Shown: piece after piece, positions 1-38,396 of the stretch | Position numbering within the stretch: the first letter of the stretch is position 1 | Layout: each line of letters opens with the position of its first letter | NCBI GenBank assembly: GCA_017694555.1 | Contig: JADIMS010000029.1 | Coordinates: 1-38,396 of the forward strand | DNA length: 38,396 bases | Reading direction: 5' to 3' | Source of the DNA: Candidatus Avitreponema avistercoris | GTDB lineage: Bacteria; Spirochaetota; Spirochaetia; Treponematales; Treponemataceae | Notes under the pieces: model-generated | What the model was told of the DNA's origin: nothing | The model's input: only the letters and a program-made list of their open reading frames with translations | Databases searched by the model: none | Position numbers and translations under genes: made by a program

Positions 1-88
1 CTTCCATAACTGCCGCCCACCCGGAATCTCCGTCTTTCCGGGAAATATTCCAACTTTTTTTTTGCATACCTGAAACGCCGCCGGAAAC

Positions 89-1243
89 TTATACTTTGAA
101 TCCCTGCCTGGCAGCCTCCAAAAGTTTCGCCTTCAACAGCGTGTTTTCCTTTTTTAAAACCGAAAGATCATATTGCTGTGACTTGATAATTTCCGCCAAA
201 TCGCCGGAAGAAAGCGCGCCGCTGCCGGCCAGTTCTTCCACGGATTCCATTTTTGCCTCAAAATCCACAGAGGCTTCCATTTCCGCAGACTGGAACGAAT
301 CGTCATTCAGTTCCGTAAATGCCTCCGGGGAACCCGCAGGCTCCTCTTCCTCCGACTGGATGATTTTTTCCGCAATCCGGTAAACCGCCTGCGCAAGCAC
401 GGAACGCGGTTTATAAACCAGCACCGGAAGCCGGGAAGCAAGCGCAATGTCCTGCACGCTGTCCCGGTAAATCACGCCCAGATGTTCCAAATCCAGATTC
501 AGATATTCCCGGCAGGACCGCCGGATTTTGCCCGCTTTTTCCGCATCCTGCGGGCCGTCAATCATATTCATAACAATACGCGGGCGGAATACATTCATAT
601 AGCGCAAAAACGTTTCCGTGTTTTCCGGATCCGCCTTACCAAGAATCTCAATCAATTTGGGAATATACAACCGCTGCAGGGACGAGCTGTCTTTCCGCAG
701 CTTTTCGATGTAGTCCCGCCCCGGAGTCCCTTTCTTGAACGAGTTAAACAGCAGCCGGAAGACCGTATTTTTCAAAAACAGATATGCATTCAGCGTAGCG
801 GTGACAAACGGCGAAGTCACCACGATTCCCCGGGGAGACAGCAGAAAAAAATCCAGTATCGAAAGATGCGTGCCTGCGCCAAGATCCAGAATCAGATAGT
901 CGGTGGAATCTTCCAGTTTGTTAAAATTGCGCAGAACCGACATTCTCTGCGGAAGCTTGAGGGCGCTCAATCCGGGAATTTCGGAGTCCCCCGGAATAAA
1001 GCGGACGTTTTCATAAGAAGTGGTATGAATGCTTTCCTCAAAAGACGAGCCTTTTGTCAAAAACGTACCCAGCCCTTTTTTGACCGCCTGCTCGCCCAAA
1101 ACCAGATGCAGGTTGGAAGCCCCCAAATCCAGATCTGCCAGTACAACCCGGCGGTTTCCCTGTCCCAAGGCAATCGCCAAATTCGCCGCCAGCAGACTTT
1201 TTCCGACTCCGCCCTTGCCACTCGCAATGGGTATTATCCGCAT
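89..1243 (-). CDS. MinD/ParA-family P-loop ATPase (FlhG/MinD-like) with C-terminal coiled-coil-like extension
   Basis: N-terminal deviant Walker A 'IPIASGKGGVGKSLLAANLA', 'ADLDLGASNLH', 'LILDLGAGTH'; 384 aa ORF. Confidence 0.9.
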   Translation of the reverse strand: MRIIPIASGKGGVGKSLLAANLAIALGQGNRRVVLADLDLGASNLHLVLGEQAVKKGLGTFLTKGSSFEESIHTTSYENVRFIPGDSEIPGLSALKLPQRMSVLRNFNKLEDSTDYLILDLGAGTHLSILDFFLLSPRGIVVTSPFVTATLNAYLFLKNTVFRLLFNSFKKGTPGRDYIEKLRKDSSSLQRLYIPKLIEILGKADPENTETFLRYMNVFRPRIVMNMIDGPQDAEKAGKIRRSCREYLNLDLEHLGVIYRDSVQDIALASRLPVLVYKPRSVLAQAVYRIAEKIIQSEEEEPAGSPEAFTELNDDSFQSAEMEASVDFEAKMESVEELAGSGALSSGDLAEIIKSQQYDLSVLKKENTLLKAKLLEAARQGFKV

Positions 1244-1656
1244 AATTTACTCCGTCTCCTCAAGCAGAAAATAAATGAAACCAAGTCTCCGGGAACGAAA
1301 AGTATTATAGCATAAAACGCGGCAGTAAAATCAGAAAATTGCGGGGAAACAAAAAAAGCGGAAACGGGTACGGTCAATATCCGTAAAATGAGCGCAGCAA
1401 AAGCCAGAACCGAAAGCCCTTTCACCAGCACAAGGAAATGAAGGCAGAAAACAAAGGCATTTTCCCGCACCGCCAGCATCAGATACATGGCAGGAATGAA
1501 ACACAGCGCAGGCAATGCGGCATAAACAAAAATACCGCCGGCATCCGGAACACCGGAAAGCGGCGCCAAAACCCGGAAAGAAAGGAAACCGGTCCGCAGA
1601 ATCTCATACGACAGGAAAATCAGGTACCATACCCGCGGGACACGCGAAAACTTCAT
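1234..1656 (-). CDS. small integral membrane protein of unknown function; start reassigned to internal ATG at 1656 (track ORF begins at 1719)
   Basis: Multiple hydrophobic segments; overlaps the minD-like start by 10 nt; a promoter-like TTGACC-N17-TATGCT lies inside the upstream part of the longer ORF call. Confidence 0.65.
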   Translation of the reverse strand: MKFSRVPRVWYLIFLSYEILRTGFLSFRVLAPLSGVPDAGGIFVYAALPALCFIPAMYLMLAVRENAFVFCLHFLVLVKGLSVLAFAALILRILTVPVSAFFVSPQFSDFTAAFYAIILFVPGDLVSFIFCLRRRSKLCG

Positions 1657-1665
1657 GACGTAACC

Positions 1666-1694
1666 AGCATACGCAACATCCCCCGCGCGGTCAA
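1666..1694 (-). promoter_or_regulatory. predicted sigma70-type promoter TTGACC-N17-TATGCT, 9 nt before ATG at 1656
   Basis: -35 complement at 1689-1694, -10 complement at 1666-1671, 17 nt spacer; no SD before ATG. Confidence 0.55.
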
Positions 1695-1797
1695 GTGGCA
1701 ATCCCGAAACGGCTTTCATTTATATATGCGGCACACCGGCAGCACGGGAACCGCCCGCGGTATGCAGGCACCCGCAGGCCGCACACGGACCAGCCGT

Positions 1798-3141
1798 TCA
1801 GTTCTCCGCACCGGAAACCGGCTGCACATCCCGTTTCCAGACAACCGTACGCAGCACCCGCCGGTCTTTGATTTCCGTTACCCGGACGCGCAGCACCGGC
1901 GTTTCCACCGTAAATACAGAACCGTCATCGGGAATTGAACCATACTCGCCGAGCACATACCCGCCGAACGTGTCGTATTCATCCAGCGGAAGCTCCACGC
2001 CAAGCTGTTCCGAAACATCGTCCAGCGAAGCGCCGCCGCGGATTTGCCAGGAGCCGCTGCCGTCCGGCGCAGGCGCAATATCTTCACCGGCGTCTTTCTC
2101 ATCCGCATCCAACGCCGTAAAATCGCCCACAAGCTGTTCCAGCAAATCGTTTACCGTCACGACGCCCGTCATGCCCCCGTATTCGTCCAAAACAACTGCA
2201 AAATACCGGTGCGCTTCTTTCATTTTTTTAAACACAACGTCGGCTTTCAGCGTTTCCGGAATAAACCAGGCAGGCTTTACCGCATGCGCCATCACATTTT
2301 CCCGGCTTTTGTCTTCCAAACGGAAATATGCCGATGCAGAAAGCACACCGATAACGGAATCCGCCGTATTTTCGCAAACCGGATAATTTTCATGGCCGCT
2401 TTTCAAAATCAGAGCGTTCCATTCCTCCATTCCGTCCCCAAGCAGGAGAAACACCACATCCTGCCGGTGCGTCGCAAATTCACCAACCTGCAGATCGTCA
2501 AACTCGAAGATATTTTGAATCATCTCCTTTTCTGCGGCGTCAATCACACCTTTCCGGCTGCCTTCATCCACCATCAGGCGGATTTCTTCTTCGCTCACGC
2601 TGCCGTCGTCCTCTTCCGGATCAAAGCCGAACAAACGGAGCACGGTATTTGTGGAAACCGTAAGCAGCCAGACAACCGGTGCAAAAAGCTTGGAAATAAA
2701 CGTAATCAGTCCGGACAAAAGAAAAGCCAGCGCTTCGGCTTTTTTCATCGCAATCCGCTTGGGCACCAGCTCGCCGAAAATCAGCGTAACATACGAAAGG
2801 ATCAGCGTAATCAGGACAATGGAAATGGTGCGCACGGTTTCGTATTCCACAGGAAACCCGAAACCCGTAATCCAGGAAGCAATATAAACCGAAAAATTAT
2901 CCGCCGCAAAAGCGCTGCCCAGAAATCCGGACAATGTGATGGCAATTTGAATGGTGGAAAGAAAGCGGGCAGGATCTTTTATCAGCTTTTGAAGGCGGGA
3001 TGCTTTCCGGTTCCCTTTTTCCGCCATCTGACTGATTTTTGCTTCATTGACGGAAACCACTGCGATTTCCGCACAGGCAAAAACCGCATTCAACAGAATC
3101 AGAATCAGCTGAAGAATCAGCGACCATAGAACGTCTTCCAA
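1798..3141 (-). CDS. CorC/HlyC-family protein (DUF21/CNNM + CBS pair + CorC_HlyC domain); start likely TTG at 3141
   Basis: 'LILILLNAVFACAEIAVVSVNEAKI', 'LFGELVPKRIAMKKAE', 'VVLDEYGGMTGVVTVNDLLEQLVGD'; GGGAG SD upstream of TTG 3141; the ORF-track start TTG (3207) coincides with a TTGACA -35 hexamer. Confidence 0.9.
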   Translation of the reverse strand: MEDVLWSLILQLILILLNAVFACAEIAVVSVNEAKISQMAEKGNRKASRLQKLIKDPARFLSTIQIAITLSGFLGSAFAADNFSVYIASWITGFGFPVEYETVRTISIVLITLILSYVTLIFGELVPKRIAMKKAEALAFLLSGLITFISKLFAPVVWLLTVSTNTVLRLFGFDPEEDDGSVSEEEIRLMVDEGSRKGVIDAAEKEMIQNIFEFDDLQVGEFATHRQDVVFLLLGDGMEEWNALILKSGHENYPVCENTADSVIGVLSASAYFRLEDKSRENVMAHAVKPAWFIPETLKADVVFKKMKEAHRYFAVVLDEYGGMTGVVTVNDLLEQLVGDFTALDADEKDAGEDIAPAPDGSGSWQIRGGASLDDVSEQLGVELPLDEYDTFGGYVLGEYGSIPDDGSVFTVETPVLRVRVTEIKDRRVLRTVVWKRDVQPVSGAEN

Positions 3142-3178
3142 AAACACTCCCAGGCAGAAAACTGCCGTTTCCAATATC

Positions 3179-3207
3179 AGCATAAAAGAAAAATCTTTCC
3201 CTGTCAA
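3179..3207 (-). promoter_or_regulatory. predicted promoter TTGACA-N17-TATGCT for the CorC/HlyC-like gene
   Basis: TTGACA complement 3202-3207; TATGCT complement 3179-3184; 17 nt spacer. Confidence 0.5.
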
Positions 3208-3286
3208 GAAAGAAGAAGCCCCGCGGAATTCCGCTCCGGGATGTGCGGTTTACAGTTGCGGGGAATTGTGATACTACAAAATTATC

Positions 3287-4717
3287 ATGAATCAGTCTGT
3301 TTTGACTCCGGGCGGCGCAATCCGGCCGATGTTCAGCAACCGGGATTTGCTGCTTCTTATCTGGCCCCTGATTGCAGAGCAGTTCCTTTCGCTGACAGTC
3401 GGAATGGCCGACATTGTCATGGTCGGCAGGCTGGGGGAAGCGGCTGTTTCCGGCGTTTCGTTGGTGGATAATATCCAGATTTTGCTCAACAACCTGTTTT
3501 CCGCACTGTCAACCGGCGGCGCCGTAGTCTGCGCCCAGTACATCGGTAAAAACCGGCCGGATCTTTCTTCCCGTGCGGCAAAGCAGCTGGTATATACGGT
3601 TTCCGTGTTTTCCGTTACGCTGGCGGCGGCCGGCCTGCTTTTCCGGAACGGTCTTTTGCCGTTTGTTTTCGGAAAAATCGAAGCGGACGTCATGCAAGAA
3701 GCGCAGACATACTTTCTGGTCATGATGTTTGCACTGCCTTCCATCGGCATGTACAACGTCTGCTCAGCCCTGTTCCGCGCCCAAGGCAATTCCCGCATTT
3801 CCATGTACATTGCGGCGCTCATCAATGTCATGAATATCGGCGGAAATTACCTGGGGATTTTTGTTCTGAATCTCGGCGTGCTGGGCGCGGCTGTTTCCAC
3901 GCTGTGTTCCCGGACTGTGGCGGCGGCTGTGCTTTTTATCCTGCTGTACCGCAATAAACCCGTGCAGGGTGCGGAAATTTGCCATGCAGGCGGATCCGTT
4001 CCGGACGGATTCCGGAATACGCAGGCGGTCAGTCTGCGCGGCATTCTGCGTATCGAGCTGGACGGCCGTATCATCCGGCATATTCTCGGTATCGGTATCC
4101 CCAACGGAATCGAAAACAGCATGTTTCAAATCGGCAAAATCGTTGTCCTTTCGCTGATTGCCACTTTCGGTACAAGCGCGATCGCCGCCAATGCCGCAGC
4201 AAATACCATTGCAGGATTTGAAGTGCTTCCCGGCTCAGCAATCGGACTGGCTATGTTAACCGTTATCGGGCGGTGTGCAGGCGCCGGACAACTGAAAGAA
4301 GCGGAACGTTTTACCTGGAAGCTGATGAAAATCACATACATCTGTATGCTCGTGCTGAACGCCGGTATTTTGATTTTCGCGCGGCCAATTATTTCGGTTT
4401 ACGGACTGATGCCGGGCACCGAAGAATTGGCTTGGAATATGCTGTTCTGCCACGGGTTTTTCTCTATTTTTTTCTGGCCGCCTTCTTTTACGCTGCCGAA
4501 TTCCCTGCGCGCGCTCAATGATGCCAAATTCACCATGGTGGTTTCCATGCTTTCGATGTGGTTTATCCGGATCGGCTTGAGCTACGTACTCGCCTGGACA
4601 ACGGACGCCGGCGCTATGTGCAGTTGGATTGCCATGACCGTCGACTGGGTGTTCCGCGGCGCGGCTTTCTTTGTGCGGTTCAAGCGTGAAAAGTGGATGA
4701 AGAAAGCCACAATATAA
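3287..4717 (+). CDS. MATE family multidrug/Na+ efflux transporter
   Basis: 476 aa polytopic; 'LIWPLIAEQFLSLTVGMADIVMVGRLGEAAVSGVSLVDNI' MATE N-terminal signature. Confidence 0.9.
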   Translation: MNQSVLTPGGAIRPMFSNRDLLLLIWPLIAEQFLSLTVGMADIVMVGRLGEAAVSGVSLVDNIQILLNNLFSALSTGGAVVCAQYIGKNRPDLSSRAAKQLVYTVSVFSVTLAAAGLLFRNGLLPFVFGKIEADVMQEAQTYFLVMMFALPSIGMYNVCSALFRAQGNSRISMYIAALINVMNIGGNYLGIFVLNLGVLGAAVSTLCSRTVAAAVLFILLYRNKPVQGAEICHAGGSVPDGFRNTQAVSLRGILRIELDGRIIRHILGIGIPNGIENSMFQIGKIVVLSLIATFGTSAIAANAAANTIAGFEVLPGSAIGLAMLTVIGRCAGAGQLKEAERFTWKLMKITYICMLVLNAGILIFARPIISVYGLMPGTEELAWNMLFCHGFFSIFFWPPSFTLPNSLRALNDAKFTMVVSMLSMWFIRIGLSYVLAWTTDAGAMCSWIAMTVDWVFRGAAFFVRFKREKWMKKATI

Positions 4718-4762
4718 TACAGCCCCTTCCCCGTATTGCCGGCGGCGTCCCTGTACCGGAGC

Positions 4763-4797
4763 AAAAAAAGACCGCGCCCCTTACGGAACGCGGTCTT
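4763..4797 (-). terminator. intrinsic terminator for the PFOR transcript
   Basis: Perfect 9 bp stem AAGACCGCG/CGCGGTCTT (4768-4776 / 4789-4797) followed by a T7 tract on the minus strand (4763-4769 on +). Confidence 0.8.
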
Positions 4798-4799
4798 CA

Positions 4800-4816
4800 T
4801 GCAAACACCGTTTGCA
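4800..4816. repeat. short hairpin TGCAAAC-ACC-GTTTGCA adjacent to the PFOR stop codon
   Basis: Perfect 7 bp inverted repeat with 3 nt loop. Confidence 0.6.
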
Positions 4817-4822
4817 GGTTTC

Positions 4823-8362
<3,540 letters not shown>

Positions 8363-8406
8363 AAAACCTCCTGAACAGTATGGAGAGAAATGAAATAGTA
8401 GCAATC

Positions 8407-8435
8407 AGGATACTCTGTTCTGCCGCTTTTTGCAA
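8407..8435 (-). promoter_or_regulatory. predicted promoter TTGCAA-N17-TATCCT for PFOR
   Basis: Hexamers with 17 nt spacer; leader with AGGAGG before ATG 8362. Confidence 0.45.
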
Positions 8436-8442
8436 TAAATAT

Positions 8443-10011
8443 TTATACTTTGTCTGCGGCCTTTGCGGCAGAAAGCGGCAGTCCGCGTACCGCTTCAATC
8501 AGCGCCTGCGGCGGAATTCCCCACGGCGCATACACTTCCCGGGCTGCAAGGGTATGTGCCAGGGAAGCGTTCCACGCAGCTTCCGGAGGAGGGTATCCCT
8601 GTGCAAGCAGCGCGCAGACCAGCCCGGCAAGAACATCGCCGGAACCGCCTTTTGCCAGCGCCGGTACGCCGAGTGCGTTGGCATACAGCCGGACCGGCTG
8701 TCCGGGCGCCGGGCAGAATCCGGTAACCGGCACCGCGCCTTTAGCCAGCAGCACTGCGCCGGGAAATTCCGTGCAAAACGCCCGGACAAAGGAAAAGCGG
8801 CGGGCGGAAACCTCCGCCGGGGAAATCCCGTCCGGCGCAAGGCCGCACAGGACAAGAAGGGAAGCGAATTCGCCGGGATGCGGCGTCAAAACCAGCCCGG
8901 CAGGACGTTTCCGCAGTAAACCGGCAAGTCCGGGCCAGCGGAAAAAATCCGCATCAAGCACCGCAGGCAGACCGGGGCAGGCGGCAAGACTTTCCGCCGC
9001 AAAATCCAGGGCGGCATCCGGATGAGGATTTCCTTCTGCCGCGCGCAAGCCCATTCCGGCCGCCGCGGCCGTACAGGATGCAGGCAGCCGGTCCGCCGTC
9101 ATCAGCTCCGCAGGCACGGCAAACCGTCCGGTTCCGGAACCCGCATCTGCCTCCGGAAAGACCAGTGTGGTCCGTCCGCTTCCGAATGCAGAGGCGGCTG
9201 CGGCTGCCATCAATGCAGCGCCGGGTTTTCCGCCGCAGAATACCGCGCTGTGCCCGAATGTCCCTTTATGAACGTTTTTCCGGGTACGGACCGGAAGCCG
9301 CAGATCGCCGGGTTCCAGCAGGAATGCTTCCGGCTCACCCAGCGATTCAAACTGCCGGGCAGAAACGCCGAGATCCGCCACCGACACTTCCCCGGTAAAA
9401 TCCACGGCGTCATCCAAAAACAGGCAGCGTTTCAGCGCGCCCATACATACCGTCCGGTCTGCCATAAACCGGACCGGGGCGCCGGCTGATTCTCCGGCGC
9501 CGATTCCGGAAGGTACGTCACAGGCAATCCGGTACGGGCTGCGGCCTTCCGGCGTTTTTACCGCATTCATACCGGCGATACACGCCAAAAGGCTTTCCGG
9601 CGCAGGAGAACGGAAACCGCTTCCAAACAGGCAGTCAACAACCACGTCGGCAGGGGAAAAATCCGGCAAAAACGGAACACCGCAAGCCGACGCCCGGTCG
9701 CGCTGTCTGCGGCAAACCGCGGTCTTCGGCTCCGCGGCGGAAAAAACCGAAACGGCCAGCGGCCTGCCGTCAGCCAGCGTACTCCCGGAAAGCCGTCTGG
9801 CCAGCGTATAGCCGTCAGCCCCGTTTCCTCCGCTCCCGGCCACAATCAGTACGGCAACCCCGCGGAATAAAACCGGCAGGCGCGCGCAGGCATCCCGGAC
9901 AGCCTGTTCCAGCGCACAGGCTGCATTTTCCATCAAAATCTCTTCCGGAAGCAAAAACGCTTCCCCTGCCTTTTTGTCCAAAACCCGCGTATCCGTGAAA
10001 ATTTTCCGCAT
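8443..10011 (-). CDS. nnr: bifunctional NAD(P)H-hydrate epimerase / ADP-dependent NAD(P)H-hydrate dehydratase; start at ATG 10011
   Basis: N-terminal YjeF_N-like 'LPEEILMENAACALEQAV ... VLIVAGSGGNGADGYTLARRL'; C-terminal carbohydrate-kinase-like 'LTPHPGEFASLL', 'ALAKGGSGDVLAGLV'. Confidence 0.92.
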   Translation of the reverse strand: MRKIFTDTRVLDKKAGEAFLLPEEILMENAACALEQAVRDACARLPVLFRGVAVLIVAGSGGNGADGYTLARRLSGSTLADGRPLAVSVFSAAEPKTAVCRRQRDRASACGVPFLPDFSPADVVVDCLFGSGFRSPAPESLLACIAGMNAVKTPEGRSPYRIACDVPSGIGAGESAGAPVRFMADRTVCMGALKRCLFLDDAVDFTGEVSVADLGVSARQFESLGEPEAFLLEPGDLRLPVRTRKNVHKGTFGHSAVFCGGKPGAALMAAAAASAFGSGRTTLVFPEADAGSGTGRFAVPAELMTADRLPASCTAAAAGMGLRAAEGNPHPDAALDFAAESLAACPGLPAVLDADFFRWPGLAGLLRKRPAGLVLTPHPGEFASLLVLCGLAPDGISPAEVSARRFSFVRAFCTEFPGAVLLAKGAVPVTGFCPAPGQPVRLYANALGVPALAKGGSGDVLAGLVCALLAQGYPPPEAAWNASLAHTLAAREVYAPWGIPPQALIEAVRGLPLSAAKAADKV

Positions 10012-10087
10012 ATTTTCCCCACCGCAAGTATACTCCGGGTATCCGCAGATTTCCAGCCGCAAAACACCGAACGGAACGCCGGAGCGC

Positions 10088-10116
10088 TTGCCTGTCCCCC
10101 CGTATTCGGTTAAACT
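10088..10116 (+). promoter_or_regulatory. predicted promoter TTGCCT-N17-TAAACT, 6 nt before ATG 10123
   Basis: -35 10088-10093, -10 10111-10116, no SD between -10 and ATG. Confidence 0.55.
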
Positions 10117-10122
10117 ACCGGT

Positions 10123-10875
10123 ATGGATGCTACCATTGCGGAATTTGTGCAAGTCAGCAAAGTCTATCAAATTGAAAAGGTTCCGCTGCAAGCCGTATGT
10201 AACGCGTCGTTCACCATCCGCAAAGGCGAATTTGCAGCGATTTCCGGACCTTCCGGCTCAGGAAAATCCACGATCCTGAACATCATGGGACTGATTGACC
10301 TGCCGACCGGCGGAACAGTCATTCTGAACGGAACCGACGTCTACGCCGGAAAAAATTCTGTTATGGACAAAGGGCGCGTAAAAGGCGCTTTTGAGCATTT
10401 TCTGACGGATATGCGGCGGCAAAACGTCGGATTCATTTTCCAGACATTCAATCTGATTCCCGTGCTGAATGTGCGCGAGAACGTTGCCCTGCCCCTTTCT
10501 TTAGGAAAAAACGGCAACACCGACAGCATGACAAAAAAAGAACGCGACGAATGGGTGGATTTTCTTATCGACCGCGTCGGCCTCTCCGGATGGAAAAAAC
10601 ACACGCCGGCGGAGCTTTCCGGAGGACAGCGGCAGCGGGTGGCGATTGCCCGTGCGCTGGTCACCAAAGCGCCGATGATTCTTGCCGATGAGCCGACCGC
10701 AAACCTGGACTCCAAAAACGGCGACCAGATTCTTGCGCTGATGCGGAGCCTGAATGCGGAAACCGGCACAACGTTTGTTTTTTCCACGCACGACGCAAAA
10801 ATCGTTTCCATGGCCGATCATGTCATCACACTGAAAGACGGCGTTATCCAAAAAGACGAACGTATTCCGCGCTGA
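10123..10875 (+). CDS. ABC transporter ATP-binding protein, LolD/MacB-like
   Basis: 'ISGPSGSGKSTILNIMGLIDLPTGG' Walker A, 'LSGGQRQRVAIARALVTKAPMILADEPTANLDSKNG' signature/Walker B. Confidence 0.95.
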   Translation: MDATIAEFVQVSKVYQIEKVPLQAVCNASFTIRKGEFAAISGPSGSGKSTILNIMGLIDLPTGGTVILNGTDVYAGKNSVMDKGRVKGAFEHFLTDMRRQNVGFIFQTFNLIPVLNVRENVALPLSLGKNGNTDSMTKKERDEWVDFLIDRVGLSGWKKHTPAELSGGQRQRVAIARALVTKAPMILADEPTANLDSKNGDQILALMRSLNAETGTTFVFSTHDAKIVSMADHVITLKDGVIQKDERIPR

Positions 10876-10910
10876 CTTCCGGCGCGCCTTGCCGGCGGCG
10901 TACCCGCATT

Positions 10911-12338
10911 TCAATAATCCATTTCCAGATAAATGGTGGAACCAAGCCGGATGGTAGGCGAGGAAATCCGGGCGCCTTCCGGATCCTTGCCGTAGTAAAT
11001 TTCTGCGGCTGTTTTCCAGCGCGCATGCGGCAGAAACCCGCTGACGATAACTCCCGGCGTAACGTCCCCGCTGCAATCCGTCAAATCGTGATTCCACTCA
11101 ACGCCTGCCGTCAGGCGTTCACCCGGCCCGATTTTGGTCACCGCGCCGACAAACGCCAGGCGCTGGGAAACCCGCGGGTCGCTGTCCGCAGGCTCCGGGC
11201 GGAAAACGTTTTGGTATTCCAGATTCACGGCAATATTGGGTTTAAAGAAATCCCACAGGCGCATAATACCGCCGACAAACGTAATGCGGTCAAAGCCTTC
11301 TGCGCGTAAATCCGCCAGACGGTAAAACGAAGCGATACGGGCCTGTGCGTGCAAATACAAATCAAAACCCAGAATTGTGCGCTTGGCTTCCAGACCGAGA
11401 ATGGGAATCCCCTGCGGTCCCGTCACGGAGGAAGGAAATTTCCGCCCGAAAATGTTGACCGTCGTACGCCCGATGCGCGCTTCTGCGGAACCGGCAAACG
11501 ACATAAACGACGGCGAAACCGGATCGGTTCCGGAATGCCCTTCCGCAGAAAGTAAAGGAAACATCGCTACAGCACTGAATGAAAACACGGAAACCGGAAC
11601 AACCAGACGCGCGGAAATGTTTTCTTTGCTGTCGTACAGGATATTCGGCTGGAAACGTCCGGTTTTATCATCATATTCGTCGTCATCGTCAAACAGGCGC
11701 ACGTATCCCCAGTAATATTGGCGTTTTCCGCCGCTGAGGTAAATCCGGTCAAAAAGCAGGTAGTCAAAAAAAATCTCGTCCAGCCCGATATTGAACGAAG
11801 GGAATTCCGTCAGGATTCTTCCCGTCAGCGAAAGATTGCGGCTGGCCCGGGCAGAAAGCGTCAGGATGTTTTCAAAATCAAAATAGCCGCTGAGGTTGTT
11901 TCCGCTTTCCGCCCAAACATAACCGAGCCCGACTTCCGTAACCAGATGGCCGGAAACCGACAATGGCGAAGATTCCGGCAACAGGGCATTCAGACCGCCG
12001 GTTGCAGGGGAACTCTTGGAAGCCGGGCCGCCGCCAGCGCCGGCTTCTTCCGCAGAAATATCTTCTGCATCTTCAAACAGGCTGTCCAAATCGCCGGTAA
12101 AACCCGTCCCTTCATCCCCGTCGTAGGGGACAAACCCGTCGCCCGGCGAACTGCCTCCGGAGATTTCAACGTCCGTCACTTCATCGAACAAACCGTCCAG
12201 CGGGTCATCCTGTGCATACAAAGCCGGCGCTGCAAAGACCGCAAGGAAAAAAAGAAATACAACGGCAAGGGGAAATCCGGCCCGGATTCCGCCTGAACGG
12301 AAAACACTGCCGCGCCGGAAAAGCCGGGAAACGCTCAT
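10911..12338 (-). CDS. predicted outer-membrane beta-barrel protein with acidic periplasmic N-terminal segment
   Basis: N-terminal signal peptide ending '...APALYAQDD', long Asp/Glu/Gly-rich segment, alternating hydrophobic/aromatic strands, C-terminal 'IYLEMDY'; 4 nt overlap with upstream LolA-like gene. Confidence 0.7.
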   Translation of the reverse strand: MSVSRLFRRGSVFRSGGIRAGFPLAVVFLFFLAVFAAPALYAQDDPLDGLFDEVTDVEISGGSSPGDGFVPYDGDEGTGFTGDLDSLFEDAEDISAEEAGAGGGPASKSSPATGGLNALLPESSPLSVSGHLVTEVGLGYVWAESGNNLSGYFDFENILTLSARASRNLSLTGRILTEFPSFNIGLDEIFFDYLLFDRIYLSGGKRQYYWGYVRLFDDDDEYDDKTGRFQPNILYDSKENISARLVVPVSVFSFSAVAMFPLLSAEGHSGTDPVSPSFMSFAGSAEARIGRTTVNIFGRKFPSSVTGPQGIPILGLEAKRTILGFDLYLHAQARIASFYRLADLRAEGFDRITFVGGIMRLWDFFKPNIAVNLEYQNVFRPEPADSDPRVSQRLAFVGAVTKIGPGERLTAGVEWNHDLTDCSGDVTPGVIVSGFLPHARWKTAAEIYYGKDPEGARISSPTIRLGSTIYLEMDY

Positions 12339-13159
12339 CGATCGCTCATCATTTCCAGATAGGCTTTTGTATAGATGGAAGGACTCTGCCGTTCAAACGA
12401 AACATTGGAAATTGAAATTTCCGTCCGTTCATTCTGGAATTTCCCGCTGATGTTTTTTCCGCGCAGCTCGTCCACAATCAGCATTTTCACCGGCACATAA
12501 TACGTGCGCTCTTCCGTCCGCAGGTATTGGTACGAAGGAACGGCAATCGTCCGCAACCGGTTCCCGGAAAGACTGTAATCTTCTTTTTTGCGTACCAGCC
12601 CGTCTTCTACCGTCACCCAGATGCGGATTTCCGGATAATCCACATCTTCCGTTTTTGCCTTCAGGACAAAACAAACGCAGTCCATTCTGCCCAGCCGGAC
12701 TTCTTCGAATGATTCGATGGCGTAATCCCGGTGATAATATTGCGGGCCAAAGTCTGAATTGTTGGCGTTGGTATTCTGGAATTTGTCTTTTGCACTGGTG
12801 AAGGTAAAACGTCCGTCCGCCGGATCGTAAAACCAAATCACGTCATTTTCCTGCAAATATCCTTTTCCGCGTTCTTTCGGCGGATTGGTCACCAAAATCA
12901 CGTATTTTGCATCACTGTCCCGGCGGTACATGACCGCCTCCGTAACGGTGCGCCCTTCCCCGGGCTTTTCCTGTACAATATGGTATGCTGCGCCGTAATC
13001 GGTTTCAGCAAAAAGCGTATTATTCTGGGCGCGGAGTAAAAGCGCGTCCGCTTCTTCCATGGTCAGTGCGGACAAAGGAGCCAAAGCGGCGGTAAAAAAA
13101 CAAAAAAAGAGGAAAACGGAAAGTCCGGAAACCCGGCGGCTGTGCAATTCGTTTTTCAT
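12335..13159 (-). CDS. LolA-like outer membrane lipoprotein-sorting protein (COG2834 type)
   Basis: Signal peptide; 'YVILVTNPPKERGKGYLQENDVIWFYDPADGRFTFTSAKDKFQNTNANNSDF' typical of COG2834 proteins. Confidence 0.85.
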   Translation of the reverse strand: MKNELHSRRVSGLSVFLFFCFFTAALAPLSALTMEEADALLLRAQNNTLFAETDYGAAYHIVQEKPGEGRTVTEAVMYRRDSDAKYVILVTNPPKERGKGYLQENDVIWFYDPADGRFTFTSAKDKFQNTNANNSDFGPQYYHRDYAIESFEEVRLGRMDCVCFVLKAKTEDVDYPEIRIWVTVEDGLVRKKEDYSLSGNRLRTIAVPSYQYLRTEERTYYVPVKMLIVDELRGKNISGKFQNERTEISISNVSFERQSPSIYTKAYLEMMSDR

Positions 13160-13224
13160 TTTTCTATTTTACCCCGTTTTTGCAAAATTTTCTACTGTGA
13201 TTCCGTGTATTCCCATGCCGGCGT

Positions 13225-14544
13225 TTATTCTGTTGCCCGGATCACCTCAGCTGGACTGATGCTTACCGTCCGGCGTATGGTAAACAAGACGGCCAACCCG
13301 GTCGTTACAAAAATCACCAGGCAGAAAACCGCAGCCGGCGCAAAATCCGGAACCGGTGCCAGAACGCCCTGGCGCAGAAAAATATCCACACCCGGAATCG
13401 AAGACAAATCCAGCGCGCCGGACATCAGGCAAAGCAGGCCGGAAAAAGCGAATCCCGCCAGACAGCCCGATACCAGCAGCAGCATGGTTTCCAAAAACAA
13501 AACCAAAGCGATACGTCCGTTCCGCATTCCGATGGACATAAAAATACCGATTTCGTTCACCCGCTTCAAAATCAGCACCCGGTATGTGCTTCCGATCCCG
13601 GCAATAATAATGCCCGAAAGCATGACCACGATGATGCTGAAAATCAGGTGCATGGCACCGGTCAGTTCCTGCAGGTCTTCCTGATTGGCGTCGAGCGTTA
13701 TCAGCGCATAGACGGGTTCGCCCCCGAATTTCGGCTGGAAAATCAAATCGTGATAAAACAGTTCCTTATCCGAAACCAGCGGATACATAGGGAAGAATTC
13801 GGAAAACGAATCCTGCAACCGCCGGATTTCCTGCTGCGGGGGAGGAGAAGGAAAAATGAACGAAATGCGGTGCGCCAGATTTTCCGGCACGCCCATCGTC
13901 CGGCGCAGGAATTCGATGTCGCAATACGCCGTATAAAGCCCCAGCACGCTGGAATCCAGGAAAATACCGCCGACGCGGAGATTGACGGAATTCAGATAGC
14001 CCTGCACCGTGCGGCAAAAAAACGTAACCACATCATTCTGCCGGACTCCCAGTTTACCGGCCAGCTGGTTGGAAATCAAAATTACGTTTGTCCCGGCCAA
14101 TTCCGGAAACGGCGGCAAAAACCCTTCCCCGCTGCCCTCCGGGGGAACATAAGTGAAACGGGAAAACAGGGAACGTTCCCGCTGGAAATCCACGCCTTTG
14201 ATAACGCGCAGAACGACTTCCGAGCCTTCATAAAACAGCGAATATGTTCTGCCGTCAAACTCCAGGCGCGCCGTAACCGTAACATCCGGCGCAACGGCAG
14301 AACGCAGGGTATCCATTGTATTTTCCGCATCCGGAACCGCAAGCCCTTGCACGCCGCCGATAAACTGCAGGTCGCCGCCGTAATAAATCCGGGCTTTATC
14401 GCGGAACGCTTCCGTCATGCCGTTCGACAAAAAGAACACAAAAAATGAAAGCCCCGAACATACGGCGCATACAAGAAAAAGCGGAAAATATTGCCGTTTT
14501 CTGGAAACCAAAGAACGGAAAGCAAGCGCCGGAACCGTCATCAT
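13225..14544 (-). CDS. FtsX-like ABC transporter permease (LolC/E-like), protein 2 of pair
   Basis: N-terminal TM, large periplasmic region, C-terminal three TMs with 'VLILKRVNEIGIFMSIGMRNGRI'; 4 nt overlap with upstream permease. Confidence 0.88.
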   Translation of the reverse strand: MMTVPALAFRSLVSRKRQYFPLFLVCAVCSGLSFFVFFLSNGMTEAFRDKARIYYGGDLQFIGGVQGLAVPDAENTMDTLRSAVAPDVTVTARLEFDGRTYSLFYEGSEVVLRVIKGVDFQRERSLFSRFTYVPPEGSGEGFLPPFPELAGTNVILISNQLAGKLGVRQNDVVTFFCRTVQGYLNSVNLRVGGIFLDSSVLGLYTAYCDIEFLRRTMGVPENLAHRISFIFPSPPPQQEIRRLQDSFSEFFPMYPLVSDKELFYHDLIFQPKFGGEPVYALITLDANQEDLQELTGAMHLIFSIIVVMLSGIIIAGIGSTYRVLILKRVNEIGIFMSIGMRNGRIALVLFLETMLLLVSGCLAGFAFSGLLCLMSGALDLSSIPGVDIFLRQGVLAPVPDFAPAAVFCLVIFVTTGLAVLFTIRRTVSISPAEVIRATE

Positions 14545-16016
14545 TCTTCCCCCTGCATCGCCACAGTAGGACTTGTGGAAAGCGCAATCCGCACGGGATA
14601 TATCCAGGCAATCACACCCAGCACCACCACAAGGAAAAACGCCTGCAAAAGGTTTTTCCCGGAAACAAACGCTTCCAGCGTGTGCCCGCCGAACAACTGT
14701 ACAAGAATCTGATTGGAAAACGATACGTCCGCCGCGTTCAGCAGCAGCGTTCCCAGCCAGCCCAAAAACGCACCGGCTATCCCGGCTGTCAGCGTAAGCA
14801 GGAACGTTTCCGTCATAAAAAGCACGGACACATAATTTCCGGAAGCGCCGGTTGCCCGCATCGTACCGATTTCTTTTGTCCGGCTCATCACGTTGATAAT
14901 CAGCGTGTTATTCACCACGATAAAGCCTGCGCCCAGCACCACCAGGATCCCGATATTGAAAATAACACGGAGCCAATACAAGTAAAGGGAAGAAATCCCG
15001 CCTGCATAACGCCAATTCACTGCTTCAACCGGCCAGCCGCGTTCAGCAAAAGACTGATTCAGGCGGCGGATAAAGGAACGGTCGGAAACGCCTTCTTTCA
15101 GCCGTCCCGTAAGAAAATGCCAGGAAGAAATACCGGCGGCGGAAAACTCCGCTGTACTGCGGCCGGCTGTCTGGGCAAGGGCTATCATTGCCGCCAATTC
15201 ATCCGCTGCATCCGCGTCTGAACCGGAGTCCGCCCCGGCAACAATATCCGAGGATTCAAAAAACAAATCGTCCAAATTAAAATCCTCTTCCGCCGGCCCT
15301 TGTTCCCCGCCGGAATAGGTTTCTTCCGCACCGGAAGAAACCGCCGCATTCAGTTCCATCAAAGAAGAAAACGTTTCCACATCCACCAGGCAAATCCGTG
15401 TCAGCGTTTCGTTTTCCATCGGATAAGAAAAAACCCCGGAAACCGGCGCGGCCCGGATGCGGAATGTCGGCCCGTCTGCAATCACAAACTGAATGGTATC
15501 TCCCGGCGCAAGCGCAAGCGTTTCCGCCATCTGCGCATTCACCAAAGCAGCGCGCTCCCCGTCTGCGAATGCGCCGCCGGAAAGAAGCGTAATCCCGTCC
15601 ATTACCGAAAGATAGCGTTCCGCTTCTACGGCAAACAGCACAACCGGAATCCGCGTCCCGGCCGCCGGATTTTCCGCAAAAGCCATACCGGAAAACTGCG
15701 GCGCAAAATGCTCCACTTCGGCGCGTTCCCGCAACAAACCGGAAATGCCGTCAAACGGAACCAGACTTTCCATCCGCGTCAGTTCACCGACGATAGGCGT
15801 TTCGTCCCCCAAAAGGGAACACGGTCTGTCGGAAACCGGACGGATCATAAAATCGCCGGTAAATCCGGAGCGGAAAACCTTTTCCACCCCGCGTTCGGTA
15901 CTGTCAAAAACCGCATTGGAAAGAACCAGAAGGGAAACAGAAAAAGCGATAAAGATGACAATCACGACGGAACTTTTCCGCGACAAAATATTTTTGCACG
16001 CCAACCGGAATAACAC
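14541..16016 (-). CDS. FtsX-like ABC transporter permease (LolC/E-like), protein 1 of pair; GTG start
   Basis: 'LACKNILSRKSSVVIVIFIAFSVSLLVLSNAVFDS', C-terminal 'NVMSRTKEIGTMRATGASGNYVSVLFMTETFLL'. Confidence 0.9.
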   Translation of the reverse strand: MLFRLACKNILSRKSSVVIVIFIAFSVSLLVLSNAVFDSTERGVEKVFRSGFTGDFMIRPVSDRPCSLLGDETPIVGELTRMESLVPFDGISGLLRERAEVEHFAPQFSGMAFAENPAAGTRIPVVLFAVEAERYLSVMDGITLLSGGAFADGERAALVNAQMAETLALAPGDTIQFVIADGPTFRIRAAPVSGVFSYPMENETLTRICLVDVETFSSLMELNAAVSSGAEETYSGGEQGPAEEDFNLDDLFFESSDIVAGADSGSDADAADELAAMIALAQTAGRSTAEFSAAGISSWHFLTGRLKEGVSDRSFIRRLNQSFAERGWPVEAVNWRYAGGISSLYLYWLRVIFNIGILVVLGAGFIVVNNTLIINVMSRTKEIGTMRATGASGNYVSVLFMTETFLLTLTAGIAGAFLGWLGTLLLNAADVSFSNQILVQLFGGHTLEAFVSGKNLLQAFFLVVVLGVIAWIYPVRIALSTSPTVAMQGEE

Positions 16017-16022
16017 GGAGAT

Positions 16023-16051
16023 AATATACCAGAAAACCCAAAATCATTCAA
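16023..16051 (-). promoter_or_regulatory. predicted promoter TTGAAT-N17-TATATT, 6 nt before GTG start at 16016
   Basis: -35 complement 16046-16051; -10 complement 16023-16028. Confidence 0.5.
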
Positions 16052-16121
16052 ACGCCGGCGGTGCGGACAAAGTCCCGCGCACAGCAGGACGGAAGCGGAA
16101 CGGAAGCGGGGCTTGAATTGG

Positions 16122-16150
16122 TTGACCGGGAGCGGATTCTTCGGTATCTT
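16122..16150 (+). promoter_or_regulatory. predicted promoter TTGACC-N17-TATCTT upstream of nifU-C gene
   Basis: Hexamers with 17 nt spacer; about 22 nt leader with AGGAG before ATG 16180. Confidence 0.45.
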
Positions 16151-16179
16151 CACGGTATACATTCTGACAGGAGAAAATC

Positions 16180-16401
16180 ATGGAAGAAGCTGTGAAAACT
16201 GCCCTCAACGAAATCCGGCCGATGCTGCAGGCCGACGGGGGAGATGTGGAATTCCTTTCCGTATCCGATGACGGCAAAGTTTCCGTCCGCCTGACCGGCG
16301 CCTGCGGAGGCTGCCCGATGGCGACCATGACACTGAAAATGGGCGTAGAAGCGCATCTGAAGAAAAAAGTCCCCGGTGTAACCGAGGTCATTCAGGCGTA
16401 A
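16180..16401 (+). CDS. stand-alone NifU C-terminal (Nfu) domain Fe-S scaffold-like protein
   Basis: 73 aa 'EIRPMLQADGGDVEFLSV...LTGACGGCPMATMTLKMGVEAHLKKKVPGVTEV' with CxxC. Confidence 0.93.
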   Translation: MEEAVKTALNEIRPMLQADGGDVEFLSVSDDGKVSVRLTGACGGCPMATMTLKMGVEAHLKKKVPGVTEVIQA

Positions 16402-16425
16402 AACAGAAAAGGAATCAGAAAACCG

Positions 16426-16965
16426 ATGAATATTGCAAAAGACACTGTGGTCGCATTCGACTACACCCTGAAAGACGATAACGGCGAAGTGCTGGACACA
16501 ACGGAAGGCGCGGAACCGCTGGAATATATCCACGGCAGGAATAATCTGATTTCAGGTCTGGAAAAAGAGCTGGAAGGAAAAAACCCCGGCGACGAACTGA
16601 AAGACATTGTCATTCCGCCGGCAGAGGCTTACGGCGAATACATTCCTTCGCTGGCAGCCGAAGTGGAACGCGCCAATTTTCCCGAAGATGTGGAAATCGA
16701 AGTTGATATGCAGTTCGAAGCCGAAGGTCCGCACGGTACACAGGTGGTTACGGTTACCAAAATCGACGGCGACAAAATCACGGTAGACGGCAATCATCCG
16801 CTCGCCGGAAAAACCCTGCATTTTGACGTCAAGATTCTTGCTGTCCGGGAAGCCACGGAAGAAGAAAAAGCCAAAGGTCTGGACAACGGATGCGGTTGCG
16901 GATGCGACCATGACGACTGCGGGGATGACTGCGGCTGCGGCCATGGACACTGCGGCTGCCACTGA
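16426..16965 (+). CDS. slyD: FKBP-type peptidyl-prolyl cis-trans isomerase, SlyD-like, with Cys/His/Asp-rich metal-binding tail
   Basis: 'VAFDYTLKDDNGEVLDTTEGAEPLEYIHGRNNLISGLEKELEGKNPGDE', C-terminal 'GCGCGCDHDDCGDDCGCGHGHCGCH'. Confidence 0.92.
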   Translation: MNIAKDTVVAFDYTLKDDNGEVLDTTEGAEPLEYIHGRNNLISGLEKELEGKNPGDELKDIVIPPAEAYGEYIPSLAAEVERANFPEDVEIEVDMQFEAEGPHGTQVVTVTKIDGDKITVDGNHPLAGKTLHFDVKILAVREATEEEKAKGLDNGCGCGCDHDDCGDDCGCGHGHCGCH

Positions 16966-18154
16966 AAAGGAAAAAGAAAACTACCTGATTCCGCGGTTCG
17001 GCGCGCTGTGTTTTTTTCTGGCCGCGCTGGAAGCTGTCATTCCCAAGCCGCTGCCTTTTTTGCGGCTTGGGCTTTCCAATATCCCGCTGATCGCGGCAGC
17101 GGGATTTTTTCCGCCAAAAGCATATTTCCTGCTCGCGCTCGTTAAAATCCTTGCGCAGGGAATCACCGGCGGAACCTTTTTTTCCTGGGTTTTCCTGTTT
17201 TCGCTTGCAGGAACGTTTGCATCGGCTTCGCTGATGTTCCTGATGAAACAGATGCTGAAATCCCGCATTTCGGCGGTCGGAATCAGCACCGCCGGCGCAT
17301 TTGCTTCCACCTGCATTCAGATTCTAATCGCGCGCCTTTGGATTTTCGGCGAAGCTGCCTCAGCGATTGCGCCGCTTTTACTGGCCGCAGGAACAGCCGC
17401 CGGGTTCGCGATGGGTGTTTTCGCGGAGCTGTTCATCCGCAATTCACAATGGCTGAAGGAAACAATTGCAAAAACTGAAAGCGGCGCGTTTCCGCGGGAA
17501 ACTCCTCTTTCCGGCGGCGGAACAGAACCGCAACAAAACAGTCCGGCCGCAACCAGACGCGCAGTTTTGCGGACCGCGGCGGGTCTCTGCGCAGCCGCAG
17601 CAGCGGGCGCGGCGGATTCGGTTTATGTCCGGGCAGGAATTTTCTGCGTCTTTTTCGCGGCTTCCTTCCGGAACAAAAACAGCCGCCAAAAACTGAACAT
17701 TCTGCCCGTTTTATTTTCCCTTGCCGCTATCACGGCATTCAACCTATATCCGCCGCGCGGGCGAATTTTGTTTCAGCCCGCCGGATTTCCAATCGCGTCC
17801 GAAAGCCTTGCCGCAGGAGCTGCGCGTGCGTTTTTGTTTGAAAGCCTGCTTTTTATTTCCCGGTGGACTTTCACGCCGGAGCGGTTCCGGTTTTCGCTGC
17901 CGGAACACGGCCGTTTCCGGATTATTTCGCTGACGGGCAGCACGTTTGCAATGTTCGGGCGCTGGAACGCTGTCTTGAACCAGCGTAAAAAAACCAAAAC
18001 CGGAACGGACGGTCAATCCGCTTCGGGAAAGCAGCGCATAAACGCGCGCGCGCTTGTTTTACGCATCGACGGACTGCTCCGGAAGCTCGACGGCGGACCG
18101 GACCAAGAGCGGACACCGCCGGAGCAGCGCACAGGCAATATGTCTGCGCCGTGA
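16943..18154 (+). CDS. Gx transporter / heptaprenyl diphosphate synthase component I-like membrane protein with additional C-terminal membrane domain; start likely ATG 16943
   Basis: 'PRFGALCFFLAALEAVIPKPLPFLRLGLSNIPLIAA...LLALVKILAQGITGGTFFSWVFLFSLAG'; extra C-terminal hydrophobic half; upstream ORF extension overlaps slyD-like CDS. Confidence 0.8.
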   Translation: MDTAAATEKEKENYLIPRFGALCFFLAALEAVIPKPLPFLRLGLSNIPLIAAAGFFPPKAYFLLALVKILAQGITGGTFFSWVFLFSLAGTFASASLMFLMKQMLKSRISAVGISTAGAFASTCIQILIARLWIFGEAASAIAPLLLAAGTAAGFAMGVFAELFIRNSQWLKETIAKTESGAFPRETPLSGGGTEPQQNSPAATRRAVLRTAAGLCAAAAAGAADSVYVRAGIFCVFFAASFRNKNSRQKLNILPVLFSLAAITAFNLYPPRGRILFQPAGFPIASESLAAGAARAFLFESLLFISRWTFTPERFRFSLPEHGRFRIISLTGSTFAMFGRWNAVLNQRKKTKTGTDGQSASGKQRINARALVLRIDGLLRKLDGGPDQERTPPEQRTGNMSAP

Positions 18155-18157
18155 AAA

Positions 18158-18952
18158 TCAGGATTCCGGCAGGGCGGCTGCTTCAGGAGCAGGCAGGGAT
18201 GCGAACACGGTCTGCTCCACAGCGGAAACCAGCTGCCGCTGTCCTTCTTTGGACAATCCTTCTGTTTCCACCGGCGGATGAATCGTCACGCGCACATTGG
18301 CGGAATGCAGACGTCCGGATCCTTCCAGCAGCCTCCAGGTACCGTCAATAGAAACAGGGACAACCGGGACGCCGGCTTTAAAAGCCAGCTTGAAACTGCC
18401 GGCCTTAAATTGTCCGTGCGCGGCGCCCTTGCTTCTGTGCCCCTCGGGGAAAATCAGCAGGGAATAACCGTCTTTGATTTTCTCCACCGCTTCTTCCATA
18501 TCTTTAACAGACTGCCGGATATTTTTGCGGTCAAGAAACACACACTGCATCAATTTCATCCAGCCGGACAGGAACGGAATGCGCAGGAGTTCTTTTTTGG
18601 CAACAAAAGCCATCGGTTTTTCGACATAGCCAAGCAAAACCGGAATGTCCAGATTGCTCTGGTGATTGGCGACAAACAGCACGGCGCGGTTTTGCGGAAG
18701 ATTCTCCTGGCCCGTTACCTGCACCTGCGTTTTTTTGCCGGTCAGGCGCACAACGTACTGTGCCCATTCCCGGACCATCGGCGCAAGCAGCCGGTCGCAT
18801 TCTCCGGTCTTTCCGGCAGCCTGCAACCGGAAAAATTCGCGCTGTTTTCCCTGCCTTACCATCAGATAAAAGAAAAAGCGGAATACTGCAAAAACCGTTC
18901 TCAACATTCTTCCGTCCTGCTTCTTTGCCGTCTGCCTGCCGCGTTTAAACAA
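18158..18952 (-). CDS. plsC: 1-acyl-sn-glycerol-3-phosphate acyltransferase (start could be TTG 18952 or ATG 18907)
   Basis: 'FVANHQSNLDIPVLLG' (NHxxxxD), 'LLIFPEGHRSKG', 'GVPVVPVSIDGTW'. Confidence 0.92.
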   Translation of the reverse strand: MFKRGRQTAKKQDGRMLRTVFAVFRFFFYLMVRQGKQREFFRLQAAGKTGECDRLLAPMVREWAQYVVRLTGKKTQVQVTGQENLPQNRAVLFVANHQSNLDIPVLLGYVEKPMAFVAKKELLRIPFLSGWMKLMQCVFLDRKNIRQSVKDMEEAVEKIKDGYSLLIFPEGHRSKGAAHGQFKAGSFKLAFKAGVPVVPVSIDGTWRLLEGSGRLHSANVRVTIHPPVETEGLSKEGQRQLVSAVEQTVFASLPAPEAAALPES

Positions 18953-18961
18953 AAAGACCGT

Positions 18962-19642
18962 TTATGCCTGCGCCCGGCTGCGCGCACGGCGGAGTCCGTC
19001 GCTTGCTTCCGGATAATCCGGACGCAACCGGAGCGCACGGTTGTAAGCATCCACCGCGCCGGAATGGTCACCGATTTCTTCCCGGACCGTACCCAGCCGG
19101 TACCACCACAAAGGAAGCGCCGGTTCATAAAAAACAGCCGCGGTATAAGCAAATTCCGCAAGATTATACCGGCGGGTCAGACGGTAAATTTCCGCCATAA
19201 AAAAATACGCGGTACTGACCCGTTCGCCGCGCGGCGCGGTATCCGTGTAGCTTTCCATATTCCGCAGTGAATCCCGGTAATTGTCCAGATAAAAATAAGC
19301 CTCCCCCATGGATTCCACAATCCGGGGATCGTTGCGGACAGCAAGCGCCCTTGTCCCGATATTTACGGCTTCCTGATGCCGGTTCAGGCGGACGAGCGAC
19401 CAGCAATAAATCGTATATGCGTCCATATTTCTGGCATTGGCGGCAAGATCCTGCTGGCAAATGGCAATCGCTTCCTGATATGAAGCGTTGGCCTCTGCTA
19501 TCCGGTTTCTTGCTTCCAGATCCCGTCCAATCCGGTACGAACGGAGCGCGTCAGGCCTTGCCTGCTCCTGGGCAAAAAGCGGAATCCCTGCCGACAAAAC
19601 AAATGCGGTCACAACCAAACCAAGCCAGGCTTTCTGTTTCAT
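18962..19642 (-). CDS. secreted/periplasmic TPR-repeat protein
   Basis: Signal peptide 'MKQKAWLGLVVTAFVLSAGIPLFAQ', TPR-like repeats. Confidence 0.8.
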   Translation of the reverse strand: MKQKAWLGLVVTAFVLSAGIPLFAQEQARPDALRSYRIGRDLEARNRIAEANASYQEAIAICQQDLAANARNMDAYTIYCWSLVRLNRHQEAVNIGTRALAVRNDPRIVESMGEAYFYLDNYRDSLRNMESYTDTAPRGERVSTAYFFMAEIYRLTRRYNLAEFAYTAAVFYEPALPLWWYRLGTVREEIGDHSGAVDAYNRALRLRPDYPEASDGLRRARSRAQA

Positions 19643-19657
19643 TCTGCACCCTCTTTC

Positions 19658-19684
19658 AAAAACCGGCGGAAATCAACGCGCCGG
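19658..19684 (-). terminator. candidate intrinsic terminator after accA (end of fab/acc operon)
   Basis: CCGGCG-N10-CGCCGG stem (19663-19668 / 19679-19684) followed by T5 on minus strand. Confidence 0.55.
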
Positions 19685-19692
19685 AAGCCTGC

Positions 19693-20652
19693 TCAATCTG
19701 CAGGATTCATAGAACTTTCGATACCGCCGTCGTCGTCGTAAAAAGCCCCCGACTCACGGATTTTTTTATTCCGGTATTTTACCAGAACTTCCGGATTCCG
19801 CCGGCACAAATCTTCCAAATCGGCAGCGATTCTCTTCCGGATTGCCGCAGCCGCAGCCGCAGGATCGCAATGCGCGCCGCCTTCCGGTTCCGGAATCACA
19901 CCGTTAATTACCTTCAGGTCAAGGACTTCCTGGCTGGTAATTTTCATCATGGCGGCGGCGTCACGCGCTCGGGAAGAATCGCGCAGCAAAATCGATGCAA
20001 AGCCTTCCGGACTGATAACGGAATAAATGGCGTTTTCCAGCATATAAATCTTGTCGCCCACGCCAATACCCAGTGCGCCGCCGGATCCGCCTTCTCCGAT
20101 GATGATGCAGATTACCGGCGTTTTCAGGCGGCTGAATTCCCGCAGATTCACTGCGATGGCTTCGCCGATACCGCGCTCTTCCGCAGCAAGCCCCGGATAA
20201 GCGCCCTGCGTATCGATAAACGTAACCACAGGACGGTGGAATTTTTCCGCCTGTTTGGCCAGGCGGAGCGCTTTCCGGTATCCTTCCGGATTCGACATAC
20301 CGCCGTTTCGGTCAATCGTTTCTTTCAGATTACGGCCTTTCTGATTGCCGATAACCGTAACCGCCATCCCGTTGATAAAGCCGATTCCGCCGATCATCGC
20401 AGGATCATCGCCAAAAAAACGGTCGCCGTGCAGTTCCGTAAAATCGTCAAAGATCAAATTCACATAATCCAACGTACGCGGACGGCCGCTGTTCCGGGCA
20501 ACTTCCACGCGCTCCCAAACTTCCGCCACAGCTTTTTCGCTGTTTTCAAATTTTTCGGTGATTTTCCCCAGTTCGTCCGTAATATCCAGACCGCTTTGTT
20601 TTGCCAGCGCCTGCAAAGACTCCAGCAACTCCTGCTGTTTGTCATTGATCAT
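19693..20652 (-). CDS. accA: acetyl-CoA carboxylase carboxyltransferase subunit alpha
   Basis: 'FTELHGDRFFGDDPAMIGGIGFINGMAVTVIGNQKGR', 'IIGEGGSGGALGIGVGD'. Confidence 0.97.
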   Translation of the reverse strand: MINDKQQELLESLQALAKQSGLDITDELGKITEKFENSEKAVAEVWERVEVARNSGRPRTLDYVNLIFDDFTELHGDRFFGDDPAMIGGIGFINGMAVTVIGNQKGRNLKETIDRNGGMSNPEGYRKALRLAKQAEKFHRPVVTFIDTQGAYPGLAAEERGIGEAIAVNLREFSRLKTPVICIIIGEGGSGGALGIGVGDKIYMLENAIYSVISPEGFASILLRDSSRARDAAAMMKITSQEVLDLKVINGVIPEPEGGAHCDPAAAAAAIRKRIAADLEDLCRRNPEVLVKYRNKKIRESGAFYDDDGGIESSMNPAD

Positions 20653-21511
20653 GTTCGGCCTCCGTTTTTTTTCCTGCAGGCTCCCGGTGTTTCTTGAAAT
20701 TCAGCGTAATTTCACGCTTCACCGGATAAGACGGAACAGCCTGCATATGGGCATCAATCATGCGGATAAAAAATTCACGCTGTTCTTTGCGGGGAACAAT
20801 GCAGTCTACAAAACCTTTTTCCAGCTGGAATTCCGCCCGCTGGAATCCATCGGGAAGTTTTTGGCGGATTGTGCCTTCAATAACCCGCGGACCGGCAAAC
20901 CCAATCAGCGCGCCCGGCTCCGCACAAATCAAATCGCCCAGCATGGCGAAACTTGCCGTTACGCCGCCGGTAACCGGGTCGCAGAGCATTAAAAAAAGCG
21001 GAATCCCGGCCCGGTCCAGCTCAGCCGCAGCGCTGGAAGTTTTTGCCATCTGCATCAGGGAAAACAGGCCTTCCTGCATCCGCGCGCCGCCGGACGTGGC
21101 GTAAATAATCACCGGCAGCCCTTCCCCGGCTCCCAGCATCATAATGCGGGTAATTTTTTCCCCGACAACGGAGCCCATGGATCCGCCCATGAAAGCAAAA
21201 GACATAACCGCAACCAGAGCCGGCCGTTTCCCGATTGTACAATACCCGGTAATTACGGCATCCGACAAATTGGTTTTTTCCTGCGCGGCGGAAATTTTCT
21301 CTTCATAGCCTTCCATTTCGATGGGATTCGCACTGGTTAAATTTTTGTACAGCTCCGAGAACGAACCTTCATCAATCAGATAGGCCAGACGCTGCATCGG
21401 TTCCATGCGGAAATGTGCCCCGCAGGCAGGACAGACGTACAAATTTTTTTTCAGCGTTTCAGCGTCCAAGACCGCTTTACATTGCGTACATTCCATAAGA
21501 CTCCCCACCAT
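20642..21511 (-). CDS. accD: acetyl-CoA carboxylase carboxyltransferase subunit beta
   Basis: Zn ribbon 'CTQCKAVLDAETLKKNLYVCPACGAHFRM'; 'ATSGGARMQEGLFSLMQMAKTS'. Confidence 0.97.
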   Translation of the reverse strand: MVGSLMECTQCKAVLDAETLKKNLYVCPACGAHFRMEPMQRLAYLIDEGSFSELYKNLTSANPIEMEGYEEKISAAQEKTNLSDAVITGYCTIGKRPALVAVMSFAFMGGSMGSVVGEKITRIMMLGAGEGLPVIIYATSGGARMQEGLFSLMQMAKTSSAAAELDRAGIPLFLMLCDPVTGGVTASFAMLGDLICAEPGALIGFAGPRVIEGTIRQKLPDGFQRAEFQLEKGFVDCIVPRKEQREFFIRMIDAHMQAVPSYPVKREITLNFKKHREPAGKKTEAEHDQ

Positions 21512-22827
21512 TATTGCTGAAACAATTCAGCGTACAACCCTGTTCCAAAGTGTCCCGACAAAAATTGCGGGGAAGACAGAATTGTTTTCTGCTCCCCGAT
21601 ATTCGTGGGGACTCCGTCAATTTTCAATTCATCCAGTGCACGCAGAAGGCGCTTCACAGCCCGTTCCCGCGTACTGTCCCAGGCAATCAATTTTGCAATC
21701 ATGGAATCATAAAACGGAAGCACGCTGTAGTCTGCATACACAAACGTATCGAACCGGATTCCGGGTCCGCCGGGAATATGCAGCGTTTTAATCTTTCCCG
21801 GCGCGCGGGCGTTGATTCTGGCTTCAACCGCCCAGCCGTTCAGCGCATGAACGCCGGGCTCTGCTTCCATAGGCAATCCCGCACAAACGCCGATTTGATC
21901 CCGGATAATGTCGGAAGATGTGACCATCTCGGAAACCGGATGTTCCACCTGCACGCGGGCATTCACTTCCATAAAGAAAAATTCATTTCCGGAAGCAAGG
22001 AATTCGATGGTACCCGCGCCCCGGTATTTTAAGGCAGAAAAAAGCGAAACGGCGCCCGCGCACATTTTTTCACGCATTTCCGGCGAAACGCCCGGCGACG
22101 GGCTTTCTTCAATCAATTTTTGGTGGTTTTTCTGCGTGGAACAATCCCGTTCCCCCAGAACGGCAACTCCGCCTTTCCCGTCGCCCAGAACCTGCAGTTC
22201 CACATGGCGGGGATTTACCAGATATTTTTCGATGTAAACCGTGCCGTCCGCAAAATTCGCCTGCGCCTCGGAAGAAGCAATCTTCAGGTTTTCCGCCAGA
22301 TCCTTCTCCTCATACACAATCCGCATACCTTTTCCGCCGCCGCCGGAAGCCGCCTTGATGATAACCGGATATCCGCAGCGGGCCGCAATTTTTTTCGCTT
22401 CGGCTTCGGAAGAAACGGCGCCGTCTGATCCCGGCGTGACCGGAAGCCCGTGCGCAACCGCCGTTGCGCGCGCCTGCACCTTATCGCCCAAAAGACGGAT
22501 AGTTTCCGGTTCCGGACCAATCCAGATTAAGCCTGCTTTCTGAACTTTTTCTGCAAAGGCGGCATTCTCGGACAAAAAGCCGACGCCCGGATGCACGGCG
22601 TCGCATTTTGTCCCCAGCGCCACCGTAACACAGGCGTCCGCATTCAAATAGCTTTTTGCTGAAGGCGGCGCACCGATGCAAACCGCCTCATCAGCCATTT
22701 TTACATGCAGGTTTTCTTTGTCCGCCGTGGAATACACCGCCACTGTCCGGATTCCGAGTTCCCGGCAAGCCCGGATAATCCGTACCGCGATTTCCCCGCG
22801 GTTGGCAATCAGCAAACGTTTAATCAT
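21511..22827 (-). CDS. accC: acetyl-CoA carboxylase biotin carboxylase subunit
   Basis: 'LLIANRGEIAVRIIRACRELGIRTVAVYS', 'ASGGGGKGMRIV', 'FMEVNARVQVEHPVSEM'. Confidence 0.98.
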   Translation of the reverse strand: MIKRLLIANRGEIAVRIIRACRELGIRTVAVYSTADKENLHVKMADEAVCIGAPPSAKSYLNADACVTVALGTKCDAVHPGVGFLSENAAFAEKVQKAGLIWIGPEPETIRLLGDKVQARATAVAHGLPVTPGSDGAVSSEAEAKKIAARCGYPVIIKAASGGGGKGMRIVYEEKDLAENLKIASSEAQANFADGTVYIEKYLVNPRHVELQVLGDGKGGVAVLGERDCSTQKNHQKLIEESPSPGVSPEMREKMCAGAVSLFSALKYRGAGTIEFLASGNEFFFMEVNARVQVEHPVSEMVTSSDIIRDQIGVCAGLPMEAEPGVHALNGWAVEARINARAPGKIKTLHIPGGPGIRFDTFVYADYSVLPFYDSMIAKLIAWDSTRERAVKRLLRALDELKIDGVPTNIGEQKTILSSPQFLSGHFGTGLYAELFQQ

Positions 22828-23336
22828 CAGTTTTTCCGGACCAAAAACAGCGGCTGGTCAAATTCAACCAGATCCCCGTTTTGCACAAGGATTTTTTCTA
22901 CCGTGCAGTCAAATTCACTTTCCAGCGTATTCATCATTTTCATCGCTTCCAAAATGCAAAGCGGATCGCCTTTTTTTACGGATTTTCCTTCTTCCACATA
23001 GACAGGAGCATCCGGTGACGGCGCGCGGTAGAACGTTCCGACAATCGGGCTTTTTACCGGTACAAGATCCGCAGAAGAAGCGGCTGGCTCCGTATTGTCC
23101 GGGGTTTTGTCCGGTGCAGGAGCCGGCGCCGGTTTTTCCATTACCGGAGCAGGCGCCGGTCCGCCTCTTTCCGCAGGCGCAACGGGAGCCGGATGCGGAA
23201 CAGGCGGATGCGCCGCCGGACCGCAGGCTTCTTTTTTCTTCAGGACCAAAGACTCTCCGGCCTGATGCCATTCCAACGAAACGATGGAACTTCCATTCAG
23301 CTTGTCAATCAAAGAAAGAATAAAACTCTCGTTCAT
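22827..23336 (-). CDS. accB: acetyl-CoA carboxylase biotin carboxyl carrier protein
   Basis: Biotinylation motif 'CILEAMKMMNTLESE', Pro/Ala-rich linker. Confidence 0.96.
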   Translation of the reverse strand: MNESFILSLIDKLNGSSIVSLEWHQAGESLVLKKKEACGPAAHPPVPHPAPVAPAERGGPAPAPVMEKPAPAPAPDKTPDNTEPAASSADLVPVKSPIVGTFYRAPSPDAPVYVEEGKSVKKGDPLCILEAMKMMNTLESEFDCTVEKILVQNGDLVEFDQPLFLVRKN

Positions 23337-23366
23337 TTCGGTTCCTCACAAATGCAAAATATCCGT

Positions 23367-24551
23367 TCACAACGTGTCCAGCCGGGGCACGTCTTTTTCG
23401 TAATCCACACCGGCAATATCGAAACCGCTTGTTGCAAGAAAATCGTGCTTATAACCGGCAAGATCTGCAAGCTCCGCAATATTTTCCGCAGTGACTTTCG
23501 GCATAATTTCCGAAACTTCCGCCTGTACTTCAGGATCCATTTCCCAGTCGTCGATGCGGATCCGGTTTTCTTCATCTACCGGAATGGCGCCGCCGGTATA
23601 CAGGCGTTCCGCAAACAGCCGGTTCATCTGTTCGATGCAGCCTTCATGCGTGCCGCGCCGTTTCATCACCTTAAACAAAACCGAAAGATACAGCGGGATA
23701 ATCGGAATAACCGCGCTGGCCCGTGTAATCAGACCTTTGTTCACGGAAACATAGGCAGAACCGCGGTACGCCGCCATTTTCTGATTCAGTTCTGCGGCTG
23801 TTTTTTCCAAATGCTCTTTCGCGCGGCCGATGGTTCCGCGGCGGTAAATAGCCTGCGAAACTTCCGGGCCGACGTAAGAATACGCGACGGTAATCACACC
23901 GTCCGCCAGAACGCCGCCGTCCGCCAAATGCGAAATCCAGCGGGCCCAGTCCTCCCCGCCCATAACTTTCACGGTCTGGGCGATTTCGTCTTCCGTTGCA
24001 GGTTCGGCGGAAATTTCTTTTATGTCGCCGGTCATCGGGTCAAAGGTTTTGCCGGAAAACGGCGCGCCAACCGGTTTGATGACGGACTTATACATCACGC
24101 CGGAATCCGGGTCGGTCCGGACCGGGCTGGCCAGACTGTAAACTACAAGATCAAAGCGGATGCCCCGCGCGCGGGCCGCTTCTACAATTTCCGTCTTTAC
24201 CGCATCCGAAAATGCATCCCCGTTGAAGGTAAGCGCCGTCAGGCCTTCCGCTGCCGCAGCCTGATCAAAAGCCAGATTGTTGTACCAGCCCGGCGTCCCG
24301 CCTTTTGTTTCCGTACCGGCTTTTTCCAAGGAAACGCCGAACGTTGCGGCGCCGTAACCGAAAGCAGCCACAATCCGGCTGGCAAGTCCGTACCCGCCGG
24401 AACAGCCCAGCACCAGCACATTTTTTGGGGAAGAGGAAGCGGAATGTTTCTGCGCTTTCACATATGCAATTTGATCCTGCACGGATTTTGCACATCCGGC
24501 GGGATGCGCATTCAGACAAATATTGCTTCTTACCATCGGTTTTATTATCAT
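23367..24551 (-). CDS. fabV: trans-2-enoyl-CoA/ACP reductase, FabV/Ter type
   Basis: 'MIIKPMVRSNICLNAHPAGC', 'VLVLGCSGGYGLASRI', Y-X8-K in 'IYRRGTIGRAKEHLE'. Confidence 0.97.
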   Translation of the reverse strand: MIIKPMVRSNICLNAHPAGCAKSVQDQIAYVKAQKHSASSSPKNVLVLGCSGGYGLASRIVAAFGYGAATFGVSLEKAGTETKGGTPGWYNNLAFDQAAAAEGLTALTFNGDAFSDAVKTEIVEAARARGIRFDLVVYSLASPVRTDPDSGVMYKSVIKPVGAPFSGKTFDPMTGDIKEISAEPATEDEIAQTVKVMGGEDWARWISHLADGGVLADGVITVAYSYVGPEVSQAIYRRGTIGRAKEHLEKTAAELNQKMAAYRGSAYVSVNKGLITRASAVIPIIPLYLSVLFKVMKRRGTHEGCIEQMNRLFAERLYTGGAIPVDEENRIRIDDWEMDPEVQAEVSEIMPKVTAENIAELADLAGYKHDFLATSGFDIAGVDYEKDVPRLDTL

Positions 24552-24591
24552 AATTCCCTCTCCTTATCATCCAAACCGGATCACGCCGGAT

Positions 24592-25014
24592 TTACTTTCC
24601 CACAAGACACATCCACTCCGCTTCCGCTGCAATTTCATCACCGACATACGCCACGCCGGACTGTTTAATCATCCGGGGAGAAACCCGCAGGTTTTTTACT
24701 TCCACACGGACGGTATCGCCGGGCCGGACCTGGCGGCGGAATTTCACCTTGTCTACAGTTCCCAAAAAGAACAAAGAACCTTCCGGGAATACCTTTTGCG
24801 AGCTGAGCGCCGCGCCGCCGCACTGCGCCATCGTTTCAATCAGGATGACGCCGGGTACGACGGGATATTCCGGAAAATGCCCTTTGAAAAAGAAATCATT
24901 ATCGGTAAATGTACGCAGCGAAACACTTCCGTTTTCATCGGCACTGACAATTTCATCCACAAACAAAAAGGGTTCTCTGTGTGGAAGCAGATCTTTCACA
25001 TTTTTCAGCCCCAT
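24592..25014 (-). CDS. fabZ: 3-hydroxyacyl-ACP dehydratase
   Basis: 'LLPHREPFLFVDEI', 'FFKGHFPEYPVVPGVILIETMAQ'. Confidence 0.96.
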   Translation of the reverse strand: MGLKNVKDLLPHREPFLFVDEIVSADENGSVSLRTFTDNDFFFKGHFPEYPVVPGVILIETMAQCGGAALSSQKVFPEGSLFFLGTVDKVKFRRQVRPGDTVRVEVKNLRVSPRMIKQSGVAYVGDEIAAEAEWMCLVGK

Positions 25015-25044
25015 AACTTCTCCCGTATCCGCGGAACCAGCCGC

Positions 25045-26301
25045 TCAAACCTTGCGGAAAACCACTACGCCGTTGTGCCCGCCGAAACCGAGGGAACCGG
25101 ACATCGCGCAGGAAATCCCCCCTTCTGCGGAAACGTCTATACCGTGGTTCGGGACGTAATCCAAATCGCACCCGGCTTCCAGATCCGGATTTTCCAGGTT
25201 GATTGTGGGCGGATAGAAACCATCCTGAATGGCTTTTACGCAAAAAAGCGCTTCAATGGCGCCTGCGGCGCCCAGGCAATGCCCGGTCATGCTTTTGGTG
25301 GAAGAGATTTTCATCTTGTACGCATGATCCCCAAAGGCTTTTTTGACCATCGCCGTTTCAGACGGATCGTTGATCGGCGTAGAAGTCCCGTGCGCATTGT
25401 AATACTGCACATCTTCGGGACGGATTCCGGCATCTGCAATTGCATTCGTAATTGCCAGCGCGCCGCCGTCTCCGGACGGATCCGGGCTGGTAATGTGATA
25501 GGCATCCGAGGAGCCGCCGTATCCGGCAAACTCGGCATAAATCCGCGCGCCCCTGGCTTTTGCATGTTCGTATTCTTCCAGCACGAGAATTGCAGAACCT
25601 TCACCCATGACAAAACCTTCACGCCGCTTGTCAAACGGACGGCTGGCTTTTTCCGGCTCGTCATTGAATGATGTAGCCAGGGTTTTCAATACCTGAAAAC
25701 AGCCGATTCCGTAACCGGTAATTGTAGCTTCAGTACCGCCGGCAAGACAGATATCCAGACGTCCGTGCCGGATTTGATCCAACGCAAGACCCAGCGCGTC
25801 CGTACCGGAAGAACAGGCTGTTGCCAGCGAGAGCGCCGTACCGTGCAATCCCAGCAGCATACTGATATTGCCCGGCGCTTCATTCGGAATCAGCATCGGA
25901 ATGCTGAGCGGAGGAATACGGGCGTTTCCGGCGTCAAAATATTTTTTAATCGAAGATTCAATAACTTCAAAACCGCCGATTCCGTTGCCCAGCAAAACAC
26001 CGGCACGGTTCACGTCCATGTTGTCTTTATTCAGTCCGGCATCCGCCATCGCCTGCACAGCGGCCGCAACGGCAAACTGGGTATAGCGGCCCATTTTCCG
26101 GGCTTCCTTCCGGTCAATCCAGCGGCTTGCTTCAAAGCCTTTGACTTCCCCGGCGATTTTGCATTCATAATCCGACGTATCAAAAGCGGTAATTTTGCCG
26201 ATCCCGCTTTTTCCTTCCCGGACTGCCTGCCAGGTTTCCTCTACGGTATTTCCCAACGGCGTCACCGCGCCCAGTCCTGTAACTACAACCTTTCTGCTCA
26301 T
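25045..26301 (-). CDS. fabF: beta-ketoacyl-ACP synthase II
   Basis: 'VVVTGLGAVTPLGNTVEETW', active-site 'TACSSGTDALG', 'NAHGTSTPINDPSE', 'SMTGHCLGAAGAIEA'. Confidence 0.97.
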   Translation of the reverse strand: MSRKVVVTGLGAVTPLGNTVEETWQAVREGKSGIGKITAFDTSDYECKIAGEVKGFEASRWIDRKEARKMGRYTQFAVAAAVQAMADAGLNKDNMDVNRAGVLLGNGIGGFEVIESSIKKYFDAGNARIPPLSIPMLIPNEAPGNISMLLGLHGTALSLATACSSGTDALGLALDQIRHGRLDICLAGGTEATITGYGIGCFQVLKTLATSFNDEPEKASRPFDKRREGFVMGEGSAILVLEEYEHAKARGARIYAEFAGYGGSSDAYHITSPDPSGDGGALAITNAIADAGIRPEDVQYYNAHGTSTPINDPSETAMVKKAFGDHAYKMKISSTKSMTGHCLGAAGAIEALFCVKAIQDGFYPPTINLENPDLEAGCDLDYVPNHGIDVSAEGGISCAMSGSLGFGGHNGVVVFRKV

Positions 26302-26335
26302 TCTTTACTCCTGCTTTCCACGAATGTACCTGAAC

Positions 26336-27079
26336 TCAGGCTCCCATGCCGCCGTCCACGCCAATCACCTGTGCAGTGACGTACGAAGATAAATCCGAGG
26401 CAAGAAACACCACGACATCCGCAACATCGGTTACCGTTCCGGCGCGGTGCATCGGAATTCCTTTCAGCCACTCATTCCGGGCGGCTTCGTTGATGGCTTT
26501 CGTCATATCGGTTTCGATAAATCCCGGCGCAACGGCGTTGACCCGCACGTTCCGGCTTCCGATTTCCTTTGCCAGACTTTTGGTCAATCCGATTAACCCG
26601 GCTTTACTGGCAGCATAATTTGCCTGACCGCCCTGTCCGTGCAAACCGACCACGCTCGACATATTGATGATAGATCCGGCGCGTTTTTTTATCATATCGG
26701 CCGCAACAATCTGTGAAACCAGAAAAACGCCTGTCAAATTCACCGCAAGCACGGAATCCCAGTCTTCTTTTTTCATCCGGAAAAACAAACCGTCCCGCGT
26801 AATACCGGCGTTATTCACCAGCACGTCAAAACCGGCGGACTCTTCCAGCGCCTGTTTTACCACGGCAGAAAGCTGCTCCGCATTTCCGGCATCCGCGCAA
26901 ATTTCATGAAACGCCGAACCGTTCTCTGACGCTACCTTTTCCAGCTCTTCGCGGGCGGCGGAAGGTTTGGAGCACAGCCCCCAGACTTCCGCGCCTTCCG
27001 CCAGAAAGCGGCAGACAATTTCTTTCCCGATGCCGCGGGAAGAACCGGTTACCAGCGCTTTTTTTCCTTTCAGTAACAT
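26336..27079 (-). CDS. fabG: 3-oxoacyl-ACP reductase (start reassigned to internal ATG 27079)
   Basis: 'GKKALVTGSSRGIGKEI', 'NNAGITRDGLFFRMKKEDWD', 'YAASKAGLIGLTKSLAKE'. Confidence 0.96.
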   Translation of the reverse strand: MLLKGKKALVTGSSRGIGKEIVCRFLAEGAEVWGLCSKPSAAREELEKVASENGSAFHEICADAGNAEQLSAVVKQALEESAGFDVLVNNAGITRDGLFFRMKKEDWDSVLAVNLTGVFLVSQIVAADMIKKRAGSIINMSSVVGLHGQGGQANYAASKAGLIGLTKSLAKEIGSRNVRVNAVAPGFIETDMTKAINEAARNEWLKGIPMHRAGTVTDVADVVVFLASDLSSYVTAQVIGVDGGMGA

Positions 27080-27120
27080 AAAATCCTCCGAAACGGAAAC
27101 AAATCCCAAAACTGCGTAAA

Positions 27121-28077
27121 TTACAGCGCAGTAATATTTTCAAACGAACAGCAGGGCGAAACCGGATGCTCTGCGCCGAATTCGGTGTCTTTCCACAAAC
27201 CGGCAAGAACCTTTCCCGGCCCCGGCTCCAGAAAACGCCACGTACTGCCGGCGTCCGCAGCCGCAAATTCCGCGAGCGCCTTTTCTTCGCTGGTCCACAA
27301 AACGCTTTGCACCAGATGCCGGACGGCGGACGCTTTGGCTTCTGCCCCGGAAGCCACCTGTTTTCCGCTCACATTGGAAAAAAGCGCGGCAACCGGATCG
27401 CGGAATTCCACGTCCGCAATAACCTGCTCAAATGCGTCGGCCGCTTCCTGCATCAGCGGGGAATGGAACGGCCCGGCAACTGCCAGACGCACCACCCGCC
27501 GTGCTCCGGCTTCTTTGAATGCCGCCTCTACGGCGTCCAACCCGTCCGCCGTACCGGAAACCACGGTCTGCCGGACGCTATTCATGTTGGCGGCAAACAC
27601 GCCGTCAATATCCGCGCATATGCGCAGTACGGTTTCCGGCGGCAGTCCGATTACCGCCGCCATTCCCGGCACACGGCCGGCAGAACGGGCCGCAATGCTG
27701 TCGCATACACGCTGCATAATTTCACCGCGCTGTTTTACCACCCGCACGGTATCCGCAAACGAAAGTACGCCGCTGACGCACAGCGCAGGAAACTCGCCGA
27801 GACTGAATCCGGCGCAAGCGGAAGGCTCAATCCCCTTTTCTTTCAGCACAGCCGCCACAGTCAGCGAAACGGCTGTGATGGCCAGCTGGCTGCGGTCGCT
27901 GCGGGAGAGAACATCCGCAGGAGAATCCCGGAGCAAAGCAAGGACGTCTTCGCCTGCAATTTCCGAAACCGTATCCAGGCATTCTTTAGCGGCCGGCGAT
28001 GCCTCATACAAATCCACACCCATACCGGGAAACTGCGCGCCCTGCCCGGGAAACAAAAAAGCGTATTTGGTCACCAT
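27121..28077 (-). CDS. fabD: malonyl-CoA:ACP transacylase
   Basis: 'FLFPGQGAQFPGMG', 'AGFSLGEF', 'VAGPFHSPLM'. Confidence 0.94.
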   Translation of the reverse strand: MVTKYAFLFPGQGAQFPGMGVDLYEASPAAKECLDTVSEIAGEDVLALLRDSPADVLSRSDRSQLAITAVSLTVAAVLKEKGIEPSACAGFSLGEFPALCVSGVLSFADTVRVVKQRGEIMQRVCDSIAARSAGRVPGMAAVIGLPPETVLRICADIDGVFAANMNSVRQTVVSGTADGLDAVEAAFKEAGARRVVRLAVAGPFHSPLMQEAADAFEQVIADVEFRDPVAALFSNVSGKQVASGAEAKASAVRHLVQSVLWTSEEKALAEFAAADAGSTWRFLEPGPGKVLAGLWKDTEFGAEHPVSPCCSFENITAL

Positions 28078-29024
28078 ATGATAATTCCCCCTCCGCCGGT
28101 AAGTCCGGCGCCGAATCCGGCAATGATAATCCGCATTCCTTTTTTCAGCGTACCGTTTTCCTCCATCAGCGCCAAAGTCATCGGAATGGAAGCAGAAGAC
28201 GTATTGCCGTATTCTTCCATATTGAAAACGAATTTGGAAACCGGCAGGGAAAGCCGTTTTGCCGCAGCGGTGAGAATCCGGGAATTTGCCTGATGGCAGA
28301 CAATCCAGTCCACGTCGTTTTCGGTCAGGTTTTCGGCCTTCATCAGGGAACTGATGATACCGGTGATTTCCGCTACGGCGAAATTGTACACCGCCTGACC
28401 GTCCATTTGCAGCCGGCCGCCATGTTCCAAATACAGCGCACGGGCGCCTTTCCCGTCCGCGTTATGGTACATGATTCCCAGCCCCCGGTTCCCGTAATCG
28501 GCGCCCGTAGCAGCCGTGTTCTCTAAAACCGCAGAACCGGAACCGTCTCCGAACAGGACGCAGGTCGCGCGGTCCGTCCAGTCTACAATCCGCGAAAGAA
28601 TTTCGGTACTGCAAACCAGCGCGTATTTCCAGCCGCGGCGTTCCAACAGCCCTGCGGCGGTATCTGCCGCGTACACAAATCCGGAACAGGCAGCCAGAAT
28701 ATCAAAACACATAGCCTTTTCCGCACCGAGTTCCGCCTGCAGCAGACAGGATTCCGAAGGAATACAGGCGTAGGAAGGGGTAATTGAAGTAAAAATAATC
28801 AAATCCAGCTGGTCCGCCGTGATTCCGGCCGCAGCAAGCGCCTTCCGCGAAGATGCAGCACCCAGCGAGGTTGTCGTTTCGTCTTCTCCGGCAAGGTATC
28901 TGCTGCCAATTCCTGTGTGCGAGCGGATCCATTCATCCGAAGTCTGAAGCGATGCCGGCAGATCCTCGTTCTTCACTTTTCTCTTCGGAACCTGGATTCC
29001 GGTTCCAATCACAACAATAGCCAT
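28071..29024 (-). CDS. fabH: beta-ketoacyl-ACP synthase III (start reassigned to ATG 29024 with GGAG SD)
   Basis: 'CFDILAACSGFVYAADTA', 'VCHQANSRIL', 'EYGNTSSASIPMTL'. Confidence 0.96.
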   Translation of the reverse strand: MAIVVIGTGIQVPKRKVKNEDLPASLQTSDEWIRSHTGIGSRYLAGEDETTTSLGAASSRKALAAAGITADQLDLIIFTSITPSYACIPSESCLLQAELGAEKAMCFDILAACSGFVYAADTAAGLLERRGWKYALVCSTEILSRIVDWTDRATCVLFGDGSGSAVLENTAATGADYGNRGLGIMYHNADGKGARALYLEHGGRLQMDGQAVYNFAVAEITGIISSLMKAENLTENDVDWIVCHQANSRILTAAAKRLSLPVSKFVFNMEEYGNTSSASIPMTLALMEENGTLKKGMRIIIAGFGAGLTGGGGIIIW

Positions 29025-29056
29025 AGCAACTCCATCAGCCGCATACGTCACGCCGC

Positions 29057-29087
29057 ATTTCGACAAATTTCATGATTTTGTCGAAAT
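29057..29087. promoter_or_regulatory. perfect inverted repeat ATTTCGACAAA-N9-TTTGTCGAAAT, candidate operator (or 5' UTR stem-loop) of the fab/acc operon
   Basis: 11 bp perfect arms, 9 nt spacer; immediately downstream of a predicted minus-strand promoter. Confidence 0.7.
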
Positions 29088-29095
29088 AACGCCAT

Positions 29096-29124
29096 ATTCT
29101 GTATGTTTTTTCAAATAGTGTCAA
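29096..29124 (-). promoter_or_regulatory. predicted fab operon promoter TTGACA-N17-CAGAAT
   Basis: -35 complement 29119-29124, -10 complement 29096-29101; a second TGGTATAAT (extended -10) lies further upstream on the same strand. Confidence 0.55.
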
Positions 29125-29199
29125 TGCGGAGATTATACCATAAGTTTTCCGGAAAAAAACAGACTTTTCCTGATTCAGATACAAACTCATACAAACTGA

Positions 29200-29228
29200 T
29201 TGACAAAAAATAAAACCAAAAGTAAAAT
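29200..29228 (+). promoter_or_regulatory. predicted promoter TTGACA-N17-TAAAAT, 8 nt before ATG 29237
   Basis: Consensus -35, 17 nt spacer, 5/6 -10; no SD before ATG. Confidence 0.7.
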
Positions 29229-29236
29229 TTCTTAAA

Positions 29237-30943
29237 ATGTTTTTAGAAGATCAAAAAGACACTCCTGCTTTAAAAGATATTTTATCTTCACTTTCCCAGC
29301 AATTCTCTTTTGACCGTCTGGACCGGTGGCAGACTACAGCGGAGCTTCTGGATCTTGTCATCGACTTAATCCGCAGAAAAATCCCCGCTTCCGCGCCGCG
29401 CATATTTATGCACGAGGAAGATTCCAAGGAATACCGCGAAATCGACCGGGAAAGTATTGTCTCTATTCCGGACGACACAACGTTTACCGGATGTCTTTCC
29501 ATGCTCAGCGGCGGCATGGATCTGCTGCGCTTTTTTTCCGAATTCCAGGTTGAAGATCCGCTGACGCAGGAATTGCTGATGCGCATTTACGGCGGAAAAT
29601 ACATTATCCCGGTTATCCACCGGTTTTCGCTGCTCGGATTTATCCTGCTTGGTATCACCGAACAATCCCAGGCCGGCCCGGGCGAACCGTTCCTGACCGA
29701 AGAAGACCTGGATTTTCTGCACCGCCTTTCCGAGCACTTGCAGGCCAATTTTTTTGCGGCCCAAATAGCAGACCGCCGGCAAAAGGACCTGCTGAATCTG
29801 GCTTCCTTTCCGGAAATTCTCCACAAATACAAAACCGGTACGGATCTTTTGCAAAACATCATTGCGGATTTACACAGCCGGATCGATTTTGACTTTGGTA
29901 TTTGCTACCGGTTTGATGCAGCAGAAAATATCCTGCGCCCGGTCAGCTTTACCGGACTGAACGCCGAACCGGAAGATATAAAACCGGGAGAAGGAATTTC
30001 CGGCAAGATTTTCTCTTCCGGGAAGCCGGTTTTTGTCACAAACCGGGAAATGCATCCGTTTTTCTCTATTATCAGCGACGAAAGCTTTATTTCCGGCTCG
30101 TTCGTCTCTGCCCCAATCCGCGCGGATCAAAAAACGTTCGGCGTTATCACCATCGGCAGGAACCGGGAAACGGGCAGGAATTTCAGCACAGAACACTGTT
30201 ATGCACTGCAAATCGCCACCACGTTTATCGCTGCGGTGCTGAATAATCTTGAGCTGCTCGGAGAACTGGAAAACAGTTACATTGAAACCATTACCGCCCT
30301 TACCCGCGCGCTGGAAGCAAAAGACCAGTATACACGGGGACATTCGGAACGGGTAATGCGGATAGCCGTCGGTGTGGCGCAGGAAATGAATGTTCCGCCG
30401 CAAACCATTCACGACATCCAGTACGCCGCGATTCTGCACGACATCGGCAAAATCGGCATCAGTGAAAACATCATCCGTAAAACATCCCGGCTGACTGAAC
30501 AGGAATATGCAGAAATCAAATGCCATACGGCCATCGGCTTTGAAATTCTCAGCGGTTCTTCGTTTTTTGAAAAAATCCGGCTTCTCGTGTTGTATCACCA
30601 CGAAAAACTGAATGGCACGGGGTATTTTGCCAAAAAGGCAGGCGAATACCCGCCGGAAGTCATGATTATCAGCATATCCGATATTTACGACGCGCTTTCT
30701 TCCAACCGGCCTTACCGCAAACCGATGGAACCGGCCGAAGCCGTGGAAACCCTGCGGAAAGGAATCGGCACCAGTTTTTCGCAGGAAGTATTTGACGCTT
30801 TTGTCCGCTGGCTGCAAAAGCAATTCCCGGATCAGGATCTCCTTGCACAGCAAACCGGCAGCGGGGATTCCGCCCAAAACCCGGCATTTGCTGTCCGCAA
30901 TTCTGCGCTGGAAGACCCGGAACTGCTGAATTCCCGCTTCTGA
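29237..30943 (+). CDS. GAF-domain HD-GYP family protein (cyclic-di-GMP phosphodiesterase-like; GYF variant)
   Basis: C-terminal 'RGHSERVMRIAVGV...YAAILHDIGKIGISENIIRK...LYHHEKLNGTGYF...DIYDALSSNRPYR'; GAF-like central region. Confidence 0.9.
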   Translation: MFLEDQKDTPALKDILSSLSQQFSFDRLDRWQTTAELLDLVIDLIRRKIPASAPRIFMHEEDSKEYREIDRESIVSIPDDTTFTGCLSMLSGGMDLLRFFSEFQVEDPLTQELLMRIYGGKYIIPVIHRFSLLGFILLGITEQSQAGPGEPFLTEEDLDFLHRLSEHLQANFFAAQIADRRQKDLLNLASFPEILHKYKTGTDLLQNIIADLHSRIDFDFGICYRFDAAENILRPVSFTGLNAEPEDIKPGEGISGKIFSSGKPVFVTNREMHPFFSIISDESFISGSFVSAPIRADQKTFGVITIGRNRETGRNFSTEHCYALQIATTFIAAVLNNLELLGELENSYIETITALTRALEAKDQYTRGHSERVMRIAVGVAQEMNVPPQTIHDIQYAAILHDIGKIGISENIIRKTSRLTEQEYAEIKCHTAIGFEILSGSSFFEKIRLLVLYHHEKLNGTGYFAKKAGEYPPEVMIISISDIYDALSSNRPYRKPMEPAEAVETLRKGIGTSFSQEVFDAFVRWLQKQFPDQDLLAQQTGSGDSAQNPAFAVRNSALEDPELLNSRF

Positions 30944-30944
30944 C

Positions 30945-30966
30945 GCACAGCACAGCACAGCACAGC
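30945..30966. repeat. short tandem repeat (GCACA)n, about 4.4 copies, between convergent genes
   Basis: GCACAGCACAGCACAGCACAGC read directly just after the TGA of the HD-GYP gene. Confidence 0.8.
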
Positions 30967-30977
30967 GGACAAAAGGA

Positions 30978-32255
30978 TTACACCGCAGCCAAAGCCTGGT
31001 CAATATCGGCCAGAATATCCTCCACGTTTTCCAGACCGCAGCTGAAGCGGATCATACCGCCGTCTATGCCGGCCGCCTGCAGCTGTTCGTCCGTCAGCTG
31101 CCGGTGTGTCGCACTGGCGGGATGCAGGACACAGCTCCGGATGTCTGCAACATGCACTTCGCGCGAAGTAAGTTTCAGCGCATCAGTGAATTTCATCGCG
31201 GCGTTTTTTCCGCCCTTCATCGACAGCGAAATTACCCCGCTGCATCCGTCCGGCAAATATTTATCCGCAAGCGTTTTGTACGGATCGCCGGGCAAAGCCG
31301 GATACCCGACCGATGCCACCAGCGGCGATTCCCGGAAATGTTCCGCAACGCGCAGTCCGTTTGCACAATATTGCCGCATCCGCACAGGAAGCGTTTCCAA
31401 ACCGAGGTTCAGCAGAAAAGCCGAATGCGCCGCCGGATAACAGCCAAAATCACGCATCAGCTGCATCCGGGCTTTGATAATATACGCCGCCCGGCCGAAT
31501 GCTTCGGTATATTTTACGCCGTGATAACTTTCATCCGGAAGGACAAAATCCGCAAACACCCCTGTTTTTTCATATGCCGACGCCCAGTCAAAATTTCCGG
31601 AGTCTACAATAACGCCGCCGATTTGCAGCGCATGACCGTCCAGATATTTTGAAGTGGAATGGATGACGATGTCCGCGCCCCAGGCAATGGGGCGGCACAA
31701 CACCGGCGTCGCAAAAGTGTTGTCGATAATCAGCGGCACATTCTTTGCATGCGCGGCACGGGCCAGCTTTTCGATATCACAAACCTGCATCGAAGGATTT
31801 GTCAGCGTTTCACCGAACACGGCTTTTGTACCGGGGCGGAATTTGGCCAGAATCTCTTCCTCCGAATCGCCGCCGTCAAACCAAATGCATTCAATGCCCA
31901 GCCGTTTCAGCGTTACCGAAAACAGATTCACCGTCCCGCCGTACACGGAATTCATAGCCAAAAAACTGTCGCCGGCTGAACAAAGATTCAGGATAGCCAG
32001 CAGGGAAGCTGCCTGTCCGCTTGTTGTCAGCATAGCGCCCACGCCGCCTTCCAGCGCCGCAATTTTTTTCTCCACTGCGTCACAGGTCGGATTGGCAAAA
32101 CGGGAATACATATATTCCGTCGGCATATCAAAAAGCCGCGCAATATGCTCCGTGGAATCAAAGCGGTATGTTGTACTCTGGACAATGGGAACCACTCCCG
32201 GGCCGCCGTTCTCCGGCGTATAGCCTTCATGCAGGCACTGTGTTTCAATATTCAT
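30978..32255 (-). CDS. O-acetylhomoserine aminocarboxypropyltransferase/cysteine synthase-like PLP enzyme (start ATG 32255)
   Basis: 'TQCLHEGYTPENGGPGVVPIVQSTTYRFDSTEHIA', 'VHSTSKYLDGHALQIGGVIVDSG'-type PLP site, GGAGG SD upstream of ATG 32255. Confidence 0.93.
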   Translation of the reverse strand: MNIETQCLHEGYTPENGGPGVVPIVQSTTYRFDSTEHIARLFDMPTEYMYSRFANPTCDAVEKKIAALEGGVGAMLTTSGQAASLLAILNLCSAGDSFLAMNSVYGGTVNLFSVTLKRLGIECIWFDGGDSEEEILAKFRPGTKAVFGETLTNPSMQVCDIEKLARAAHAKNVPLIIDNTFATPVLCRPIAWGADIVIHSTSKYLDGHALQIGGVIVDSGNFDWASAYEKTGVFADFVLPDESYHGVKYTEAFGRAAYIIKARMQLMRDFGCYPAAHSAFLLNLGLETLPVRMRQYCANGLRVAEHFRESPLVASVGYPALPGDPYKTLADKYLPDGCSGVISLSMKGGKNAAMKFTDALKLTSREVHVADIRSCVLHPASATHRQLTDEQLQAAGIDGGMIRFSCGLENVEDILADIDQALAAV

Positions 32256-32333
32256 GGCTGCCTCCGGCTCCAGTATAGCAACCGGAGAAAAGAGAAACAA
32301 GGGACATATTTTGCCGTTGCCCCCGTTCTTTTC

Positions 32334-32362
32334 TTGCCTGCCCCGGAAAAAAAAGGTATACT
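32334..32362 (+). promoter_or_regulatory. predicted promoter TTGCCT-N17-TATACT, 8 nt before ATG 32371
   Basis: -35 32334-32339, -10 32357-32362; no SD between -10 and ATG. Confidence 0.55.
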
Positions 32363-32370
32363 CTGCTGTT

Positions 32371-32763
32371 ATGGAACAAAAAATGACCGCTTCCAAAGAA
32401 GATTATCTGGAAGCGATTCTGGACTGCGAGGACGAAGAAGGAAACGCACGCTCCGTCGATATTGCACGTGTGCTGCATGTTTCCCGCCCCAGCGTCAACA
32501 AAAGCCTGTCCGTGCTGAAAGAAAACGGTCTTGTTGAGCATGAACGTTACGGCGTCATCAGCCTGACCAAAGAGGGGCGGAGCGTGGCGGCGAGGGTCCG
32601 GGAGCTGCACGATACCCTGAAATTGTTCCTGACCGATGTTCTGGGCATTCCGCCGCAAATTGCAGAGCAGGATGCCTGCCGCATGGAACATGCCATCAGC
32701 GAAACAACGGCAGAAAACCTGAAACAGTATTTACAAAAGCAGCTGCCTAAGAAATCCGGATAA
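32371..32763 (+). CDS. DtxR/MntR-family metal-dependent transcriptional regulator (short form, no C-terminal SH3/FeoA domain)
   Basis: 'MTASKEDYLEAILDCEDEEGNARSVDIARVLHVSRPSVNKSLSVLKENGLVEHERYGVISLTKEG', metal-site-like 'DACRMEH'; start reassigned from track 32254. Confidence 0.88.
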   Translation: MEQKMTASKEDYLEAILDCEDEEGNARSVDIARVLHVSRPSVNKSLSVLKENGLVEHERYGVISLTKEGRSVAARVRELHDTLKLFLTDVLGIPPQIAEQDACRMEHAISETTAENLKQYLQKQLPKKSG

Positions 32764-32776
32764 AAGCCCTTATCCG
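32757..32776. terminator. hairpin CGGATAA-AAGCCC-TTATCCG spanning both convergent stop codons (candidate bidirectional terminator, no strong T tract)
   Basis: 7 bp perfect inverted repeat; TAA of DtxR gene in left arm, TAA (minus) of PSP1 gene in right arm. Confidence 0.5.
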
Positions 32777-33759
32777 TCCACAATCCGCCATTTTTCCCCG
32801 GACAGCGTCATGCGGAAAGCCGGAATTTCCAGAATCCGCTCGTCTTCGCCAATCAGCCGGATCCGCTCGGTGATGGGGTTTACTTCCGACACCCGGAACA
32901 TACAGCCGTCGTAAAACACGCGGACACCGGGATTCGGCATTTTTTTGCGCGCTTCCACGTACCAGTCGTATTCATAAGCCAGACAGCACAAAAGACGCCC
33001 GCACTGTCCGGAAATTTTCAGCGAATTGATGGACAGATTCTGCTCTTTCGGCATTTTGATGGATACCGGCCGCAGATGATCTGACACCGAATGGCAGCAA
33101 TACGGACGCCCGCAGACCCCCAGCCCTCCGGTAATTTTTGATTCATCGCGGACGCCGATTTGCCGTAACTCAATCCGCTCCAAACCCTTTTCTTTCCCTT
33201 TCAGGGAAGCAGACAAATCCTTTACCAAATTGCGGAAATCCACGCGGTTTTCTGCACTGAAAAAAAACAGAATCTTGGAACCGTCAAGCAAAAAATGTGC
33301 TGAAATCGGTTTCATATCCAAATGATGCGCCGTGATTTTTTCCCGGAAAACCCCAAAGACATACTCTTCTTCTTTCCGGAAATTCTCCGCCTTTTTCCGG
33401 TCCTGTTCGGTAGCCGGCCGTTCAATGACGCCGATGTTTTCCGGTTTAACGCCGACCGGTGCGCGCACTTTTCCCAGCACACGGGCCAGATCCCGCCCGT
33501 AACGGGTCGGCACCAGTACATACGTACCGCGGGCAAGTTCATCCCCGGCAAACGAAGCATAAAAGCTTTCATTGGAGTAATCCAATTTCAAATGATAAAG
33601 CGTACCGGAAAACGCAAAATCCGCTTCCGAGAAATTTCCGGCAAATGCTTCGGCTTCTTCATCTTCCAGATCTTCAAGCCGGCGGATCTCTTCCTGGGAA
33701 ATTGTATCGCCGTCTTCCGCATATGAATCCGCCATGTAAATTTCGTCATCCGTTTCCAT
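32770..33759 (-). CDS. PSP1-domain protein (RicT/YaaT-like)
   Basis: 'GGLGVCGRPYCCHSVSDHLRPVSIKMPKEQNLSINSLKISGQCGRLLCCLAYEYDWY' Cys-rich PSP1 signature; GGGAG SD before ATG 33759. Confidence 0.93.
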   Translation of the reverse strand: METDDEIYMADSYAEDGDTISQEEIRRLEDLEDEEAEAFAGNFSEADFAFSGTLYHLKLDYSNESFYASFAGDELARGTYVLVPTRYGRDLARVLGKVRAPVGVKPENIGVIERPATEQDRKKAENFRKEEEYVFGVFREKITAHHLDMKPISAHFLLDGSKILFFFSAENRVDFRNLVKDLSASLKGKEKGLERIELRQIGVRDESKITGGLGVCGRPYCCHSVSDHLRPVSIKMPKEQNLSINSLKISGQCGRLLCCLAYEYDWYVEARKKMPNPGVRVFYDGCMFRVSEVNPITERIRLIGEDERILEIPAFRMTLSGEKWRIVDG

Positions 33760-33795
33760 TTTTTCTCCCAAAGCATTCCTGCACAGCGAAGCCGC

Positions 33796-34344
33796 TTACG
33801 AAAGCAAATCCACCAGCAGACCTTTGATTTCTTCAACCTTGGCCAGAATCGTCAGCCGGTCTCTCTGGTTTGCCAAAATTGAAGCAGCCAGTTTTTCCAG
33901 TTTTTCGTCAATCACATGAATCTGCGTATACTGCTTTTGCCGGATTTCCAGCCCTTTGCGGATACGCAGGCCTTCAGAAGTTTCCACCTGGAAAGAACGC
34001 GCAACAACAAAGCGGATAAAATTCCGCACAGCTTCTTTATAGCGGACAATGTTATCCGGAACCGGACGTTCCTGCAAAGCGTCCCCGGCTGCCGAAACGC
34101 CGTCCAGAAGCGCAGGCAAAATTTTATCTTCCGGCAAAGACGCCAGTTCCGGCGGAAGCTCCGGCAGTTCCGTATTTTCCCCGGTTTCCTGCTGTTTTTC
34201 CAGAATGCGGGCAAACCGTGAAGCCCGGTTTTTTTCCGCTTTATTCAACACGCCGGATTTTGAACCGGGCTGCATACCGGACGCCTGCGCAGCAAGGGAA
34301 GCGAAATACGCAGACGTAGGGTCAATCTGTCCGGGCGCCGGCAT
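33796..34344 (-). CDS. DUF327/YaaR-like protein
   Basis: 'YKEAVRNFIRFVVARSFQVE...QIHVIDEKLEKLAASILANQRDRLTILAKVEEIKGLLVDLLS'; ATGA-type overlap with bactofilin gene. Confidence 0.85.
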   Translation of the reverse strand: MPAPGQIDPTSAYFASLAAQASGMQPGSKSGVLNKAEKNRASRFARILEKQQETGENTELPELPPELASLPEDKILPALLDGVSAAGDALQERPVPDNIVRYKEAVRNFIRFVVARSFQVETSEGLRIRKGLEIRQKQYTQIHVIDEKLEKLAASILANQRDRLTILAKVEEIKGLLVDLLS

Positions 34345-34796
34345 CAGAACGGAGACTCCCTGTTGCCGGAGTTTCCGTTTCCCGGCGTTTCATAACCGGA
34401 ATTCGCCGCCGCCCGGCGGTTATTCCAGGCAAAACAGGCTTTGTCAAATTTTTCCGCATCATTTACCGCAAAGCAATAGCCGTGCAGCAGGACGGATTCC
34501 GCCACGGTAAGTTTTTTGGTCAGCACATCGCCAAGTACCATCCCGGAAGGCAGAATATCCACGCCCTCCGGCGCAATGACGTTCCCTTCGACGATCCCCC
34601 CGATGGTTACCATTTGACCGCGGACGTCCCCCCGGATCCGGGAATTTTCCCCGATAATCACGCGGCCCGAAGCCTGTAGATTTCCGTCCAAATCCCCGTC
34701 AATCCGCACAAATCCGGAAACATTCAGTTCACCCCGCACCAGCGAACCGGCGCCGATCAGCGTATTGATGGAAATATCTTTTACCGCGGCAGCCAT
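34344..34796 (-). CDS. bactofilin family polymer-forming protein
   Basis: 'NTLIGAGSLVRGELNVSGFVRIDGDLDGNLQASGRVIIGENSRIRGDVRGQMVTIGGIVEGNVIA' beta-helical repeat. Confidence 0.95.
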   Translation of the reverse strand: MAAAVKDISINTLIGAGSLVRGELNVSGFVRIDGDLDGNLQASGRVIIGENSRIRGDVRGQMVTIGGIVEGNVIAPEGVDILPSGMVLGDVLTKKLTVAESVLLHGYCFAVNDAEKFDKACFAWNNRRAAANSGYETPGNGNSGNRESPF

Positions 34797-34798
34797 AA

Positions 34799-35827
34799 TT
34801 ACTGATTCTTGTAGCTGGTATCCCGAATATTCAGATATTTAATCGGGTCAACCACTTCGGATCCGATATGAATTTCATAATGCAGGTGCGGGCCGGTAGA
34901 AATCCCGGTGTTACCGATGTACCCGATAACCTGTCCCTGTTCCACATGCTCCCCGCGCTTGACCCGCTGCGAAAGCAAATGTGCATAGCGGGTATAAAAT
35001 CCGTGTTTGTGCCGGATAATTACGTAATTCCCGAAGCCCGGGTCATAATCCACCATAACGATCTGCCCGTCCGCGGTGGCCAGCACCGGATCCCCGGAAC
35101 GGTAGGTGGAAAGGTCGATCCCTTTATGGATATACCACTGTTTGGAAAACACATGGCGGTTCTGTCCGAACATCTGTGAAATATGGCCAATTCCGCCCTG
35201 AATCGGCCACAAACTGGGAATATCGGAAAACAAAGCATCGCGCGAATTCAACAGCTTGCCGATTTCTTCAATCGGCTGCACGGAGTCTTCCAAAAACGAA
35301 GAAATCCGCTGCAAATCCGCCGCTTCCGGCAATTCCCCGCGCGAAGTCTGCCTGATGTCAAAAAACGAAGAAAGGTCGCCCGAACGGACCGAATCCTCTT
35401 CGGAAGCCGTGTCGATACCAACCAAAGACAGCGTTTCGGAAAAACTGGTCTGAAAATTGCGCGCCGCATTCAACAGCGATCCGGTTTCGTCTTTCAGACG
35501 GTCCAGACTGGCCCGGGTTTCCGTAATTTCCTGTTCCAGCGAAGCAAGCGTACGCTCTGAAGTAATCACCCGCCGGGAATAGATAAAAAAGGCGGAAAAT
35601 ATACCGGTAAGCAACAGCACAAAAAGCGAAATGGAAAACACCGAGGCTTGTATGTTGATAACTTTTTTCTGAGAATGCGGCACCAGCATAATTGTAATTT
35701 TCCGCCCGGCGCCGGCAATAACCGCCCGGAAAAAACCTGCCACAGCGGAAAATATACTTTTGAAAATCCGGCGGACGGTCCGCACGGCACGGTTTTCTAT
35801 CCGTTTATAGCCTCTCGTTTTTGCCAA
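34799..35827 (-). CDS. M23-family peptidoglycan metallopeptidase with N-terminal TM and coiled coil; TTG start
   Basis: 'QWYIHKGIDLSTYRSGDPVLATADGQIVMVDYDPGFGNYVIIRHKHGFYTRYAHL' and 'GPHLHYEIHIGSEVVDP'; AGGAG upstream of TTG. Confidence 0.94.
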   Translation of the reverse strand: MAKTRGYKRIENRAVRTVRRIFKSIFSAVAGFFRAVIAGAGRKITIMLVPHSQKKVINIQASVFSISLFVLLLTGIFSAFFIYSRRVITSERTLASLEQEITETRASLDRLKDETGSLLNAARNFQTSFSETLSLVGIDTASEEDSVRSGDLSSFFDIRQTSRGELPEAADLQRISSFLEDSVQPIEEIGKLLNSRDALFSDIPSLWPIQGGIGHISQMFGQNRHVFSKQWYIHKGIDLSTYRSGDPVLATADGQIVMVDYDPGFGNYVIIRHKHGFYTRYAHLLSQRVKRGEHVEQGQVIGYIGNTGISTGPHLHYEIHIGSEVVDPIKYLNIRDTSYKNQ

Positions 35828-35922
35828 AACAAGCTCTCCTGTCGTTCACCGAAGAACGTTTCATCCTATCATAGGTTGAAACACAGTGTCAAATCCGCGT
35901 TTCCTTCCGCAAGTATTTTTTG

Positions 35923-35951
35923 TTGACGGCACAGATACCCTGTGGTATATT
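35923..35951 (+). promoter_or_regulatory. predicted promoter TTGACG-N17-TATATT for tatD
   Basis: -35 35923-35928; -10 35946-35951; about 56 nt leader. Confidence 0.5.
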
Positions 35952-36013
35952 TTTGCCGAAGCAGTTGGAACACCCCGAAAACCATATTGCACAATTGCAA
36001 AAGAGAGAAAACC

Positions 36014-36787
36014 ATGCAAATTTTTGATACTCATGCCCATATCGGCCTCATTTATGACGATCCTATAGAACAGCTCCGGGTTATCCAGGAAGCAAAACGG
36101 GCAAAAGTTACGCGGATCATCAGCATTTGCAATAACCTCCACGACTTCAACACCGTTTATCAAACACTGAAAACCGAACCGTCCATTTACCACGCTATCG
36201 GCGTTTCTCCTTCCGAAGTCACCAATCCGGGCCGGGACTGGATTCATACGGTGGAAGAAGGCCTCAAACTTCCGGGCGTTGTTGCACTTGGTGAAATCGG
36301 CCTGGATTACTTCCGGAAATTCGGAGATAAAAAATCCCAAATTGAACTTTTTATCACCCAGCTGGAAATCGCCTCCAAAGCAAACGTCCCCGTTATTATA
36401 CATAATCGGGATGCCGGACAAGATGTTTTAGCTGTTCTTGCAGAAAAACTTCCGGAAGCCGGCGGCGTACTGCATTGTTATTCAGAAGACGCAGAATATG
36501 CCCGGCTGGCGCTGGACCTGAATCTGTATTTTTCATTCGCAGGAAACCTGACTTACCGCAACGCCCGCAATTTGCACGAGACCATTCTTTCCCTGCCCAA
36601 GGACCGCATCCTTGTGGAATCCGAAAGCCCGTTTATGGTTCCGGCTGAATACCGCGGTAAACGGAATATGCCCGCGTATACGGTATCCACGGTGAAATTC
36701 ATGGCAGAAATGCTGGAAATGGATATCGAAGAACTTGCCGCGCAGCTTTGGAAAAACAGCTGTACGCTGTTCCGTTTACCGGAATAA
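36014..36787 (+). CDS. TatD-family metal-dependent hydrolase (variant active-site motif)
   Basis: 'FDTHAHIG', 'VVALGEIGLDYF', 'VIIHNRDA', 'ILVESESPFMVPAEYRGKRNMP'; start at ATG 36014. Confidence 0.92.
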   Translation: MQIFDTHAHIGLIYDDPIEQLRVIQEAKRAKVTRIISICNNLHDFNTVYQTLKTEPSIYHAIGVSPSEVTNPGRDWIHTVEEGLKLPGVVALGEIGLDYFRKFGDKKSQIELFITQLEIASKANVPVIIHNRDAGQDVLAVLAEKLPEAGGVLHCYSEDAEYARLALDLNLYFSFAGNLTYRNARNLHETILSLPKDRILVESESPFMVPAEYRGKRNMPAYTVSTVKFMAEMLEMDIEELAAQLWKNSCTLFRLPE

Positions 36788-36814
36788 TCTGCGGCGGACG
36801 GCCGTATATCCTGC

Positions 36815-37870
36815 ATGAGCAAAACCGGATCCCTGCTGCATCCCGTGCAGATCGGGGGACTTACGCTTCCCGGAAACCTGTTTCTCGCACCGGTTGCCGG
36901 ATATTCTGATTATGCATTCCGCAGTATTTGTGCAGAATTCGGCGCGTCTTTCGCGTTCACCGAGATGGTTTCCGCGGAAGCCTTGGTACGGAATTCGGGG
37001 AAAACGAAAACGCTGATGGCGCGTGCGCGCAGCGAAAAAGCATACGCGGTCCAACTTTTCGGCGCAGATCCGGCAACAGTCGGGCAGGCGGCCCGGATTG
37101 TGCTGGAAACCACCGATACAGACTGCCTGGATATCAATGCAGGCTGCCCGGTACCCAAAATCGTAAAAACCGGCGCAGGTGCAGCGCTGACCAGAGACCC
37201 GGACAGGCTTTTTTTTGTCGTACAGGCTGCGGTAAACGCCGTACAAAAAGCGGCGGAAGAAACCGCCCGCAAACAGGTGCCGGTTACCGTAAAAATCCGG
37301 GCAGGATGGGACGCTTCAGCCATTACCTGGAAAGAAGCTGCGGAGGCTGCCATCCAAGCCGGCGCGGCTGCGGTTACCCTGCATCCGAGGACGCGGGCGC
37401 AGGGCTATGAGGGAAAAGCCGACTGGAATCTGATTACCCGGCTCAAAGCATCCGCCGGCCGGAAATTTCCGGCGGTAAAAATATTCGGTTCCGGCGACCT
37501 GTTTTCTCCGGAAGACGCACAAAACATGCTGCAGGAAACCGGCTGCGACGGGGTAATGTTTGCACGGGGAGCATTGGGGAATCCCTTTATTTTCTGCCAG
37601 ACAGCCGCCCTGCTGTCCGGAAAACCCGTGCCGGAAATTTCCGATGAAGAGCGGATCCGCGCCGGATGGCGGGAATTTCTGCTCCTGCAGGAACACGCCG
37701 GGGAAGCGCTTGCCTGCATGGAAATGCGGAAACGTTTCTGCGCTTACACCAAAGGGATAGGGCACGGAGCAAAACTGCGCGACGCACTTGTCCGCGGAAA
37801 AAGCGAAGCCGAATTCCGGAAAATCTTCACCGGCGCCGGATTTTCCCTTTCCGGCATCCAAACGCACTGA
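36815..37870 (+). CDS. dus: tRNA-dihydrouridine synthase (DusB-like)
   Basis: 'LAPVAGYSDYAFRSICAEFGASFAFTEMVSAEAL', 'DINAGCPVPKIVKTGAGAALTRDP', 'VTLHPRTRAQGYEGKADWNLI'. Confidence 0.95.
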   Translation: MSKTGSLLHPVQIGGLTLPGNLFLAPVAGYSDYAFRSICAEFGASFAFTEMVSAEALVRNSGKTKTLMARARSEKAYAVQLFGADPATVGQAARIVLETTDTDCLDINAGCPVPKIVKTGAGAALTRDPDRLFFVVQAAVNAVQKAAEETARKQVPVTVKIRAGWDASAITWKEAAEAAIQAGAAAVTLHPRTRAQGYEGKADWNLITRLKASAGRKFPAVKIFGSGDLFSPEDAQNMLQETGCDGVMFARGALGNPFIFCQTAALLSGKPVPEISDEERIRAGWREFLLLQEHAGEALACMEMRKRFCAYTKGIGHGAKLRDALVRGKSEAEFRKIFTGAGFSLSGIQTH

Positions 37871-37935
37871 CGGCAAAACAAACGTATCCTGCCGGCAAGT
37901 TGCGGCAAACAAACCGGCCCTCCGTTACGGATTCT

Positions 37936-37964
37936 TGCAACAGGGGGAGAAAATGCTTTACAAT
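37936..37964 (+). promoter_or_regulatory. predicted promoter about TTGCAA-N18-TACAAT, 8 nt before ATG 37973
   Basis: -35 at 37935-37940, -10 at 37959-37964, no good SD before ATG. Confidence 0.5.
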
Positions 37965-37972
37965 ACACGGAA

Positions 37973-38396
37973 ATGTCGTTTGTCGATACGCTGATTTCCG
38001 CCGTGCAAAATCTTTTCGAATTTCTCTTCGGTTCATTTCCGGAATTGAAAAAGAAACAGGAACTGCATAAAATTTCTGTACGCCTGAAATCCATGTTGCC
38101 GCCGATGTACCGGAACGACGGCTTTCTGCTTCCGGCTTTTGCTTCCGCCCTGTACCAGTTTTTCCAATTTCTTCAGCCGCTGCGGAAAAACCTGTATGCA
38201 ACCATCGCCAATCCGGATAAACGGATTGCGAACCGCTGCCGGGAATTTGTATTGGAAACAGCGCTGACCCCGGAAGAAAAAAAACTCCGGCTCTCCCTTC
38301 TTTATCCGGACCGGCTGAACGAGCTCCTGAAAAACACAAAAAACACTGCGGCGGTTCTTGCGGAGCAGGAAAAGAAATTCATTCAGTATATCCGGC
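37973..38396 (+). CDS. spirochete-type DUF5312-like protein, truncated by window end (not in ORF track)
   Basis: Open frame to the end: 'MSFVDTLISAVQNLFEFLFGSFPELKKKQELHKISVRLKSMLPPMYRNDGFLLPAFASALYQFFQFLQPLRKNLYATIANPDKRIANRCREFVLETALTPEEKKLRLSLLYPDRLNELLKNTKNTAAVLAEQEKKFIQYIR'. Confidence 0.75.
   Translation, partial: MSFVDTLISAVQNLFEFLFGSFPELKKKQELHKISVRLKSMLPPMYRNDGFLLPAFASALYQFFQFLQPLRKNLYATIANPDKRIANRCREFVLETALTPEEKKLRLSLLYPDRLNELLKNTKNTAAVLAEQEKKFIQYIR

Follow-up and report, generated by a model that had tools for sequence, protein, structure and literature searches.

A short linear motif shared by the inner-membrane permease and the outer-membrane barrel protein of a Lol-like operon in a Treponema-like spirochaete

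The LolC Hook (residues 168-178) is the essential recruiter of LolA in E. coli (PMC10865981). In spirochaetes no LolB is known and the outer-membrane (OM) insertase is undefined (PMC13078400, PMC11784454). How hydrophobic cargo is delivered to the OM from a soluble carrier in diderms lacking LolB is an open question, and an acute one in spirochaetes. The nearest described relative, in design, of the operon reported here is Borrelia BBJ23-29, which comprises one permease acting as a homodimer, an Omp85-type barrel and TPR proteins; according to its authors, Treponema homologues of BBJ25 sit among unrelated genes (PMC13078400). That paper describes no shared motif, and the words "motif" and "disordered" are absent from it (PMC13078400). 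Likewise, no description of a docking motif common to the inner-membrane (IM) and OM parts of such a system was found in the open-licence literature.

The window analysed here, a 38,396-nucleotide stretch of DNA, is a single contig (C145) from the 1.87-Mb, 80% complete genome of the Treponema-like spirochaete Candidatus Avitreponema avistercoris, whose relatives are annotated as Treponema. On its minus strand, genes for two permeases, a LolA_like protein and an OM protein follow each other in the order permease 1, permease 2, LolA_like, OM protein (Table 1). All 12 of the Treponema-annotated loci show this order, as do almost all other loci of the same family, and it is also kept in order-, class- and phylum-level relatives (Spirochaetota). 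The gene for a LolD-like ATPase adjoins the four-gene operon in most loci. In subfamily A (see below) it is usually convergent beyond the OM gene, as in the window, whereas subfamily B and most outer loci have it immediately upstream of the permease 1 gene.

Table 1. Genes of the operon, the neighbouring ATPase gene and the motif copies, in window coordinates
Feature	Position	Strand	Length or residues	Description
LolD-like ABC ATPase	10123..10875	+		Convergent neighbour of the OM gene; PF00005 4.9e-32; TIGR02211 LolD 9e-56, under the curated cut-off
OM beta-barrel protein	10911..12338	-	475 aa	Signal peptide, disordered acidic N-terminal tail, ~18 strands (AF2 model)
Motif copy 3, LDSLFEDAEDI	12057..12089	-	84-94	OM tail
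Motif copy 2, LDGLFDEVTDV	12168..12200	-	47-57	OM protein, mature N-terminus
LolA_like	12335..13159	-	274 aa	Putative periplasmic carrier; PF17131 2.9e-29
Permease 2 (PERM2)	13225..14544	-	439 aa	FtsX-type, without motif; Pfam FtsX 3.4e-8
Permease 1 (PERM1)	14541..16016	-	491 aa	LolE/LolF/MacB-like type VII ABC permease; Pfam FtsX 5.9e-16, MacB_PCD 9.7e-8
Motif copy 1, LDDLFFESSDI	15243..15275	-	248-258	Permease 1 insert
Motif peptide, example sequence				DLDSLFEDAEDISAEE

The operon resembles the LolCDE/LolDF-LolA-LolB systems in having a LolD-like ATPase, type VII permeases nearest to LolF, LolE and LolC, and a carrier of the LolA superfamily. However, its carrier belongs to PF17131 rather than PF03548, its permeases score far under the lolCE cut-off (TIGR02212, 362 bits; the window permeases reach 49.7 and 28.5), the LolC Hook was not seen by alignment, and its OM end is a beta-barrel instead of the LolB lipoprotein. 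The ATPase reaches 189 bits with the LolD model against a cut-off of 308, and the DarD, LolD and DevA models score alike. The host genome moreover carries a separate, paralogous LolCE-like pair (C116), in which Hook-length hairpins are kept and neither insert nor motif was found, together with a weak PF03548 LolA match at the cut-off. Compared with Borrelia BBJ23-29, the operon differs in its two permeases and its porin-like barrel, and its four genes include none for a TPR protein; no TPR match was obtained among the window neighbours examined either, and a tblastn search for permease 1 relatives on plasmids (Borrelia-type clusters) gave no match. Modules of MMPL, LolA_like/DUF1329 and OM barrel share with the operon a PF17131 carrier beside an OM-type gene, and the host genome contains one (C152), where a second PF17131 protein adjoins an MMPL pump and a further protein of OM type. 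These modules differ in being MMPL/RND-driven and in having a carrier from which most of the conserved ABC-specific residues are missing, and the N-terminus of the MMPL-linked OM protein of the host genome was found to be without the motif. In contrast to MacAB-TolC, neither a MacA adaptor nor a TolC-type channel was encountered, and a LolA_like carrier and an ~18-strand barrel are present instead.

Permease 1 is closest to LolF, LolE and LolC in a profile search of the PDB (LolF 1e-20, LolE 3e-14), and the best PDB matches of its AF2 model in Foldseek are LolE and LolC (LolE 2e-17). The type VII (FtsX/LolC/MacB) architecture with its periplasmic core domain is present (PF02687/PF12704, Foldseek). 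A single long disordered stretch is predicted, the acidic, periplasmic residues 223-297 (75 residues, pLDDT 22-46), interrupted at the motif by a short helix at 248-251. In hhalign comparisons with LolC and LolE this insert falls at a turn that has no counterpart residues in LolE, while at LolC 167-183 permease 1 is clearly shorter and without a Hook-length hairpin. Permease 1 thus appears to lack the LolC Hook, albeit the sequence alignment is also compatible with a short one. Permease 2 is ~5-6 residues shorter at the Hook site, a less clear shortening than that of permease 1, and its hairpin is uncertain. The AF2 model of the OM protein combines a disordered tail (residues 31-122, pLDDT ~25) with a barrel of ~18 strands (126-474). 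No Pfam or NCBIfam family matched the protein; in Foldseek, porin/AlgE-type barrels were best and neither BamA nor TamA was among the 50 best matches listed, and since the best folds reach a TM of only ~0.4 we refer to it as a general beta-barrel and assign no finer class. The closest solved structure to LolA_like is 3buu, of the LolA superfamily (2.8e-13).

The original prediction was that the acidic segments of permease 1 and the OM protein share the consensus LDxLFx[ED]xxD[IV], once in the former and twice in the latter. All three peptides are encoded on the minus strand at the sites claimed for them, save that the boundary of copy 3 had been put at 12060, three bases short. Copy 2 starts ~4 residues past the predicted signal-peptide cut between ALYAQ and DDP, and copy 3, which aligns with the single copy of the orthologs, lies ~32 residues ahead of the first barrel strand. 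Both motif-bearing segments are indeed disordered in the AF2 models, each forming a short helix where the motif lies. The prediction also had to withstand the possibility that the pattern is equally common elsewhere. In DNA searches with the pattern back-translated to degenerate DNA, which served as the proteome-wide test, the strict form matched the 1.87-Mb genome exactly three times, each time within this operon, and the reversed-pattern control matched nowhere; the three peptides are consequently not a chance occurrence. A relaxed, family-wide pattern search returned many matches outside the operon, at chance level as judged by the reversed control. Motif-like hits outside the operon were checked in a ParB-like N-terminus ('GKGLDALFED', L123), in the tails at the C-termini of two DUF7657/DUF7654 proteins (L120), in an acidic protein of 1043 residues (L122) and in an open reading frame of unrelated kind (L124); all of them lack the operon context and are treated as chance.

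Relatives of permease 1 were found in 99/145 genomes of the same family and fall into two subfamilies, A and B; about 75 of these permease 1 regions were examined, and the counts given below for the family refer to 70 dereplicated loci. Inspection of alignments revealed the motif in both linkers of 12/12 Treponema-type loci, as expected if the peptide is maintained in orthologs. In linkers that can otherwise hardly be aligned, F88 and D93 of the OM protein (11 sequences) and F252 of permease 1 are invariant. The consensus first proposed describes a real motif but proved slightly too narrow, as the last [IV] is dispensable, A or S stands at position 8, and position 1 accepts I or F besides L; the refined form reads [LIF]-D-[DS]-[LMI]-F-x2-[AS]-x-D, in which F and D are almost never replaced. 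A 10-position model, trained on the 12 orthologous loci and the window, gave median scores of 18.7 bits for permease 1 and 21.2 bits for the OM protein with the training loci counted in these medians, as compared with 2.3 and 2.5 bits for shuffled sequences. The control proteins permease 2 (1.4 bits) and LolA_like (-0.3 bits) behaved like shuffled sequence, and no motif enrichment was observed in permease 2, LolA_like or the paralogous LolCE-like permeases of the host genome. The logos of the two proteins agree also beyond the search model, namely in a preceding D, [VIF] at position 11, an acid at position 12 and E at position 18.

The core [DE]x?[LIMV]F was present in 67/70 dereplicated permease inserts (24.7 expected by shuffling, z=11) and in 64/70 OM linkers (27.2 expected, z=9.3), with 62 of the 70 loci having it in both proteins. 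A slightly wider core occurs 27 times per 1000 residues in the permease insert versus 1.6 in the remainder of permease 1 (~17x), and 19 times in the OM linker versus 3.6 in the barrel. Outer loci contain the core in 17/18 permease inserts (4.2 expected) and in 17/18 OM linkers (7.9 expected; this count covers residues 20-160, some of which belong to the signal peptide or the barrel, and the individual linkers show which copies are genuine), and 14/16 more distant loci have it in both proteins. At the phylum level the operon persists with the motif in reduced form; outside the class it is less specific, being acid-[LIM]-F in acidic context. Pairs from individual loci include LDDLFGAGD and LAGMFGEADD in permease 1 with LDDMFSVADD in the OM protein (L130), VDDLFASPQ with VDDLFAVPD (L132), DIDDIFNMD with DLDSIFGEQPD (L136), NEDELFGAETLVSE with SEEDLFGAETVTE (L141) and LDAMFGTTD with EEDELFANPE (L145). 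In combination, these observations strongly support the presence of one shared motif in disordered periplasmic segments of two proteins of the same operon. It is short, lies in a disordered region, occurs in more than one protein and is conserved above its surroundings, as is characteristic of short linear motifs.

The two copies also vary together. Subfamily A has LDxLFxxAxD in both genes, and subfamily B an EDELFG-type version, [ED]D[DE]LFG, in both. The L141 pair given above is a further case, and tandem copies, as in the OM tail of the window, occur in both genes of L140 and in the OM tail of L111. Taking the best ungapped 12-residue match between permease insert and OM linker as a measure, the mean over the 70 loci was 34.5 for pairs from the same operon and 30.3 for mismatched operons, a value that 0/20,000 permutations reached. 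Permutation within subfamilies retained the effect (A, p=1.5e-4; B, p=1.9e-3), but masking the motif reduced the excess to p=0.22 (A) and 0.056 (B). Thus, the copies in permease 1 and the OM protein change together, since the excess is largely gone without the motif. Part of the covariation could nevertheless be phylogenetic or compositional, since related species share both motif versions. As operon-wide shared ancestry may contribute, and as the lower-scoring part of subfamily A alone displayed no significant effect (p=0.23), we treat the covariation as supporting rather than decisive.

The most economical reading of these sequence patterns is that the motif is a shared docking site for a common partner. 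LolA_like is a plausible candidate for this role, being encoded in the same operon and the only soluble periplasmic component, given also that permease 1 appears to lack the LolC Hook and that the ABC-linked carriers share a set of basic residues. The latter are R79, R80 and K265, which are conserved phylum-wide in ABC-linked LolA_like proteins and mostly replaced in MMPL-linked relatives; this pattern is suggestive of acceptor residues for the motif. Overall charge, on the other hand, does little to single out LolA_like, because the carrier is weakly basic (median net charge +5 across loci, and -6 for the window protein). Our best explanation, towards which we lean somewhat, is a Lol-like shuttle with the motif recruiting the LolA_like carrier at both membranes, a model in which we infer motif binding, partner, cargo and direction. 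The operon would accordingly encode an additional trans-envelope lipid or lipoprotein shuttle, made up of the LolD-like ATPase, the two type VII permeases, the soluble carrier and a dedicated OM beta-barrel, with the motif acting at each membrane as a short linear docking element on a flexible acidic tail; a lipoprotein, a glycolipid or another lipid may be its cargo. The copy in the permease 1 insert would recruit LolA_like to the IM pump, replacing the LolC Hook; the carrier, once loaded at the pump, would then be captured at the OM by the same motif on the periplasmic tail of the barrel. As a single site on the carrier would accept either copy, the pump and barrel ends may compete for the carrier, which would thereby be handed over. 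Like the LolC Hook, the insert motif would be a short element of an IM permease that recruits a LolA protein (PMC10865981). The Hook differs in that it is a structured hairpin, sits elsewhere in the periplasmic domain and is confined to the IM side, whereas the operon motif, a disordered peptide, is found at each of the two membranes.

Instead of recruiting a carrier, the motif might dock the OM tail onto the IM transporter, at a periplasmic site of permease 1 or 2 from which the barrel tail would displace the cis insert in trans, so that IM and OM would be physically bridged, or their bridging regulated, as in the MacAB-TolC and Lpt systems. The co-occurrence of permease 1 and the barrel in one operon and the length and flexibility of their tails (75 and ~90 residues) are consistent with such docking, and one motif per protein would explain the concerted change. 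However, the strong acidity of both linkers (median net charge -20 for permease inserts and -14 for OM linkers) makes tail-to-tail contact unlikely and disfavours it as the mode of binding, and the operon always has a carrier protein that a bridge would not need; we consider a bridge unlikely. Disordered tails are a typical location of adaptor or degron motifs, and the motif lies in predicted disordered tails, so that another periplasmic factor (an assembly chaperone, a protease or a BAM component) might bind it, for example to regulate folding or turnover of both proteins. Yet a general chaperone or protease should have more clients, while the strict pattern is confined to the operon and absent from other exported proteins, and the OM protein linked to MMPL in the host genome likewise lacks the motif. 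Such a factor therefore seems improbable.

The remaining explanations concern the acidity of the linkers itself. Binding of Ca2+ or another cation, with the motif as a cation-responsive element rather than a protein docking site, would fit the high acid content of the permease insert (29% D/E). It is hard to reconcile with the most conserved positions, which include an aromatic F, invariant in the logo, beside L/M/I as well as A/S at position 8, and with a motif spacing unlike that of metal ligands such as the EF-hand, and we judge it very improbable. Finally, acidic low-complexity linkers could resemble each other by chance, or a segment could have been copied in the past without function, as the two copies in the OM tail of the window might suggest. 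Shuffled linkers contain far fewer cores, the inserts are much denser in the core than the remainder of permease 1, and conservation extends phylum-wide. Composition as the cause of the likeness is rejected by shuffling and masking, and we give this last reading next to no credence.

Returning to the shuttle with LolA_like as carrier, a bolder version, which we advance tentatively and with slightly more doubt than belief, is a phylum-wide relay in which matching disordered hooks compete for one LolA-like site and hand-over proceeds without LolB and without the LolC Hook. If true, an uncharacterised trans-envelope lipid or lipoprotein pathway would have its docking code in this motif, and giving both ends of a periplasmic relay the same peptide would be a simple and general means of directing a carrier. 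The OM barrel, in sharing the docking peptide of the pump, would be a candidate receptor, and F and D of the motif are targets for point mutation.

The host genome holds a second LolA_like module, in which the carrier (PF17131 score, 222 bits) is accompanied by an MMPL pump of 957 aa and an OM-type protein whose N-terminus is without the motif. Relatives were found in 28 of 45 family genomes. In the reduced, complete 1.1-Mb genome G020 (genus g20), permease 1 and the ABC-linked LolA_like were both unmatched at the thresholds used, and an MMPL-type LolA_like relative is retained. The host also encodes a LolCE-like permease pair, which scores under the curated cut-off and contains hairpins of Hook length; the acidic insert is absent. 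This pair is probably the ordinary Lol transporter of the host.

The motif is multiplied in tandem at L140, with several copies in the permease insert and OM tail alike, and about four copies are found in the OM tail at L111. Outside the operon, two large proteins of genome G083, the first a DUF7657/DUF7654 protein, carry an almost identical tail, 'SKSDDLDELFSNA(V/A)DVE', at the extreme C-terminus; its likeness to the motif is probably due to chance.

Locations of the features
Feature	Location	Strand
MMPL pump, LolA_like, OM-type protein	G000:C152, L129:4874-9801	
LolCE-like pair	G000:C116:14187-17435 (L151, L152)	
MMPL-type LolA_like relative	G020:C1:855874-856518	
Tandem motifs	L140:2034-3581, 5805-7565	
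Tandem motifs	L111:5516-6982	
Motif-like tails	G083:C23, L120:1722-4118, 5526-7598	
Pyruvate:ferredoxin/flavodoxin oxidoreductase	window 4823-8404	minus
YjeF-type NAD(P)H-hydrate epimerase/dehydratase	window 8443-10191	minus

The whole operon occurs twice, in near-identical copies, on two contigs of a single genome (L011 and L012; also G112:C13 and C18), representing either a true duplication or an assembly duplicate. The oxidoreductase and YjeF-type genes beside the window operon are ordinary metabolic genes.
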